Made by a program: the position numbers and the translations under genes. From positions 3,224,001 through 3,288,000 of the forward strand of contig NZ_CP058561.1 in assembly GCF_018141425.1 (NCBI RefSeq): DNA of 64,000 nucleotides. Reading direction: 5' to 3'. The notes beneath the pieces were generated by a model, which was given only the letters and a program-made list of their open reading frames with translations, searched no databases and was not told the DNA's origin. This document shows positions 1 through 64,000 of this stretch, in pieces. Within the stretch, counting starts at the first letter, position 1, and every line of letters starts with the position of its first letter. The stretch is from Vallitalea guaymasensis. Lineage in GTDB: Bacteria > Bacillota > Clostridia > Lachnospirales > Vallitaleaceae.

Positions 1-82
1 TAATGAAGAATTAGAAGATAGCGGTCCTGTAAAATTTGCTGTTGCAGTAGATGCATTAAAAGAATTATTAAAGAAATTATAA
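1..82 (+). CDS. C-terminal end of an unidentified protein (partial)
   Basis: The first 82 bases read as 26 codons ending in TAA at 80-82. The tail ends in an alternating acidic/hydrophobic helix (AVAVDALKELLKKL). The start lies outside the window. The stop is 17 bases before the next start, so it is probably co-transcribed with the dehydrogenase and isomerase that follow. Too little is present to name a family. Confidence 0.6.
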   Translation, partial: NEELEDSGPVKFAVAVDALKELLKKL

Positions 83-99
83 AATAGGAGGATGACAAA

Positions 100-1257
100 A
101 TGGAACAAGTACGTATTGGTGTTATAGGTTTTGGAAATATGGGTTCTAATCATGCTAAGTCTTTATACGAAGGCAAAGTCAAAAACGGTAAATTAGTTGC
201 AGTCTGTGATATAAATGAAGAAAAACTAAAGAAAAGTAAAGAATTATATTCTGACATTATGTGTTATGACAATCATCATGATATGTTAGAAGATAGCAAT
301 ATAGATGCAGTTATTGTCGCAACACCTCATTATGACCATCCATCTATTGCAATTGATGCATTAAAAGCTAATAAGCATGTCGTGATAGAAAAACCAGCAG
401 GGGTATATACAAAAGCTGTACGTGAGATGAATGAAGTAGGTAACAATACAGATAGAGTATTCGCCATTATGTACAATCAAAGAACTGACCCTTATTATAG
501 TAAGGTTAAAGAACTTATTGATGCTGGTGAATTAGGTGAAATTAGAAGAGTCAACTGGATAATTACTGACTGGTACAGACCACAAAGCTATTATAATTCA
601 GGTGGATGGAGAGCTACTTGGGCTGGTGAAGGGGGAGGAGTACTCCTAAACCAAGACCCTCACCAACTTGATATATGGCAATGGATTTGCGGTATGCCTA
701 CAAGAATTAGAGCATTTTGTCATTTCGGTAAGATGCATGATATTGAAGTTGAAGATGATGTAACAGCATACGCTGAATATGCTAATGGAGCAACTGGAGT
801 ATTTGTTACATCTACAAGTGACGCACCAGGTACTAACCGTTTAGAAATAAGTGGTGATCAAGGTAAAATAGTTGTAGAAGACGGTAAAATAACATTCTGG
901 AGATTAAGGGTATCAGAAAGAGAATTCAACGCAACATTTACTGGTGGATTCGGTAATCCAGAGTGTTGGAAGTGTGAAATCAATGTAAAACCTAATCCAC
1001 TACAACAGCATGTAGCAATCCTAACTAACTTTGTTGATGCAATATTAAATGGTAAAGAATTGATAGCACCCGCAGTTGAAGGAATCAGAGGACTTACAAT
1101 ATCTAACGCTATGCACTTGTCTGCATGGACGGACGATTGGGTAAACCTACCTATTGATGAAGATCTCTATTACAGTAAATTACAAGAAAAGATTAAGAAT
1201 TCAACAATAGTAAAAGAAACTAAAAGTGTCACTCTTGATGTTGATGGAACTTTTTAA
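100..1257 (+). CDS. Gfo/Idh/MocA family NAD(P)-dependent oxidoreductase
   Basis: 385 residues, the usual length for this family. The N-terminus holds a Rossmann nucleotide-binding fold with GFGNMGSNHAKSL at about residues 10-22. The family EKP motif appears as VIEKPAG near residue 97. The C-terminal half carries the alpha/beta substrate domain, including GGGVLLNQDPHQLD, whose His is typically catalytic. Such enzymes oxidise or epimerise sugars, inositols or sugar acids; the substrate cannot be read from the sequence. An AGGAGG lies 8 bases before the ATG. It is followed after 29 bases by a TIM-barrel sugar isomerase, a common pairing in catabolic operons for inositol-like or rare sugars. It is cytosolic, with no signal peptide. 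Confidence 0.9.
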   Translation: MEQVRIGVIGFGNMGSNHAKSLYEGKVKNGKLVAVCDINEEKLKKSKELYSDIMCYDNHHDMLEDSNIDAVIVATPHYDHPSIAIDALKANKHVVIEKPAGVYTKAVREMNEVGNNTDRVFAIMYNQRTDPYYSKVKELIDAGELGEIRRVNWIITDWYRPQSYYNSGGWRATWAGEGGGVLLNQDPHQLDIWQWICGMPTRIRAFCHFGKMHDIEVEDDVTAYAEYANGATGVFVTSTSDAPGTNRLEISGDQGKIVVEDGKITFWRLRVSEREFNATFTGGFGNPECWKCEINVKPNPLQQHVAILTNFVDAILNGKELIAPAVEGIRGLTISNAMHLSAWTDDWVNLPIDEDLYYSKLQEKIKNSTIVKETKSVTLDVDGTF

Positions 1258-1286
1258 AATATAATAATGTAAGGAAGGTATAATTT

Positions 1287-2051
1287 ATGAAAATAGCAGC
1301 GCAACTTTTTACAGTACATGATTATTTAGGAACAAAAGAAGATTTGGATATGACCTTCAAGAAAGTTAAAGAAATGGGTTATGACTATATTCAACTATCT
1401 GGAGCAGGATACATAGACGATGAAAAAGCTGAATATGTAAAAGGATTATTAGAAAAATATGAACTAATCATGTGTGTCACCCACATGAGCTTTGACCAAT
1501 TAGACAACGAATTAGATGCTTTATTAAAATATCACAAATTATGGGGTTGTGATTACATCGGAATAGGTTCAATGCCAAAACAATTTTCACGTGATGAAAA
1601 AGGCTACAAAAGTTTCGCAGAATGGGCTAATAATATAGGAGACATAGTATCACAACAAGGCTTAACCTTCGTATACCATAACCACAGCTTTGAATTCGAA
1701 AAATACAACGGTAAAACAGGCTTAGAAATCCTAGCAGAAGGATTCAACAACCATGTTCAACTATTATTAGATACTTACTGGGTTCAAGCAGGTGGTGCCA
1801 ACCCAGCATCATACATCACTAAACTAGCAGATAAGATCGATATAATACATCTAAAAGACTACGGTATCAAAAATTACGAACCATACTTCGCAGAAATAGG
1901 ATCAGGAAACATTGATTGGCAAGACGTCATCAAAGCATGTAACCAAGCAAGAGTAAAATACGCAGCAGTCGAAAGAGACAAAGGAGAAATAGAACCCTTT
2001 GAAAGTTTAGCAATAAGCAGAAAATATTTAAAAGAAATTCACGGATTATAG
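1287..2051 (+). CDS. sugar phosphate isomerase/epimerase (xylose isomerase-like TIM barrel)
   Basis: 254 residues with the AP endonuclease 2/xylose-isomerase-like TIM-barrel pattern of the IolE/IolI group. It opens with KIAAQLFTVHDYL. Metal-ligand-type motifs follow: YHNHSFEFEK, a DTYWVQAGG segment, HLKDYG and a late VERDKGE. These supply the Glu/Asp/His ligands seen in 2-keto-inositol dehydratases and D-tagatose-3-epimerases. It lies 29 bases after the Gfo/Idh oxidoreductase and probably acts on the same substrate. A paralogue is encoded at 19624-20373. The 3' third of the gene is richer in C-ending codons than the rest. The exact reaction is unknown. Confidence 0.85.
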   Translation: MKIAAQLFTVHDYLGTKEDLDMTFKKVKEMGYDYIQLSGAGYIDDEKAEYVKGLLEKYELIMCVTHMSFDQLDNELDALLKYHKLWGCDYIGIGSMPKQFSRDEKGYKSFAEWANNIGDIVSQQGLTFVYHNHSFEFEKYNGKTGLEILAEGFNNHVQLLLDTYWVQAGGANPASYITKLADKIDIIHLKDYGIKNYEPYFAEIGSGNIDWQDVIKACNQARVKYAAVERDKGEIEPFESLAISRKYLKEIHGL

Positions 2052-2130
2052 AATATCAAATTCATACTGAGATTAAATAAGCAATTACTTATTATTTTTA
2101 ATATCTAAGATAGCCAACAAATTTAAATAA

Positions 2131-2320
2131 CGAAGAAAAAGTGTTTTGTAATTACATTAATGGGTATTCCAAGCAAAATAGTATATGTATATGTGAAGTA
2201 GTGAGGCAGGACGCCGAACCCAGCTTTTTGCTCAGGACGAGCAAGTAGCTGGCGTAACATATACATATACTATTTTGCAATAACCAAGTCCGAACAAAAC
2301 TCTTTTTCTGACTTACTTGC
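2131..2320 (+). repeat. large palindromic repeat element, copy 1
   Basis: A 190-base structured element. A perfect 22-base inverted repeat (2173-2194 with 2257-2278) encloses a GC-rich core. Within the core, ACGC and CAGCT pair with AGCTG and GCGT around a TTGCTC/GAGCAA hairpin with loop AGGAC. An outer, imperfect inverted repeat pairs about 2133-2149 with 2294-2310. Copy 2 at 55243-55435 is nearly identical through the core, with one substitution seen in the 106 bases between and including the inner arms, while the flanks differ. It resembles a MITE or a mobile structured RNA. No transposase is nearby. The rest of the 2052-2454 gap holds only the exonuclease promoter. Confidence 0.85.
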
Positions 2321-2361
2321 TAATTAATACTAAATAATGGTCAAACTAAAAATATTTAACT

Positions 2362-2390
2362 TTGCCTAACTATTCAAGTTAGTATATAAT
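2362..2390 (+). promoter_or_regulatory. sigma-A type promoter for exonuclease III
   Basis: TTGCCT (2362-2367) and a perfect TATAAT (2385-2390) are separated by 17 bases. Transcription would start near 2397, about 58 bases before the xth start codon. Confidence 0.6.
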
Positions 2391-2454
2391 ATACTAAAAA
2401 TAGTTGACTACAATTAATATACATACTGTAGCATAATGGGCAAAGGAGGACATG

Positions 2455-3270
2455 ATGAAACTAATATCTTGGAATGTTAACGGTATAAGAGCTTGTATTA
2501 AAAAAGGCTTCTTAGATTTTTTTAATGAAGTAGATGCAGATATTATGTGTTTACAAGAAACCAAAATATCTGAAGGACAAATTGAACTGGATCTTGACGG
2601 ATATTATCAATATTTTAATTATGCAGAAAAAAAAGGCTACTCCGGCACAGCTATATTCTCTAAGATGGAAGCTATATCTGTCAAAAATGGAATAGGTATT
2701 GAAGAACATGATCAAGAAGGACGAGTTATAACTGCCGAATACGATAACTTTTTCTTAGTTAATGTCTACACACCTAATTCTAAAAGAGGACTGCTTAGAC
2801 TTGATTATAGAATGCAATGGGAAGATGATTTTAGAGACTATGTTAATGAACTAGATAAAATCAAACCTGTTGTCATCTGTGGTGACTTGAATGTAGCCCA
2901 TAAAGAAATCGATCTAAAGAATCCAAAACCTAATCAAAAGAATGCAGGATTTACCATTGAAGAGAGAACTAAATTGACTAATCTACTAGAATCTGGCTTT
3001 ATAGATTCATATAGGTACTTCTATCCTGAGAAAGAAGGGGCTTACAGCTGGTGGTCATATATGTTCAACGCTAGACAGAATAATGCTGGATGGCGCTTAG
3101 ACTACTTCACTGTCTCCAATAAATTAGAAGGAAAGTTGGAGGGGGCAGATATCCTATCAGACGTATTAGGCTCAGACCATTGTCCTGTTCAGTTAGAACT
3201 TGATATTGAAGTAAACGAATCCATAAATAATAATTTTTCTGAAAAACAATTAGAATTAGATATAGTATAA
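2455..3270 (+). CDS. xth: exodeoxyribonuclease III / AP endonuclease
   Basis: 271 residues of the exonuclease III family, which cuts DNA at abasic sites and removes 3'-blocking groups in base excision repair. The full motif set is present: WNVNGIRA at the N-terminus, CLQETK with the metal-binding Glu, GYSGTAIFSK, the GDLNVAH segment, WRLDYF and the terminal GSDHCPV with the catalytic Asp-His pair. Two ATGs lie in frame at 2452 and 2455. The second is chosen because AAGGAGGA ends at 2450, giving normal spacing only to 2455, and because MKLISWNVNG is the canonical family start. It has its own promoter and a strong terminator at 3313-3380. Confidence 0.95.
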   Translation: MKLISWNVNGIRACIKKGFLDFFNEVDADIMCLQETKISEGQIELDLDGYYQYFNYAEKKGYSGTAIFSKMEAISVKNGIGIEEHDQEGRVITAEYDNFFLVNVYTPNSKRGLLRLDYRMQWEDDFRDYVNELDKIKPVVICGDLNVAHKEIDLKNPKPNQKNAGFTIEERTKLTNLLESGFIDSYRYFYPEKEGAYSWWSYMFNARQNNAGWRLDYFTVSNKLEGKLEGADILSDVLGSDHCPVQLELDIEVNESINNNFSEKQLELDIV

Positions 3271-3312
3271 AAATTGTTAAATACAGGTGAAAATAATAAC
3301 TAAAAATAAAAT

Positions 3313-3380
3313 AGGTAAATATATCAAATATAACTAATCATCAATAACATAGTTATACCGATATATTTACCTTGTTTTTA
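3313..3380. terminator. intrinsic terminator between convergent genes
   Basis: A perfect 13-base stem (3313-3325 with 3360-3372) holds an inner TATAACTA/TAGTTATA stem and is followed by TGTTTTTATT. It ends xth and may also serve the convergent gene at 3452-3982. Confidence 0.8.
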
Positions 3381-3451
3381 TTAGGAGTTATATAATACTG
3401 TAGGATTGTATATATAAATGTATTATTAAAAACTTTAGCTAAATGTATTAA

Positions 3452-3982
3452 TTAATTTTGCATATCAGGTATTTTAACAGTATTGTTTTTAGACTTAGCA
3501 TCTTGACTGTTTTTAATTAAAGTACAACCATGACCCATAGGGCATATCTGGCACCAGCTTCTTGGCTTGAAGACAATACCAATAACGATACCTACTATGA
3601 ATGACATCAACATGAATCTATAAAACACTTTAGCTATTACCAAAAAATGGAACCCGTGATTAACAATAGCATAAGTTAAAACAATACTAAAAACAGAAAG
3701 CATTATGGACAAAATGATATTCTTTGCTTTGTTGGTTCTTAACCATTTTGGAAGGGTATGACCTAGAGATATCCTTCTAAGGAATTTTCCTAGAAAAGAA
3801 CCTCTTGGACAGTATTTTGAACAATGAATCTTACCTCTACCTCTTATAGCATGATATATAGGGGCACCCATACAAACAATTCCTAGAATGCCGAATCTCA
3901 TATCAATTATTCCTAATATGAAAAAACTTATGATAATTATATAACTCCATCTCTGATGACCTTTTCCAGTTTCTTTTTTCAT
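3452..3982 (-). CDS. membrane-bound 4Fe-4S binding protein (NapH/CcoG-like)
   Basis: 176 residues with about four membrane segments (near 15-40, 88-110, 112-138) and two cysteine motifs typical of membrane polyferredoxins: CSKYCPRGSFLG near residue 55 and CQICPMGHGC near 145. These resemble half-clusters in NapH, NosR and CcoG relatives, which pass electrons through the membrane. The protein is shorter than those families and lacks a full eight-Cys ferredoxin domain, so the exact partner is unknown. An AAGGAGAAA site precedes the ATG. It is monocistronic, convergent with xth and divergent from the GGDEF gene. Confidence 0.75.
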   Translation of the reverse strand: MKKETGKGHQRWSYIIIISFFILGIIDMRFGILGIVCMGAPIYHAIRGRGKIHCSKYCPRGSFLGKFLRRISLGHTLPKWLRTNKAKNIILSIMLSVFSIVLTYAIVNHGFHFLVIAKVFYRFMLMSFIVGIVIGIVFKPRSWCQICPMGHGCTLIKNSQDAKSKNNTVKIPDMQN

Positions 3983-4166
3983 TATTTATTTCTCCTTCTT
4001 TTAATTATATCTATATATTATTATATTCAAATATATAGATATGTCAACAGAAATTATACAAAAACTTAATTTATTAATTTAGAATTTAATGGATATAATA
4101 TATGAAATAATTAGAAAAATATATTGATTTATGTAATAATTTACCATTATATATCTTTTATTAAAG

Positions 4167-4195
4167 TTGAAAATATTGTAAAATTATGCTAAAAT
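4167..4195 (+). promoter_or_regulatory. promoter of the GGDEF gene (duplicated block, copy 1)
   Basis: TTGAAA (4167-4172), a 17-base spacer and TAAAAT (4190-4195). The surrounding 45 or so bases recur almost unchanged at 5782-5826, upstream of the chemosensor-like gene. Confidence 0.75.
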
Positions 4196-4261
4196 GATAC
4201 TAACTATAATGAATTATGCCTAATCATAATAGTATATTAAGACTAGGTTAGGGGCGGTTAT

Positions 4262-5740
4262 ATGTGTAATAAGTTAAAGTCTAACTTAGATTTAAAAATT
4301 ATTATTAGAAGTTTTATAATAATTTTTACTGTGTTCAGTATATCTTCCATATTTGTTTATCAGCAAACCACCAAGAAATTTCGCACTGATACAACAAAAC
4401 AAATATGTCTAAAATCCCAGCTTGTTAATAAAGATATCACCAATATATTTGAAAACAAAAAAATAATATCAGATATTATTGAGGCAGATGAAGACGTTCA
4501 TAATTATCTGTTGGAAGTCAAAGACAGAAATGATATTACAACAAATATTTTATATCCAAAAGTAATAAATAACTTTAAAAATATAATAAAGTCACATGAT
4601 GATATATATACGATTTGGGTTGCCAATGAACAAGCCAACTTTTATATAGATGCAATTGGAAATTCCGACAGTAGCAATTATGATATCTATAAAAGACCGT
4701 GGAGAGAACAAGTTGCTGGTTCAGATGAGGTTATTTTAACAGATCCTTATATAGAATATGGTACTTCCATAAAGGTCATATCTATAATTAAAGCATTGAA
4801 ACAAGATAATAAAATAATTGGTTATGTTGGTATAGATATCACATTAGATAAAATATTCACTATAATGGAGAATTATATTGTAGGGAAAAAAGGAATGAAC
4901 TTCCTAATAAATAAGGATTATGAATTCATATATTCATATGTTGGAGAAAATGAAGAAGATATAGTATTTAAGAATAAATTAATAGAACGTGTTAAAACAC
5001 TTGATAAAGATTGTAGAGACTATAAGAAGATTACATACAAACAAAATAAATATTTTATTTATCACCATGAGATTGACCTGAATGGATGGGGAATAATACA
5101 GTTAATTCCTGAAAATGATATTGACCAAGATATAAATGATTTTTTGAAAATCATGTTGATTATATTTAGTATTGCTGCTATATCCTTATTGATAATAATC
5201 ATTATGGAAGGGATAATGTATAAATTACGTGAAAACAGATTGAAGATACAAGCTAGAACAGACTCTTTGACAGGGTCAATCAATAGAAGCTATTTTATGG
5301 AGCTTGCTAAGCATGAATTTTGTCTTGCTAAAAAAGAAAACAGAAAGTTTAATCTACTGATGATAGATATTGATTATTTTAAAAGCGTGAATGATAATTA
5401 TGGACATCATATAGGGGACGTTGTATTGGAAAATATGGCACGACTAAGTGTTAGCTTATTAGGTAAAAATGCCATATTTGGACGAGTTGGAGGAGAAGAA
5501 TTTGCAGCCATAATAATGGATATAGATGAAATGGAAGCTTTTATAGCTGCTGAAGATCTTAGAACTAAGATTTCCAATATGGATATAAATACTGACAAAG
5601 GTAATATAAGTATTAATGTCAGTATAGGATTAACCAGTATGAAAAACAGTGATATACAGCTAAAAGAAATCCTAAAAAGAGCGGATGAAGCTATGTATGA
5701 AGCCAAGAAAAGTGGTAGGAACAAAGTTAAAATAAAATAA
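4262..5740 (+). CDS. diguanylate cyclase with extracellular Cache sensor
   Basis: 492 residues. A first membrane helix lies near residues 13-31, an extracytoplasmic Cache-like sensor at about 35-280 (with the WVANEQANFY and YVGIDITLDKI segments typical of dCache domains), a second helix near 290-312, and a GGDEF domain from about 330 to the end. The active-site signature is GGEEF, with DIDYFKSVNDNYGHHIGD upstream, so c-di-GMP synthesis is expected. The RxxD inhibitory site five residues before GGEEF is absent, which suggests no product inhibition there. The start is the ATG after a GGGGCGG site. Its promoter block is duplicated before the gene at 5999. Confidence 0.92.
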   Translation: MCNKLKSNLDLKIIIRSFIIIFTVFSISSIFVYQQTTKKFRTDTTKQICLKSQLVNKDITNIFENKKIISDIIEADEDVHNYLLEVKDRNDITTNILYPKVINNFKNIIKSHDDIYTIWVANEQANFYIDAIGNSDSSNYDIYKRPWREQVAGSDEVILTDPYIEYGTSIKVISIIKALKQDNKIIGYVGIDITLDKIFTIMENYIVGKKGMNFLINKDYEFIYSYVGENEEDIVFKNKLIERVKTLDKDCRDYKKITYKQNKYFIYHHEIDLNGWGIIQLIPENDIDQDINDFLKIMLIIFSIAAISLLIIIIMEGIMYKLRENRLKIQARTDSLTGSINRSYFMELAKHEFCLAKKENRKFNLLMIDIDYFKSVNDNYGHHIGDVVLENMARLSVSLLGKNAIFGRVGGEEFAAIIMDIDEMEAFIAAEDLRTKISNMDINTDKGNISINVSIGLTSMKNSDIQLKEILKRADEAMYEAKKSGRNKVKIK

Positions 5741-5793
5741 TTTATATGGATATAAATAGTGTTAGTGCTTATTTACTATATCTTTTGATAAAG

Positions 5794-5822
5794 TTGAAAA
5801 TATTGTAAAATTATGCTAAAAT
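5794..5822 (+). promoter_or_regulatory. promoter of the diacid-recognition/MCP gene (duplicated block, copy 2)
   Basis: TTGAAA (5794-5799), a 17-base spacer and TAAAAT (5817-5822), inside a block nearly identical to 4155-4199. It lies about 180 bases before the gene start, which implies a long leader. The rest of the 5741-5998 gap shows no other clear feature. Confidence 0.7.
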
Positions 5823-5998
5823 AATGGTAATTATAACAATACATGTCTATTTAGTTATAAGGTATAAATTAAAAAAGAGATTTAGATACAATTGAAACAT
5901 ATAATAGGTAAAATAATGTAATAAATTAAGTTGACATCTCAATGAATAGGAAAAATATTTGTTAGCCTACAAAGAATAACATGAAATGGAGTGACATT

Positions 5999-6850
5999 AT
6001 GGCATGGGAACATGGGGTTACAAAGGAATTAGCAGATAAGATTGTTGAAATGCTTTATGAAGTTACAGGCAACATAGTAAACGTTATAGGAAACGGTGGA
6101 GAAATTTTATCATCTGTTCAAGAAGAGCGAATAGGTACAATTCATGAAGGCGGCAGACGCATCATGATAGGAGAGGTTGATGAAGTAGCAATTACCCCTG
6201 AAATGGCAAAAAATATGCAAGGAGCAAAACCAGGATATAATGGTGTTGTTAAGATTGACGGAAATAGAATTGCATGTATTGGCATAGGGGGAGACCCAGA
6301 CCGAGTAAAACCATTACAGAATATGGCGGCTATCATTGTAAAGGAAGAAATACAAAGACATGCGGATTATAAAGCAAGAGAACGGTTTGTTGAAAAAGTT
6401 GCAGAAGAAATACAGGATATATCCGCAGCAATTCAACAGGTGACAGCTGGAGCTGAACAGATCTCAGAGCAGACTAAACAAGTAGAGAGTATCACCCAGC
6501 ATACAGAAGGTCAGATTCAAGATGTGGACAAAATGGTAGGATTGATTAGTGGAATTAGTAGTCAAACCAACTTATTAGGATTAAATGCAGCAATTGAGGC
6601 TGCAAGGGCAGGAGAACTAGGACGAGGATTTGCAGTGGTTGCTCAAGAAATTCGTAAGCTTTCAATGAATTCCGCAGATTCCCTAAAAGATATTACCAAT
6701 GTGCTGGTTATAATGAAAGGCTCTTTGGTAAAAATTATAGAAGGGGTACATAAAAGTACAATTACAACAGATGAGCAAACAAAAGCTATGCAGCAAATAG
6801 CAGAAAGTATTAATACCTTACAAATGGAAACAGAAAGTTTTATTAGATAA
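5999..6850 (+). CDS. soluble sensor: CdaR-type diacid recognition domain fused to MCP signalling domain
   Basis: 283 residues, no membrane helix. Residues 1 to about 120 match the sugar-diacid recognition domain of CdaR regulators (start [16 protein letters not shown], then [20 protein letters not shown] and [13 protein letters not shown]). The rest is a short methyl-accepting chemotaxis signalling hairpin with the conserved tip [20 protein letters not shown] followed by [14 protein letters not shown]. It probably senses a sugar acid in the cytosol and talks to CheA/CheW arrays. The ATG at 5999 is preferred over 5981: GGAG lies 7 bases before it and it gives the natural domain start. It ends at a strong terminator. 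Confidence 0.85.
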
Positions 6851-6862
6851 ACAATTATAGGG

Positions 6863-6897
6863 ACTGTCTCAAAATAATGATTTTGAGACAGTTTTTT
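6863..6897 (+). terminator. intrinsic terminator
   Basis: A 13-base stem (6863-6875 with 6880-6892), a four-base loop and a T run end the chemosensor gene. Confidence 0.9.
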
Positions 6898-6927
6898 AAG
6901 TTGAAATCATGAACTTAATTTTTCTTG

Positions 6928-6957
6928 TCGACATGAATATATTTTGTATGATACAAT
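6928..6957 (+). promoter_or_regulatory. probable promoter of the LacI-family regulator
   Basis: TCGACA (6928-6933) and TACAAT (6952-6957) with an 18-base spacer lie 44 bases before the regulator start. Confidence 0.5.
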
Positions 6958-7000
6958 AATCTAATACAGTAAATACTAACAATATGAAAGGTGATGTTAT

Positions 7001-7972
7001 ATGGTAAGCATTAAAGATGTTGCCAAGAAAGCAAATGTATCCATATCATCTGTATCCAATGCATTAAATGGTAGAGCAAATGTAAGTGAGAAAACTAGAA
7101 AAAGAATTATTGAGATAGCCAAAGAAATGAACTATTATCCTAATACAATGGCTAGAAATCTTAAAGTGAAAAGAACCAAAACAGTAGCTCTTTGTTTTAG
7201 TCAATTTGATAGAAATTTCTACTTTGAAATCATAAAAGGAATCAATGATTGTGTTGTACACAATGGATATGATTTAATTATATGTGCTCATCATTCTATA
7301 GAAAAATTTCTGAGGAATGGTTTTATTGATGGTGCATTGGTATTGGATAAAAATGTAACAGATGAATTAATAATATCCACAGCAAGTGAGGAACTGCCAA
7401 TTGTTCTTTTGGATAGAGAACTTGAGAAAGAAAACATCTATTCTGTAGTTGTAGATAATTATTTAGCCATGGAAGATTTGGTTAATGGATTAATCAAAAA
7501 AGGATACACTAACTATTCATTCGTTGGTGGTGTTGAGCATACCCAAGATAATATTGAGCGTTTTAAAGGACTGAAGGATACCCTTGAAAAAAGTGATATA
7601 GAGTTTATACCCAAAAATTATTATCATGGTGATTTTACTGAAAAAAGCGGTTATCAAGCAGGAAAGCTCATGATTATCAGTAACGATATCTCAGAGGTAG
7701 TTATATGTGCAAATGACAATATGGCTATAGGAGTAATGAAAGCTTTTAAGGAATCAGGACTAAAAATTCCAGAAGATGTCAGCGTAATAGGTTTTGATGA
7801 TATTGAATTAGCGAGTTATCTTGAACCACACCTAACTACAATTTCAACTCCAAAATATGAATGGGGAATGTATGCAGCTAGTATATTATTTCAAGTTCTT
7901 GATGAAGAAAAAACAAATATTAAGCCTAATAAAATAAAAGCCAATATAAAATGGAGAAATTCCAGTAGGTAA
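7001..7972 (+). CDS. LacI family transcriptional regulator
   Basis: 323 residues. The N-terminal helix-turn-helix is unmistakable (SIKDVAKKANVSISSVSNALNG, then VSEKTRKRIIEIAKEMNYYPN). It is followed by a periplasmic-binding-protein-like effector domain with the family signatures VICANDNMAIGVMKAFKESGLKIPEDVSVIGFDDIELASYLEPHLTTI. It probably represses the ABC transporter/GH65 operon that starts 206 bases downstream. Two AAAACGTTTT palindromes lie in that gap: one just after its own stop and one across the transcription start of the next gene. The ligand is presumably a disaccharide or its phosphorolysis product (inference). Confidence 0.93.
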   Translation: MVSIKDVAKKANVSISSVSNALNGRANVSEKTRKRIIEIAKEMNYYPNTMARNLKVKRTKTVALCFSQFDRNFYFEIIKGINDCVVHNGYDLIICAHHSIEKFLRNGFIDGALVLDKNVTDELIISTASEELPIVLLDRELEKENIYSVVVDNYLAMEDLVNGLIKKGYTNYSFVGGVEHTQDNIERFKGLKDTLEKSDIEFIPKNYYHGDFTEKSGYQAGKLMIISNDISEVVICANDNMAIGVMKAFKESGLKIPEDVSVIGFDDIELASYLEPHLTTISTPKYEWGMYAASILFQVLDEEKTNIKPNKIKANIKWRNSSR

Positions 7973-7986
7973 AATTTTTTGCTGAC

Positions 7987-8006
7987 TTTATAAAACGTTT
8001 TATAAA
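7987..8006. promoter_or_regulatory. LacI-type operator O1
   Basis: A perfect 20-base palindrome TTTATAAAACGTTTTATAAA with a central CG, the hallmark of LacI-family operators. Its core is repeated at 8150-8163, centred 160 bases away, a distance compatible with DNA looping. Confidence 0.8.
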
Positions 8007-8107
8007 AATATAATTATAGACACCGATAAACTATTAAAAGTCATATAATTATAACAAAAATAATGCTATATTATAAACTTTAATATAAAAAATAAACAAA
8101 ATAATAT

Positions 8108-8163
8108 TTGACATGAATAAAAAATCATGATATTATTTTGTTGTTATTAATAAAACGTTTTAT
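8108..8163 (+). promoter_or_regulatory. promoter and LacI-type operator O2 of the GH65 sugar operon
   Basis: TTGACA (8108-8113), a 17-base spacer and TATTAT (8131-8136) place the start of transcription near 8143. The palindrome ATAAAACGTTTTAT (8150-8163) follows at once, so a bound repressor would block clearance. The ribosome binding site AAGGAGG follows directly. Confidence 0.8.
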
Positions 8164-8178
8164 AAGGAGGAAAAAACA

Positions 8179-9414
8179 TTGAAGAAAATTAGATTGCTAT
8201 TAGTATTGGTATTAGTATTATCCACAATGGTTGTAGGGTGTAAATCATCAGAAAAAGAAAGCACAACATCAAAAAAAGATGATGTGACTATTACATTATT
8301 TCAATCAAAAGTTGAGATAACAGAGCAGTTAGAAAAATTAGCAAAAGAATATAGTGAGATGACAGATGGAGTAACATTAGAAGTATGGGGAGCTCCAGGT
8401 GGAGGATATCACACTCAATTACAAGCTAAATTAGTAAATGGACAAGGTCCAACAATTATGTCAGCTATTGGTAAAGATGCTGAAGTAATCAGCGATTATC
8501 TATATGATCTTTCAAATGAAGATTTTGTGAAATACATAGCTCCAGGAACAGCTGTTATGAATGGTGAAAAACTTATAGGTGTACCTTACGGAGTAGAAGG
8601 ATATGGTTTTGTTTATAATAGTTCTTTGGTTAATCCTGATGAAGTAACTGACTTGGCTTCATTTGAAACAAAATTAAATGAATTGAAAGATTCAGGTGTT
8701 CAACCAATAAGTTTATCAAGTGAGTCATATTTCTTGATAGGTCATATTTTAAATATACCTTTTGCATTACAAGACGATCCAGCAGCATTTGTTGAAGGAT
8801 TAAACGATAAAACTAAAACTATGAGTGGAGATCCATTATTTGAAGAATGGGCTAAATTCATGGAAGTAATTAGAAAAGATGGTACAAAACCTTTGGAAAT
8901 CAAATATGATGTTCAAACTGGTGATTTCGCTACAGGAAAAACAGCTATGATTCATCAAGGTAACTGGTGTTATGGTATGTTCAAAGATTATGATGTGAAC
9001 TTTGATATGAGTATACTTCCAATGCCAGTAAATGGTAATGATAAAATCAGTGTTGGTATACCTAATGCATGGGCTATCAATGCAGGTGCTTCTGAAGAGG
9101 AAATAAAAGCTGCAACCGATTTCTTTAATTGGTTATTCACAAGTGAAAGAGGTCAAGAGTACATTATAGATGAATTTGGATTCATACCAGCAATGACAAA
9201 CATGAAAACAGAATCATTAGATCCATTAGGAAAAGCAATTGCAGAATATACAGCTGATGGTAAGACATTACCATGGGTATTCAAGAGTTGGCCATCAGGA
9301 ATAGTTAAGAATGATTTCTTATCAGTAGCTCAAAAATTCTTTGCTGATGAAAACATGAATGGTTCAGACTTATTAGCAGAATTAGACAAGGCATGGGCTA
9401 ACGCAACAAAATAA
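8179..9414 (+). CDS. extracellular sugar-binding lipoprotein (ABC transporter)
   Basis: 411 residues of the family 1 solute-binding type. A signal peptide ends in the lipobox VVGC with Cys21, the lipidation site, followed by a Ser/Thr/Lys linker. Further on are the SBP hallmarks: YGVEGYGFVYNSSLV, the FATGKTAMIHQGNW segment that closes over the sugar, and WAINAGASEEEIKAATDFFNWL. The start is TTG, with AAGGAGG 8 bases upstream. It is the first gene of the LacI-controlled operon and is followed by a hairpin at 9443-9480 and two permeases. No ATPase gene is present, so a shared MsmK-like ATPase elsewhere is likely. Confidence 0.93.
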   Translation: MKKIRLLLVLVLVLSTMVVGCKSSEKESTTSKKDDVTITLFQSKVEITEQLEKLAKEYSEMTDGVTLEVWGAPGGGYHTQLQAKLVNGQGPTIMSAIGKDAEVISDYLYDLSNEDFVKYIAPGTAVMNGEKLIGVPYGVEGYGFVYNSSLVNPDEVTDLASFETKLNELKDSGVQPISLSSESYFLIGHILNIPFALQDDPAAFVEGLNDKTKTMSGDPLFEEWAKFMEVIRKDGTKPLEIKYDVQTGDFATGKTAMIHQGNWCYGMFKDYDVNFDMSILPMPVNGNDKISVGIPNAWAINAGASEEEIKAATDFFNWLFTSERGQEYIIDEFGFIPAMTNMKTESLDPLGKAIAEYTADGKTLPWVFKSWPSGIVKNDFLSVAQKFFADENMNGSDLLAELDKAWANATK

Positions 9415-9442
9415 AAATACAAATAATAGATGAAACAAATTT

Positions 9443-9480
9443 TGGTTGAGAGAACTATTATAATATAGTTTTTTCAACCA
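9443..9480 (+). terminator. hairpin between binding protein and permease (attenuator or processing site)
   Basis: TGGTTGA (9443-9449) pairs with TCAACCA (9474-9480) around an inner AACTAT/ATAGTT stem, with T residues inside the 3' side. Such hairpins commonly keep binding-protein mRNA in excess over permease mRNA. Confidence 0.55.
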
Positions 9481-9517
9481 TTATGATATGTATTTAAACG
9501 ACTAAAAGGAGGCAGCT

Positions 9518-10396
9518 ATGAAAAAAAAGAATAGAAATAAGATTTGGTTTGCTATTTTTACATTTCCAACCATATTCATTTTTTTTACTGTTGTAATTAT
9601 ACCATTTCTAATGGGTATCTATTATTCATTCTTCCAATGGGATGGAATACCTGTACACCCTAAGAAATTTATAGGATTAGGTAATTACATAAATATGTTT
9701 TCGGATACAAGATATATTAATTCAATCTTATTGACTTTGAAATATACTTTAATCGCAGCAGTGTTAATCAATATTTTAGGATTGGCATTTGCATTATTGG
9801 TTACTACAAAATTGAAGGTAAGAAATGGTCTTAGAACAATGTTCTTCGTACCAAACCTTATTGGTGGACTTATTCTTGGATTTATATGGCAATTCATTTT
9901 TATGAAAGTATTTGTTGGATTAGGTGAATCAACTGGATTCCATGGTATTTTCTTCAATTGGATACTAGATGAAAAATTTGCTTTACTAGCTATAGCGGTT
10001 GTAAGTACATGGCAAATGGCAGGTTATATAATGATTATCTACATAACTGGAATACAAAGTATACCAGGAGAATTATTGGAAGCAGCAAAAGTTGATGGAG
10101 CAGGCTATTTCAGCAGATTGAAAAATATTATGTTCCCATTGATAGCACCATCATTTACTATCAGTCTATTTTTAAGTTTATCAAATTCATTCAAGATATA
10201 TGATGTCAACCTTTCTTTAACCGAAGGTGGACCATATAATTCAACTGAAATGTTTGCTATGAATGTATATAATGAAATTTTTGGTTATAGAAATTTTGGA
10301 TACGGACAGTCAAAAGCGATAATGTTCTTCTTATTTGTAGCTTTGATTACATTGATTCAAGTATACTTTAGCAAAAGAAGAGAGGTTGAGATGTAA
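9518..10396 (+). CDS. ABC sugar transporter permease (MalF/UgpA type)
   Basis: 292 residues with six membrane helices and the cytoplasmic EAA loop that docks to the ATPase (ELLEAAKVDGAGYFSRLKNIMFPLIAPSF, about residues 187-215). The N-terminus has the PTIFIFFTVVIIPFLMGIYYSF helix typical of the first permease of sugar ABC importers. An AAGGAGG site precedes the ATG. The stop codon overlaps the next start by one base (TAATG), so the two permeases are translationally coupled and form a heterodimer. Confidence 0.93.
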   Translation: MKKKNRNKIWFAIFTFPTIFIFFTVVIIPFLMGIYYSFFQWDGIPVHPKKFIGLGNYINMFSDTRYINSILLTLKYTLIAAVLINILGLAFALLVTTKLKVRNGLRTMFFVPNLIGGLILGFIWQFIFMKVFVGLGESTGFHGIFFNWILDEKFALLAIAVVSTWQMAGYIMIIYITGIQSIPGELLEAAKVDGAGYFSRLKNIMFPLIAPSFTISLFLSLSNSFKIYDVNLSLTEGGPYNSTEMFAMNVYNEIFGYRNFGYGQSKAIMFFLFVALITLIQVYFSKRREVEM

Positions 10397-11247
10397 TGGA
10401 AAATAAATTATTTAAAAGAACGAAAAAAATAATAATAGAATTATTGGCATTGCTTATAGGTATAATTTATTTACTGCCCATATATGTTATTGTAGTTAAC
10501 TCCTTCAAGAATCGTGCTCAGATGTATGATAATGTATTGTCACTACCAAAAAAATTAGATTTTCAGTTCTATAAGATTGCCATGGAAAAAATGAATTTTT
10601 CTAATGCATTCATAAACTCAGCAATCATTGCAGCGATAAGTATAACATTAATCGTAATCTTATCATCTATGACTGCTTGGATGCTGGTTAGGACAAAACA
10701 TGTAATAAGCAAGATTGTATTTTTCTTATTCATAGCTACCATGTTGATTCCGTTTCAATCAATCATGATGCCTTTAATGCAGTTTATGGGATCTATATCA
10801 AGAAATACAATTTTCCCAATGATCAATACGAGATTTGGACTTGTCTATATGTATATAGGATTTGGAGCCAGTATGGCAGTGTTTCTTTTTCATGGATTCG
10901 TTAAGGGAATACCTGCATCACTAGAGGAAGCGGCAACAATTGATGGGTGTAACAAATGGAAGATATTCTGGAAAATTATATTTCCAATATTAAAACCTAC
11001 TACTGTAACGGTTATAATATTAGACTTAAGATGGATATGGAATGATTTCTTGTTACCTTCATTGGCACTATCAAGTAAATCACTTAGAACTATTCCCTTG
11101 TCAACATTTTATTTCTTTGGAGAGTTTACAATAGAATGGAACTTAGCTATAGCAGGATTGGTAATGACTGTAATCCCAGTAATTGTTTTCTACATATTTG
11201 CACAAAAATATATTATACAAGGTGTAACAGCTGGAGCAGTAAAATAG
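10396..11247 (+). CDS. ABC sugar transporter permease (MalG/UgpE type)
   Basis: 283 residues with six predicted helices. The EAA motif is SLEEAATIDGCNKWKIFWKIIFPILKPT, the expected sequence for the second permease of CUT1 sugar importers. The C-terminus ends in YIIQGVTAGAVK, also typical. It overlaps the first permease gene by one base and is followed after 21 bases by the GH65 phosphorylase. The complex should import the disaccharide that the phosphorylase splits. Confidence 0.93.
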   Translation: MENKLFKRTKKIIIELLALLIGIIYLLPIYVIVVNSFKNRAQMYDNVLSLPKKLDFQFYKIAMEKMNFSNAFINSAIIAAISITLIVILSSMTAWMLVRTKHVISKIVFFLFIATMLIPFQSIMMPLMQFMGSISRNTIFPMINTRFGLVYMYIGFGASMAVFLFHGFVKGIPASLEEAATIDGCNKWKIFWKIIFPILKPTTVTVIILDLRWIWNDFLLPSLALSSKSLRTIPLSTFYFFGEFTIEWNLAIAGLVMTVIPVIVFYIFAQKYIIQGVTAGAVK

Positions 11248-11268
11248 ATAGATAGGATGTGGACATAA

Positions 11269-13539
11269 ATGAGCAGTATCAATTTATGGGGATATACAGA
11301 AAAAAATTTCCAGAAGGAGAAATATCCCCTAAATGAAACTTTATTTGCACTTGGAAATGGTTATATTGGGACTAGAGGAAGTTTTGAAGAAAAATCTGAT
11401 TTCGGTGGACATGATGGAACTTTCATAAATGGTTTTTATGATTATTATGATTTATCATATGGTGAAAAATATAATGGATATCCAGACAGAAGTCATGCAA
11501 TGTTAAATGTAACTAATGGAAAAAAAATTGATATATATATTAATAATGAAAGATTCAGTCTAGAAAAAGGTACTATTAAAGATTATGTCAGAGAAATAGA
11601 TTTCAAGAAAGGTATACTCACCAGGAGAGTAACATGGATATCAGAAAAAGGTGATGAGATTCTATATGAGAGTGAAAGATTAGTAAGCTTTTATGAGAAA
11701 CATCTTATGATATCAAAGATTAGAATAACCCCTTTGAATTTTGATGGTGATATAAGGGTTGTTTCATATCTTGAAGGAGACGTCAAGAACATTACGAAAG
11801 AGAATGATCCAAGAATCGGTGTTGAATTTCATGGTGACGAACTGAAGGTTTTAGAATGTAAGATAGATAATAATAGAGGAGAAATAATTTCAAAAACAAA
11901 ATCTTCTAATTTGGGTTTAATATGTTTAATGGCAAATAATATCAAGTGTGATGACCAGTACGATTCATTTTATGAACAAAATGATAAAAGTGTAAGTCAT
12001 GTGTTCAATATAAAAGCAGAAAAAAACAAGGTAATAGATCTTGAAAAATATATTGTATATAAATCCTATAAAAATGAGTTGAACGATAATCTATACTCAG
12101 AGGTAATAGGTATAGTAGAAGAAGCTTTTACAAAAAAATATGATTTCTATAAACAAAAGCAAAAAGAATTCATAGATGATTTCTGGTTCAATACTGATAT
12201 TCTTATAGATGGAGATGATGCTACACAACAAGGTATCAGATTCAATATGTTTCATTTACTTCAATCTGTCGGTAGAGATTCATTAACTAATATTTCAGCA
12301 AAAGGTCTTACAGGAGAAGGGTATGAAGGACATTATTTCTGGGATACAGAGATATATATACTCCCGTTTTTCCTATATACCAATCCTGATATCGCCAAGC
12401 AATTAGTAAATTATAGATATAATCTATTAGATTCAGCTAGAAAAAGAGCCAAAGAGATGCAGTATAAAAAGGGAGCATTATATCCTTGGAGAACCATAAA
12501 CGGCGAAGAGTGTTCTGCATATTTTCCAGCAGGTACAGCACAATATCATATAAATGGTGATATAGCATATACAGTTTGTAAGTATGTAGAAGCCACTAAT
12601 GATGAAGAGTTCATGGTTGAAAAAGGAGCTGAAATACTTATTGAGACAGCAAGACTATGGCTTGAAATAGGTCATTTCAATAGTAAAGGGGAATTCCATA
12701 TCTGTTGTGTTACAGGTCCTGATGAATATACAGCTATAGTAAATAATAATGTATATACTAACTTGATGGCAGCAAATAATTTACATAATGCATATAAAGC
12801 AGCTATGCTACTACAAAAAAAATATCCAGCACAATATAAGAAGCTGATAGATAAAATAAATATTGAAGAATCGGAAATAGATAATTTTGAAGTGGCTGCA
12901 AACGAAATGTACGTACCATATGATGAACATAGAAAATTATATCCCCAAGATGATAGCTTTTTTGATAAACCTAAGTGGGATTTCATAGATAGTGAGGATA
13001 AGCATCCTTTATTAATGCATTATCATCCTCTTAATATATATAGAGCACAGGTATGTAAACAAGCAGACCTGATACTTGCAGAATTTTTACTAGGCGGTTA
13101 TTTTGATAGAGAACAGAAAATTAGAGATTACGATTATTATGAAAAGATAACTACTCATGACTCTTCATTATCTACGTGTATATTCAGTATAATGGCTAAT
13201 GAACTAGGATTGTACGACAAAGCGTATGATTACTTTGGTGATTCAGTACGGACAGATATTGATAATTTACATAATAACACTTCTGCTGGTATCCATACTG
13301 CTAATATGGCAGGAGCTTGGATGTCGATAATATATGGTTTTGCAGGTATGAGAGTAGAAGATGGTGCTCTCAGATTTTCACCTCATTTACCTAATCAATG
13401 GAATAGTTATAGATTCAGGGTTTCTTTCCAAAGAAGGATAATAGAAGTTTGTGTCACTAAGAATAATACTGAATTTAAAATACTTCACGGTGAACCTATA
13501 ATGATATATAATGAAGAAAAATCAATTAAGGTGGTATAG
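11269..13539 (+). CDS. glycoside hydrolase family 65 disaccharide phosphorylase
   Basis: 756 residues, normal for GH65. It has the N-terminal beta-sandwich with ETLFALGNGYIGTRGSFEE, the (alpha/alpha)6 barrel with GHYFWDTEIYILPFF and YPWRTINGEEC, and the catalytic acid Glu486 within TGPDEYTA. A phosphate-site region reads NTSAGIHTANMAGAW, followed by the jelly-roll C-terminus. These enzymes split alpha-glucosides such as maltose, trehalose, kojibiose, nigerose or glucosylglycerol with phosphate, giving beta-glucose 1-phosphate. Which one cannot be told by eye. It is cytosolic and placed directly after its importer. No beta-phosphoglucomutase is in the cluster, which is unusual. Confidence 0.9.
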   Translation: MSSINLWGYTEKNFQKEKYPLNETLFALGNGYIGTRGSFEEKSDFGGHDGTFINGFYDYYDLSYGEKYNGYPDRSHAMLNVTNGKKIDIYINNERFSLEKGTIKDYVREIDFKKGILTRRVTWISEKGDEILYESERLVSFYEKHLMISKIRITPLNFDGDIRVVSYLEGDVKNITKENDPRIGVEFHGDELKVLECKIDNNRGEIISKTKSSNLGLICLMANNIKCDDQYDSFYEQNDKSVSHVFNIKAEKNKVIDLEKYIVYKSYKNELNDNLYSEVIGIVEEAFTKKYDFYKQKQKEFIDDFWFNTDILIDGDDATQQGIRFNMFHLLQSVGRDSLTNISAKGLTGEGYEGHYFWDTEIYILPFFLYTNPDIAKQLVNYRYNLLDSARKRAKEMQYKKGALYPWRTINGEECSAYFPAGTAQYHINGDIAYTVCKYVEATNDEEFMVEKGAEILIETARLWLEIGHFNSKGEFHICCVTGPDEYTAIVNNNVYTNLMAANNLHNAYKAAMLLQKKYPAQYKKLIDKINIEESEIDNFEVAANEMYVPYDEHRKLYPQDDSFFDKPKWDFIDSEDKHPLLMHYHPLNIYRAQVCKQADLILAEFLLGGYFDREQKIRDYDYYEKITTHDSSLSTCIFSIMANELGLYDKAYDYFGDSVRTDIDNLHNNTSAGIHTANMAGAWMSIIYGFAGMRVEDGALRFSPHLPNQWNSYRFRVSFQRRIIEVCVTKNNTEFKILHGEPIMIYNEEKSIKVV

Positions 13540-13582
13540 AATTGATATCTTAATTGTTAGTCATTGATAAGGAGTAATGCAT

Positions 13583-14458
13583 ATGAAAGATTTAACATTT
13601 TATGGAACCAGTGCTGCGGAAGGGATACCAAGTCCTTTCTGTGACTGTTATTTATGTAGAAATGCCAGAGAAAAAGGCGGTAAAGAAGTTAGAAAACGTT
13701 CTATGTTCAGGATAAATGAGGAAATAACATTAGACCTAGGAGCAGATTCTTTTGTTCAAGCCATAATGTATGGTGATTTTATTAATCTGGAACATGTTTT
13801 AGTTACTCATACACACGAAGACCATTTTGCTTATATGATGATGAATGTAAGAAATATGGCTACCCATAGAATTGATAGACCTCTGAATTACTATATGACC
13901 GATAAAGCTTATGATATATTGGAATTCTATAGAAAAAGCAAACCCATACTAAAGGGTTGTGTAAATGAATTAATAGAAAGAAATATTATAGCTTTTCATA
14001 GATTGGAATTTGGGCATACATATAAGATAAGTAATATAGAGGTAACCCCATTAAAAGGTAACCATTATGGAAATATGCAGGAAAACAGTGCTAATTATAT
14101 AGTGAAACTACCTAATGGCAAAATATTATTTTATGGGCTTGATACAGGTTATTACCTAGATGAAACATTTGAAGCTCTAAAGAAATATCATATCGATTAT
14201 TATATCAGTGAATGTACATTTGGTACTGCAAAAGACAGGGGATTAAAACCTGATGGACATTTGGACGTTGATAGCTGCAAATTGGTATTCAAGAAGCTAT
14301 TAGAGCAACATACCATTGATGAAGATACTAAGATATATCTGACACACATTAATCATTGTCACTTGTCCACGCATGAAGATTTAGTAGAAATATTTGATAA
14401 TACTGATTTGCCCTGTAAAATTAATGTTGCATACGATGGTATGTCAATAGAAGAATAA
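13583..14458 (+). CDS. PhnP-like metallo-beta-lactamase fold phosphodiesterase
   Basis: 291 residues. The metal site THTHEDHFA (HxHxDH) lies near residue 74. The N-terminus has the Cys-rich segment CDCYLCRNAREKGGKEVRKRSM, which resembles the structural zinc site and the DxRxRxS-type stretch of PhnP, the 5-phosphoribosyl 1,2-cyclic phosphate phosphodiesterase. Later ligands are GNHYG, GLDTGYY and THINHCHL. The ATG at 13583 is preferred over 13577 because AAGGAG ends at 13574, giving 8-base spacing. It lies in the GH65 operon, 43 bases after the phosphorylase. The family hydrolyses cyclic phosphates; the substrate here is open. Confidence 0.82.
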   Translation: MKDLTFYGTSAAEGIPSPFCDCYLCRNAREKGGKEVRKRSMFRINEEITLDLGADSFVQAIMYGDFINLEHVLVTHTHEDHFAYMMMNVRNMATHRIDRPLNYYMTDKAYDILEFYRKSKPILKGCVNELIERNIIAFHRLEFGHTYKISNIEVTPLKGNHYGNMQENSANYIVKLPNGKILFYGLDTGYYLDETFEALKKYHIDYYISECTFGTAKDRGLKPDGHLDVDSCKLVFKKLLEQHTIDEDTKIYLTHINHCHLSTHEDLVEIFDNTDLPCKINVAYDGMSIEE

Positions 14459-14501
14459 CTTAGACTATAATTTGACGAATACATAGAAGGAAGATGAAAA
14501 A

Positions 14502-15185
14502 TTGTTTAAATATGATTTGCATATACATACTAGTGAGACGAGTTCTTGTGCTAAAGTTTCAGCTACAGATATGATAAAAATATATAAAAATGAAGGATAT
14601 CAGGGAGTTGTTATTACCGACCACTTCAAGAAATTCTTCTTCAAGAATAGTAAAGGTAATACCTGGGAACAAAAAGTTGATGATTTCTTAAAAGGCTATA
14701 GAGCTGCAAAAGAAGAAGGTAAGAAGCAATCAATGGACGTACTCTTAGGTATGGAAATAGCTTTTATGGAATATGATGAACCAGGAAATGATTATTTGGT
14801 TTATGGTATTACAGAAGAAATACTAAAAGGAATGCCTAGCCTTTTAGAAATAGGAATAGAGGGACTTAATGAGTTTTGTCGTGAAAAAGGATTACTGTTA
14901 TATCAAGCTCATCCTCTAAGGAAAAATTGTAGATTGGTTGATATTAATCTTTTGGATGGAGTGGAAGTACATAATGGTAATCCTAGACATGATTCACATA
15001 ACGATGAGATACAAAAGATTGCTGAAGAAAATAATCTGAAAATGACATCAGGTTCTGATTATCATGAATTGGGTGATGAAAGTAATGGAGGGATTATTAC
15101 TCCAAAACGTATTAGGACAAATGAAGATTTGATAGAAGTGTTACAGAATAGTGAATATGAATTATATAGAGGAAAAACTAAATAG
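14502..15185 (+). CDS. PHP domain phosphoesterase
   Basis: 227 residues starting at TTG, with AGAAGGAAG 8 bases upstream. PHP metal ligands are visible: YDLHIHTSE near the N-terminus, GVVITDHFKKF, GMEIAF, YQAHPLR, EVHNGNPRHD and the final SGSDYHE. PHP proteins act as trinuclear metal phosphoesterases; some cleave cyclic nucleotide or 5-phosphoribosyl cyclic phosphates. It closes the GH65 operon, 43 bases after the PhnP-like gene. The pairing of a PhnP-like and a PHP enzyme suggests two successive phosphoester hydrolyses (inference). Confidence 0.85.
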   Translation: MFKYDLHIHTSETSSCAKVSATDMIKIYKNEGYQGVVITDHFKKFFFKNSKGNTWEQKVDDFLKGYRAAKEEGKKQSMDVLLGMEIAFMEYDEPGNDYLVYGITEEILKGMPSLLEIGIEGLNEFCREKGLLLYQAHPLRKNCRLVDINLLDGVEVHNGNPRHDSHNDEIQKIAEENNLKMTSGSDYHELGDESNGGIITPKRIRTNEDLIEVLQNSEYELYRGKTK

Positions 15186-15206
15186 ATAGGTTAGAAAAAG
15201 TGTGGT

Positions 15207-15258
15207 TTGACAATGTAAAAGCAGTGTGATAAAATTCTGATAGGTCTATTGTAATAGA
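15207..15258 (+). promoter_or_regulatory. promoter and BlaI-type operator (autoregulation)
   Basis: TTGACA (15207-15212), a 17-base spacer and TAAAAT (15230-15235) form a near-consensus promoter. The dyad TCTATTGTAATAGA (15245-15258) lies at the predicted transcription start. Related dyads recur at 17180-17193 and 17205-17218. Confidence 0.75.
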
Positions 15259-15279
15259 TTTTATTAGGAGGCAATAATA

Positions 15280-15642
15280 ATGAATGAACAATATAAATTA
15301 TTTGATGCGGAATACAAGTTTATGTTGATAATATGGGAGAATGAGCCTATTAATTCAACTCAATTAGTCAAACTTTGTAATGAAGAGCTTGGTTGGAAAA
15401 AATCTACCACGTATACAGTACTAAAAAAATTGCAAAACCGTGATATATTAAAAAATGAAAAGGCTATTGTAACTTCGTTGGTTAAATTTAATGAAGTCAG
15501 AAAATATGAAAGTGAACAACTTTTGGATAAAGCATTCAATAGTTCTTTACCAAAGTTTTTAGCAACCTTTCTCAATGACAAGAAAATTACAGATGAAGAG
15601 GCAGAAGAATTAAAGCGTATCATTGATGAGAGTAGGGGTTAA
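15280..15642 (+). CDS. BlaI/MecI family transcriptional repressor
   Basis: 120 residues, the family length. The winged helix spans about residues 8-75, with the recognition part WKKSTTYTVLKKLQNRDIL that BlaI, MecI and CopY proteins share. The C-terminal helices carry the dimerisation and cleavage region. It lies 6 bases before an M56 protease gene, the usual repressor-antirepressor pair. A dyad overlapping its own transcription start implies autorepression, and the same motif upstream of the gene at 17279 suggests that gene is a target. It is preceded by AGGAGG. Confidence 0.9.
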   Translation: MNEQYKLFDAEYKFMLIIWENEPINSTQLVKLCNEELGWKKSTTYTVLKKLQNRDILKNEKAIVTSLVKFNEVRKYESEQLLDKAFNSSLPKFLATFLNDKKITDEEAEELKRIIDESRG

Positions 15643-15648
15643 CATACT

Positions 15649-17145
15649 ATGGGAACTATAAAAGATATTTTTCTGTTTGTTTTGAATATGAGTTTAACAG
15701 CAACTTTTGTTGCTGTTATTGTTATATCCATAAGGTTATTATTATTAAAGAGATTGCCAAAGTTCTATGTATGCTTTTTGTGGTGGATTTTATTATTTAG
15801 ACTAATCAGTCCTGTTTCAATGACAAATAATTTTAGTCTGATGAATATAGCTAAACCAGCAATGGAAGAAGATATATCAATTAGTTACTTACATGATAAT
15901 ATCTCAACAATGCCATTAACAAAAATGGTATTTGACTCAGATATTAGTAATGATTCAGTCACATCAACTAGTCATACAATAAATAATGCAGATAGAGATT
16001 GGAATTTTAATATATTACTTATAGCAAGTATTGTTTGGGTGTTAGGTATAATCTTTTTAGTTGTTTATAATATGATTTCATATATAAGAACCTTATCACA
16101 AATTCGTACAGCAACTATTTGTAGAGTACCAATCATAAATGACATAAAAAGAGTACTTAAGATAAAGAGAGATATAAAAATATATGAAACAGATATGATT
16201 GATAGTCCTTTTGTATGTGGTATCTTAACTCCTAAAATATATATACCTGCAAGGATAGATAAAACACAACTACCATATATTTTGACACATGAATGTGTAC
16301 ATATCAAACGAAAAGATTATCTAATAAAACCTTTTTCATATTTATTACTTATTATGCACTGGTTCAATCCATTAGTATGGGTAGCAATAAAACTATTTAA
16401 TCAAGATATTGAAATGGCATGTGATGAAAAGGTTATTAGTATATCAGGTGAGAATACCATAAAGGAATATTCTCATACCTTGCTTTCTTTTGGTATCAAA
16501 AAAAATGTATCTTTTTTTGGTTTGTATCCATCTTTTGGTAAGAGTCATTTGGCAGTGAGAATCAATCATATATTAAAACTTAGGAAGCGGTCAACATATG
16601 AGAAAATATTAGTAACTATGTTTGTCGCGGGTATAGGAATTTGTCTTGTAACAAATCCTTCAATAAGCCAAGCTAAGAAAATTACACAAGACTGGAAGGG
16701 CGGTCATACTCAATGGAGTGATATCAATGAAGATTATTTCTACAAAGGTTCCAAGAGAGAAGCATTAGAAGTTGAAGAACCTAAATATGATAATTCTGTA
16801 AGTATGAATGTCATTTCAAAAGATTATGACGTAGATAATCATGTAGGTATTGACATACTAGCAAATGAAGGGGAAATGATAACAGCTGTAGAAAATGGAG
16901 TAATAACATTTGTTGGTGAAGAAGGAAGTTTTAAATGTTTAATAAAGATTGATCATGGTAACGGTTATGAGACTTGGTATGGAAATTGTAAGGAGGTAAA
17001 AGTCAAAGAGACTCAAGAAATTGTTAAGGGGGAACCAATTGCGGTAATTGGTAATGAAGGAACAGGTCCTCATTTGCATTTTTCGATTTTATATAATGGT
17101 GAGTTCCTTGATCCAAAAGAATATATGGATGTTGAATTCCAATAA
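15649..17145 (+). CDS. M56-family BlaR1-like membrane protease fused to a C-terminal LytM (M23) domain
   Basis: 498 residues. The N-terminal half is a BlaR1/MecR1-type membrane protease: helices near 10-32, 38-55 and 120-140, a gluzincin site HECVH (His214, Glu215, His218), and a further helix near 318-338. BlaR1 would continue with a penicillin-binding sensor. Here residues 390-490 instead form a LytM/M23 domain with the metal ligands NHVGID (His398, Asp402) and GPHLHF (His475, His477), so it may bind or cut peptidoglycan outside the cell. Wall state may thus trigger cleavage of the BlaI partner. It is 6 bases after the repressor gene. Confidence 0.88.
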   Translation: MGTIKDIFLFVLNMSLTATFVAVIVISIRLLLLKRLPKFYVCFLWWILLFRLISPVSMTNNFSLMNIAKPAMEEDISISYLHDNISTMPLTKMVFDSDISNDSVTSTSHTINNADRDWNFNILLIASIVWVLGIIFLVVYNMISYIRTLSQIRTATICRVPIINDIKRVLKIKRDIKIYETDMIDSPFVCGILTPKIYIPARIDKTQLPYILTHECVHIKRKDYLIKPFSYLLLIMHWFNPLVWVAIKLFNQDIEMACDEKVISISGENTIKEYSHTLLSFGIKKNVSFFGLYPSFGKSHLAVRINHILKLRKRSTYEKILVTMFVAGIGICLVTNPSISQAKKITQDWKGGHTQWSDINEDYFYKGSKREALEVEEPKYDNSVSMNVISKDYDVDNHVGIDILANEGEMITAVENGVITFVGEEGSFKCLIKIDHGNGYETWYGNCKEVKVKETQEIVKGEPIAVIGNEGTGPHLHFSILYNGEFLDPKEYMDVEFQ

Positions 17146-17166
17146 AAAATATATAAATATAATTTG

Positions 17167-17218
17167 TTGACAAGAAAGGTCTATTGTAGTAAACTTATTC
17201 TAGGTTTATTGCAATAGA
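17167..17218 (+). promoter_or_regulatory. promoter with two BlaI-type operator dyads, overlapping a terminator
   Basis: TTGACA (17167-17172), a 17-base spacer and TAAACT (17190-17195). The dyad TCTATTGTAGTAAA (17180-17193) covers the spacer and -10. TTTATTGCAATAGA (17205-17218) covers the start region. Both match the dyad before the repressor gene. Confidence 0.65.
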
Positions 17219-17226
17219 CTTTTTTA
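17179..17226 (+). terminator. intrinsic terminator of the BlaI-M56 operon built from the operator dyads
   Basis: The two operator dyads are also complementary to each other (17179-17195 with 17202-17218, two G-U pairs) and are followed by CTTTTTTATT. Read-through RNA from the upstream operon would fold and terminate. RNA started at the internal promoter would not contain the 5' arm. Confidence 0.7.
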
Positions 17227-17278
17227 TTAACAAAAAATATTATGTAACTATGATTAACAAAAGTTTTGAGGAGGAGCA

Positions 17279-19453
17279 ATGAGAAATAAAATATTTATAA
17301 TTACCATGTTTTTATTGATGGTATCTCAGATTAAGGTAAATGCACAAGGAAGTAATTGGCCAATTAAAGATAAGGCTTTTGGAGAAAATGTTTTATATGG
17401 ACCAGAAGATAAGGTTTATAACAAATACTTGAAAAAGGAAGAGAAGTTTTTACAATATGCCATTGCTGGAGACGAGAATTCTGAGATAATAGCTGTCGAA
17501 TCGGGTGTTGTTGAATATGTGAAACCTGTATTTAATCCAAATTTTTATACTTGTTACGAGTATGATTCTCATGAAGAAGGTATGAAAATCATGAAAAAAC
17601 ATAATATTGATACTAAGTTCTTGACCATGGGAATTTGCATCAACATTGGTTCAGGTGTAAAAGTATATTATTCAGGTATTGAACCAGGAACAGAGAAAAT
17701 TAAAAAAGGCGATAAAATCCAAGTTGGAGATTTATTAGGAAAGATGGGACATTCTTCTAAGGAGATAGAAAAATACAGCCTTATCATTTCTTATGAATCA
17801 AAAAATAAATTAATCACACCCATGATGAATAATAAAGGCAACAAGGTAATCAACATATCAAAAGAGAAAGATTATAGAAACCATAAAATATCTATTGAAG
17901 ACCAGCAAAAAGCTTTTAAAATATTTAAAGATTCATTGTATGAAGGTCATCCTGCATTAACAGCATATGTGGATAGAGACACATTAGAAAAGAGTTTTGA
18001 TAAAGTAGAAAGTAAGTTGGTAAAACTAATGACAGCCAATGAGTTCTTTGTCATTCTTAATGATATAATCCATTTAATCAGCGATAATCATACTTACATA
18101 AATAAGACCTATTTAACTGACGATACCAAGTTATACAATAAACCTTATGACTTTCCAGTACAATTGGGTGTTGTCGATGGTAAATGCTATATTCTTAAAG
18201 AGTACATAGATATTGATAATCTTCATGTAGGTGATCAAGTTACTGCTATTAATGACAGGTCTATAGACAAGATTATAAATGACTTGAAAAAAGCTACAGG
18301 TAAAGGTGATGGGCTGATTCAGACTTTCAGTGAAAGATATCTGCTGACAGAGTCAAAAGTTTACGGTAGTGGATTTGAAACTCTATACGATATAGTGTAT
18401 ATGCCTAATGCTGGAGAACATTTGGATATGACCCTTGCTAAGGGTAAAAAAATTAAATGGGTATTGAAAAAAGAAAACATTGTTAAGAATACAGGAAAAA
18501 GAAAATGGATACCTTGGGAAAGCAAAATGTTAAGAAATAATATCCTTTACCTAAGAATAAATGGAATGAGTTTAGATGATGGAGTTTTATCAGATATTGA
18601 AAAACTTTTATTGACTACAGAAGCACAAAATTTAATATTGGATATACGTAAAAATCCAGGAGGAGAAGCCAAAAATATTCAAAGATTATTTTCACTTTTT
18701 GCAAAAGAAGAATTCTCCGTAGATAAGCGTTTTGAAGTAAAAAGCAATGGTAAATATGATTTTTTTAAGTACACAGAAAATATGATTCCTGACAGCAGTA
18801 AATTTCCCCAGTACATATATGATAAAGACAAAGATTGTTATTACTTAGATGGGGAAACTTCAAATGATGGATTTAAGACCTACAAACCTAATGCTGAGGG
18901 CATTTATAAAGGTAATGTTTATGTGCTTACTTCTGAGTTTACTGGGTCAGCAGCTTCCTCATTCGCCAGTCTTTTTCATGAAAAAAGAAGAGGAACAATC
19001 ATTGGAAAAGAAGGTGCTGGAGGATATCATATGATGTGTGGACTTGAGTTTGCATATGTAGTCTTACCTAACACAGGATTACAGCTGAGGATACCTCTTG
19101 TTAAGACAATAAGTTCTAATCAGGCAAAGGACATACCTTACGGAAGAGGGGTAATACCTGATATTTCTGTATCAACAAGCATTGAAGATATATTATCAGA
19201 AGAAGATATATTCTTGAAGAACGTGGTTTCTTATGTTAAGGATAGAGAATTACATGGAAATATTGTTAGCAAATGGGCTGTGTCAGAAATCAAAGAATCT
19301 GTAAGTAAAAATCTAATTATACTTAAGTTGTTTAATAATCTAAGGGACTATATTACAAGAGAAGAATTTTGCCATATGATTATGGACTTATATGATAAGA
19401 TAGATAGAAAACCTATAACCCAAATATTTAACAAAATAAACTTTATCAACTGA
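17279..19453 (+). CDS. secreted protein: degenerate LytM-like domain plus S41 peptidase domain
   Basis: 724 residues with a signal peptide (MRNKIFIITMFLLMVSQIKVNAQG). Residues 50-190 look like a LytM fold (EIIAVESGVVEYV, IKKGDKIQVGDLLGKMGH) but lack the HxxxD and HxH zinc ligands, so it is probably a binding domain. From about 210 on is an S41 (tail-specific protease) region: a PDZ-like part, LILDIRKNPGGEA, the probable catalytic serine in TSEFTGSAASSFA near residue 560, and YGRGVIPDISVS. It should act outside the membrane on a wall-associated protein. AGGAGG precedes the ATG. Promoter dyads tie it to the BlaI/M56-LytM pair upstream. Confidence 0.82.
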   Translation: MRNKIFIITMFLLMVSQIKVNAQGSNWPIKDKAFGENVLYGPEDKVYNKYLKKEEKFLQYAIAGDENSEIIAVESGVVEYVKPVFNPNFYTCYEYDSHEEGMKIMKKHNIDTKFLTMGICINIGSGVKVYYSGIEPGTEKIKKGDKIQVGDLLGKMGHSSKEIEKYSLIISYESKNKLITPMMNNKGNKVINISKEKDYRNHKISIEDQQKAFKIFKDSLYEGHPALTAYVDRDTLEKSFDKVESKLVKLMTANEFFVILNDIIHLISDNHTYINKTYLTDDTKLYNKPYDFPVQLGVVDGKCYILKEYIDIDNLHVGDQVTAINDRSIDKIINDLKKATGKGDGLIQTFSERYLLTESKVYGSGFETLYDIVYMPNAGEHLDMTLAKGKKIKWVLKKENIVKNTGKRKWIPWESKMLRNNILYLRINGMSLDDGVLSDIEKLLLTTEAQNLILDIRKNPGGEAKNIQRLFSLFAKEEFSVDKRFEVKSNGKYDFFKYTENMIPDSSKFPQYIYDKDKDCYYLDGETSNDGFKTYKPNAEGIYKGNVYVLTSEFTGSAASSFASLFHEKRRGTIIGKEGAGGYHMMCGLEFAYVVLPNTGLQLRIPLVKTISSNQAKDIPYGRGVIPDISVSTSIEDILSEEDIFLKNVVSYVKDRELHGNIVSKWAVSEIKESVSKNLIILKLFNNLRDYITREEFCHMIMDLYDKIDRKPITQIFNKINFIN

Positions 19454-19473
19454 TTTTTATATAACATTTAAAA

Positions 19474-19568
19474 GGGCTGTCTATAACACATTTTTTAAGA
19501 AGGTGCCAATATCTAGTCTATATTCATTGCTATTGACTCTGAAATGTATTATACGACAGCTTTTTTTA
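19474..19568 (+). terminator. long hairpin terminator, GGGCTGTC family
   Basis: GGGCTGTC plus an AT-rich arm (19474-19493) pairs with 19542-19561, ending in GACAGC and a T7 run. Related hairpins occur at 51230-51275 and 57061-57131. Confidence 0.75.
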
Positions 19569-19623
19569 TCTCCATTAATCTTATATAGATGTCTAACTAA
19601 GATTAATAGAATAGATTTTGATA

Positions 19624-20373
19624 TTAATCAAACATCTTTTTAAGATTGTTAATACTAACAGTGACATTTTCTATTCCGTTTGGTTCTGGTTGGTCGTTTT
19701 CAACGATTACCCATGAACAGCCTAATTCAACAGCCTTATCAATTATAGCAGGAATATCCATTAACCCTTCACCAATGGCAGCAAATGTTTTTTCTCCATC
19801 AATTTCTTTCATATCTTTGATATGTACTAACTTGAGTATATCTTTATTTTGATTCATATAATCAATAACATCTTTATCAGCTCTTTTTACCCAGTGGGTA
19901 TCCAATTCCATTAACATGTTTGATTTTTTGGTGAGATTATATAGTAAATCAAGTCCATAAGAATCATCTATAATCTCAAACTCATGGGAATGGTTGTGAT
20001 ATAATAATTGTAATCCTGCACTATTCAATTTATCGCTGATTGCATTTAGTTTACAAGCTAATTCATCTAATTCTTCTTTACTTTCCCATTTTGCATAAGG
20101 GCAGACAATTATTGAATTATCAATTGTTTTATTATAATCTATTATTTTATCTAAATCTTTTTCCAGTTCGTCTAGACCAATATGACTTCCTACAACTTTC
20201 AGATTAAGTCTATCCAATTCTTCTTTTAACTGTTCAGCTGAAAAACCATGAACTCCAGCTAATTCCACACCTTCATAACCAAGATCAGCAACTTTTTCTA
20301 ATGTACCAATAAAATCATTTTCACATTCTTCTCTTACTGTGTAGAGTTGTAAAGCTATTTTTATATTGTCCAT
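19624..20373 (-). CDS. sugar phosphate isomerase/epimerase (xylose isomerase-like TIM barrel)
   Basis: 249 residues, a paralogue of the protein at 1287-2051. It opens with KIALQLYTVREEC and shows the expected Glu/His/Asp metal motifs: GYEGVELAGVHG, YHNHSHEFE, ELDTHWVKRAD, VHIKDM and VIVENDQPEPNG. These are features of IolE/IolI and sugar 3-epimerase families. The AraC regulator gene ends 114 bases upstream on the same strand. A TATAAT (minus strand, 20435-20440) without a good -35 lies in that gap, which suits an AraC-activated promoter. GGAGGG precedes the ATG. Confidence 0.85.
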   Translation of the reverse strand: MDNIKIALQLYTVREECENDFIGTLEKVADLGYEGVELAGVHGFSAEQLKEELDRLNLKVVGSHIGLDELEKDLDKIIDYNKTIDNSIIVCPYAKWESKEELDELACKLNAISDKLNSAGLQLLYHNHSHEFEIIDDSYGLDLLYNLTKKSNMLMELDTHWVKRADKDVIDYMNQNKDILKLVHIKDMKEIDGEKTFAAIGEGLMDIPAIIDKAVELGCSWVIVENDQPEPNGIENVTVSINNLKKMFD

Positions 20374-20487
20374 ACTAATACCCTCCTAAAAATCCTTAAA
20401 TGTCTTTTATAGATGACTTACTCTAATTAAATCAATTATACTAGTTTATTTCTGATATTTCCTCAGTTATTTTTATATAAATACAAA

Positions 20488-21369
20488 CTATTTTTGGTTA
20501 AAATATTGTTTTTTATACTCGCTAGGAGTTAGATGTTTTATTTTCTTGAACATCTTATTGAAGCTGGCTGTACTATTGAATCCACACATTCCACAGATTT
20601 CAATAATATTTTTATCAGTTTTTTCCAATAACTCCATTGCTTTTGATATTCGAATTCGTGATATATATTCTGATGGAGCAAGACCATTGAATTTCTTAAA
20701 AAAAGTTGAGAAATAACTTGTATTCATATGGACAATTGCTGCCAAGTCTTCTAACTTTATTTTTTTATCAAAGTTTTCATGGATATAATCTGTAACTTTG
20801 TTTATTGATTGTACTTCTTTCTTGAATTGATAATGATCTTTATCGTCATATACATAATTATAATGCCTAAGCAGTAAAACCAATATATTCATCAATTTGA
20901 CTTTAGCCATCAACTCATACTCAAGAGGCTTATTATTGAATTCGTCTTCTATTTCATAAAATAAGGATATTATTTTTTCTGTCGCCTCATTATGCCTATC
21001 TAACCTATGACAAAAATTCTTACTTCTATTAAAGAAAATCTTTAAATATCTATAATCAAAGTTATTATTATCGGACCAGATGAATCTAGGTTCAAAATGG
21101 ATTACGATATTTTTAAGGGTTTCATCTTTATCCATTACCAAAGCATGTTTATCTGTATTACTTATAATGAAAACATCGTTCTTTTTCATATCATAGATTT
21201 TATCACCAATATAATATTTACCTGTTCCATAACCTACAATAGATAATTCCAATTTGCTGTGAACGTCAATTACATCTTCTAATCTCCGTTCTCCTTCTAT
21301 GGTATGAGATGAAAAATCTAATGTATATTTTCCGTTTATTCTAGTATTATTACTTTCATAAATTATCAT
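20488..21369 (-). CDS. AraC family transcriptional regulator
   Basis: 293 residues. An N-terminal cupin-like sensing domain (ELSIVGYGTGKYYIGDKIYDMKKNDVFIIS) precedes a double helix-turn-helix at the C-terminus: KIKLEDLAAIVHMNTSYFSTFFKKFNGLAPSEYISRIRISKAMELL, then IIEICGMCGFNSTASFNKMFKKIKHLTPSEYKKQY. It probably controls the sugar isomerase gene downstream, and perhaps itself, through the four direct repeats at 21384-21465. The effector is unknown. Confidence 0.92.
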   Translation of the reverse strand: MIIYESNNTRINGKYTLDFSSHTIEGERRLEDVIDVHSKLELSIVGYGTGKYYIGDKIYDMKKNDVFIISNTDKHALVMDKDETLKNIVIHFEPRFIWSDNNNFDYRYLKIFFNRSKNFCHRLDRHNEATEKIISLFYEIEDEFNNKPLEYELMAKVKLMNILVLLLRHYNYVYDDKDHYQFKKEVQSINKVTDYIHENFDKKIKLEDLAAIVHMNTSYFSTFFKKFNGLAPSEYISRIRISKAMELLEKTDKNIIEICGMCGFNSTASFNKMFKKIKHLTPSEYKKQYFNQK

Positions 21370-21383
21370 ATATACACCTTCTT

Positions 21384-21465
21384 ATTGTTAATAATTCATT
21401 ATCTATTGTTGATAACTTTTTAGAATTCAACTTTGACTGTTGATAATTATATTTATTGTTGTTAA
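21384..21465. promoter_or_regulatory. four direct repeats, probable AraC-regulator binding sites
   Basis: ATTGTTAATAA (21384), ATTGTTGATAA (21405), ACTGTTGATAA (21436) and ATTGTTGTTAA (21455) are in the same orientation at start-to-start distances of 21, 31 and 19 bases, close to 2, 3 and 2 helical turns. They lie 15-96 bases upstream of the AraC gene and also upstream of the divergent repeat-protein gene. Nothing else is seen in 21370-21669. Confidence 0.65.
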
Positions 21466-21669
21466 TTTATTATGATTATTTATTTGCTACTTTACTTTAT
21501 ATCATATAAGGATATTTTACAATATTTTTTTTATAAAACTTTATATATTTTGGATTAATTAAAAAACACATGATTCTCAAATGCATTTCACACGTTTTTC
21601 ACATGGGGATACTATACTTTACTCATGAAACAAAAAACAAAAATAAATAAATTACATGGAGGAATTAGT

Positions 21670-23130
21670 ATGGATATTAAAAAAGGATTATTAGCAGGTT
21701 TAATGGTAACAACTATTAGTATGACAGCACTAACAAGCGTTTATGCAAAAGCCCCTGTACAAGATAAGGGTGAGCCAAAAATAGCTATATGCACTACAGA
21801 TGAATGTACTATTGATAGCAATTTTGATTTTAATTTTAAGGAGTTTAGTAAACAGTTTAAAGAGAATGTATCACAAGAAGATTATAAAAAAGCAGAGAAT
21901 CTATTTAATAAAGCTATTAAGTTAGAAGATGATGCATCTGAATATTGGGATGAACTATATAAACTTGATTTATTTGATACATCTGTATTGTTAGGTAATG
22001 TAGAGCCAATGCCTTTTGAAGAATTTTCTAAAATGTTCAAGAAAGATATAACAACAGAAACTAAAAATAAGGCTAAAGAAATATATAATAAAATAATTAA
22101 GCTTGAAAAAGAAGGAAAATTTGATGAAACAATGGAATTATGGAAAGAACTAGATTCTTTGGAGTTATATGATGAAACAAATAATATCGTTATGGGTACA
22201 TCAACAATGGAAAATATGTCATTTGAAGAATTTGCAAAGAGCTTCAAAAAAGATGTAAAAGAAGAAGATAAAAAGAAAGCAAAAGAATTATATGAAAAAG
22301 CAGTACAACTTGATAAAGATAAAAAATATGACGAGGCAGTAAAAGTATGGGATCAATTATTTGAAATGAAACTTTTTGATGAAATGGGAGAAATTAAGAA
22401 TATAGAAATTGGAGAAGATGCTACAAAAGTAATTAGTTTTGATAATATAGGTGAAGCAGATATCGTTGGAATTAAAGGAAATGTTAAAGTTGAAAATATG
22501 GATAAAGATATAATATTAAGTGGTATAGAATCATTATCTATTGATGAGCTATCTGAAATGCCTGGTGATATTATTATAGAAATAAACAATACTTCATTTG
22601 AAGAATTCTCAAAGAACTTCAAGAAAGATGTAAAGGAAGAAGATAAGAAGAAAGCTAAAGAATTATATGAAAAAGCAGTACAACTTGATAAAGATAAAAA
22701 ATATGACGAAGCAGTGAAAGTATGGAGTCAGTTATTTGAAATGAACCTTTTTGATGAAACGGGAGCAATTAAACATATAGAAACTGAAGATAATGTTACA
22801 GGTAAGATTACAGGCAGTGGTGCAAGCATAGTTAATTTTAATGGAGATATTAGTAATGATGGAGTAGTTATGCTTGATGGTGATATAATTACGGGTTCAG
22901 AAGCAATAATAGATAGTATTAAGCCAATTACATTTGAAGAATTCTCAAAAGGATTCAAAAAAGATTTGAAACCAGAAGTTATAGAAAAAGCAAAAGAGCT
23001 TTTTGAAAAAGCTACTGCAAAAGAAAAAGAAGCCAGAAAAGTATGGGATGAAATTTACAAAATGGATATTTTTGAAGTAAGTACTAAAGAGTTAAGTACT
23101 ATGGAATCAAGTACTGAAAAAGAAATCTAA
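21670..23130 (+). CDS. secreted protein with five helical repeats, unknown function
   Basis: 486 residues. The ATG at 21670 is chosen because GGAGGAA (21658-21664) lies just upstream and it opens a clean signal peptide (MDIKKGLLAGLMVTTISMTALTSVYA). The mature part carries five copies of a roughly 50-residue unit: F-EEFSK-FKKD, a charged helix rich in KAKELYEKA, then a VWDQLFEM-LFDE close. Copies 3 and 4 are nearly identical in DNA (22219-22390 and 22594-22765), a recent duplication. Glycine/Asp-rich spacers separate the units. Distant likeness to TPR-type helical hairpins is possible; no family is recognised. A two-component system follows. Confidence 0.8.
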   Translation: MDIKKGLLAGLMVTTISMTALTSVYAKAPVQDKGEPKIAICTTDECTIDSNFDFNFKEFSKQFKENVSQEDYKKAENLFNKAIKLEDDASEYWDELYKLDLFDTSVLLGNVEPMPFEEFSKMFKKDITTETKNKAKEIYNKIIKLEKEGKFDETMELWKELDSLELYDETNNIVMGTSTMENMSFEEFAKSFKKDVKEEDKKKAKELYEKAVQLDKDKKYDEAVKVWDQLFEMKLFDEMGEIKNIEIGEDATKVISFDNIGEADIVGIKGNVKVENMDKDIILSGIESLSIDELSEMPGDIIIEINNTSFEEFSKNFKKDVKEEDKKKAKELYEKAVQLDKDKKYDEAVKVWSQLFEMNLFDETGAIKHIETEDNVTGKITGSGASIVNFNGDISNDGVVMLDGDIITGSEAIIDSIKPITFEEFSKGFKKDLKPEVIEKAKELFEKATAKEKEARKVWDEIYKMDIFEVSTKELSTMESSTEKEI

Positions 23131-23173
23131 AGTCTAATTATCTAGATATAACCACCTATTATATTTATATGAA

Positions 23174-23204
23174 AAATGGTATACTTATCATAAGTATACC
23201 ATTT
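23174..23204. promoter_or_regulatory. perfect palindrome upstream of the two-component operon
   Basis: AAATGGTATACTTA pairs exactly with TAAGTATACCATTT around the loop TCA. There is no clear T run after it (TTTGCTG), so it may be an operator as well as a weak terminator of the repeat-protein gene. It ends 20 bases before the response-regulator start. Confidence 0.55.
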
Positions 23205-23224
23205 GCTGATATAAGGAGTTTGCT

Positions 23225-23911
23225 ATGAATAAGAATATTTTAGTAGTTGAAGATGAACAAAGAATGCGTGAAATAATATGTGATTATCTGGAAATGGACG
23301 GTTTTACAGTTTTTCAAGCAGATAATGGAATAGAAGCAATGAATGTGTTTGAAAATAATAATATTGATTTAGTATTACTTGATATTATGATGCCTGGACT
23401 TGATGGCTGGTCAGTGTGTAGAAGAATAAGAAAAAAATCCAATGTACTCATTATCATATTAAGTGCTCGTAGTGATGAAGATGACAAATTATTAGGATTT
23501 GAATTGGGAGCTGATGAATATGTTACAAAACCTTTCAGCCCAAAAGTATTAGTAGCAAGAGTTAAGACATTGCTTAGTAGGTTTAATGAAACTAATGGTG
23601 AGCAGATAAAAAACAATATGATTTCTAAAAAAGAGATACTTATAGATAAAGATGCTTATTCTATAAAAGTAGAAGGTGAGGAAATCATATTTACAAGAAA
23701 AGAATATGACCTATTAGTTTTTTTGATTGAAAATGAAGGCATAGTTATGAGTAGGGACAAAATAATTAATAATATCTGGGGATATGATTATTATGGTGAT
23801 GGACGAGTTGTGGATACAAACATCAAAACCATAAGGAAAAAACTTGGAGAAGCTTCAAAATATATAAATACAGTTGTTGGAGTGGGCTATAAATTTGAGG
23901 TGGTTCAATAA
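23225..23911 (+). CDS. OmpR/PhoB family response regulator
   Basis: 228 residues. The receiver domain has the acidic pocket Glu9/Asp10, the phospho-acceptor Asp53 (LVLLDIMMPGLDGW), Ser82 of the LSAR switch and the YVTKPFSP Lys. The C-terminal winged helix is of the OmpR type (EIIFTRKEYDLLVFLIENEGIVMSRDKIINNIWGYDYYGDGRVVDTNIKTIRKKLG). It directly abuts the histidine kinase gene, whose ATG follows the TAA at once, so the two form a coupled pair. Confidence 0.95.
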   Translation: MNKNILVVEDEQRMREIICDYLEMDGFTVFQADNGIEAMNVFENNNIDLVLLDIMMPGLDGWSVCRRIRKKSNVLIIILSARSDEDDKLLGFELGADEYVTKPFSPKVLVARVKTLLSRFNETNGEQIKNNMISKKEILIDKDAYSIKVEGEEIIFTRKEYDLLVFLIENEGIVMSRDKIINNIWGYDYYGDGRVVDTNIKTIRKKLGEASKYINTVVGVGYKFEVVQ

Positions 23912-25687
23912 ATGAAGAAAATTAAAAAGACCAAGTCTATTGTTTTTAAAATGTTCATTATAACATTTGTTTCTGTAATGAGTCTAATTACAGTAATTTT
24001 TCTTGTGCAAAGTTTGTTTATTAATAAATACTACAGTACCAAAAAAATAGATAATATTATAAAAAATATAAATAGCTTTAGCAAACAGTATAAAAAAGAA
24101 AAATGGAGTTTTGATGAACTAGCAAGGCAGATTAATAAGTTTGAAGGTAATAATAATGCTACTTTAACAGTTAATGGATTGAGCTATAGTGATATGCAGA
24201 TTGAAGAGTACATTCTGACATTACAAATAGCTAATAGTAATTATTATGATATTTATATTTCCAAAGAAGATTTATTAAAAGCTTTTGATGGAGAGATGCC
24301 TACCCAGTATCAAAAATTTTACTTGGAGGCAGTAATTTCTGGTACAGAAATATTGACTCCTATTAAAATAAATGATTATCAGCTGTATGATATATCAGCT
24401 GAAGAAGGTTATATTTTATTAAAAGGAAATGCTACTCTTATAAATATAAGTAATGTGATGGATAATATAACAATAGCTGCTGCTACTGCTGCTACTGGCT
24501 CAGATATACAGGTTGCAGACGGTGTAAATGTCATTGGTTTTGCAAATACTGAAGATTTGACTCTACAGTATAATAAAAAAGATGATGTGTACTACCTAAT
24601 CAATGAGATGCCATTTATTAATGTAAAACAAGTTAATTTTGTTAAAACAATAGATATGGATAACGGAAAAGAAACATCTATTAATGCTACTGCCTCATTA
24701 CAACCAGTTGGTGAGGTCATGAGTATATTAAGTGACTACTATATCATATTCTATATATTAGCTATTGTCATATCTTTGGTTATTGCTTGGATATATTCAA
24801 AATCAATTTCCAACCCCTTATTAAAATTAACAAAAGTAGCAGATAAAATGGCTGGAATGGATTTTTCAGTAAAATCTACTCATAGCAGCGACGATGAACT
24901 AGGGGTTTTATCCAATAGCCTGAATATATTATCAACCAATCTTGATGAAGCTCTAACTGATGTGAAAGAAGCCAATAAGCAACTGGTAATTGACATGGAA
25001 AAAGAAAAACAACAAGAAAAAGTCAGAAGGGAATTCGTTGCAAACATATCTCATGAACTAAAAACACCCCTTGGCATAATAAAGGGCTTTGCTGAAGGAA
25101 TAAAAGATGGCATCAAAAAGGAAAAAACAGACTATTATCTAGAAGTTATCTTGGATGAGATAGAAAAAATGAATACCCTTATACTTGATATGCTAGAACT
25201 ATCAAAATTTGAAACAGGTAAGATTGAAGATAAAGAGGAATTTGACATTATAAAATTAATCAATAAAGCAGTTACTCTCTTAGAAATACCAATAAGGGAT
25301 AAACAACTGAAAATAGATATTAAAGGTGACTTTACAAATGTATATGGTGTCAAATTTCAGATAGACCAAGTAATAATGAATCTGATTTCTAACGCTGTAA
25401 AATATTGCACCAATAATACTACCATAATCATCACAGGCGAAATCATTAATCACACTAATTATATATATATCTATAATGAAGGTAACAGTCTTACCAAAGA
25501 AGAACTGGAAAGCATTTGGCTCAGATTCTATAAAATAGATAAATCCCATAACAGACAAAGCGGAGGAACAGGACTAGGACTAGCAATCGTCAAAGCCATA
25601 CTAGATGGCCACGGAAGCGACTACGGCGTTATCAACAAACAAAAAGGAGTAGAATTCTACTTCAACATAAAAACGTCAGCCTTTTAA
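23912..25687 (+). CDS. membrane sensor histidine kinase (HAMP, HisKA, HATPase)
   Basis: 591 residues. Membrane helices lie near 11-33 and 272-295, with a 240-residue extracytoplasmic sensor between them. HAMP follows at about 296-350. The HisKA signature FVANISHELKTPLGIIKGFAEG carries the phospho-acceptor His381. The ATPase part has the N box (NLISNAVKYC) and G boxes (GGTGLGLAIVKAILDGHG). Partner of the OmpR-type regulator directly upstream. The sensor domain has no family that I recognise. The 3' end lies 75 bases from the convergent prfC, with a GTCAGCC/GGCTGAC stem (25675-25710) that lacks a T tract. Confidence 0.94.
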   Translation: MKKIKKTKSIVFKMFIITFVSVMSLITVIFLVQSLFINKYYSTKKIDNIIKNINSFSKQYKKEKWSFDELARQINKFEGNNNATLTVNGLSYSDMQIEEYILTLQIANSNYYDIYISKEDLLKAFDGEMPTQYQKFYLEAVISGTEILTPIKINDYQLYDISAEEGYILLKGNATLINISNVMDNITIAAATAATGSDIQVADGVNVIGFANTEDLTLQYNKKDDVYYLINEMPFINVKQVNFVKTIDMDNGKETSINATASLQPVGEVMSILSDYYIIFYILAIVISLVIAWIYSKSISNPLLKLTKVADKMAGMDFSVKSTHSSDDELGVLSNSLNILSTNLDEALTDVKEANKQLVIDMEKEKQQEKVRREFVANISHELKTPLGIIKGFAEGIKDGIKKEKTDYYLEVILDEIEKMNTLILDMLELSKFETGKIEDKEEFDIIKLINKAVTLLEIPIRDKQLKIDIKGDFTNVYGVKFQIDQVIMNLISNAVKYCTNNTTIIITGEIINHTNYIYIYNEGNSLTKEELESIWLRFYKIDKSHNRQSGGTGLGLAIVKAILDGHGSDYGVINKQKGVEFYFNIKTSAF

Positions 25688-25762
25688 ACACGGACGTTTA
25701 ATTGGCTGACGAATATTCCCCTATACTCTCTCTGCGACCGCTATCCACCACTATTAAAAAAC

Positions 25763-27358
25763 TCAAGAATGCTCTTTTAACTCAATACCTTCATTTCTTT
25801 CCAATATATGTCTAATAGACCATTCATTCTGAAATAATAATACTGGCTGCTCATTCTTATTTACCACCAACATGGAATCCATTGTCAAAGATAAATCAGA
25901 ATAATCAATACCTTCATTAGCAATCCAACGTATATGCCTATAAGGTAACAACTGCTTAGAAACTTCCACGCCATACTCATTCTTCAATCTATACTCCAAT
26001 ACTTCAAATTGAAGCACACCAACTACACCGATAATAAGCTCTTCCATCCCAATATTAGGACGCTTATATACTTGAATAGCCCCCTCTTCTGACAATTGAG
26101 TAATACCTTTCAAGAATTGTTTTCTCTTAAGTGAATTAGTTGTTGAAATTCTAGCAAAATGTTCTGGAGCAAATTGAGGTATATCTGCATATTCCAATTT
26201 TGAGCCATCTTCACACAATGTATCCCCAATGTTAAAGATACCTGGATCATGGATACCTATTATATCACCGGGATAAGCAGAATCAACTATAACTCTATCC
26301 GTAGCAACAAACTGCTGTGGCTGGGCGAGTTTGACTTTTTTACCTTTCTGTACATGATTAACCATCATTCCTTTATCAAATTTACCAGAACAGATACGTA
26401 GAAAAGCAATTCTATCCCTATGAGCAGGATTCATATTAGCTTGAATCTTAAATATAAAGCCAGAAAAATTAGTTGATTCAGGGTTAATGTCACCTAGATT
26501 ACTAGCACGTGCCTTTGGAGGAGTAGTAATATCCAAAAAGGATTTCAAAAAGGGTTCTACACCAAAGTTGGTAAGAGCACTACCAAAAAATACAGGTGTC
26601 AGATTACCATTCAAGACCTCTTCAAGACTAAAATTATCTCCTGCGATATCCAGTAATTCAATATCACTTTTTAATTGTTCATGTAAGGTTTCACCTAATA
26701 GTCCAGTGAATTTTTCATCTGTTAAATCACCAGTTATTGTTTCTGCAATAGATTGTCCATGATTACCATCATTGAAAACTTCAATTTGATTTTCATGTCT
26801 ATTATATACACCTTTGAAGTTTTTACCAGAGCCAATAGGCCAGTTGACTGGACATGACCTGATACCTAATACATTTTCAATATCTTCCATTAAATCAAAA
26901 GGATCTTTACCCATTCTATCCATTTTATTTATAAAAGTAAAAATAGGGATTCCTCTCATCTTACAAACTTGAAAAAGTTTTTTTGTCTGATCCTCAACAC
27001 CCTTGGAACAGTCAATTACCATAACTGCACTATCTGCCGCCATTAAAGTTCTATAAGTATCTTCACTGAAATCTTGATGCCCAGGAGTATCAAGTATATT
27101 AATACAAAAGTCATCATATTCAAATTGAAGTACACTGGATGTAACGGAGATACCTCTTTGTTTTTCTATTTCCATCCAATCTGAAACAGCATATTTGGCA
27201 GAACGTCTTGATTTTACTGAACCAGCAGAACGTATTGCTCCACCATATAATAAGAATTTCTCTGTCAATGTTGTTTTACCAGCATCTGGATGTGATATTA
27301 TTGCAAAAGTTCTTCTACGTTTAACTTCTTTAATAAAACTTAACTTATCCTCTACCAT
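25763..27358 (-). CDS. prfC: peptide chain release factor 3
   Basis: 531 residues of the translational GTPase RF3, which recycles RF1/RF2 from the ribosome. The G motifs are complete: SHPDAGKTTLTEK (G1), RGISVTSSV (G2), DTPGHQDFSEDTYR (G3) and FINKMDR (G4). Domain II/III features such as MNPAHRDRIAFLRICSG and GVVGVLQFEVLEYRLKNEYGVE are also as in RF3. Two ATGs are in frame at 27361 and 27358. The second gives better spacing to AGGAAG. It is monocistronic and unrelated to its neighbours in function. Confidence 0.96.
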   Translation of the reverse strand: MVEDKLSFIKEVKRRRTFAIISHPDAGKTTLTEKFLLYGGAIRSAGSVKSRRSAKYAVSDWMEIEKQRGISVTSSVLQFEYDDFCINILDTPGHQDFSEDTYRTLMAADSAVMVIDCSKGVEDQTKKLFQVCKMRGIPIFTFINKMDRMGKDPFDLMEDIENVLGIRSCPVNWPIGSGKNFKGVYNRHENQIEVFNDGNHGQSIAETITGDLTDEKFTGLLGETLHEQLKSDIELLDIAGDNFSLEEVLNGNLTPVFFGSALTNFGVEPFLKSFLDITTPPKARASNLGDINPESTNFSGFIFKIQANMNPAHRDRIAFLRICSGKFDKGMMVNHVQKGKKVKLAQPQQFVATDRVIVDSAYPGDIIGIHDPGIFNIGDTLCEDGSKLEYADIPQFAPEHFARISTTNSLKRKQFLKGITQLSEEGAIQVYKRPNIGMEELIIGVVGVLQFEVLEYRLKNEYGVEVSKQLLPYRHIRWIANEGIDYSDLSLTMDSMLVVNKNEQPVLLFQNEWSIRHILERNEGIELKEHS

Positions 27359-27536
27359 CATAATCTTCCTTTATTATAATATTTAGCCTAACCTTTTCGT
27401 ACGAGTCACTTTTCTTATAAAAAAAGTGTAGCATTATTGATGTTATACTTTTATTGACTAACTGTCAATTATTATTTAAAAAAATTATCATAAAGTATAT
27501 TTTTATTAAAAAAACAAGAAATTATTATGGATTATG

Positions 27537-27598
27537 TTGCAAAAATTAAAAAAAGTGATATAATATTAATAAATAAACATATGAACAATTATTCATAT
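27537..27598 (+). promoter_or_regulatory. promoter and ArsR/SmtB-type operator of the metal efflux operon
   Basis: TTGCAA (27537-27542), a 16-base spacer and TATAAT (27559-27564). The dyad ATATGAACAATTATTCATAT (27579-27598) just after the predicted start is a classic ArsR/SmtB metal-sensor operator. Confidence 0.8.
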
Positions 27599-27625
27599 AT
27601 TAATATATAGAGGAGATGAATTATA

Positions 27626-27979
27626 ATGCGTAAAGAAGAAGAGAAGAAAGAATGCTGTAAGGACGATAAATTCATAACTAAGGTTCAATCAATTATGGCA
27701 GATGAAGAAACAATATTCTTGCTATCCGATTTTTTCAAGAATTTTGGTGACAGTACCAGAGTAAGAATAATGGGAGCGCTATTCAATGGTGAAATGTGTG
27801 TAGGAACCATTGCCGATGTACTTAACATGACTCAATCAGCAGTATCACATCAATTACGAGTATTAAAAGCAAGTAGATTAGTTAAAGCAAGAAAAGAAGG
27901 AAAATTAGTCTATTATTCTCTTAATGATGACCATATTAAAATGATATACAAAATGGGGATTGAACACATATTAGAATAA
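27626..27979 (+). CDS. ArsR/SmtB family metal-responsive repressor
   Basis: 117 residues. The winged helix has FGDSTRVRIMGALFNGEMCVGTIADVLNMTQSAVSHQLRVLKASRLVKARKEGKLVYYSLND, the SmtB/CadC pattern. Candidate metal ligands are the N-terminal ECCKDD cysteines, Cys in GEMCVG, and the C-terminal helix DDHIKMIYKMGIEHILE (the alpha-5 site of zinc sensors). It lies 53 bases before the P-type ATPase, and an operator with the family consensus sits upstream. It probably derepresses the pump when Zn, Cd or Pb rises. Confidence 0.92.
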   Translation: MRKEEEKKECCKDDKFITKVQSIMADEETIFLLSDFFKNFGDSTRVRIMGALFNGEMCVGTIADVLNMTQSAVSHQLRVLKASRLVKARKEGKLVYYSLNDDHIKMIYKMGIEHILE

Positions 27980-28032
27980 TTGCACAGCCTCTTTTGTTCT
28001 GGAATAATAGTTTTAGGAAGGGTGGTATTAGT

Positions 28033-30030
28033 ATGGCTGAAAGAATAACTGACAACATTGGTAATTGTTGTTGTGGAAGCAAAAGCTGTTCAAATAGTGA
28101 TCATAATTACGATGAACATCATCATGACCATGATCACAATCATGATGCACATGGACATAACCATGAACATCATCATCATGAAAAATTCACAAAAAGAGAT
28201 GTTATAGAATTTATCATAGGTTTTGGATTATTTGCATTAGCATTATTGTTGAATGTAAAAACAGAGGTAAAGATTGGATTATATGTAGTAGCATATGTTG
28301 TAGTAGGAAGAGAAATTGTAATTAGTGCAATAAAGGGTCTATTTACTGGTAGATTATTAGACGAAAACTTCTTGATGACAATTGCTTCTATATCTGCATT
28401 TGCCATAGGGGAATATCCAGAAGCTACAGCAGTTATGCTGTTCTATAGAGTAGGTGAATTATTTGAAGGATTAGCTGTTAACAGGTCTAAGAATTCAATA
28501 GAAGAATTATTGAATATCAAACCAGATGTAGCTAATCTAAAAGTAGGAGATAAATATAAGATTGTTGATCCTGAAAAAGTCAAAGTTGGTGACACTATAA
28601 TGGTGAAACCAGGAGAAAAAATACCTCTTGATGGCTATGTAATAGAAGGAACTTCTTCTATTGATACATCAGTTATTACTGGAGAGTCATTACCTAGAGA
28701 GGCAGAAGAAGGTACGGAAGTTTATAGTGGCTCTATTAATAAATCTGGGGTTATCTTAGTTGAAGTAACAAAAGAATTCAGTGAATCAACAGTTGCTAAG
28801 ATACTAAAACTTGTTAAAGATGCCAATTCACAAAAAGCTCATACTGAAAAATTTATAACAAAATTTGCTAGATATTATACACCTATAGTTGTTGGAATAG
28901 CAGTTCTATTAGCTTTTATTCCTGCACTGTTTTTTGGAGGAGATTTTGGTTCATGGATATATAGAGCTGCAATATTTCTAGTAGTTTCTTGTCCTTGTGC
29001 CCTTGTAATATCTATACCATTAGGTTATTTTGGTGGAATAGGTGGTGCTTCTAGTAAAGGTATATTAGTAAAAGGTGGCAACTATCTTGAAGAACTTAGA
29101 AATATCAAAAGCATTATTTTTGATAAAACAGGAACACTTACAAAAGGTGTTTTCAAAGTAACACAAGTAATCAGTTTTAATCAAGGAGTTAATAAAGAGA
29201 AAGTTGTTGAGATAGCAGCACATGTTGAACACTATTCAAATCATCCTATAGCAGTATCTATTATCAATGAATATAATAAAAACATTGATGAAAAACGTGT
29301 AAAAGACATTACAGAAGTCGCAGGTAAAGGTGTAAAAGCTTTATTTGATGGTAAAATGGTTGCAGTTGGTAATAGAAAGTTAATGGAACAAGAAAATGTT
29401 TCTATAGGTGATATAGATACAATAGTAGGAACAAAAGTATATGTAGCTATGGATAATAAACTTATGGGTATAATCGTTATAGCTGATGAATTGAAAAGTG
29501 ATACAATTAATGCTATAAAAGAGCTTAAAAATTATGGAGTAGAAGACATTGTAATGTTAACAGGTGACCACAAAGATGTGGCAGAAGATATTGCAAAGAG
29601 AGTTGGTATAACTAGATATTATAGTGATCTGTTACCAGATGAAAAAGTTGATAAGCTTGAAGAAATAATGAACGGTGTTGGTAAAAATGATACTGTAGTA
29701 TTTGTAGGTGATGGAATCAACGACGCTCCGGTTCTAGCAAGGGCAGATGTAGGAATTGCAATGGGCGGAGTCGGCTCTGATGCAGCAATAGAAGCAGCTG
29801 ATGTGGTTCTTATGTCAGATGAACTATCAAGTATTCCTACAGCTATGAGAGTATCAAAAAATACTAATAAAATAGTTTGGGAGAATATAGTATTTTCTCT
29901 AGGCGTTAAAATAATTATAATGATATTGGCGACTCTTAATCTAGCTAATATGTGGATGGCAATATTTGCTGATGTAGGAGTCGCAGTAATCGCAATATTG
30001 AATTCTATAAGAGCTTTAAGAGTTAAATAA
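28033..30030 (+). CDS. P1B-type heavy-metal ATPase (Zn/Cd/Pb/Co efflux)
   Basis: 665 residues from the ATG at 28033, which follows GGAAGGGTGG; the upstream extension is not needed. The N-terminus has CCCGSKSC and a His-rich stretch (over 15 His in about 35 residues) in place of the usual HMA domain. The core is complete: membrane CPC (VSCPCALVISIPLG), phosphorylation site DKTGTLTKG, the NHPIAVS nucleotide-site HP motif, and GDGINDAPVLARADVGIAMG. CPC plus the ArsR partner points to Zn/Cd/Pb export rather than copper. It ends 11 bases before the convergent YbgA-like gene. Confidence 0.94.
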   Translation: MAERITDNIGNCCCGSKSCSNSDHNYDEHHHDHDHNHDAHGHNHEHHHHEKFTKRDVIEFIIGFGLFALALLLNVKTEVKIGLYVVAYVVVGREIVISAIKGLFTGRLLDENFLMTIASISAFAIGEYPEATAVMLFYRVGELFEGLAVNRSKNSIEELLNIKPDVANLKVGDKYKIVDPEKVKVGDTIMVKPGEKIPLDGYVIEGTSSIDTSVITGESLPREAEEGTEVYSGSINKSGVILVEVTKEFSESTVAKILKLVKDANSQKAHTEKFITKFARYYTPIVVGIAVLLAFIPALFFGGDFGSWIYRAAIFLVVSCPCALVISIPLGYFGGIGGASSKGILVKGGNYLEELRNIKSIIFDKTGTLTKGVFKVTQVISFNQGVNKEKVVEIAAHVEHYSNHPIAVSIINEYNKNIDEKRVKDITEVAGKGVKALFDGKMVAVGNRKLMEQENVSIGDIDTIVGTKVYVAMDNKLMGIIVIADELKSDTINAIKELKNYGVEDIVMLTGDHKDVAEDIAKRVGITRYYSDLLPDEKVDKLEEIMNGVGKNDTVVFVGDGINDAPVLARADVGIAMGGVGSDAAIEAADVVLMSDELSSIPTAMRVSKNTNKIVWENIVFSLGVKIIIMILATLNLANMWMAIFADVGVAVIAILNSIRALRVK

Positions 30031-30041
30031 AGCTTATAAGT

Positions 30042-31013
30042 TTATTTGATTCCTTTCCCTGAATCATTAACATCCATTAGTTCTTTGGGGAAGGGGTCAA
30101 AGAAACTTTGATTCATTAGATACTCTATATCAAATCTTATCACATACCCTTTAATTACATTTAATGGTGCGCTAAAGGGTACTTTATGATTCTTATATTC
30201 TTCTATAAGGTTATATATGAAATTAAGTTCTTCTGAACTTATATTTTTTTTGAAATAATCAACGCATTTTAATAAAACGGCTATATTAGAAGTATATCTA
30301 GGTGCTATACGGAATATTTTTGCAAGATATTTCTCATATACAATTACTAAATCATCAAAGGAGATACTATCTGATTGATTAATGATTTTATTTAATTCTT
30401 TTAGCCTCAATTGATTATAAGCCATCATTAGAAGGTTATTACAAGAATGAAATTCTTTTAGATCATCAATTGATTCGAGGAGTTTTACTTTCTTGAATTT
30501 AGCCATTACATATAGTTTTGTAAGAAAATGTTCTCTGATTTTGAAATTTCTAAGACGACCATCATCTTCTATGGCAAGATGATTATAGGTCTCTGTAATC
30601 TTCCCACCAACCATTCCTTTACCTTTCCTACTGGTTGCTCCTTTTTTGTCACTTTGATATATCTTAACTTCTTTTATGCCACAAGAGGGAGATCTGGTTT
30701 TCAAAATGAATCCATCTACATCTTTTAATTTTATCATCAATGAATCAGTGTACTCTAACATATTATCTGTCAAGTCTATTTGAGTAGCCGGTTGTATCAG
30801 GTGTATTTTGTTACCCACTTCTACAAGACGAATGGGTTTTCTTGGAGTTGACATACCTATTTCTACTTCTGGACAAAAAGGTAAGTATTCCACAAAAGAA
30901 TTAAGACGATTAATGAATTCATTATTATCACCGTCACCATTATAGCGACATTTTGCAAAGTTAATACATTTGCTTATTCCTATTACTGGAGTAATTTCAT
31001 AGTTATCTATCAT
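30042..31013 (-). CDS. DUF523/DUF1722 (YbgA-like) protein
   Basis: 323 residues. The N-terminal half matches DUF523: VIGISKCINFAKCRYNGDGDNN, FCPEVEIGMSTPRKPIRLV and RSPSCGIKEVKIY, all with conserved cysteines. The C-terminal half is the DUF1722/YbgA helical domain with its TKLYVMAKFKKVKLL and NLLMMAYNQ features. Members are often found beside photolyase or MerR genes, but no such neighbour is present here. The biochemical role is not established. The conserved Cys pattern suggests thiol or metal chemistry (inference). A GAAGAGG site precedes the ATG. Confidence 0.85.
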   Translation of the reverse strand: MIDNYEITPVIGISKCINFAKCRYNGDGDNNEFINRLNSFVEYLPFCPEVEIGMSTPRKPIRLVEVGNKIHLIQPATQIDLTDNMLEYTDSLMIKLKDVDGFILKTRSPSCGIKEVKIYQSDKKGATSRKGKGMVGGKITETYNHLAIEDDGRLRNFKIREHFLTKLYVMAKFKKVKLLESIDDLKEFHSCNNLLMMAYNQLRLKELNKIINQSDSISFDDLVIVYEKYLAKIFRIAPRYTSNIAVLLKCVDYFKKNISSEELNFIYNLIEEYKNHKVPFSAPLNVIKGYVIRFDIEYLMNQSFFDPFPKELMDVNDSGKGIK

Positions 31014-31199
31014 ATCTATACCTCTTCAATTTATTTTATTATACGTTGATTTAATATTTGTTAAGAGCATTTAGCTCAACTTATAGAATCAAGGGAATTT
31101 TATTGAACTAATTAAAATGGTATATAGATGTTCAAGTTCAATATAGTATAGATAATATTTTGTGTGAAGAGTATTAAATATATTCTAGTAATTTTGATT

Positions 31200-32372
31200 T
31201 TAGTTTTTCAATGATTTGCTATATACTATTGGGCTTATACCGTAACGTTTTTTGAACTGTTTGGAAAAATAATGTATCGAGTTGAAACCAAGAATCTCAG
31301 CAATCTGAGTCAAGCTAAGATCTGTGGACTTGATATACACCTTACTTGTGTCCAAACGATAATTATTGATGTAATCAATAATTGTTACACCCATAACATC
31401 CTTGAAAATACGAGACAAATAAGAAGAACTAATGGATACCTTATCAGCTAATTCATCCACCGTAATCTTTTGGCTGATATGAGAATAGATGTATTCAAGG
31501 GATGTATTAACAAAAGCATTATTGGTATTGACCTGCATAGAAGTATGAAGCTGCTTTATTGAATTTTTTTTGGAGATAATACGTATCAGCTTAACTATAA
31601 ACTCTTTTAAATAACATATAATCAGGTCTGGACTATACACACCGTTATAATTTTTTTCATCCAATATTTTTTCTAATATTGATTTTAACTCATGGTCACA
31701 AATGAAAATCTTATCTTTTAGAATATCCTCTTCTTCAAAATCCATCTTGAAACTAATAGTAAGAAAGGAAACAGGCACAGAACTATTGTTTTTTTGGGTA
31801 TGATATTGATTTGGTGCATAGAAAATAAAATCACCTTGTTTCAAAATGAATTCCCTTCCATCAATTAATGTAGATAATTCACCTTGATCCACATAGGTAA
31901 TTTCCCAAAAATCATGTTTTTCACCTTTGTATGAAAAAAACTTATCAAATTCTTGATAATATAAGGTATATATTTTAGCAATATTAAGTTTGCTTTTTAT
32001 ACCACGAGAAAAATCAATGCGGGTGTTGCTTCTTTGTATAGAAGTTGTTTTATTGTTGAACTTAATTTTAATGGTACAGGAATTATCAAGAGGAACCACT
32101 TTATAAAAAACGTTAGGGTTCAATATAACACATTTGTCAAGAAAAAAAGACCTTGAGTCATTACCAGGGGTATAGGTATATAAAACAGCAGTTCCTTCTT
32201 CAATATTGATAACGGTTTTATTGGTAGTATCAATAAAGTAGGAATTAAGATCAAAAGTGGTAATTATCTTTGTTGTTTCATTTTTCACATCATCCAATTG
32301 AATATCGTCATAGGGAATGGAACTTATAGTTCCGTAATTGGCGAAGGATAATTTTGTAATATTTTTTATCAA
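31200..32372 (-). CDS. AraC family transcriptional regulator with cupin-type sensor
   Basis: 390 residues from a TTG at 32372. That start is chosen because GGAGGT lies 6 bases before it, inside the longer ATG-initiated frame from 32390. The first 130 residues have no family that I recognise. Residues 140-220 are an AraC-type cupin (FWEITYVDQGELSTLIDGREFILKQGDFIFYAPNQYHTQ). The C-terminus is the double helix-turn-helix (ITVDELADKVSISSSYLSRIFKDVMGV, then LSLTQIAEILGFNSIHYFSKQFKKRYGISPIVYSK). It is divergent from the GHMP kinase operon and probably controls it. Confidence 0.9.
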   Translation of the reverse strand: MIKNITKLSFANYGTISSIPYDDIQLDDVKNETTKIITTFDLNSYFIDTTNKTVINIEEGTAVLYTYTPGNDSRSFFLDKCVILNPNVFYKVVPLDNSCTIKIKFNNKTTSIQRSNTRIDFSRGIKSKLNIAKIYTLYYQEFDKFFSYKGEKHDFWEITYVDQGELSTLIDGREFILKQGDFIFYAPNQYHTQKNNSSVPVSFLTISFKMDFEEEDILKDKIFICDHELKSILEKILDEKNYNGVYSPDLIICYLKEFIVKLIRIISKKNSIKQLHTSMQVNTNNAFVNTSLEYIYSHISQKITVDELADKVSISSSYLSRIFKDVMGVTIIDYINNYRLDTSKVYIKSTDLSLTQIAEILGFNSIHYFSKQFKKRYGISPIVYSKSLKN

Positions 32373-32529
32373 GGATAGACCTCCAAACATCTAAAAATGA
32401 AATAGGTATAATTTTACAAGCATTCTTTGGGGAGAGATTAAATAGCCATTTTAAGACTATTATAACCTATAGTATAGAATTATACAAACATAATTCAGGA
32501 TTTTGCAAATACATTTATTTTAATGTGGA

Positions 32530-32558
32530 TTACAATACAAGTATAAACAGTTTATAAT
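32530..32558 (+). promoter_or_regulatory. promoter of the sugar kinase/UDP-sugar operon
   Basis: TTACAA (32530-32535), a 17-base spacer and TATAAT (32553-32558). The non-consensus -35 suits activation by the divergent AraC regulator. TTTGCAAAT occurs twice, at 32502-32510 and 32558-32566, as a possible binding site. Confidence 0.55.
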
Positions 32559-32587
32559 TTGCAAATCAATAAAAAGGAGAGTATGTA

Positions 32588-33670
32588 ATGAAAATATCCG
32601 TATCAACACCTAGTCGTATATGTCTATTCGGAGAACACCAAGACTATCTTAACTTAGAGGTAATCGCATCTGCTATTAATCTAAGATTCAGGGCTGAGGG
32701 AACAAAAAGAGATGATCGTATTATTCATGTTCGCCTAAAAGGAGAAGGAATCAGCAGAGAAGAAGTAATTAATCTAGATGAAGAAATTGTTTACGAAAAT
32801 AACAGGGACTACATAAAGAGTGCTATCAATGTACTTCGCAGAAATGGTTATGAAATTGAATCAGGATTTGACATTTACATGGATTCTGACATTCCAATCG
32901 GAAAAGGAATGTGTTCATCTACAACAATGGTAGTAGTATTTATCAAAGTTCTACTAGAGTTGATTAATCATGAAGATAAGGATAATCCAGAAAAAATTGC
33001 TCTATTAGGATTTGAAGCGGAAGTTACAGAATTCAATGAACCTGGTGGTCTTATGGACCAGTATTCATCAGCTTATGGAGGTCTTCTTCACTTAACTTTT
33101 GATAAGGATAAAACAGTGGTTGAACCTCTTAATACAGAGATTCCTGGCTGCTTTATACTTTTTGATTCTCTAGAAGACAAGCAGACCACTAAGGTATTGG
33201 CTAGTGCTAAGTATCCAGTTCTTGAAGCACTGGATGAACTAAAACAATATGGTATTGGCAGTATCAGAGATTTTGTTGATGATGAAAAAAATCTTGCGTA
33301 CCTAGAAAAGTTATCACCAGCAAAATTAGTTAAGGTTAAGGCAAATATTGATAATTATAAGACTTTGAAAGAAGCCGAAGAGATGTTTGGAACAGGAGTT
33401 GATTCAGTAAAACTAGGTGAACTTCTTAAAAGACATCACGGCAATCTTAGGGACGGACTTGAAATATCAACACCTAAGATTGAAGAAATCCTTGAAACAG
33501 CTTATGAAAACGGAGCACTTGGAGGTAAAATCAATGGTTCAGGCGGAGGTGGCTGTTGTTATGTATACGCTTATGAAAAAGATGCACAGAAGATATTGGA
33601 TGAAGTCTGTGCCAAAGGATATTGGGGTGTAATCCTCAAGCAGGATTCAGGTGTAAGAGTAGATAGTTGA
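32588..33670 (+). CDS. GHMP family sugar kinase (galactokinase-like)
   Basis: 360 residues. The N-terminal STPSRICLFGEHQDYL resembles the galactokinase signature. The GHMP ATP loop is PIGKGMCSSTTMVVVF near residue 102. The C-terminal GHMP motif is GALGGKINGSGGGGCCYVYA near 310. It should phosphorylate a sugar at C1, such as galactose or an N-acetylhexosamine. It opens an operon with a GlmU-like nucleotidyltransferase, a phosphohexomutase and GalE, so its product would be passed on to a UDP-sugar. An AAGGAGA site precedes the ATG. The exact sugar cannot be read from the sequence. Confidence 0.85.
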   Translation: MKISVSTPSRICLFGEHQDYLNLEVIASAINLRFRAEGTKRDDRIIHVRLKGEGISREEVINLDEEIVYENNRDYIKSAINVLRRNGYEIESGFDIYMDSDIPIGKGMCSSTTMVVVFIKVLLELINHEDKDNPEKIALLGFEAEVTEFNEPGGLMDQYSSAYGGLLHLTFDKDKTVVEPLNTEIPGCFILFDSLEDKQTTKVLASAKYPVLEALDELKQYGIGSIRDFVDDEKNLAYLEKLSPAKLVKVKANIDNYKTLKEAEEMFGTGVDSVKLGELLKRHHGNLRDGLEISTPKIEEILETAYENGALGGKINGSGGGGCCYVYAYEKDAQKILDEVCAKGYWGVILKQDSGVRVDS

Positions 33671-33708
33671 CCAATAATGACATAATACAAACGAAGGGAT
33701 GGATTAAT

Positions 33709-34446
33709 ATGAAAGCAATCGTATTAGGAGCAGGAAAAGGTACAAGGTTACAATCAGAAAAATATAATATGCCAAAAGTTCTCAGAAAAGCTCATGGCAA
33801 GCCATTAATTGAGTATGTTCTAGATGCTTTATCTTTTATAGAGGAAGAAGATACAACAATAGTTGTAGGTTATAAAAAAGAAATGGTTTATGAAGAGATT
33901 AAAGGGGATTATAAATTTGTAAGTCAAGATGAACAGCTTGGAACAGGTCACGCTGTTTTAGTTACAGAAGATACTTTCAAAGATTACGATGGACCTATTT
34001 TAGTTGCATATGGTGATATGCCTCTATACAAGAAAAGCACTTATGAAAAAATGTTTGAGATACATGAAAAAGAGAATGCAACTTGTACTGTTTTGACAGC
34101 TGTCATTGATGACCCACCAGCTTATGGAAGAATTATTAGAGATGAAAATGGTCAGATGGAAGGCGTTGTGGAAGCAAAAGATTGTACTAAGGAACAGTTA
34201 GCTATAAAAGAACTAAATGTTGGAGTATATGTTTTTGATAGTAAATTTTTATTTGAAAACCTTAAATTATTGAAGAACGATAATATCCAAAAAGAGTATT
34301 ACTTGACTGATATACCTAAGATGGTTATGGAAAAAGGTGAGAAACTAGTAACTCATACTATCTATAATACTAATGAAGTTTATGGAGTAAACACAGTAGA
34401 AGAGTTAGAGTTCTGTGAGAAAGTTTTACAAGAAGAAGCTAATTAA
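33709..34446 (+). CDS. GlmU N-terminal-type sugar-1-phosphate nucleotidyltransferase
   Basis: 245 residues starting at the ATG at 33709 (GAAGGG 8-13 bases upstream) rather than the TTG at 33667. It carries the pyrophosphorylase signature LGAGKGTRLQSEKYNMPKVL, followed by QDEQLGTGHAVL, AYGDMPLY and the ELNVGVYVFDSKFL and KEYYLTDIPKMV segments that are characteristic of GlmU uridyltransferases. It lacks the left-handed beta-helix acetyltransferase half of GlmU, so it is a dedicated UTP:HexNAc-1-P (or hexose-1-P) enzyme. It follows the kinase gene by 38 bases in the same operon. Confidence 0.85.
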   Translation: MKAIVLGAGKGTRLQSEKYNMPKVLRKAHGKPLIEYVLDALSFIEEEDTTIVVGYKKEMVYEEIKGDYKFVSQDEQLGTGHAVLVTEDTFKDYDGPILVAYGDMPLYKKSTYEKMFEIHEKENATCTVLTAVIDDPPAYGRIIRDENGQMEGVVEAKDCTKEQLAIKELNVGVYVFDSKFLFENLKLLKNDNIQKEYYLTDIPKMVMEKGEKLVTHTIYNTNEVYGVNTVEELEFCEKVLQEEAN

Positions 34447-34505
34447 TATACAGTTTGGTACTGACGTTTAATGTTGACTAATTGACAAGGGAAGGAATGA
34501 GCTAT

Positions 34506-35912
34506 ATGATTAAATTTGGTACAGGTGGTTGGAGAGCTATAATTGGTGAAGATTTCACTAAGAGTAATTTACAACTTTTATCACAAGGTTTAGCTAATAG
34601 AATGATACAAGAGAATGCTGATGAATTTGTTATTGGCTATGATAGAAGATTCTTATCTGAGAAAAGTGCACAGTGGATGGCAGAAGTTATGGCAGGAAAT
34701 GGAATCAAAGTGTATTTTATTAATAAGATTGCTCCTACACCAATGATTATGTTCAGTGTAAAAGAAATGAAGTTGAAATACGGAGCTGCAATCACTGCAA
34801 GCCATAACCCAGCTGATTATAATGGAATCAAGATCTTCACTGAAGGTGGACGTGATGCTTCAGCTGAAGTTACCAATGAAATTGAAGTAGAAATTAGAAA
34901 AATCGAAGTTGAAGATATAAAAGTAATGAATTTTGATAAAGCTGTTAATGAAGAAAAAGTTGTTATATACAATCCTTTCAATGATTATATTGATACAATA
35001 ATCAATATGACTGATTTAAAAGCCATAAAAGATAAACAGTTGAAAATATTGCTTGACCCAATGTACGGTGTATCCAAGACCTCTCTACAAACAATACTTA
35101 TGACTGCTAGATGTGAAGTTGAACTGATTCATGATAGACATGATACACTTTTTGGTGGTAGATTACCATCTCCTAGTGCTGAAACCTTAGGAAGACTAAA
35201 AAACAATGTTGTGGAAAAAGGTTTTGATCTAGGAATCGGTACAGATGGTGATGCTGACCGTTTAGGAATTATTGATGAAAAAGGTAATTTCATTCATCCT
35301 AATGAAATTATGGCACTTCTTTACTACTACTTACTAAAATATAAAAAATGGACTGGTCCAGTTGTAAGAAACTTAGCTACTACACATCTGCTTGATAAGA
35401 TTGCAGAAGGTTTTGGAGAAGAATGCTATGAAGTTCCAGTTGGTTTCAAACATATTAGTTCCAAGATGGAAGAAACTAATGCACTTATTGGTGGAGAGAG
35501 CAGCGGTGGATTAACTATCAGAGGTCATATTAAGGGAAAAGATGGTGTTTTTGCAGCTTCCCTACTAGTGGAAATGATAAGTGTTACTAATAAGCATCTT
35601 TCAAAACTTCTTGATGAGATTCATGAGCAATTTGGTAAATTCGAAATGGCTGAGCATGGATTCGGATTCGATGTTGAAGAAAAAGAAAGATTATTAAAGA
35701 TTCTATATACAGATAAAAAAATTCCAGAATTCAGCTTTGAAGTTGAAAGAGTAAGTTACATGGATGGAGTTAAAGTGTTCTTCAAAAATGGTGGTTGGAT
35801 TATTGCTAGATTCTCAGGAACAGAGCCACTACTTCGTGTATTTGCTGAAATGGATTGTATGGATAAAGCAGAAATCGTGTGTAAGGAAATGAAAGAGTTC
35901 TTAGGAATATAG
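34506..35912 (+). CDS. phosphoglucomutase/phosphomannomutase family protein
   Basis: 468 residues of the alpha-D-phosphohexomutase superfamily. The phosphoserine is Ser99 in AAITASHNPADYNG. The metal loop is GTDGDADRLG, the sugar-binding loop is GGESSGG and the C-terminal phosphate loop is RFSGTEPLLR. It interconverts sugar 1- and 6-phosphates. The ATG at 34506 is preferred to 34482 (TTG) and 34497 because GGGAAGGA (34489-34496) then has about 9-base spacing and the protein opens with MIKFGTGGWR, usual for the family. In this operon it could feed HexNAc-6-P or glucose-1-P into or out of the UDP-sugar pool. Confidence 0.92.
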   Translation: MIKFGTGGWRAIIGEDFTKSNLQLLSQGLANRMIQENADEFVIGYDRRFLSEKSAQWMAEVMAGNGIKVYFINKIAPTPMIMFSVKEMKLKYGAAITASHNPADYNGIKIFTEGGRDASAEVTNEIEVEIRKIEVEDIKVMNFDKAVNEEKVVIYNPFNDYIDTIINMTDLKAIKDKQLKILLDPMYGVSKTSLQTILMTARCEVELIHDRHDTLFGGRLPSPSAETLGRLKNNVVEKGFDLGIGTDGDADRLGIIDEKGNFIHPNEIMALLYYYLLKYKKWTGPVVRNLATTHLLDKIAEGFGEECYEVPVGFKHISSKMEETNALIGGESSGGLTIRGHIKGKDGVFAASLLVEMISVTNKHLSKLLDEIHEQFGKFEMAEHGFGFDVEEKERLLKILYTDKKIPEFSFEVERVSYMDGVKVFFKNGGWIIARFSGTEPLLRVFAEMDCMDKAEIVCKEMKEFLGI

Positions 35913-35968
35913 GTTTGAAGATTATATGTTATAATAGGAACAATGTTACTAGAATGGAGGGAAATTAG

Positions 35969-36985
35969 ATGAATATATTAGTTACTGGTGGAGCTGGATA
36001 TATTGGCAGTCATACAGTAGTTCAGTTGTTAGAAGAGGGATATGGAGTAATAATTGTTGATAACTTTTCTAATAGTAAGCCTGAGTCATTGAAAAGAATT
36101 AAAGAGATTACAGGAAAAGATTTTAAATTCTATGAAGTGGATTTATTAGATAGAGAAGCTCTTGATAAAGTTTTTGTGGATAATGAGATTGATGCAGTAA
36201 TTCATTTTGCTGGTCTTAAGGCAGTTGGAGAATCTGTTTCAATTCCAATGAAATATTATCATAATAATATTACTGGTACACTTGTGTTATGTGAACTAAT
36301 GAAGAAACATAATGTTAAGAACATGGTATTCAGTTCTTCTGCTACTGTATACGGTATGAATAATGTATCTCCTTTAACAGAGGATTTACCTCTTAGTACT
36401 ACGAATCCTTATGGAAGTACTAAGCTTATGATTGAACAGATTCTAAGAGATATCTATGTATCAGATAATACATGGAGTATCGCTTTACTTAGATATTTCA
36501 ATCCTATTGGAGCACATATAAGTGGCAGGATTGGGGAAGACCCTAATGGTATCCCTAATAATCTTATGCCATATATCACTCAGGTTGCAATTGGCAAGCG
36601 TGAGGAGTTAAGTGTATTCGGTAATGATTATGATACACATGATGGTACTGGTGTGAGAGACTATATTCATGTAGTCGATTTGGCAAGTGGACATCTAAAA
36701 GCAGTTAATAAGGTTATGGGTATGAAAGGTATAGAAGCCTATAATCTAGGTACTGGTACAGGTTACAGTGTTCTTGATGTAATTAACAATTTTGAAAAGG
36801 CAACTGATGTGAAGGTTCCATATAAGATTATTGAGAGAAGACCTGGAGATATAGGCACATGTTATGCTGATGCTTCAAAGGCTTATAAAGAGCTAGGTTG
36901 GAAAGCAGAAAAGAATCTTGAGGATATGTGCAGGGATTCTTGGTGTTGGCAGAGTAATAATCCTAATGGGTATGAAAATAAGTAA
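35969..36985 (+). CDS. galE: UDP-glucose 4-epimerase
   Basis: 338 residues, the standard length. It has the NAD-binding TGGAGYIGSHT at the N-terminus, HFAGLKAVGES, the catalytic SSSATVYG serine and YGSTK (Tyr-x-x-x-Lys), then ALLRYFNPIGAH and the C-terminal RRPGDIGTCYADASKAYKELGWKAEKNL. It interconverts UDP-glucose and UDP-galactose, and in some bacteria the N-acetyl forms. It is the last gene of the kinase/nucleotidyltransferase/mutase operon, with GGAGGG before the ATG and a terminator after it. Confidence 0.95.
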   Translation: MNILVTGGAGYIGSHTVVQLLEEGYGVIIVDNFSNSKPESLKRIKEITGKDFKFYEVDLLDREALDKVFVDNEIDAVIHFAGLKAVGESVSIPMKYYHNNITGTLVLCELMKKHNVKNMVFSSSATVYGMNNVSPLTEDLPLSTTNPYGSTKLMIEQILRDIYVSDNTWSIALLRYFNPIGAHISGRIGEDPNGIPNNLMPYITQVAIGKREELSVFGNDYDTHDGTGVRDYIHVVDLASGHLKAVNKVMGMKGIEAYNLGTGTGYSVLDVINNFEKATDVKVPYKIIERRPGDIGTCYADASKAYKELGWKAEKNLEDMCRDSWCWQSNNPNGYENK

Positions 36986-37033
36986 ATAAGTATTATACAT
37001 TTGAAGTTATTTATAGATAGTACATTCAGATAT

Positions 37034-37084
37034 AAAATCGTAATATTTTGCATAGTTATGTGCAAGATATTATGATTTTTTTAT
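37034..37084 (+). terminator. intrinsic terminator after galE
   Basis: An 18-base stem with two G-U pairs (37034-37051 with 37061-37078) followed by TTTTTT. Confidence 0.85.
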
Positions 37085-37263
37085 ATTAATCATTAGTATA
37101 TCTAAGGCACTAGGTTATAAGTAGGATAATAGATAAAGCTTATATATCTTGTAAATTGCTTAGCATAAAATGACTAAATGTGCTATAATTATAGGTTATT
37201 AAATAGCTTATATAAAAATAAGTCATCAGATATAATACGTGAATTATATAGAAGGAGATTGTC

Positions 37264-38076
37264 ATGAAAAGAATTTATCAAGATTATCATATGCACAGTA
37301 GCATTTCTCCTGATTCTAATGTACCTATGGAGGAGATGTGTCAGTCAGCAATTGACAAAGGATTCAAAGAAATAGCTATCACAGACCACTTTGAATTTTT
37401 TTCTAAAGGAGTAATTGAATATAGATTCAATGAAGCTTATTTAGAGGAATATTCTAAAACGATAAAGGATTGTAAAGAAAAATTTGATGGTAGATTAATA
37501 ATTAAAAAAGGGATTGAGTTAGGGCAGCAGCATTTACAGTTAGAAATGTCTAATAGAATATTGCAATCATATAAATTTGATTTTGTACTTGGTTCAGTAC
37601 ATAAAATTAATAAACTGGACCTTAGCCAGATTAAGTATAATTATAGTATTATAGATATATATTGCAAAAGATATCTGGAGCAGGTATATGAGCTTGTGGA
37701 CAAAGGAGATTTTGACTCTCTGGCTCACTTGGATTTAATTAAGAGATATGCATCACAACTTAATGTAGAAGTTAATTTAATAGATTATAGAATTGAGTTA
37801 GCACAGATATTTGAGCGATTAATTGAAAGAAATAAAGGGCTTGAAATCAATACTTCAAGTTTGCGTCAAGGATTAGATGAGCCTTTTCCAACAGTACCAA
37901 TACTTAAGATGTATAAGTCTATGGGTGGAGAAATAATAACCATAGGTTCAGATGCTCATAATCCATTTGATATCGGTAGAGATTTTGATAGAGTTATTAG
38001 TATACTTGAAGAAATTGGGTTTAGGAATATATATACTTTTGACAACAGAAAAAGCCAAAGAATTGAGTTGTTTTAG
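37264..38076 (+). CDS. PHP-type histidinol-phosphatase-like protein (HisJ family)
   Basis: 270 residues with the PHP metal pattern of HisJ/HisK: QDYHMHSSISPDS, EIAITDHFEFF, KKGIELGQQ, FVLGSVHKI, DFDSLAHLDLIKRY, EINTSSLRQG and ITIGSDAHNPFDIG. The HisJ type dephosphorylates histidinol phosphate. No other histidine genes are near, so a different phosphoester is possible. AAGGAG precedes the ATG. An extended -10 TGCTATAAT lies at 37181-37189. It runs into an unusual hairpin at 38094-38161. Confidence 0.85.
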   Translation: MKRIYQDYHMHSSISPDSNVPMEEMCQSAIDKGFKEIAITDHFEFFSKGVIEYRFNEAYLEEYSKTIKDCKEKFDGRLIIKKGIELGQQHLQLEMSNRILQSYKFDFVLGSVHKINKLDLSQIKYNYSIIDIYCKRYLEQVYELVDKGDFDSLAHLDLIKRYASQLNVEVNLIDYRIELAQIFERLIERNKGLEINTSSLRQGLDEPFPTVPILKMYKSMGGEIITIGSDAHNPFDIGRDFDRVISILEEIGFRNIYTFDNRKSQRIELF

Positions 38077-38093
38077 TTGGAAAAAGTGAAATT

Positions 38094-38161
38094 TGTTTAG
38101 CTAATGGAAACCAATTTAGTCCAGATTATTAAACTAAGGTGAAGGTTCCAACAGCTAAACA
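38094..38161. terminator. stem-loop between convergent genes
   Basis: TGTTTAGCT and TGGAAACC (38094-38112) pair with GGTTCCA and AGCTAAACA (38144-38161) across small internal loops. There is no strong T tract, only GAGTTTGTTT. It probably ends transcription between the convergent genes, but this is uncertain. Confidence 0.5.
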
Positions 38162-38202
38162 GAGTTTGTTTATAAAACATAAAGTAATTAAGTTTATTAT
38201 AA

Positions 38203-38733
38203 TCAAGCTAATATTTTCAATAACAGATTAGGTATTAACAGTGCTACAGCCATTCCATAGAGTAGGTCAAGCCATACAACTGATCCTAAAGCACCTATGT
38301 ATATTAAAACTACTATTGGAAAACATATAATCTTAGTCAACCAATTAGTTTCGTTACTCTTAATTAGTTCCCATATATTATTAGCATCTCCCCTGCTTGG
38401 GAATGCATGCATAGCTATAGATATTCCTAGCCAGATTAGGAAAAAATCCAGGAAATCACCAGAATTGAATCTAAGAACGGGTATTGCTGCTGACATAGCT
38501 ATCAGGGCACCTAATATTGTATTTATGATAAATGGTCCAATACTGATTAATACGTGTTGATAAACTTTTTTTGGTTCTTCATGTACAACATAGCCACATG
38601 GATTAGCGAATCTGAAATAACATACATCAAAAACTGCAACTCTTGAAATTCTACAGAAAAATTGATGTGCCATTTCATGTACGATTACTCCTGGAAAAGT
38701 AGCTAGTGATATTATTTGACCTGGTATTAACAT
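38203..38733 (-). CDS. integral membrane zinc metalloprotease-like protein
   Basis: 176 residues with about four membrane helices. A gluzincin-like HEMAH (VIVHEMAHQFFC, about residues 18-30) sits in the first helix. A second acidic site SRGDANNIWEL near residue 117 could supply the third metal ligand, as in site-2-protease relatives. It is compact and lacks the PDZ domain of RseP-type enzymes. Its substrate is unknown. It is downstream of the TPR gene (18-base gap) and probably co-transcribed with it. An AAGGAA site precedes the ATG. Confidence 0.72.
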   Translation of the reverse strand: MLIPGQIISLATFPGVIVHEMAHQFFCRISRVAVFDVCYFRFANPCGYVVHEEPKKVYQHVLISIGPFIINTILGALIAMSAAIPVLRFNSGDFLDFFLIWLGISIAMHAFPSRGDANNIWELIKSNETNWLTKIICFPIVVLIYIGALGSVVWLDLLYGMAVALLIPNLLLKILA

Positions 38734-38751
38734 ATTTTGTATTCCTTTCTA

Positions 38752-39813
38752 CTATTCTATTGATTCTGAATCAAAGCTTTCTAGATATTCTTTATCTTCA
38801 GGACTAAGGTCATCATGTTCTTTAATAATATTTAAGATTTCGTTTCTTTCTTCTATCATATCATTGTAATGATATGTTTCTGCTAAAGTCTCCATTATAG
38901 AAAGATTATCAGAATCAAGTTCATAAGCTTTTTCAATATAGTCAAGAGCCTTTTTGTCATTTAATCTTTTTAATTCTATTCTTGCTAATGCTGCATATGC
39001 TCCTGCTGATTCAACGTTCATATGTAGAATATGATTACAGTAAGATATTGCAGAATCATAGTTTTCTAGTTCTCTCTCAATTGCTGCCATACATACTAGT
39101 GCATATTGGTTGTTTGGATGTTGTATCAACATTATTTCCATGTAATATTTTGCTTGTTCATAGTTACCTTGAGTACAGTAGAGGTCAGATAACATATAAG
39201 CTGCCATATTATTATTAGGGTGTACATTAATATATTCAGTTAATTTTTGTATTTTTATATCATCTGTATCAGTTGCGATTATATCTAAAAGATTACTAAG
39301 TTCACTATCTAGCACATAGATATCTTGCAGGTCAAGACTTATATCATCTATTTGATCATATAGTTTTTCATTATCAATTGTAGTACCTTCTAGAGCTATT
39401 AATAGGTCAATAACGTCAGCATAATTACCATTGTAATATTGAGCTATAATTATTTTAGATTTTATATTTCCTGAGTTATTGTACTGTTCATTTGCCTTTT
39501 TATATTCCTCTAAAGCTGTAGAATATTTTTTTTGTTCTTCTGCCTGTTTACCTCTTTCATAAGCTATAGCACCTTTCATCGTTGTTGGAAATCTCATCAA
39601 TGAATAAATGACTAATCCTATAACAATCAAAAATACTAACTTGATTGATGGAGGAATAGGTCTTTTGGAAAGCTTGTCTCGACAATCTTTACATAAATTG
39701 AATTTGTAGCCTTCTTCAACAATAGAACGTCCACAGTTTTCACAACCATAATGATAGGTCTGGTCATAAAAATTGCCATAGTTATATTTGTTGTTCATGT
39801 TCTCCTCTGACAT
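38752..39813 (-). CDS. membrane-anchored zinc-ribbon and TPR protein
   Basis: 353 residues starting at the ATG at 39813, which has GAAGGAGAGGAG about 7-18 bases upstream; a longer ATG frame to 39888 would place this site inside the gene. The N-terminus holds a zinc ribbon (CENCGRSIVEEG...CKDC), then one membrane helix (about residues 58-76), then some 270 residues of tetratricopeptide repeats (for example AAYMLSDLYCTQGNYEQAKYYME and AAYAALARIELKRLNDKKALDYIEKAYELD). It likely scaffolds a protein complex at the membrane, perhaps with the protease encoded just downstream. Confidence 0.8.
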   Translation of the reverse strand: MSEENMNNKYNYGNFYDQTYHYGCENCGRSIVEEGYKFNLCKDCRDKLSKRPIPPSIKLVFLIVIGLVIYSLMRFPTTMKGAIAYERGKQAEEQKKYSTALEEYKKANEQYNNSGNIKSKIIIAQYYNGNYADVIDLLIALEGTTIDNEKLYDQIDDISLDLQDIYVLDSELSNLLDIIATDTDDIKIQKLTEYINVHPNNNMAAYMLSDLYCTQGNYEQAKYYMEIMLIQHPNNQYALVCMAAIERELENYDSAISYCNHILHMNVESAGAYAALARIELKRLNDKKALDYIEKAYELDSDNLSIMETLAETYHYNDMIEERNEILNIIKEHDDLSPEDKEYLESFDSESIE

Positions 39814-40372
39814 AAAAGTCTCCTCTCCTTCACATATCATAACAAATGCCAGTAAATGTATCGGCATAATTATTAATAAAATTAGCATTAATTCTAATAA
39901 AAATTATATTTGCATATTGTATTCTAAATTACCACCTTTAATAATATAAAACTATAAAAGAAAGCTATTAAATAAAATGAGTATGTAGATAAAATTTATG
40001 TTAAATTTATAATTAGATAAGTAAATATAGTAATTTATTCTTGACTAAACAAGCCGTATAACGTAGTATATGAATAATCTAATTATATAATATTAATTGA
40101 TTTAAGTATATATCTACCATTTTATGTATTTTTGGATATAAATGTATAATAATTAATAAGTTTTTATTATCAATAAATTATAATATACCGATATATAAAA
40201 TATATTATATAATAAAGAACTAACATAAAAAATCTGAGAATATCTAGCTATTTGTCCAATATTAAGTTAAATCAGCATATATGAAAATTTAATAAATGGA
40301 AACTCATCATCTTAATATAAAAGGGGAAAATCTAAAATAATATTATAACAACTATTGGAAAGGAGATGTAAA
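39814..40372. other. 559-base AT-rich non-coding stretch
   Basis: It lies between divergent genes. A possible promoter is TTGACT (40041-40046), a 17-base spacer and TAGTAT (40064-40069), about 300 bases before the response-regulator start, which would mean a long leader. No gene, clear hairpin or repeat was seen otherwise. Confidence 0.5.
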
Positions 40373-41143
40373 ATGCATAATACCATACTAAAGACAACTA
40401 AAATTTTATATGTAGAGGATGAGAAAATAACAAGGACATATATTCATAATTTTTTAAAGAAGAAGGTAGGAAAAGTAATTCTTGCTGAAAATGGTGAAGA
40501 TGGAATACAAAAATTCGTAGAAAACATTCCAGATATTATTATAACAGATTTAGTGTTACCAGATATCAGTGGAATAGAGATGATGAGAAGAATAAGATTA
40601 ATGGGGTACAAATCGCCAGTTATAATAACATCGGCTTCCTCGGATTCTAAAACTATATTAGAAACCATTGACTTGAAGATTGAGAAATACATCCTAAAAC
40701 CTATAGATGTTAATATCTTGATGGAGAAATTAAAAGAAATAGTATCAGATATCATTGAAAGCAATAATGAACAATTGGTGGTCAATCAAGAACATTTATT
40801 ATCAGATGAACAAAAAATTAAGTTCCAAATTGATATTAGAAATATTTATTCAAAATATTTGAAGTCTATCACTGGTAAAGGTGCAAGAAGTATTCAGGTT
40901 TTTATTAAACATAAGGAAATTGAAATAGTATGCAAAGATAATCTAACCATAATTGAAGAAAGCTTAATGAATGCTGGACAATACTCTAGTGGTATTCAAA
41001 TGATAAGGCATACTATCTATGAAAATACAATCAATGATGTTGAACAAGGAATAAGTGAGTTAATAGGTAAAAATGTTAACTTGAAAAAAATAGATTTATA
41101 TCCAAAAAGAAGATATGAGAGAATATTGTTTGAAATCATTTAA
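40373..41143 (+). CDS. response regulator with DUF2294-like C-terminal domain
   Basis: 256 residues. The ATG at 40373 has AAGGAGA 7 bases upstream; the TTG at 40355 is rejected. The receiver domain is complete: acidic Glu15/Asp16, phospho-acceptor Asp59 (IIITDLVLPDISG), Thr/Ser switch in VIITSAS and Lys in YILKPID. Residues 145-256 are not a DNA-binding domain. They resemble DUF2294: KYLKSITGKGARSIQVFIKHKEIEIV, a central helix pair, then ISELIGKNVNLKKIDLYPKRRYERILFEI. Output is therefore probably protein-protein or ligand-based. It stands alone, with no kinase adjacent. A hairpin at 41238-41278 ends it. Confidence 0.8.
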   Translation: MHNTILKTTKILYVEDEKITRTYIHNFLKKKVGKVILAENGEDGIQKFVENIPDIIITDLVLPDISGIEMMRRIRLMGYKSPVIITSASSDSKTILETIDLKIEKYILKPIDVNILMEKLKEIVSDIIESNNEQLVVNQEHLLSDEQKIKFQIDIRNIYSKYLKSITGKGARSIQVFIKHKEIEIVCKDNLTIIEESLMNAGQYSSGIQMIRHTIYENTINDVEQGISELIGKNVNLKKIDLYPKRRYERILFEII

Positions 41144-41237
41144 CCTAGTAATATCAATCAAACATAATAATGCTTGAAATTTGTAATATTTTATAATATA
41201 ATTCTATTATAAAATTGATTCTAATAATATATTCTAG

Positions 41238-41278
41238 AAAAATGGATATATAAGATTATATATAAGCCATTTTTATAT
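41238..41278 (+). terminator. probable terminator of the response-regulator gene
   Basis: AAAAATGG (41238-41245) pairs with CCATTTTT (41267-41274) around an AT-rich inner stem. Confidence 0.55.
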
Positions 41279-41338
41279 TATTAGTACTTAAAAATAAATA
41301 ATATTTATGGAGTAGCTATTTGAATCTATTATAATTTG

Positions 41339-41397
41339 AATGGTCCATAATAAAAGCTTTATGTATTAGTAAAGTTTTTATTATGGACCATTTTTTT
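41339..41397 (+). terminator. 23-base-pair leader hairpin with T7, just upstream of the surface-protein start
   Basis: 41339-41361 pairs with 41370-41392 (one G-U), loop TGTATTAG, T run 41391-41397. It ends 18 bases before the ATG at 41416, immediately ahead of the ribosome binding site GAAGGAGG. A TATAAT (41330-41335) sits just before it. It is either a terminator for upstream transcription or an attenuator of the surface-protein gene. Confidence 0.75.
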
Positions 41398-41415
41398 ATT
41401 GAAGGAGGAATATTA

Positions 41416-44400
41416 ATGAAAAAAAAAGTAGCATCTAAAGTGTATAGTTACTTATTGGTTCTACTACTGATAATACAGTTAATGATGGGAAGCTTGTCCA
41501 CAACTGTATATGCTGATTCTGATATATCGACCGATATTGAGTTATTCATTCTGAAAGATGATATCAGATCAACGGAAAAAGATGTTCAAGCAGGAGAGTT
41601 ATTCATCTATGCTGCAAAATATACATTTGCCAGCACTACCTCTAATATAACAGGTGCATCTATAACTATACAACTACCTGAAGAAGTTGAATATGTTTCA
41701 ACTATTGGGTCAAACCACACACTTGATCCTATATATGATGAGAATACCAGAGAATTAGAAATTCCATTTATTGAACCACTTCCAGCTTGTACAGGATTAG
41801 TTCAAATTAATTTAAGATTTCCTAATGGTGTTACACCAGAAGGAACAACGGTATCATCTACAGCTTTTATTAAGGCAGATGGTACACCAACACTAGAGAG
41901 TAATCAGGTTAGTGTTACAGCACATGCAGATTCTGAGTGGAAAGTATCCAAGGAAAAAACTTCTCCAGATACTGATCCTATACCAGGCTCGTTAGTTACT
42001 TATACTATTAACTTTTTTCATGATGATTTAATTGGAAGCGGATATTTAAATTTGAATAATGCTAAACTAGTAGATACATTACCGACTTTGGCTGAATTCA
42101 TTAGCGCAGACGATGGAGGAGTGTATGATTCTGATACACATACTGTTACATGGGATTTAGGAGATTTAGATCCAGGTATACAATCAGAAAGTTATTTTGT
42201 TAGAAACGTTGTCGTAAAATATCCTGAGGATATTAATGAAAGTGTAACTAATCTAGTTGCTGGTTCTGGGACAATGGTTGGTGGAGAAGAAGTTAATGAG
42301 ACTGCTGAAGTAAGTCATTATTTTGGAAGTACTGAAAGTGCAAAAGTACGTGATTTCAGAAAATATTCTTCAGAAAGAGAAAGAGCTATTGGGCAAAGAG
42401 TAAGATATACCATTGCTGATATTGGTAATGATGAGATTAACGGTAATGTAGCCCTAGATTCCCTAATCTTTGAAGATAATTTTCCAGAGGAGTTCAATTT
42501 TACCAAACTTAGTACTGGTGGATATGAACCTACTCCTGAAGCAGAATATTCTTGTAAATACAAAACCAATAAAAATACAACATGGACATCTTGGCCAAAT
42601 AGGACATTTACAAGAGGTACCTATCCAAATTTAGAGGTAGAAGAGCTGAATTTAGACTTGGACGAATATGTTACAGGTATAAGATTAGAATTTCCTAATG
42701 CTGAACAGAACTTCAAGAGTAAGAGTCAAATGTATATTGAAGGAATCTTGATAAGTCCTGACCATGCAGGCAATGAGGTTGTTGTTGGGCAAAAATTCAC
42801 TAATACTGCTACTGTTACAGGTATATATAATGGGAATATTGCAGATGTAAAAGAAGCCTCTGCTGAAATAACAGTAGTTGCTCCTGAACCATTCATATAT
42901 CCACAAAAGAAAGTTGTTGGTTTACAGGAGACAGGCTACATTCCAGAAGAGGAAGTTGAATATGAGCTTAATGTAGAGAATGGTTATTGGGCTACAGGAG
43001 ATCTACAGAATCCAATAGTTGTTGACTTGTTGCCAAGTGAATTGGAATATGTTGATGGCAGTTGGACTATTACGGAACCAGAAGAGACACAGCCTATTTT
43101 TGAAAAGATAGATAATTATAATAATACAGGAAGAACACTGCTTAGATGGAAATGGGAAGGTGATAATTCACTTACTTTCGCTCCATCAGATAAGAGAAAA
43201 ATTACATTCAAAGTTAAGATAAAGCCTCGTACCTTGATTGGGACTGTTACTAATAAATATTATGTAACAACCAATACAGGAGCAATTGGGGGTACTGGAA
43301 GAGAGTATGATGTTAGTGATCTAGATGGAGATGGTAATAGATTTGATAATATATACAGAGGACAAGCTGATATAGCCATCAATCCAACAGTTTCACTGAA
43401 GCCAGTTAAATGGGTAAAAGGTATTTTGGATGATGATTGGACTAGGTATGATGCAGATGATGTAATAGGAAGTCGTGCGAAAACCACTCCTGGAGGAACT
43501 ATAGATTATAAATTGGTTATAACAAATGAAGGAAATACTCATACAAGAGAAATTAAAATCATAGATATATTACCTTCTGTAGGAGATAAAACAGTATATT
43601 CTGGTGTTGATAGAGGTTCTCAATGGACGCCAAGTTTGGCTGAACCAATAGTAGCACCTGAAAATATGGTTGTCTATTATAGTACAGTAAGTAATCCTGA
43701 CAGAAACGAGTTGGGAATAGATTTACCAAATACACAACCGGCTAATTGGTCCACAACTCCACCGGATGATATTACAACTGTTAAATCCGTAAAATTTGAA
43801 TGGGTATCATGGGTAGTATATCCAGGACAAAGTATAGAGATAAACTGGAAGATGACAGCACCTATAGGTTCTCCCATTAATTCAGTAGCCTATGACTCTT
43901 TTGCTTTTTCAGCTGAACGTCTTAATGGTGAAAAAATATTAGCATCTGAACCTATTAAAGTTGGTGTAGAAATAAAAGAAAATTCTAAAGGTGAACTAGG
44001 TAATTATGTTTGGTTAGATAAAAACGAGAATGGTGTTCAAGATGTGGATGAACAAGGACAAAACGGCGTAATTGTTGAATTATATGATGATAACGATGTC
44101 AAGCTTGCTACAACAACAACATCCAATGATTTTGATAATAAGCCAGGTTACTATGCTTTTTCCAATTTGAATGGAGGTAATTATTATATTAAATTCCAAC
44201 TTCCATATGGATATAAATTTACAGAACCAGACATTACAGATGATCAAAATGATTCAGATGTAGATACTACAAGTTATTGTACACCTATAATCAATTTGCC
44301 AAGTGGTTATAAAGATAACTCTTGGGATGCTGGTATAATCCTTGATAAACCAGCCAGTGTCGGTGATAAGATATGGATTGATACAGATGAAAATGGTTTG

Positions 44401-46092
44401 CAGGATGCTGGTGAAATGGGATTAAGCAATGTTACGGTAAAATTATTTACATCTAATGATATATTCATTGGTACAACAACCACTGACGATAATGGTAATT
44501 ATCTATTCGATGAACTATATCCTGGTGAGTATTATATATTTTTTGATACGCCAGATGGTTATTCTATAAGCCCTAAGAAGAGTGGTGATGATTCAGCAGT
44601 GGATAGTGATGTGGATGAAGTGACAGGTAAAACAGAAGTATTCACATTATCAGTGGAGGAAGAAAATTTGACAATGGATGCTGGTTTCTATCTTACTCCA
44701 GAACCTCCAGCTCAAGTAGCCAGTGTGGGTGATAAAGTATGGATTGATGTTAATAAAGATGGTATTCAAGATGATTCTGAGAGTGGGTTAGGTAATATAA
44801 CCGTCAATATATATAAAGCTGATAATAGTTTGGTTAATACAGCTATAACAGATAGTAATGGTTTATATACATTTACTAATCTGGAAGCAGGAGATTATTA
44901 TCTTGAATTTATTAAACCTGAAGGATATACGGCTAGTACAAATAATATGGGTGATGACGAAGGAAAAGACAGTGATTCCAATCAGGTTACTGGTAAAACT
45001 GAGATTATTACGTTAAATGCCGGTGATGAAAATCGTGATATTGATGCTGGTTTCTATCTTACACCAACACCAGAACCACCAACACCAGAGCCACCTACAC
45101 CAGAACCACCTACACCAGAACCACCAACACCAGAACCACCAACGCCAGAACCACCAACACCAGAACTACCAACACCAGAACCACCAACACCACAGCCTAA
45201 TTCAAAAATAGGAGATAGTGCTTGGATAGATGAAAATCAAAATGGTATTCAAGATACTGATGAAAATGGTTTGGTTGGAGTTACTGTAAAACTTTATGAT
45301 TCAACTCATCATCTAATAGATGCAACTATAACAGATAATAATGGTAACTATATTTTTGACAATATGAAAGCTGGTAAATATTATCTAGAATTTATTCAAC
45401 CAGAAACATATTTAATTACTTCTCCAAACGAAGGTGGAGATTATCAGAAAGACAGTAATATTGATACATCAACAGGTAGAACAGATTTAATAACCTTAGC
45501 TGAAGGTGAAAACAATTTCAGTGTTGATGCAGGATTTTATCAAATAGAGCTAGAGATTATTGATGAGGAAATTCCAGAAGGTACTGGAGATATTTCATGT
45601 TTAGGTAGTCGTGTATGGCTCGATGAAAACGAAAACAATATACAAGATGAAAACGAAAAAGGAATTGAAGGCGTTACAGTTAATCTATATGATGCAAATG
45701 ATTTATTGGTTAAAACACTAGTAACGGATGCAAATGGAAATTATCTATTCACTAATATTCCACCTGGTCAGTATTATGTTGAATTTATTAAACCAGAAGG
45801 TTATATTGCCGTTGCTAAACACATAGGTAGCAATATAGAAATTGATAGTGATGCAGATGAAACTACTGGAAAAACAGATATGGTGACACTTGTTAGTGGA
45901 GAAACCAATTTAACAGTTGATGCTGGATATTATATACAGCAAGATATTATTCTGGATGGTAAAATTCCAACTGATGCACCTGTATTACCTAAGACAGGGG
46001 AACAAAATCAACTTTGGTATTATTTGATAGGATTATTATTTATTGGATTAGGTATAAAATTCAATGGTAGAATAAAAAGACAATATAATTAA
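41416..46092 (+). CDS. LPxTG-anchored surface protein with DUF11-like and SdrD B-like repeats
   Basis: 1558 residues, starting at the ATG with GAAGGAGG upstream. A signal peptide (KVYSYLLVLLLIIQL...TTVYA) is followed by several DUF11/isopeptide-type beta domains, for example VTYTINFFHD...LVDTLP and IDYKLVITNEGNTHTREIKIIDILP. Five SdrD B-like modules then begin at about residues 861, 975, 1104, 1265 and 1395, each with a GD-VWID-N-DGIQD-E-G calcium-type signature. A (TPEPP)n linker of about nine units splits the third and fourth. The C-terminus has LPKTG, a membrane helix and a basic tail (GRIKRQYN), so sortase would attach it to the wall. It probably acts as a fibrous adhesin. Confidence 0.92.
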   Translation: MKKKVASKVYSYLLVLLLIIQLMMGSLSTTVYADSDISTDIELFILKDDIRSTEKDVQAGELFIYAAKYTFASTTSNITGASITIQLPEEVEYVSTIGSNHTLDPIYDENTRELEIPFIEPLPACTGLVQINLRFPNGVTPEGTTVSSTAFIKADGTPTLESNQVSVTAHADSEWKVSKEKTSPDTDPIPGSLVTYTINFFHDDLIGSGYLNLNNAKLVDTLPTLAEFISADDGGVYDSDTHTVTWDLGDLDPGIQSESYFVRNVVVKYPEDINESVTNLVAGSGTMVGGEEVNETAEVSHYFGSTESAKVRDFRKYSSERERAIGQRVRYTIADIGNDEINGNVALDSLIFEDNFPEEFNFTKLSTGGYEPTPEAEYSCKYKTNKNTTWTSWPNRTFTRGTYPNLEVEELNLDLDEYVTGIRLEFPNAEQNFKSKSQMYIEGILISPDHAGNEVVVGQKFTNTATVTGIYNGNIADVKEASAEITVVAPEPFIYPQKKVVGLQETGYIPEEEVEYELNVENGYWATGDLQNPIVVDLLPSELEYVDGSWTITEPEETQPIFEKIDNYNNTGRTLLRWKWEGDNSLTFAPSDKRKITFKVKIKPRTLIGTVTNKYYVTTNTGAIGGTGREYDVSDLDGDGNRFDNIYRGQADIAINPTVSLKPVKWVKGILDDDWTRYDADDVIGSRAKTTPGGTIDYKLVITNEGNTHTREIKIIDILPSVGDKTVYSGVDRGSQWTPSLAEPIVAPENMVVYYSTVSNPDRNELGIDLPNTQPANWSTTPPDDITTVKSVKFEWVSWVVYPGQSIEINWKMTAPIGSPINSVAYDSFAFSAERLNGEKILASEPIKVGVEIKENSKGELGNYVWLDKNENGVQDVDEQGQNGVIVELYDDNDVKLATTTTSNDFDNKPGYYAFSNLNGGNYYIKFQLPYGYKFTEPDITDDQNDSDVDTTSYCTPIINLPSGYKDNSWDAGIILDKPASVGDKIWIDTDENGLQDAGEMGLSNVTVKLFTSNDIFIGTTTTDDNGNYLFDELYPGEYYIFFDTPDGYSISPKKSGDDSAVDSDVDEVTGKTEVFTLSVEEENLTMDAGFYLTPEPPAQVASVGDKVWIDVNKDGIQDDSESGLGNITVNIYKADNSLVNTAITDSNGLYTFTNLEAGDYYLEFIKPEGYTASTNNMGDDEGKDSDSNQVTGKTEIITLNAGDENRDIDAGFYLTPTPEPPTPEPPTPEPPTPEPPTPEPPTPEPPTPELPTPEPPTPQPNSKIGDSAWIDENQNGIQDTDENGLVGVTVKLYDSTHHLIDATITDNNGNYIFDNMKAGKYYLEFIQPETYLITSPNEGGDYQKDSNIDTSTGRTDLITLAEGENNFSVDAGFYQIELEIIDEEIPEGTGDISCLGSRVWLDENENNIQDENEKGIEGVTVNLYDANDLLVKTLVTDANGNYLFTNIPPGQYYVEFIKPEGYIAVAKHIGSNIEIDSDADETTGKTDMVTLVSGETNLTVDAGYYIQQDIILDGKIPTDAPVLPKTGEQNQLWYYLIGLLFIGLGIKFNGRIKRQYN
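45061..45195 (+). repeat. 15-base tandem repeat coding for the TPEPP linker
   Basis: About nine tandem units of the type ACACCAGAACCACCA encode the Pro-rich linker. Units vary at single third positions, plus one CTA for Leu. Slippage here would change linker length without a frameshift. Confidence 0.9.
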
Positions 46093-46110
46093 AAATAATA
46101 GGTAAATATA

Positions 46111-46154
46111 AATATACTCATCAAGTTTTACTTTCTTGATGAGTATATTCTTTT
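46111..46154. terminator. intrinsic terminator between convergent genes
   Basis: A perfect 15-base stem (46111-46125 with 46135-46149) followed by CTTTTGC. It serves the surface-protein gene and perhaps the convergent M56 gene. Confidence 0.8.
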
Positions 46155-46168
46155 GCAAATTATTATAT

Positions 46169-47836
46169 TTATTGGTTAAATAGATTGTCATACTCTTTCT
46201 TACTTACTTTTATAATTCCTACCAAATAATTAGCTTCGTTACGAATAGCCTTAATATTGACTAAGCCATTAGGACGGGTAAATAGAAAATAGCTGTTATC
46301 ATCTTTTTTATCAAAGAAACTTTTAACTGTTTTACCATCATAATAAAACATATCTTCATCTTTTTCATATGTCAAACCATATTTTTCATATAATGAATAT
46401 TCATTTGCTATTTTATCAGTTGGCTTGTTATCTTTATTTTCTTCAACAATATTGTCGGAGATAGATTTATCTTCTTGCTTAGGTACAGGAATTTGATTGC
46501 TTTCGGTTGATCCAAATATTTTTTCTACTTCATGTTTACTCACTAATGTAATACCTATCAACTCATTATTTTTATTACGAAGAGCCTTGAGGTTCAATTC
46601 ACCACTAGGACGAATTATAAAGTAATAATTTTTTTCATCACTAAGTTTGTCAAAAAAGCATTTAACTGTTTTATTGTTATAATAAAATTTATCTTCATCT
46701 TCATTATAGGTCAAACCAAATTTCTCATATATAGCAGAATCTTGTTTGATTTTCTCTATACGTTTATCTTCAAATTCATCTTGCTCAGGTGATTTTACTT
46801 CAATTTGTTCAGTGATAATATTATTTTCTTCGTTAACTTGTTCTTTAAAATTACTAGTAGCTAGAACTTCTCCTGTAGTTATAGTAGCTATAATAATAAT
46901 ACCTAATATAAGAAAGCCTAATTTTTTCTTAGTACCATTCATAATAGAAATAATCCTCTTCTTCATACTACTTTTTCCTCCATAAAAATTAGTTGATAAT
47001 GCAGTTTGATACCTAGTTTGTCTTCTGCTTGCATTGATAATTGTCTCAGCATATAGCTTTCTACCTTTTATATCCAAATATTTTGTTACCCTTTCATCAC
47101 AGGATAATTCACATTGTCTATTAGTTATTTTCACAATAAAATATACCATGGGATTAAACCAGTGAATACCTATAACCATTAACATTATTCCTTTGAATAA
47201 TATATCTTTTTGTTTGTAGTGAACCAACTCATGTCTTAATACCAGGGATATTTCACTATAGGACATCTTGTTTTCTGGTAACAATATTACTGGTTTATAA
47301 AATCCAACAAGCATTGGAGTTGAGATACAGGGACATATTTTAATGTTGACCCTATGATTAATATTCATATTTACCTTTAATTCTTCTAATAAGTCTAATA
47401 TTGAAGTTGATTCAACTTCCTTATTCCACCTGTTTATCATTCTCATAAAATGAATATGTCGCAATATATAATAAGTCATACAAAGAGCACAACCAGCCAG
47501 CCAAAGGATAAATGCAACTTGAAACCAATGTATTTGGGGCGAATTCATAGATATAGAATTGGTATCTTCAACTATTATACTAGTTGTAAAGTCTATATCA
47601 GAGTTAACAATTGGTGTATTGGTATAACTAGCTGTTGGTGGGTTAATTTCAATCAATGGATTACTGAATTGTGGTCTAAAGGGAATCAAAAGTCCGATAA
47701 TTATAATCAACCATCCAAAATAAATAGATCTAGCCGAGTATTTTTTTGCTAGTAAAGGGTCAAAAGCCATATATAACAATGAAATGGCTGACATGGTTAT
47801 AGAACTTGTTATTAGAGCTGTCATAAAATATTCCAA
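46169..47836 (-). CDS. M56-family BlaR1-like membrane protease with duplicated C-terminal domain
   Basis: 555 residues from a TTG start with GGGGGG about 7 bases upstream. It has the BlaR1-type membrane core, with helices near 5-25, 38-53 and 105-126, the zinc site HELVH (His202, Glu203, His206) and a fourth helix near 305-327. There is no penicillin-binding domain. The extracellular part instead carries two copies of a roughly 75-residue unit (about 370-445 and 475-553) with a shared pattern YEKFGLTYNEDEDKFYYNNKTV / YEKYGLTYEKDEDMFYYDGKTV, then VK-FFDK, RP-G-LN-KA-RN and VSK-E. The stop of the BlaI gene lies one base upstream. Confidence 0.87.
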   Translation of the reverse strand: MEYFMTALITSSITMSAISLLYMAFDPLLAKKYSARSIYFGWLIIIIGLLIPFRPQFSNPLIEINPPTASYTNTPIVNSDIDFTTSIIVEDTNSISMNSPQIHWFQVAFILWLAGCALCMTYYILRHIHFMRMINRWNKEVESTSILDLLEELKVNMNINHRVNIKICPCISTPMLVGFYKPVILLPENKMSYSEISLVLRHELVHYKQKDILFKGIMLMVIGIHWFNPMVYFIVKITNRQCELSCDERVTKYLDIKGRKLYAETIINASRRQTRYQTALSTNFYGGKSSMKKRIISIMNGTKKKLGFLILGIIIIATITTGEVLATSNFKEQVNEENNIITEQIEVKSPEQDEFEDKRIEKIKQDSAIYEKFGLTYNEDEDKFYYNNKTVKCFFDKLSDEKNYYFIIRPSGELNLKALRNKNNELIGITLVSKHEVEKIFGSTESNQIPVPKQEDKSISDNIVEENKDNKPTDKIANEYSLYEKYGLTYEKDEDMFYYDGKTVKSFFDKKDDNSYFLFTRPNGLVNIKAIRNEANYLVGIIKVSKKEYDNLFNQ

Positions 47837-47837
47837 A

Positions 47838-48215
47838 TCATTCCCCCCAGTCTTTTAGCAAAGCTGACAATTCCTCTATATCTTTATCTTTTAGTTTTTT
47901 GTCATTATATAATGTATTCACTAGGCTTATTATTGAGTTCTCATGAAATCTTTCTATAAAATTTTCTGTCTCAAATTTTAAATAATCTTCTTTTGTGACT
48001 AATGGCAGATAGGTTCGTTCCTTACCTTTTTTCTCAGTACTTAGGAATTCTCGTTTTACAAGTCTATTTAACATAGAAATCAGTGTTTGAACTTTCCATT
48101 TCTTTTTCTCGCCTAATTTCTCCATAAGTATGTTGGAAGTTATAGGTGGTGTGGTTTTCCAAATCTCATTCATTATTTCAAATTCTGCATCTGGTAATTT
48201 TCTTTTACTGTTCAA
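47838..48215 (-). CDS. BlaI/MecI family transcriptional repressor
   Basis: 125 residues from a TTG at 48215, preceded by AAGGAGATGATG. The upstream ATG at 48281 would add 22 residues that contain this site, so it is rejected. The winged helix reads LPDAEFEIMNEIWKTTPPITSNILMEKLGEKKKWKVQTLISMLNRLVKREFLSTEKKGKERTYLPLV, a standard BlaI/MecI DNA-binding domain. The C-terminal helices carry the dimer part. It pairs with the M56 gene directly downstream. Its promoter on the minus strand is a perfect consensus with a dyad in the spacer. Confidence 0.92.
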   Translation of the reverse strand: MNSKRKLPDAEFEIMNEIWKTTPPITSNILMEKLGEKKKWKVQTLISMLNRLVKREFLSTEKKGKERTYLPLVTKEDYLKFETENFIERFHENSIISLVNTLYNDKKLKDKDIEELSALLKDWGE

Positions 48216-48272
48216 GACATCATCTCCTTTTTTTAAGGCAAGAACATATAATAGATGTGTTCTTTGAATCAT

Positions 48273-48335
48273 ATTATACATTTGTCTAAAATGAATGTCA
48301 ATAGGTTTGAATAAATTTGTTAGACATTTGACTAA
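48273..48335 (-). promoter_or_regulatory. consensus promoter and operator dyads of the second BlaI-M56 operon
   Basis: On the minus strand, TTGACA (48301-48296), a 17-base spacer and TATAAT (48278-48273) form a full sigma-A consensus. The spacer contains CATTT/AAATG arms (48279-48293). A dyad TTAGACATTTGACTAA lies at 48320-48335. Both share the GTCTAA/TTAGAC half-site. Confidence 0.75.
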
Positions 48336-48472
48336 AAAGTATATTAATTATATATGTTAAGCATTATGAACACTATATTTTAGATGGTTAAAAACTTCCT
48401 GAATAATTTTCCTTATTAAAACACCTACTAATAATAAATATAATAAAAAATGACATCAATAAGGAGTTAAAC

Positions 48473-49162
48473 ATGCTTAAATGGATTATATCATCAACTT
48501 TTATAATTGTAGCCCTTAAAACATATAATATAATCTGTAAAATACCATCAACCTGGCTATTTCATCATTATAACGAGAGGGTAGATTACTTTAGAAGATT
48601 AAATAAAAAACTGAAACCAGGAGGAATTGTGTTTATAGGAGATTCATTAACTGAACATTTCATGGTATCAGAATTTTATCCAGAACACTATGTAATTAAT
48701 AGAGGAATATCTGGTGATACTACTTATGGTGTTCTATGCAGATTGAAGGAGAGTGCCTTTGACTTACAACCTAAAAAGATATTTTTGCTTATAGGAATAA
48801 ATGACATAGGTAATGAAAAAGAGCTTAGATATATAATAAATAATACTAGGGTGATTATAAAAAAATTAAAAAATAGATTACCAAAAACCAAGATTTATGT
48901 TCAATCAATATATCCTGTCTATAAGGATGTCAATAATAGAATCAAAAAAAGGATTGTAGGAAACAGAGATAACAAGGAGATACAGACATTAAATAGACAA
49001 CTACACAGATTGGCAAAAAGATATAATTGTACTTATATAGATATGAATAAAAAATTAAGAGATAAACGTGGTCAGCTAAAATATGAATATACAATAGAAG
49101 GATTACATTTATCCCCACGTGGATATGAAAGAGTTGCTAGAGAACTAGAAAAGTATCTTTAA
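48473..49162 (+). CDS. SGNH/GDSL family hydrolase
   Basis: 229 residues. An N-terminal hydrophobic segment (about 3-20) may anchor it. The GDSL block VFIGDSLTEHF carries the nucleophile Ser near 60, then the Gly block RGISGDTTYG, the Asn block LLIGINDIGNE, and the catalytic Asp-His in IEGLHLSPRGYER. Related enzymes de-acetylate or esterify sugars, lipids or cell-wall polymers. It is first of three genes; an acyltransferase and a zinc-ribbon membrane protein follow. Together they could add and remove acyl groups on an envelope polymer or lipid (inference). AAGGAG precedes the ATG. Confidence 0.88.
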   Translation: MLKWIISSTFIIVALKTYNIICKIPSTWLFHHYNERVDYFRRLNKKLKPGGIVFIGDSLTEHFMVSEFYPEHYVINRGISGDTTYGVLCRLKESAFDLQPKKIFLLIGINDIGNEKELRYIINNTRVIIKKLKNRLPKTKIYVQSIYPVYKDVNNRIKKRIVGNRDNKEIQTLNRQLHRLAKRYNCTYIDMNKKLRDKRGQLKYEYTIEGLHLSPRGYERVARELEKYL

Positions 49163-49210
49163 CAAAAATCAAATAAATCTATGAATTAGAAAGTGTACGC
49201 TGGTGATTAT

Positions 49211-50497
49211 ATGGCAGCAAATATTAAAAGATGGTATAGATTAGATAATACCGGAAAAATATATCCTTCAATTACATCAACAAGAGTATCAACAGTATTC
49301 AGGGTATCAGCAACCCTAAAGGGAAAAGTTGATCCTGCATTATTGCAGAATGCATTAGATAATATAATAGAACGTTTCCCTTATTTTAAAGTCAACCTTA
49401 AAAGAGGACTCTTCTGGTACTATTTTGAATATGCATATCATAATCCTAAGGTTAAAAAAGAAGTTTTCTATCCTTGTATGTTCATGCTTTTCAAAAAGAA
49501 AAAGACATTCCCTTTTAGAGTATTGTACTATAACAGAAAAATAAGCTGTGAATTCTCCCATAGCATTACAGATGGGACAGGAGCTATAGCATTTCTTAAG
49601 ACTCTATTGGTAGAATATTTTAAACTGAAAGGTATCAAATCAACCATAACAAAAGATATCTTGGATATAAAATCTTCAGTAAAACAAGAAGAATATGAAG
49701 ACTCTGCTCACAAATATTATAAGAAGGATATACCACCTCCAGATTTACCTAAAAAGGCAATGCATTTTCCCTTTAAACTAAACAGAAAAGGGGAATATTA
49801 CATTATAACTGGAATATTGAATGTATCGCAATTAAAAGAGCAGTCTAGAATATATGGTTGTTCAATAACCGAACTACTATTAGCATTATATTTTGAAACA
49901 ATTCAGGATTTTGTTTATTCCCAGGATAAAAGGAAAAGAAAAAGATTGAAAAAAAGAGTAGTAATCAATCTACCAGTCAATCTAAGAAGAATATTTCCTT
50001 CTAGTACTATGAGAAATTTTTTTATTAGTATAACACCCTCTATTGATTTAAGATTAGGGAAATATACTAGAGAAGAGCTGATAAAACAAGTTAAGAACTA
50101 TCTTGAATTGAATCTTAATGAAAAGTATCTAAGTATGTACATTAGTAGAAATGTAAATAATGAAAAGAATAAATTCATAAGGATAATTCCCCTGTTCATT
50201 AAAAATCTGATAATGCCGGTAATCTATCAGAGGTTTGGAGAAAGCGGATATACAAGCAGTATATCCAATCTAGGACTTATTGTAATGCCTAATGAAATAC
50301 AGGAATTAATAGAAAGATTCGAATTCTATCCACCGCCAAGCAAAGGTAATATGGTAAAGGTGGGGGTGGCTTCATATAAAGATAATATCTATATATCATT
50401 TGGAAGATTAACAAAAAATACTGAAATAGAAAAAAGTTTTTTCAGGAAAATAAGAAAAATGAATATTTCGGTGAAGGTTGAAACAAATTTGAGGTGA
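49211..50497 (+). CDS. condensation-domain-like acyltransferase (alcohol acetyltransferase type)
   Basis: 428 residues from the ATG at 49211 (GGTGAT just upstream); the GTG at 49193 is less likely. It has the architecture of chloramphenicol-acetyltransferase/condensation-type acyltransferases: an N-terminal LQNALDNIIERFPYFKVNL segment, the catalytic HSITDGTGA (HxxxDG) near residue 120, and the C-terminal YTSSISNLGLI (the structural SNLG stretch). No carrier protein is near, so transfer from a CoA thioester is likely. It sits between an SGNH hydrolase and a zinc-ribbon membrane protein, overlapping neither. Confidence 0.8.
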   Translation: MAANIKRWYRLDNTGKIYPSITSTRVSTVFRVSATLKGKVDPALLQNALDNIIERFPYFKVNLKRGLFWYYFEYAYHNPKVKKEVFYPCMFMLFKKKKTFPFRVLYYNRKISCEFSHSITDGTGAIAFLKTLLVEYFKLKGIKSTITKDILDIKSSVKQEEYEDSAHKYYKKDIPPPDLPKKAMHFPFKLNRKGEYYIITGILNVSQLKEQSRIYGCSITELLLALYFETIQDFVYSQDKRKRKRLKKRVVINLPVNLRRIFPSSTMRNFFISITPSIDLRLGKYTREELIKQVKNYLELNLNEKYLSMYISRNVNNEKNKFIRIIPLFIKNLIMPVIYQRFGESGYTSSISNLGLIVMPNEIQELIERFEFYPPPSKGNMVKVGVASYKDNIYISFGRLTKNTEIEKSFFRKIRKMNISVKVETNLR

Positions 50498-50501
50498 GTT
50501 T

Positions 50502-51221
50502 ATGCCCTATTGTGCAAAATGTGGTGTGGAAGTTGATAATAATATAAAAAAATGTCCACTATGTGATTTCCCAATACCAGATGTGGGACAAGAAACAGAT
50601 GAACAATCAATCAATGTATTCCCAGAAGCAGAGAATATATATAAGGATAGAGTAAGTATTGTTAAGAACAAAGTCTTTTTCATATTTGAGATAATATTAA
50701 TTTTTGCCATACCAATACTGATAAGCATAAGAGTTTTCTATCCATCAATAACATTAAAAATAAATTATATAATCAACTGTATAATAGCATCCGTTTTCTA
50801 TCTTTTTTTCCTATTCGGCTATCTAAATATTTATTATAATATATTAGGTATTGGTTTGACATCTATTGTTTTAACATACAAATTAGATAGTATAGACAAT
50901 AATATTTCCTGGTTCTATAGTTATGCCATATTAATTATATTATTAGTTATGGCTATTTTATATATATGTGTTTTCTTATATAAAAGGAGTAAAAAAGAAA
51001 ACAAAGCCATATATATTTTGAACTATATATTTGAGGGTATAGGCTTATTATGTTTAGGTATTGATTCAATTATATCATATAGGATTAATAATACGATAAA
51101 GCCAAGTTGGTCAATAATTGTACTCATCAGTTCAGTAGCTATAAGTCTGTTGATTCTAGGATTATATCATGGTCTGCCTGGTAGGGTCAGAAATAAGATA
51201 AGGAGAAAGTTACATGTATAA
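50502..51221 (+). CDS. zinc-ribbon multi-pass membrane protein (DUF6320-like)
   Basis: 239 residues. A zinc ribbon at the N-terminus (CAKCGVEVDNNIKKCPLC) is followed by about six membrane helices from residue 60 to the end, and a basic tail. The combination, directly after a condensation-type acyltransferase, matches proteins listed as DUF6320 as far as I recall; this is not certain. It starts 4 bases after the acyltransferase stop (GAGGTG overlaps the previous gene), so the pair is tightly coupled. Function unknown; it may place the acyltransferase at the membrane. Confidence 0.7.
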   Translation: MPYCAKCGVEVDNNIKKCPLCDFPIPDVGQETDEQSINVFPEAENIYKDRVSIVKNKVFFIFEIILIFAIPILISIRVFYPSITLKINYIINCIIASVFYLFFLFGYLNIYYNILGIGLTSIVLTYKLDSIDNNISWFYSYAILIILLVMAILYICVFLYKRSKKENKAIYILNYIFEGIGLLCLGIDSIISYRINNTIKPSWSIIVLISSVAISLLILGLYHGLPGRVRNKIRRKLHV

Positions 51222-51229
51222 AAAGAACC

Positions 51230-51275
51230 AAGGGGCTGTTGGATAATATATTATTAATCGACAGCCCCCTAAATA
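51230..51275. terminator. terminator between convergent genes, GGGCTGTC family
   Basis: GGGGCTGTTG (51232-51241) pairs with CGACAGCCCC (51259-51268) around an AT-rich loop. It is shared by the convergent genes ending at 51221 and 51299. Confidence 0.7.
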
Positions 51276-51298
51276 TTATATTACTAAGGGGTTATTAA

Positions 51299-52729
51299 CT
51301 ATAAGTTGGAAACATTTTTAAGTTGTCTACGTTCTTTTGAAAAAGTAGATAATATCTTTTCTTTTTCTAAGTTGAAAGGTAATAGTATTAGAGGTATTAT
51401 TCCTAATAAACAGAATACAATAGGAACAAGTGCAGTTGCTATCCTAATGCCTTGTACAGCTTGTGAAGTCTGTGCTACACCACCTGGTTGGAAACCGTAA
51501 TTCTCTATGATTGTGGTGAAAATTATAAGTTGCAATCCAGCAATAGGAGCAGTCAAAATAGCATTTATAGAATTAAATAATCCTGGTTTTCTTATGGAAG
51601 TCTTAAGTTCATTTTCGTCTATTATAGCAGCGGTGAGAGGAGTTCTTGATGTGAGGCTTATAGTTCTTCCCAACATAATAGGTATATAGGCTATCAGTAC
51701 AAAATACCATGTATTTGAGAAATATAGAATTACATAACCTATTATATAAGGTATCATTGCTAGGAATAAAGATTTTTTGATTCCCCTTTTTTTGATGATA
51801 TTGCCAAGAATAGGATAAATCAAAAAAACAGCTACCATTGGTAGAACATCTGCCAGAGTTGCTTCAAACCCTGTAGACTTTACTACATAATCCATGTAAT
51901 AAAGAAAAGCCGTAAAATATATTGCTTGAGGTGCAAAGCCTGTGGAGTTAAAGAAAAAATTACACCAAAAAGAACGCATGGTTATAACACTCTTGATATC
52001 AATCCACAATGTTTTGGTATTGATCGCTACTGTAGAACTATCACCTACAGCATACATTTCAGGTTTATCCTTCAATTTTATTATACCAATGAGATAAATA
52101 CCAGTGTTCAAAAGAACTACAAACAGCAGCAAGCCAATCACCAGTGAACGATTATTTTTAGTACTTCCTACTAATAACATTGTAGGAATAAGAGTTGCAA
52201 AAAAACTAACGAAATTGCCTACATAACCACCTATAACCGATACATCAATACGTTCTTCTTTAGTGGGCGCCGCCAACATTGTATAGCAATTAGCTGATAT
52301 AAGGAAAAATGTACCAGCAGTATCATATAAGAATAGTGCAACAAGGAGAACCCAGAAAATGGTTATATCCTCCCATGATGGAGAAGCAAATAACATGATA
52401 ATCAGCATTATAACCATGAATGGTACTGTAACTCTCATAACATATGTATATTTCCCTCTTTTTGGTTTGTATTTCATCTTATCAAGGAAAACACCAAAAA
52501 CAGGGTCATTCAACATATTCCATACATTGAAAATAAAATATATAAGGCTTACATATGAGGGTTTCAATCCCACTAAATCAGTATAGAATTTAATATAAAC
52601 ATTGTGAATAAGAACATTGGATAGTGAAAGTGATTGAAGAGGTAAACAAAGAATGAATTTTTCAGTAAAACTAAGCCCCTCTTTTGAAAATGAAAATTGT
52701 TCTTTGAATTTGAGAAAACTTGCTTTCAC
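51299..52729 (-). CDS. GPH-family sugar:cation symporter (MFS)
   Basis: 476 residues with about 12 membrane helices. The N-terminal region shows the glycoside-pentoside-hexuronide symporter signature: VLIHNVYIKFYTDLVGL then FIFNVWNMLNDPVFGVFLDKMKYKPKRGKYTYVMR. It should import a glycoside with Na+ or H+. The GTG at 52729 is chosen since AAGGAG lies 8 bases before it; the GTG at 52738 directly touches that site. It follows the GH5-like glycosidase gene (12-base gap), which probably hydrolyses the imported sugar. Confidence 0.88.
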   Translation of the reverse strand: MKASFLKFKEQFSFSKEGLSFTEKFILCLPLQSLSLSNVLIHNVYIKFYTDLVGLKPSYVSLIYFIFNVWNMLNDPVFGVFLDKMKYKPKRGKYTYVMRVTVPFMVIMLIIMLFASPSWEDITIFWVLLVALFLYDTAGTFFLISANCYTMLAAPTKEERIDVSVIGGYVGNFVSFFATLIPTMLLVGSTKNNRSLVIGLLLFVVLLNTGIYLIGIIKLKDKPEMYAVGDSSTVAINTKTLWIDIKSVITMRSFWCNFFFNSTGFAPQAIYFTAFLYYMDYVVKSTGFEATLADVLPMVAVFLIYPILGNIIKKRGIKKSLFLAMIPYIIGYVILYFSNTWYFVLIAYIPIMLGRTISLTSRTPLTAAIIDENELKTSIRKPGLFNSINAILTAPIAGLQLIIFTTIIENYGFQPGGVAQTSQAVQGIRIATALVPIVFCLLGIIPLILLPFNLEKEKILSTFSKERRQLKNVSNL

Positions 52730-52741
52730 TAAGGTCACTCC

Positions 52742-54220
52742 TTACAATACAACAGTAAGCTTACGTACTGTCATAGATTTATTTGGTATAGAGAGTCTAA
52801 CTGCTTCAGACATATTTGATATATTGGTCATAATGAATTCACTATCTATATCTATTAATACTGGTTCATGTGGCAAATAAATTTCAGTATCTGCTATGAT
52901 ATCATGATTCTCTTCCCATTCCAGTGTAAAAACATTAGTTTCCCGATTGTAGGAATAAGCAATTATCTCTCCACAAACAGCTTGAGGATAGGGACGTTTC
53001 AATATATCCATAACAGGTGCTTTTTCTATATTTTCATGATAACACCAATAAGTATTACTCCATTTATACTTATCAAAAGTATCTAGAATATGTATTATAT
53101 GATACATTCCTTCTGAATACATACTATGAGCTCCCCATTCACCAAATAAAACAGGAATATTCAGACGCTCTTGTACCCTTTTATGTGCATTCAAAATTGT
53201 ATCAATACGATTATTACTGGCATGAACAACTTCAGGAGTATCAACAACCAAGTCATAACCATGAGGTGCATAAGCCTGATTCTTTTCTTCTATACCATAA
53301 GCATCAGTAATAAGTGGAATATTACACTCAATACCCATGTTAGAAAAATATGAGTTTTCCATCATAACAATTCCTTTATCAGATGTCTCTCTTACAGCAC
53401 CAGTCATTTTCTTATAAAAGGAAGCTAAAGCTCCTTGGTCAAATTCATTTACCAAGGGGATGGCTGACTTTGCCATTGCAGTATATAATTCTACGTTATT
53501 AATATCTCTCAACAATTTATTTTTCTGTTCAACATCAGTGAAAGAAGCCATTAATTCCTCTGGTGAAATATCTTGCTGTGTTATCTCTGCATAAGCACCC
53601 AACAATGTACCAAATATCCTAAGAGAACTCTCACCAGGAAAAGGTTCATTAATGAAATCATAACCTATAAGTGCGTTACTGTTTTCAAATCTCTTAATTA
53701 TATAAGCCCACATATTAGCATAGTGATCTTGCAAGCCTATCCCATCAGGAGCTTTTGTATTAGCCCAAAAATTTTCAAAGGAATGTTTTACTGCACCGCT
53801 AAAAATATAAGCATCACTCCACAAATCGCCTTTCACATGCTCTTGATTATCAGTAATTGTAGCCCAATCAGGAGCACCATCCGAAAACTTATTGCTATAC
53901 AGATCTTGGTGCATATCCAAAAAAGCATAGATATCATATTGTTCACATAAATCTAATATCCCACCAATCCAATCCAGATACTTTTCATCATATATACCCA
54001 TTTCATGTTCAACACCATCCCATATGATACCTAGCCGAATAATGTTGAAACCATTATCCACCAACCATTTGAAATGATTTTCATTCCAATCTGTAATATA
54101 GTTTTTCTTACCAGATGATTCATCATAATTTCCTTTATAGACCATATTGATACCATTGAAAATACGTTCACGACTATAATTATCAATGAAACATTTACCT
54201 TTAACATAAATCTTTTCCAT
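52742..54220 (-). CDS. GH5-like (endoglycosylceramidase-type) glycoside hydrolase
   Basis: 492 residues without a signal peptide, so cytosolic. It has the GH5 (beta/alpha)8 pattern: RIFNGINMVYK, WLVDNGFNIIRLGIIWDG, FLDMHQDLYSNKF, the acid/base Glu in GYDFINEPFPG near residue 192, and the nucleophile Glu in VLFGEWGAHS near 365. The C-terminus is a small beta-sandwich. The layout resembles the endoglycoceramidase-like GH5 branch. An intracellular location suggests it splits short imported glycosides rather than polymers or lipids. It lies between the MerR-type regulator and the GPH symporter in one operon. Confidence 0.84.
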   Translation of the reverse strand: MEKIYVKGKCFIDNYSRERIFNGINMVYKGNYDESSGKKNYITDWNENHFKWLVDNGFNIIRLGIIWDGVEHEMGIYDEKYLDWIGGILDLCEQYDIYAFLDMHQDLYSNKFSDGAPDWATITDNQEHVKGDLWSDAYIFSGAVKHSFENFWANTKAPDGIGLQDHYANMWAYIIKRFENSNALIGYDFINEPFPGESSLRIFGTLLGAYAEITQQDISPEELMASFTDVEQKNKLLRDINNVELYTAMAKSAIPLVNEFDQGALASFYKKMTGAVRETSDKGIVMMENSYFSNMGIECNIPLITDAYGIEEKNQAYAPHGYDLVVDTPEVVHASNNRIDTILNAHKRVQERLNIPVLFGEWGAHSMYSEGMYHIIHILDTFDKYKWSNTYWCYHENIEKAPVMDILKRPYPQAVCGEIIAYSYNRETNVFTLEWEENHDIIADTEIYLPHEPVLIDIDSEFIMTNISNMSEAVRLSIPNKSMTVRKLTVVL

Positions 54221-54241
54221 AAATGACCCTCTTTCTTATTA

Positions 54242-55060
54242 TTATTTTATAGGTATTATAATTTTTATATAATGAGCATTATCACCTTGCTCATTAACAA
54301 ACATATCCAACACATTACGTTCTATTGCATCTCCTGTGATTTCTAAATGATGTTTATCAATATAATCAAGTATTCTATCATATACAACATTAACATCCGA
54401 ATGATTAGGTTCATAAATGATTGTGTTGGCAGATACATAATAACCTTCATTCAAAACACTTAGACTATCATTCTTGGTAGGACAAGGGGACTCAGATATC
54501 AATCCGTATGCAGCATAAGTATGATAATCATTTTTTATAAGATTTTCTTTTGATAGTATTGATATAATATTTGATGTGAGAACCCAATCCTGATTGGTTT
54601 CTTTATGAATTAGTGATATGGAGTCAATATCAAGGTCGATTTCATTAGTGTGAAATGGTTTGGAAAGTACCCATAACTTAGGTAACTTCTCAATTCTTAT
54701 GTCTAGAGAATCTGATGTGAATTCACTACTATTCCAATAAAAAGATTCTATTTGAGATTTTAAATGTTTTAGATAATTAATCTTATTCTGCAAGATATTC
54801 TCCTGTTTCAATATCTCTTCTTGTATCTTGCTTATATTTTCGTGGTGTAGCAGTTGTTGAATTTTCTTGATAGGTATATCAACCGAACGAAGAAAAAGTA
54901 TAGTAGAAATCATTTCAAATTGTTCAATACTATAATACCTGTACTTATTATCTCGTATCTGCTTCGGTATTATCAGACCTATTTTTGAGTAATAACGAAG
55001 TGTATCTGTCGAAATAGAAAAAATCTTTGATATTTCACCTATGGTATAATACTCTTTCAA
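54242..55060 (-). CDS. MerR family regulator with effector-binding domain (BmrR type)
   Basis: 272 residues. The MerR winged helix is clear (YTIGEISKIFSISTDTLRYYSKIGLIIPKQIRDNKYRYYSIEQFEMISTILFLRSVDIPIKKIQQLL), followed by a coiled-coil dimer helix (about 75-110) and a GyrI/BmrR-like effector domain from about 120 to the end. It leads the GH5-GPH operon on the minus strand. Its promoter has the long 19-base spacer that MerR activators untwist. The effector is probably a glycoside or aglycone (inference). Confidence 0.88.
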   Translation of the reverse strand: MKEYYTIGEISKIFSISTDTLRYYSKIGLIIPKQIRDNKYRYYSIEQFEMISTILFLRSVDIPIKKIQQLLHHENISKIQEEILKQENILQNKINYLKHLKSQIESFYWNSSEFTSDSLDIRIEKLPKLWVLSKPFHTNEIDLDIDSISLIHKETNQDWVLTSNIISILSKENLIKNDYHTYAAYGLISESPCPTKNDSLSVLNEGYYVSANTIIYEPNHSDVNVVYDRILDYIDKHHLEITGDAIERNVLDMFVNEQGDNAHYIKIIIPIK

Positions 55061-55152
55061 ACACCCACCAACCCCCTTATATAATAAACAAAACTTTATA
55101 TAAAATTAATTTAAATTACTTAATATAAAATAAGATTAAGATTGTTAATTAT

Positions 55153-55183
55153 ATTATAAACTATGAAGTAACTCCAATGTCAA
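55153..55183 (-). promoter_or_regulatory. MerR-type promoter with 19-base spacer
   Basis: On the minus strand, TTGACA (55183-55178) and TATAAT (55158-55153) are exactly 19 bases apart. An imperfect dyad TGGAGT-T-ACTTCA (55176-55164) lies in the spacer. This is the standard arrangement for a MerR activator acting on its own operon. Confidence 0.8.
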
Positions 55184-55242
55184 CAAATTTCTAAGTTCTC
55201 ATTAAATATTATAAAATTTGAAATAGCCAATAGTCATATTAA

Positions 55243-55435
55243 TGAAGAAGAAAATATGTTTTGAGATAATATTGAAGGGTATTCCAAGCAAAATAGTATA
55301 TGTATATGTGGAGTAGTGAGGCAGGACGCCGAACCCAGCTTTTTGCTCAGGACGAGCAAGTAGCTGGCGTAACATATACATATACTATTTTGCAAAAGCC
55401 ACGTCGGAACAAAACATTTTTCCTGACTTACTTGC
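55243..55435 (+). repeat. large palindromic repeat element, copy 2
   Basis: Second copy of the element at 2131-2320, in the same orientation. The inner 22-base arms are 55288-55309 and 55372-55393. The core is identical apart from one base. Outer arms (about 55246-55263 with 55406-55425) match each other imperfectly. It lies between the MerR operon and the next ABC operon. The 55436-55576 and 55061-55152 parts of this gap are AT-rich and featureless. Confidence 0.85.
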
Positions 55436-55576
55436 ACTATAATTTAATCCCAAACTCTGTTTGCATATTGGTATATTTCTTAGATATTTATGTGTTATTC
55501 TTATATACTAATAGATATTAACAATAAAATCTAATTTTTGTTATAAAAGTTATGCTATTTGTATAATTTTTATCCA

Positions 55577-55605
55577 TTGTATGATTTGTGAAGAATTACT
55601 ATAAT
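55577..55605 (+). promoter_or_regulatory. promoter of the GH112-locus ABC transporter
   Basis: TTGTAT (55577-55582), a 17-base spacer and a perfect TATAAT (55600-55605). The weak -35 agrees with activation, for example by the YesN-like regulator encoded downstream. Confidence 0.55.
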
Positions 55606-55653
55606 GTGAACTATAAACAAATATAAAATATAAAAGAGGAAGGAAGTTTAATT

Positions 55654-57030
55654 ATGAAAAGAAAAATTTCTTTATTCGTTGCACTAATCATGGTTGTCGC
55701 TATGTTTGCAGGTTGTGGTTCAAAAACTAAAACAACTACAGATGATGATCAAAAAAGTACAGTAGATACATCGAAATCATCTGAAGAAAAAGACAATGAG
55801 CAAGAACCAGAAATAAAAGACCAAACTCTAAAAGTATCTGTTTTTCAAGGTGGATTCGGACGTGAGTATTGGGATGAAGTAGCAAAAGCATTCGAAGCAC
55901 AAAATGAAGGCGTTACAGTAGAAGTTGTAGCTGACCCTAATATAGGTGAAAGAATCAGAAATGACATTCTATCAAATGACTCACCAGACTTTGTATTCTT
56001 ATCATCAAGAGATAAATCAGGTACAACACAATCTCTTATAAAAGATAAAGCTATTGCTGATATCAGTGATGTAATGAATAAGCTAAAAGATAAAATGATT
56101 GACGGAGTACTTGATAACTCACTTCTAAGTCCTTATGGTGATGGAAAAACATATCTTGCACCATTCAACTTCTCATCACTTGGATTATGGTACAATGAAA
56201 ATTATTTCAAAACAAATGACATTACAGCACCAGTGACATGGGATGATTTCTTTGAACTTCAAAATAAAATAACAGACAGAGCACTTATTACATATGCAGG
56301 TATCTATCCAGGATATCTTGAATCATTGGTATTCCCTGCAATCGCTTCAGGTGCAGGAAAAGATACATTTGATAAACTTGTAAAATATGATGTATCAACT
56401 TTGGACTCAGATGAATTCAAAGCAATCATGGAGAAATTCGAGAAGATAGCATCAACTAAAGCAATCATGAATGGTACAGCAGGTATCAACCATACAACAT
56501 CACAAGCAGAATTCCTTATGGGTAAAGCAGCTATGATTCCTAATGGTTCATGGATTGCTAATGAAATGAAAGATGCACCAAGAGAAGATGGATTCACATG
56601 GGGATTTGCAGCAGCACCAGTATTAAAAGCAGATAATGACAAGTATGTAGTTGCATCAATGGATGAAATGTATATACCAAGTGCATCCAAGAACAAAGAA
56701 TTAGCTAAGAAATTCTTAGAATTCCTTTATTCAGACGAAGCAATAAAAATTCAAGCTGAAAAAGCACAATCAGTTCCACCATTAAAAGGTGTAGCAGATG
56801 TAATCAAACCTTTTGTTGATGAAGCAACAGGAGCATCATATACATTATTTGATAAAGGATACAAACCATTAATCAGTAACTTTGCAGCTGTAGATAATAT
56901 GACTCTTGTTCCTAGAAAAGAATTCTTCGGTACAGTAGGTCAAGTTATAACAGGAACAAAGACTAAAGAAGAAGCTATTGATTATCTAAAACCAATTTTT
57001 GAAGAAGCAGCTAAAAATATAGTCAAATAG
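55654..57030 (+). CDS. extracellular sugar-binding lipoprotein (ABC transporter)
   Basis: 458 residues. A signal peptide ends in lipobox FAGC (Cys21) and is followed by a long Ser/Asp/Glu-rich linker. The mature part is of the family 1 solute-binding type (LKVSVFQGGFGREYWDEVAKAFEAQNEGVTVEV, FLMGKAAMIPNGSWIANEM, YIPSASKNKELAKKFLEFLYSDEAIK). An AGGAAGG site precedes the ATG. The permease pair follows after a large hairpin at 57061-57131. In its context, next to a GH112 phosphorylase, it probably binds galacto-N-biose or lacto-N-biose-type sugars (inference). Confidence 0.92.
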   Translation: MKRKISLFVALIMVVAMFAGCGSKTKTTTDDDQKSTVDTSKSSEEKDNEQEPEIKDQTLKVSVFQGGFGREYWDEVAKAFEAQNEGVTVEVVADPNIGERIRNDILSNDSPDFVFLSSRDKSGTTQSLIKDKAIADISDVMNKLKDKMIDGVLDNSLLSPYGDGKTYLAPFNFSSLGLWYNENYFKTNDITAPVTWDDFFELQNKITDRALITYAGIYPGYLESLVFPAIASGAGKDTFDKLVKYDVSTLDSDEFKAIMEKFEKIASTKAIMNGTAGINHTTSQAEFLMGKAAMIPNGSWIANEMKDAPREDGFTWGFAAAPVLKADNDKYVVASMDEMYIPSASKNKELAKKFLEFLYSDEAIKIQAEKAQSVPPLKGVADVIKPFVDEATGASYTLFDKGYKPLISNFAAVDNMTLVPRKEFFGTVGQVITGTKTKEEAIDYLKPIFEEAAKNIVK

Positions 57031-57060
57031 TAATTATATCAATTATTAACCTTGCACATG

Positions 57061-57131
57061 GGGCTGTCGGATAATACATTTTTAGGATGGCTATCTTCCT
57101 TAATCATTAAAAATGTATTATTAGACAGCCC
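57061..57131 (+). terminator. 24-base-pair hairpin between binding protein and permease, GGGCTGTC family
   Basis: 57061-57084 pairs with 57108-57131 (GGGCTGTC...GACAGCCC) with two mismatches. The following TTGTTCAAATTTTTT is only a weak T tract, so some read-through to the permeases is expected. The arms resemble the hairpins at 19474 and 51230. Confidence 0.75.
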
Positions 57132-57178
57132 TTGTTCAAATTTTTTACTTGAACATAAATAGTAAAGGAGGTAACCAA

Positions 57179-58096
57179 ATGTCCACAGTAAAAAAAGGAA
57201 TAGTTAAAAAAAGCAAGATTAGTTCTAGTAAAGGTTTCTTTCTTGCAGTTTGTGTTGCCCCTGCATTTGTTTTGTATTTAATATTAGGTGTTTATCCAGC
57301 TATCAAAGTATTTATTAATTCACTTTACAAATGGAGTGGATTATCACCTACAAAAACATTTATAGGGCTTGATAATTTTAAGACATTATTACATGATCAG
57401 AAATTTGCACTGGCTTTTAAGAACACTGTGTTTTTAATGATTGTAACAACAATAGTAACTATGGTAATCGCACTTTTCTTTGCATCAACATTATCACGAA
57501 GTAAATTCAAAGAAAAAAATCTATACAGAGTATTATTCTTCTTCCCTAACGTATTATCAATTGTAGTTATCGGGATATTATTTACATATATATACGAACC
57601 AAACAGAGGATTACTTAATGCAGCACTTAATCTTATAGGATTAAGTGGGAAAACCTGGCTTGGGGATTCAAAAACCGTATTGTGGGCTATTTCAGGAGCA
57701 ATGATATGGCAGGCTGTAGGATATTATATGGTAATGTATATGGCTGGTATGGATTCTATATCACCTTCATTCTATGAAGTAGCTGATCTAGAGGGAGCAT
57801 CAAAATTCAAACAATTCTTCTTAATCACAATACCAATGCTTTGGGAAATAATCAGAGTAACAATAGTATTTTTTATAATATCTTCACTTAATATGAGCTT
57901 TCTTTTCGTTACGGTCATGACAGGAGGAGCACCTAACGGTGGATCAGAGGTTTTACTGTCATATATGTATAGTCAAGCATTTACCAACTCCAACTTTGGA
58001 TATGCAATGGCTGTTGCTGTAGTAGTATTCTTATTTGCATTCACTCTAGCTATTATTAGTAGAAAACTGACTGAAAAAGAAAACGATAATTATTGA
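57179..58096 (+). CDS. ABC sugar transporter permease (MalF/UgpA type)
   Basis: 305 residues from the ATG at 57179, with AAGGAGGT 7 bases upstream. The alternative TTG at 57149 would place this site inside the gene. There are six membrane helices; the first is FFLAVCVAPAFVLYLILGVYP. The EAA loop is SFYEVADLEGASKFKQFFLITIPMLWEIIRV. It pairs with the permease encoded 14 bases downstream. As in the GH65 cluster, no ATPase gene is present. Confidence 0.92.
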   Translation: MSTVKKGIVKKSKISSSKGFFLAVCVAPAFVLYLILGVYPAIKVFINSLYKWSGLSPTKTFIGLDNFKTLLHDQKFALAFKNTVFLMIVTTIVTMVIALFFASTLSRSKFKEKNLYRVLFFFPNVLSIVVIGILFTYIYEPNRGLLNAALNLIGLSGKTWLGDSKTVLWAISGAMIWQAVGYYMVMYMAGMDSISPSFYEVADLEGASKFKQFFLITIPMLWEIIRVTIVFFIISSLNMSFLFVTVMTGGAPNGGSEVLLSYMYSQAFTNSNFGYAMAVAVVVFLFAFTLAIISRKLTEKENDNY

Positions 58097-58110
58097 TGGA
58101 GGTGAAATAA

Positions 58111-58965
58111 ATGAAAAGTAGAAGTAAAGATAATAAGAAAATAAATGTTGGTAATGTAGTCACTAGACTAATATTGATTATTGCATCCATATTAGTGGTA
58201 TATCCTATATTCTGGGCTTTCGCAACGTCTTTCAAGACTAATAGAGAATTCTTGACCAGTCCTTGGAAGTTACCTTCAGGGTTACATTGGGAGAACTATA
58301 CTAATGCATTAGTAAAAGGGCATATGGGTTCATATTTCATAAATTCCATTGGTATTACAATCATTGCAATAGTAGTCTTACTTGCATTGGCTGTTCCAGC
58401 GGCATATGCACTATCTAGATTTGATTTCAAGTTCAATAAATTGATCAGTCTAGTATTCATGGGAGGACTTTTTGTTTCAGGGTCTTATACAGTAGTTCCA
58501 TTATTTACTCTAATGAATAAGATGCACTTATTGAACAATAGACTAATGCTTGCAATTCTATATTCAGTTACTACGTTACCATTTAATATATATCTATTAA
58601 GCGGGTTCTTCAAAGGTATATCTAAGGAATATGAGGCTGCGGCTTCCATTGATGGATGTGGGTATTTCAGAACTCTCTATAGTGTAATAGTTCCTATGGC
58701 AAAACCTGGAATGGTAACAGTACTCATGTTTGCATTTATGAGTTATTGGAACGAATATATTCTAGCCTTTACTATGATAAGAGATGATACTAAGAAGACT
58801 CTTTCAGTTGGTCTTAAGAATCTCATGGAAGTCCAGAAATATGCTACTGACTGGGGTGCTATGTTTGCAGGGCTGGTTCTGGTAATGCTGCCAACAATGA
58901 TATTCTATATGGCTGTTCAGAAAAAACTTACTGGAGGATTATCTTTAGGAGGATTAAAGGGATAG
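58111..58965 (+). CDS. ABC sugar transporter permease (MalG/UgpE type)
   Basis: 284 residues with six helices. The EAA motif is ISKEYEAAASIDGCGYFRTLYSVIVPMAKPG. The protein ends in KKLTGGLSLGGLKG, typical for the second CUT1 permease. GGAGGTG precedes the ATG, 14 bases after the previous stop. Together with the first permease and one or both lipoproteins of this locus it forms the importer. Confidence 0.93.
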   Translation: MKSRSKDNKKINVGNVVTRLILIIASILVVYPIFWAFATSFKTNREFLTSPWKLPSGLHWENYTNALVKGHMGSYFINSIGITIIAIVVLLALAVPAAYALSRFDFKFNKLISLVFMGGLFVSGSYTVVPLFTLMNKMHLLNNRLMLAILYSVTTLPFNIYLLSGFFKGISKEYEAAASIDGCGYFRTLYSVIVPMAKPGMVTVLMFAFMSYWNEYILAFTMIRDDTKKTLSVGLKNLMEVQKYATDWGAMFAGLVLVMLPTMIFYMAVQKKLTGGLSLGGLKG

Positions 58966-59084
58966 GATTACATTCGACATTATAAAACAATTAGATGGAT
59001 AAAGTACGATTTTACTACAAAAGCTTCTTGATGTTTTTTTTATATTAAGGTAGTATAAATTATGATATCTAAGGATGTGGTTAG

Positions 59085-60827
59085 ATGAAAAAAAGGATAC
59101 TACCTAGTCTGAAATTACAATTTACAGTATTAGTATTAAGTATTATCATTGTATTCATATTTCTTAATATAATAACTGGAAAATTAATTAGTAATCTATT
59201 ATTTGAGAAGAATCTTCAATATAGTAGAACCATATCACAGAAATTAGTACGTGAATTAGAATATACTAATAAGAGGATGGTAGCTGCATCAAGTACATTA
59301 CAATATGAAAGTATTCTACAGAAATATTTTAAGGAAGAACTGGATTTTGATACAATAACTAAAGTAGAAAAAAGTATTTCGGTGTTAAAGCTATATTATG
59401 ATGATATTTTTGATATTGCTCTTATAGATGATGAATACATAAATAGTATTTACTTGGAAAGAGAAACCCTGAATGAAATAGTTAAGAGGGCTGAGGATGA
59501 TAGAAGACTTAAATGTGTAGGTTTATATGAACAAAATTATATGGATAAAAATATCACAACCATAGCATTTGACAATAAAGTGTTTGGTATGGATATGGGA
59601 GATACATATGGAGAGTATTTTGGCGACATCATCATATCTGTTGATGTGGATACAATACTAAAAAATTTTGAAGCAAGAACAGTTCAAGGAATCAGTTTTG
59701 TGATTCTTGATAAGTATAATAAGTTCTATCCCATAAATTGTACAAAAGAAGTTGGAACGAATATTATTAATAAAATTGATGGAAACACTACAAAAACAGA
59801 TATGCTCACTGATGATAAAAGTATCATAATAGTGGAAGAAATAAAAGATATGGATTTGTATATCGTAAGTAACATAGACAAGAAATATACTAAAAAGGAT
59901 GTTGGATATATTCAATTGATAATATCAATCATCTGCATAATATTTATAATCATAGTATGTTTTGCATTCATGGTCATATACAAGAATACAGTTAAGCCCA
60001 TTCATAGTATAGGTGATTATCTTAAAACAATAATATCTGGAAATTATAAGAAACTGAAAGAAAAAGTTATTGTAAATGGTAATAAGGAGATAGTTGAACT
60101 TGCTGATGACCTTAATGATATGATTGACGAGATAAATACCCTGACACATAAATTAGTCAATACAAGCAATAATCTATATCAAGCTGAGATTGAGAAAAAG
60201 AGGGCGGAGATATCCTATTTGAGAAGTCAGATCAATCCTCATTTTCTATACAATACACTTGAAACCATGAAAGGTATTGCTATGTCTAATAACATTGTTG
60301 AAATATCAACCATGGCTCAATGTCTAGGGGATATATTCAGATATAGTATAAAAGGGTCAAGTGAAGTAACCTTAGAAGAAGAAGTCAAGATGATAAAGGC
60401 TTATATTGATATTCAGATGTTCAAGTTTGGTAATAAAGGAACAGTTTTTTATAATATCAATAATGAAACTCTTAATATCATAATACCTAAGATGATAATG
60501 CAGCCATTAGTGGAAAATGCATTTGTACATGCTATTGAAAAAAATACAGATGATACAACATTATATATTGGAACTAAAATAGACGAACATAATCTTATTA
60601 TCATCATACAAGATGATGGAGTAGGAATTGAACCATCTCAACTAGATGGAATCATTGCAAATCTAGATTCTGAAAACGATGATTCTAGTCATGTGGGTAT
60701 ATCTAATGTACATAGAAGGATAAGAATGATATATGGTAATGAGTATGGAGTCAAGATAGAGAGTGAACATGGAGAGGGAACTAAAATAAGTATCATGCTT
60801 CCAATAAACAGGAAACAATTTGAATGA
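59085..60827 (+). CDS. YesM-type sensor histidine kinase
   Basis: 580 residues. Membrane helices lie near 13-32 and 283-306, flanking an extracytoplasmic sensor of about 250 residues. A HAMP domain follows at about 307-360. The His_kinase (LytS/YesM) motif SYLRSQINPHFLYNTLETMKG carries the phospho-acceptor His386. The ATPase part has QPLVENAFVHAIEK and GVGIEPSQLDGI, then GISNVHRRIRMIYG. YesM kinases often sense sugars or their binding proteins. Its partner regulator gene begins 13 bases downstream. Confidence 0.93.
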   Translation: MKKRILPSLKLQFTVLVLSIIIVFIFLNIITGKLISNLLFEKNLQYSRTISQKLVRELEYTNKRMVAASSTLQYESILQKYFKEELDFDTITKVEKSISVLKLYYDDIFDIALIDDEYINSIYLERETLNEIVKRAEDDRRLKCVGLYEQNYMDKNITTIAFDNKVFGMDMGDTYGEYFGDIIISVDVDTILKNFEARTVQGISFVILDKYNKFYPINCTKEVGTNIINKIDGNTTKTDMLTDDKSIIIVEEIKDMDLYIVSNIDKKYTKKDVGYIQLIISIICIIFIIIVCFAFMVIYKNTVKPIHSIGDYLKTIISGNYKKLKEKVIVNGNKEIVELADDLNDMIDEINTLTHKLVNTSNNLYQAEIEKKRAEISYLRSQINPHFLYNTLETMKGIAMSNNIVEISTMAQCLGDIFRYSIKGSSEVTLEEEVKMIKAYIDIQMFKFGNKGTVFYNINNETLNIIIPKMIMQPLVENAFVHAIEKNTDDTTLYIGTKIDEHNLIIIIQDDGVGIEPSQLDGIIANLDSENDDSSHVGISNVHRRIRMIYGNEYGVKIESEHGEGTKISIMLPINRKQFE

Positions 60828-60840
60828 AAGGTTGATTTAG

Positions 60841-62220
60841 ATGTATAAAGTAATGATAATTGATGATGAGCCAATGATTATACAATCTATAAAATCAGGA
60901 ATTAATTGGGAAAAACTGAATTTGGAACTGGTATACACTGCAACCGATAGTCGTCACGCGCTGGATTATGCAAAAGAGAATCATATAGATATTGTAATAT
61001 CGGATATTAGTATGCCACCATTCAATGGTCTTACATTATGTAGTGAAATCGCAAAATTAAATAGCTCAATTCAATTTATTATAATCAGTGGTTATGCAGA
61101 TTTTTCATACGCAAAAAAAGCTATACAGATTGGAGTAGCTGGATATTGTTTAAAACCAATAGACTATACTGAGATGATGTCTGTTCTTAAGTTGGCTGTA
61201 GATAAGATAGAACCTAAGAATGATTTTATGGAATATGATTTCATGGAATACGTGTATGAAAATAACGTAGAGGAAATACAAAAATTCCTCATTAGGAATA
61301 AGATAAAAGATAGATTCCATATGATTATAGTAATCGGCAAGGAAAATCTATCTAAGTATATTAAGGTACACCATCTTATGTTCAATATAGGAATAAATAA
61401 ATATCTCTATATATTGAATGATGATACAGATAAATTAATGCTGAATAATGAAATAAAGAACAATCCATTAATAGATGGGATAGGTATAACTACTAATAAA
61501 GGAAGCTATGATAATCTTCTGGAACATATAGATGATATTATGGTAAAAAGCTATTATTTCTTTTTTTGTAAAGATGATAAGATTTTGATGGATGAGACTA
61601 AGAAGCAAGATGACTATTACAATAAAATCTGTAAAGATATAGATAAACCAGCTAAGCTTAAAGAAAATCTGCTGGAATATGCTAAAATACCTAGCAAAAC
61701 CATGAATATCAAACAAGCAATGAAGCTGCATAATATGATATTAAATAAATATCGAGGACCTATAGGTGAAGAGGATGACCTTAATATATATAGTTTTGAT
61801 GAGCTTGTAAGAAACTATGAAAGCTTTGATAACTTGATAAACAGCCTACTCGTGGTTATCGAGAATTCATTTGAAAAGAATGACTTGACTTTTGAAAGTT
61901 ATAATAAGAATTTTATAAAAGTAATCAAATATATAAATGCAAACTTTACTAAGAATATATCCATAAAAGATATTGCTGAAGAATTATTCCTGAATCCTAA
62001 TTATATAAGTCAATTATTTAAGAAAGAGACAGGGACAACTTATGTAAAATATCTGACTGGACTAAGAATAGAAAAAGCTAAAGAATTATTACAGAAAACT
62101 GATATGTCCATTAATGATGTATGTATCAACAGCGGATTTAATGACTACTTCTATTTTATAAAGAAATTCAAGAAATATACTAATATGGCACCATCTTATT
62201 ATAGAAAGAGCAATATATAA
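60841..62220 (+). CDS. YesN-type response regulator with AraC DNA-binding domain
   Basis: 459 residues. The receiver has Asp8/Asp9, phospho-acceptor Asp55 (IVISDISMPPFNGL) and the Lys of GYCLKPIDYTEM. A long linker of about 210 residues follows, with no family that I recognise. The C-terminus is a double AraC helix-turn-helix (NISIKDIAEELFLNPNYISQLFKKETGTTYVKYLTGLRIEKAKELLQKT, then SINDVCINSGFNDYFYFIKKFKKYTNMAPSYYRK). It is paired with the YesM kinase upstream and probably activates the ABC and GH112 genes. Confidence 0.94.
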   Translation: MYKVMIIDDEPMIIQSIKSGINWEKLNLELVYTATDSRHALDYAKENHIDIVISDISMPPFNGLTLCSEIAKLNSSIQFIIISGYADFSYAKKAIQIGVAGYCLKPIDYTEMMSVLKLAVDKIEPKNDFMEYDFMEYVYENNVEEIQKFLIRNKIKDRFHMIIVIGKENLSKYIKVHHLMFNIGINKYLYILNDDTDKLMLNNEIKNNPLIDGIGITTNKGSYDNLLEHIDDIMVKSYYFFFCKDDKILMDETKKQDDYYNKICKDIDKPAKLKENLLEYAKIPSKTMNIKQAMKLHNMILNKYRGPIGEEDDLNIYSFDELVRNYESFDNLINSLLVVIENSFEKNDLTFESYNKNFIKVIKYINANFTKNISIKDIAEELFLNPNYISQLFKKETGTTYVKYLTGLRIEKAKELLQKTDMSINDVCINSGFNDYFYFIKKFKKYTNMAPSYYRKSNI

Positions 62221-62249
62221 TCATTATCAAAATGTTGAGGTGTTATCTT

Positions 62250-63806
62250 ATGAAGAAGGACAGATTAATATATATATTATTACTGATTATAATTATGATG
62301 TTTACAGGGTGTAAAAAAAATAATAATGAAGTATTTGATATTAATGAAAAAGAACCTATGGAGATTTCAATAGCCTTTTGGAATATTGATAATGCCTTGA
62401 GTGGTGGAGATAATGATAAAATGTTACGTGAGATTGAAGAAAAATTAAATATAAAACTTATTCCCTATGAAATTACTCATGATGATGATAGAAGAAAGAT
62501 TAATCTATTGGCATCATCTTCACAACTACCAGATGTTGTAGCAATCGGTGCTATTGGTACACCTTTGTATAATCAATGGATTGATAAAAAGATTATTAAA
62601 CCCTTACCCAAGGATTTATCCAAGTGGACAAACCTTAACAGTTATATGAATTGTGCTGAGATGAACCAATTCAGACATTCTGATGGAAATTATTATGGTA
62701 TACCAAGAAAGACATACGATAATAGTCATAGTGTAAAGTTAAGTGGAATGGATCGTAAGATTTTTTGCCGCTATGATTTAGCAAGGAAGGCTGGGATAAC
62801 TGAAGAACCTGAAACCTATGATGAGTTTCGGGCTATGATAAAGGCTATTATGAAAAATGATGCTGAAAATAAGGACATAGAGGGAATGACTGTTACAGTA
62901 CCATTCATCTTAGATAGTTTTTTCATGTCTTACAGCGTTCCTTTAGGAATGAGTGACGGCAGTGGTAGTGATTTCAAGTGGGTCAAGAAGGATGATAAGT
63001 ATATCCCTGCCTATTTTGCTGGAGACTTAAAATCTTCTTTTGAACTTGCAAGAGAGATGTATGAAGAATCAACAATAGCGAAAGATATTCCTTTGGCGAA
63101 AGAGGAACAATCCATAAACAAATTTATAAATGGATCATCAGCGGCTCTGCTAGGTAATATGATATCATGGAAACTGGCTAAAAGATGGAACGAAAAATAT
63201 CCAGATAAAAAGTTTGAGGATCATGTGAAAATTCTATCGCCTTTAAAATCAAAAGATGGCAATACCTATGGAAGTGTATTCAAAAAATATTGGTCGGAAT
63301 CATATATAACGACAGATGACCCTGTCAAACAGGAAGCTATTCTTAATTTATATGAGTATTTTTTGAAAAATGAAGATATGCTTAGGCGAGGATATGAAGA
63401 TGAAGATTATATATCAGCCAATGGTGTGAAAATAGCAAAACAAGGTAATGATATTAACGACAAATATCCTATTACCTTACTTGCTGATTTAGTGCAATGG
63501 AATAATGTATATAGATATTTAACTCTTACAGGGGACCCAACGAAAGATAAGTATTATAAAATGGATGTTGAGTATAGCTATCAACTATTGGAAACGGATT
63601 TACCTAAATATTATGAAATAAATTTATCCATGCAAACTCCAACTATGAGTAATTTTATGATAAAACCAGCAGATGATATCATTAAGGTTATGATAGGCAG
63701 AGAAAGTGTAGATAAGATGTACAATGATATAATGAAAAATTATGAGAATAAAGGGCTTTATAAAATGATAGATGAAGTGAATGAATTAATGGATGATCTG
63801 AATTAA
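62250..63806 (+). CDS. extracellular solute-binding lipoprotein (LplA-like)
   Basis: 518 residues from the ATG at 62250, with GAGGTG 9 bases upstream; the ATG at 62232 is rejected. The signal peptide ends in lipobox FTGC (Cys21). It is a longer binding-protein type than the one at 55654: EPMEISIAFWNIDNAL, LASSSQLPDVVAIGAIG, a KDIPLAKEEQSINKFINGSSAALLGNM segment, and a Tyr/Asp-rich C-terminus. It is placed between the two-component pair and the GH112 gene. It may supply the same permeases with a second ligand, or present sugar to the YesM kinase (inference). Confidence 0.87.
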   Translation: MKKDRLIYILLLIIIMMFTGCKKNNNEVFDINEKEPMEISIAFWNIDNALSGGDNDKMLREIEEKLNIKLIPYEITHDDDRRKINLLASSSQLPDVVAIGAIGTPLYNQWIDKKIIKPLPKDLSKWTNLNSYMNCAEMNQFRHSDGNYYGIPRKTYDNSHSVKLSGMDRKIFCRYDLARKAGITEEPETYDEFRAMIKAIMKNDAENKDIEGMTVTVPFILDSFFMSYSVPLGMSDGSGSDFKWVKKDDKYIPAYFAGDLKSSFELAREMYEESTIAKDIPLAKEEQSINKFINGSSAALLGNMISWKLAKRWNEKYPDKKFEDHVKILSPLKSKDGNTYGSVFKKYWSESYITTDDPVKQEAILNLYEYFLKNEDMLRRGYEDEDYISANGVKIAKQGNDINDKYPITLLADLVQWNNVYRYLTLTGDPTKDKYYKMDVEYSYQLLETDLPKYYEINLSMQTPTMSNFMIKPADDIIKVMIGRESVDKMYNDIMKNYENKGLYKMIDEVNELMDDLN

Positions 63807-63847
63807 TTAGTCTTAGTTATTAAATGATGAAATTAGGAGGTATGGAT

Positions 63848-64000
63848 ATGAATAATAAAGGAAGAGTAACTCTACCAACAGATGTAGATATTATAAATGA
63901 GACTCTTGAGACTATGGAAAGATTAGGTGTTGACGCACTTCGTGACTGTGATGGAACTGAGTTTCCAAAAGAACTATTAGGTAAAGGTGCCAAGGTATAT
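63848..64000 (+). CDS. GH112 1,3-beta-galactosyl-N-acetylhexosamine phosphorylase, N-terminal part (partial)
   Basis: 51 codons before the window ends. MNNKGRVTLPTDVDI, followed by LGVDALRDCDGTEFPKEL, matches the conserved start of GH112 enzymes, in which an R-x-(S/C)-DGT stretch near residue 35 is characteristic. These enzymes split galacto-N-biose/lacto-N-biose with phosphate into galactose 1-phosphate and HexNAc. AGGAGG lies 7 bases before the ATG at 63848; the ATG at 63842 is too close to that site. It is the natural catabolic partner of the transporter and two-component genes upstream. Confidence 0.85.
   Translation, partial: MNNKGRVTLPTDVDIINETLETMERLGVDALRDCDGTEFPKELLGKGAKVY

Follow-up and report, generated by a model that had tools for sequence, protein, structure and literature searches.

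A high-copy dispersed repeat of Vallitalea guaymasensis, very probably a divergent branch of the TwoAYGGAY RNA family with CsrA-site-like loops

BOX elements of Streptococcus are dispersed intergenic structured repeats with an optional central module, and REP/RAYT or MITE repeats are dispersed intergenic palindromes that differ between lineages. The element reported here resembles the former in being dispersed, intergenic, structured and provided with an optional central module, and the latter in that its dispersed intergenic palindromes also vary by lineage; unlike REP/RAYT and MITE repeats, it has conserved loops and a tandem GA that point to RNA. It shares GGA in hairpin loops with CsrB/CsrC and RsmX/Y/Z of gammaproteobacteria; in the available text of PMC7652899 the CsrB repeat is CAGGA(U/A/C)G, and the loop bound by RsmE is an ANGGAN hexaloop. 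The difference is that these sponges carry many sites per RNA (22 GGA in E. coli CsrB), whereas an element RNA would hold two, the copies being many and dispersed; besides, the host of the element has a FliW-type circuit. CsrA is a global regulator controlling motility genes; its RNA decoys are described from gammaproteobacteria, and Bacillus-type bacteria use FliW (excerpts of PMC4333381 of 2014 and PMC7652899 of 2020). If the element binds CsrA, FliW-type bacteria would also have an RNA antagonist, with its dose set by copy number.

The RNA family relevant to the problem is TwoAYGGAY (RF01731), which is termed relatively unexplored in the available part of PMC11661157. The corresponding part of PMC4333381 already predicts it as a CsrA-binding sRNA, by motif matching, and records a tandem GA in a hairpin stem. 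The accessible sections of two further papers report extra covarying pairs that lengthen a TwoAYGGAY helix (PMC7657543) and two covarying pairs added to the family in Rfam 15 (PMC11701678). Rfam types RF01731 as Cis-reg, and a table entry in PMC2864571 rates the family as probably RNA and probably not cis-regulatory. The literature excerpts that mention TwoAYGGAY contain no description of it as a high-copy repeat, and literature searches brought up no title on the subject. The new observations concern its nature as a dispersed multi-copy repeat in Clostridia, the copy number, the exchange of a ~65-nt module and the decay of copies; with them, an orphan RNA family becomes directly testable.

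The window, i.e., the whole stretch of 64,000 nucleotides analysed, holds two copies, each with a core of 106 nt (2173-2278 and 55288-55393) on the + strand. The cores differ by one mismatch and score 129.7 and 129.5 bits with the covariance model R1, which was built from 31 window-type cores only. Copy 1 is flanked by a xylose-isomerase-like gene (1287-2051) and a gene of the endonuclease/exonuclease/phosphatase family (2452-3270), which are co-directional; copy 2 lies between the divergent genes of a MerR-type regulator (54242-55060, opposite strand) and a solute-binding protein (55654-57030). The sequence-only reading had placed two copies with almost identical inner 106 nt at these sites, in intergenic gaps and in the same orientation, and was right in all of this. 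The limits that it gave to the element hold for the location; the conserved 5' tail, however, starts about 20 nt earlier, with the motif TAGCC at 2111-2115 and 55224-55228. A third match to R1 in the window (25646-25719, 16.4 bits, E 0.1) is weak and probably due to chance.

According to a conservation profile over 43-48 copies, the whole element (5' tail, rod and 3' tail) spans approximately 2096-2325 in copy 1, its outer limits being approximate; TAGCC stands mostly 15-17 nt upstream of the outer stem region. The outer stem P1 is formed by AGAAAAAGTGTTTTG (2134-2148) and CAAAACTCTTTTTCT (2295-2309), and the conserved 3' tail GACTTACTTGC follows at 2310-2320. The arms of stem P2, of which the 5' one has 22 nt, lie at 2173-2194 and 2257-2278. 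They enclose hairpin 1 (2201-2219), with the tandem GA and the CsrA-site-like loop AGGAC at 2208-2212, and hairpin 2, the tip (2220-2252), with the loop AGGAC at 2234-2238. Other copies may carry the optional module of ~65 nt at the position of the 5' arm of hairpin 2. In copy 2, also on the + strand (approximately 55205-55445), the same parts are P1 (55249-55263 and 55410-55424), P2 (55288-55309 and 55372-55393), hairpin 1 (55316-55334, loop AGGAC at 55323-55327) and hairpin 2 (55335-55367, loop AGGAC at 55349-55353).

The folding energy of copy 1, -69.2 kcal/mol, lies well below that of 200 dinucleotide shuffles (mean -37.1, sd 3.7; z -8.6). The predicted fold is a long rod that ends in a three-way junction. 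Two hairpins with identical pentaloops branch off there, GGC-AGGAC-GCC and TTGCTC-AGGAC-GAGCAA, and the fold includes a tandem GA. It departs from the single rod with a single tip proposed earlier, and the GAACC taken for a conserved internal loop is the 3' side of hairpin 1, with the tandem GA, together with the start of hairpin 2. In hairpin 1, GA faces GA both in the window copies and in the rows inspected.

The covariance model recovers relatives with altered stems and an unchanged fold. Alignment A5, in which 87 matches of several subfamilies are fitted to R1 (4 of the 31 window-type training cores among them), has changes on both sides in 35 of 39 pairs over its 86 distinct rows. The proportion of paired cells is 94.9%; it falls to 33.6-42.8% when the partners are slid and to 79.0% in shuffles, none of 500 reaching the observed value; these pairing figures are favoured by the fitting of A5 to the structure tested. 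Among the 31 window-type cores, 19 pair cells deviate from the common pair: 11 by two-sided change, 7 to G-U and 1 by loss of pairing. With few exceptions, the sequence of the two hairpin loops is CA(N)GGA(C/U)G. Of the 84 distinct copies of A5 (two module-bearing rows and one identical row being dropped from the 87), 79 have GGA in each loop, as do all 31 window-type cores, where its columns are invariant.

Non-Watson-Crick cells of the + strand in A5 comprise 35 G-U against 9 A-C, or 20 against 8 events when counted by column and subfamily (p 0.036), with two module-bearing rows, one identical row, the four outermost pairs and a pair of the tip set aside; the window-type cores give 7 against 0, with two tip pairs set aside. 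When the two strands were folded separately, the + strand was the more stable in 111 of 145 sequences from nine sets, but in just 23 of 38 window-type host sequences and 4 of 6 sequences of the most divergent set. G-U pairs were predicted more often on the + strand in only three of the nine sets; the comparison leaves aside L034, L036, L047, the module-bearing rows of other subfamilies and repeated sequences. This stability bias is partly due to shared ancestry and to the tandem GA. Overall, the earlier suggestion of selection on the structure, loops included, is well supported by the covariation, the loop conservation and the excess of G-U over A-C.

The sequence-only reading had called the element two-copy, and here the number was far too low. 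In the host genome (5.63 Mb), blastn with 190 nt gives 40 loci, besides a further set in the same-genus genome G005, and R1, with at most 150 candidates scored, gives at least 72 host loci: 28 short, 25 with the ~65-nt module, 18 of other types and one with the core deleted. Two partial copies found by blastn, four second copies beside others and three loci found with RF01731 bring the combined total to at least 81 dispersed copies, 56 of them of the window type. The search for related copies elsewhere succeeded in all six genomes examined of the genus and in two of a sister genus, i.e., R1 has matches in 8 of 22 family genomes, the host included. The counts are 13, 32, 1, 2 and 22 in the same-genus genomes G001 to G005, where opposite-strand matches can be included, and 2 and 1 in G009 and G014 of the sister genus; the remaining 14 family genomes have no R1 match at E 1e-4. 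Since an initial blastn search over 59 relatives had matched only two genomes, the host among them, the covariance model was needed to reveal the other relatives. Applied to 391 genomes of the class with the best 10 candidates of each, R1 matched the host only, which says little. More than two copies, covariation and relatives in other genomes have thus all been found, and the at least 81 host copies rule out an incidental duplication. Exact matches to a 20-nt core pattern also occur once each in a Chloroflexi MAG contig (L198) and in a Streptomyces contig (L202); R1 finds no element in the former.

As to the family, the Rfam search at the standard gathering threshold gave nothing in the window or in 12 loci of other copies. 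Seven weak matches for copy 1, RF01731 not among them, look like chance, and an RNA of the IscB/HEARO type was rejected as it has no Rfam match in the window. One copy in L090 matches RF01731 over the whole model at 27.9 bits, the gathering score being 43. A search with RF01731 itself places two host loci (2049148 and 4338008; 46.1 and 43.5 bits) and one locus of G009 (50.1 bits) above that score, and R1 finds the same three (E 2.6e-16 and 6.9e-19 in the host, 2.2e-10 in G009); 8 of the 11 listed RF01731 host loci are in the host list of R1 as well. The window copies stay below the gathering score, and these 11 loci include no window-type copy. R1, with E allowed up to 1, misses all of the 12 loci (L203-L214) taken from other Clostridia; the link between RF01731 and the window type runs via other subfamilies that R1 finds. 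Because the two models meet on the same loci, we assign the window type to TwoAYGGAY as a divergent branch.

Both have a long closing stem, a tandem GA and a three-way junction whose two hairpins bear A(Y)GGAY loops. The window type differs in its stem sequences, in the optional module and in the AGGAC pentaloops, a shortened form of the AUGGAC/ACGGAC of other subfamilies; together with the sister subfamilies it reaches at least 81 copies in the host, and the window copies score below gathering. We consider it very probable that the element is an RNA-structured, high-copy, divergent branch of this family. Of the RNA or transposase-recognised structure suggested previously, the link to TwoAYGGAY favours the RNA over a transposase alone.

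RF01731 matches at E 0.001 or below occur in 36 of the 391 class genomes, eight of which have at least seven. Nineteen genomes chosen from the positives, the host included, have 2 to 26 matches each at E 0.01 (12 in the host), and 18 of the 19 have at least one above gathering. Seven G094 copies are near identical (0.97-0.98) in the two 30-nt stretches compared. In seven G256 copies (L222-L228) the outer 30-nt arms are complementary within a copy (mean 0.86) and unrelated between copies (0.36); the origin of such copy-specific arms in a dispersed repeat is puzzling. By eye, GGA stands in both loops in 17 of 20 copies (seven from G256, seven from G094, six from G073), and the strict CA(N)GGA(C/U)G is found twice in 14 of these 20.

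The loops of the element coincide with the CsrB repeat CAGGA(U/A/C)G and with the ANGGAN hexaloop of RsmE targets. The host csrA adjoins fliW and two flagellin genes, and its product can be aligned to CsrA chains of solved structure. With the Met of MLALSRK as residue 1, it has L at 4 and R at 44; L4 and R44 are the RNA-binding residues named in the available text of PMC7652899. Both flagellin leaders have, by eye, the hairpin ATGAC-AAAGGAAG-GTCAT with a GGA loop, followed by an AAGGAGG Shine-Dalgarno sequence. We consider it somewhat probable that the element RNA would bind CsrA.

Among the 391 genomes, csrA is present in 31 of the 36 with TwoAYGGAY and in 94 of the 355 others (p 2e-12, which like the p value below is overstated owing to the kinship of the genomes compared), and flhA in 35 of 36 and 112 of 355, respectively; all 36 carry csrA, flhA or both. 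The five positive genomes without a csrA match are draft assemblies, and other members of their genera have the gene. Conversely, 94 of the 125 csrA-positive genomes have no TwoAYGGAY match among the best seven candidates scored per genome. The initially strong csrA-specific co-occurrence vanishes within flagellated (flhA-positive) genomes, where TwoAYGGAY is found in 30 of 123 with csrA and 5 of 24 without it (p 0.8); the link is therefore with the motility/CsrA block and not with csrA alone. The genome G420 has three csrA-family matches and eight TwoAYGGAY copies, the highest-scoring of those listed.

The best explanation, which we hold with evenly divided confidence, is that of a high-copy dispersed TwoAYGGAY branch whose copies may act as CsrA decoys. 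The copies would be transcribed, either alone or by read-through; the two loops of a copy, 23 nt apart in the window copies, would hold one CsrA dimer; and the summed copies, multiplying as a repeat, would titrate CsrA off targets such as the flagellin mRNAs. Taken by itself, the decoy function seems to us about equally open to acceptance and to doubt. It is tempting to go further and to propose a self-spreading CsrA sponge in motile Clostridia, with an exchangeable module and outer stems that change quickly, which titrates a global regulator by copy number and adds an RNA decoy layer to the FliW-type CsrA circuit; we regard this as doubtful.

The main weakness of the decoy reading is the variable orientation of the copies and the lack of a consistent promoter. 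Of the 55 window-type host copies compared with their neighbours, 28 share the strand of both genes, 15 are antisense to both, 8 lie between divergent and 3 between convergent genes, and one is undetermined; in G002, 22 of 34 copies are antisense to both neighbours. Since many copies are so placed, read-through would yield the wrong strand. The upstream conservation profile has no conserved promoter: an A/T-rich stretch before TAGCC is weakly conserved, and no -35 signal stands out. Promoter-like counts at the window copies are 4 and 7, where shuffles give 2.8 (sd 1.7) and 5.0 (sd 2.3), respectively, and no intrinsic terminator was found in the gap of either window copy.

A coding reading was rejected, as ORFs of at least 100 aa leave 143 of the 145 copies examined uncovered (the set comprises rows 1-100 of A3, whose remaining 14 are opposite-strand matches, and the blastn copies, with one strand of L118 omitted, and also L111, which is the same place as the copy in L102). 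The same intergenic distribution, with at least 81 host copies, would suit a non-autonomous mobile repeat (MITE-, BOX- or REP-like) of no use to the host, whose fold a trans-acting enzyme recognises as ssDNA, in the style of IS200/IS605 or REP/RAYT, or as RNA, the resemblance to CsrA sites being incidental. Such a repeat would also account for the subfamilies that differ between genomes, for the tandem copies and for the central module, which is swappable as in BOX elements, and the strand-polarised folding would equally suit an ssDNA substrate. The turnover of the element is apparent between the host (G000) and the same-genus G005, where orthologous element sites have flanks about 91-99% identical. 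In three ortholog pairs (L031/L043, L040/L044 and L052/L011) only one genome carries the module, in some the host and in some G005, and the rest of the element has changed little; both members of L022/L046 are short, and L047 has an internal deletion relative to its ortholog L041. The module also occurs within a copy of another subfamily (L098:5846-6015).

Sixteen host copies were looked up in G005 by their flanks, and five sites were informative, the others matching by one flank or none. The site of L013 is clean and empty, the only such case; that of L008 keeps both ends with the inside deleted, that of L010 lacks the core, that of L012 retains the 5' half and a piece of the module, and that of L017 retains a 3' remnant. 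Single copies thus look dispensable, being lost or decayed in a near relative, which counts against the decoy reading. The P1 arms resemble terminal inverted repeats; on the other side, the sole clean empty site permits a duplication of at most 3 bp (possibly CTA, by eye) and is no proof of transposition. A 5' truncation as a sign of retrotransposition was considered and dropped: L034 and L036 begin at similar internal points, L025 is diverged, L047 is internally deleted, and these cases are too few. We are equally divided on whether a dedicated mobile mechanism spreads the element. That it is a mobile repeat and nothing else we consider somewhat unlikely; the loop sequence and the two loop lengths closely fit CsrA sites and recur elsewhere (the 17 of 20 copies above).

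Less probable still is a cis-acting element of the flanking mRNAs, in a 3'-UTR or leader, serving as a CsrA site, an RNase III substrate or a stabiliser. It agrees with the Rfam typing and with the placement of 28 of the 55 window-type host copies, whose two neighbouring genes share the element's strand; however, the orientation to neighbours varies and differs between subfamilies, the distances to genes range from a few nt to hundreds, and the entry of PMC2864571 speaks against it. It is also conceivable, at a very low probability, that complementarity is kept without selection on RNA, by quasi-palindrome correction at the DNA level (template switching between arms). The arms are near perfect even in similar copies, and the G256 arms match within and not between copies; in the outer arms the excess of G-U over A-C is weak or absent (13 to 8 in G256, 3 to 3 in G073, 1 to 1 in G094). 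Such correction nevertheless leaves the conserved loops, the tandem GA and the one-strand G-U excess unexplained.

Several minor observations concern the copies and their surroundings. Tandem copies with repeated spacers occur in G002, as three units at L154:3001-3446 and two at L139:2846-3098. In a separate comparison (L016/L120), the orthologous site in G005 holds an inverted partial element. The stretch of about 30-40 nt immediately upstream of the 5' tail diverges more than the core or the farther flanks in L031/L043, L040/L044 and L052/L011, and not in L022/L046. A second dispersed rod-folding repeat of ~170 bp, AGACAACGGT...CCACTCTT, lies near several elements, in the upstream flanks of L002, L009 and L015 and at L098:2680-2855, L102:299-460 and L089:3368-3493; the listed pairs are 81-93% alike.
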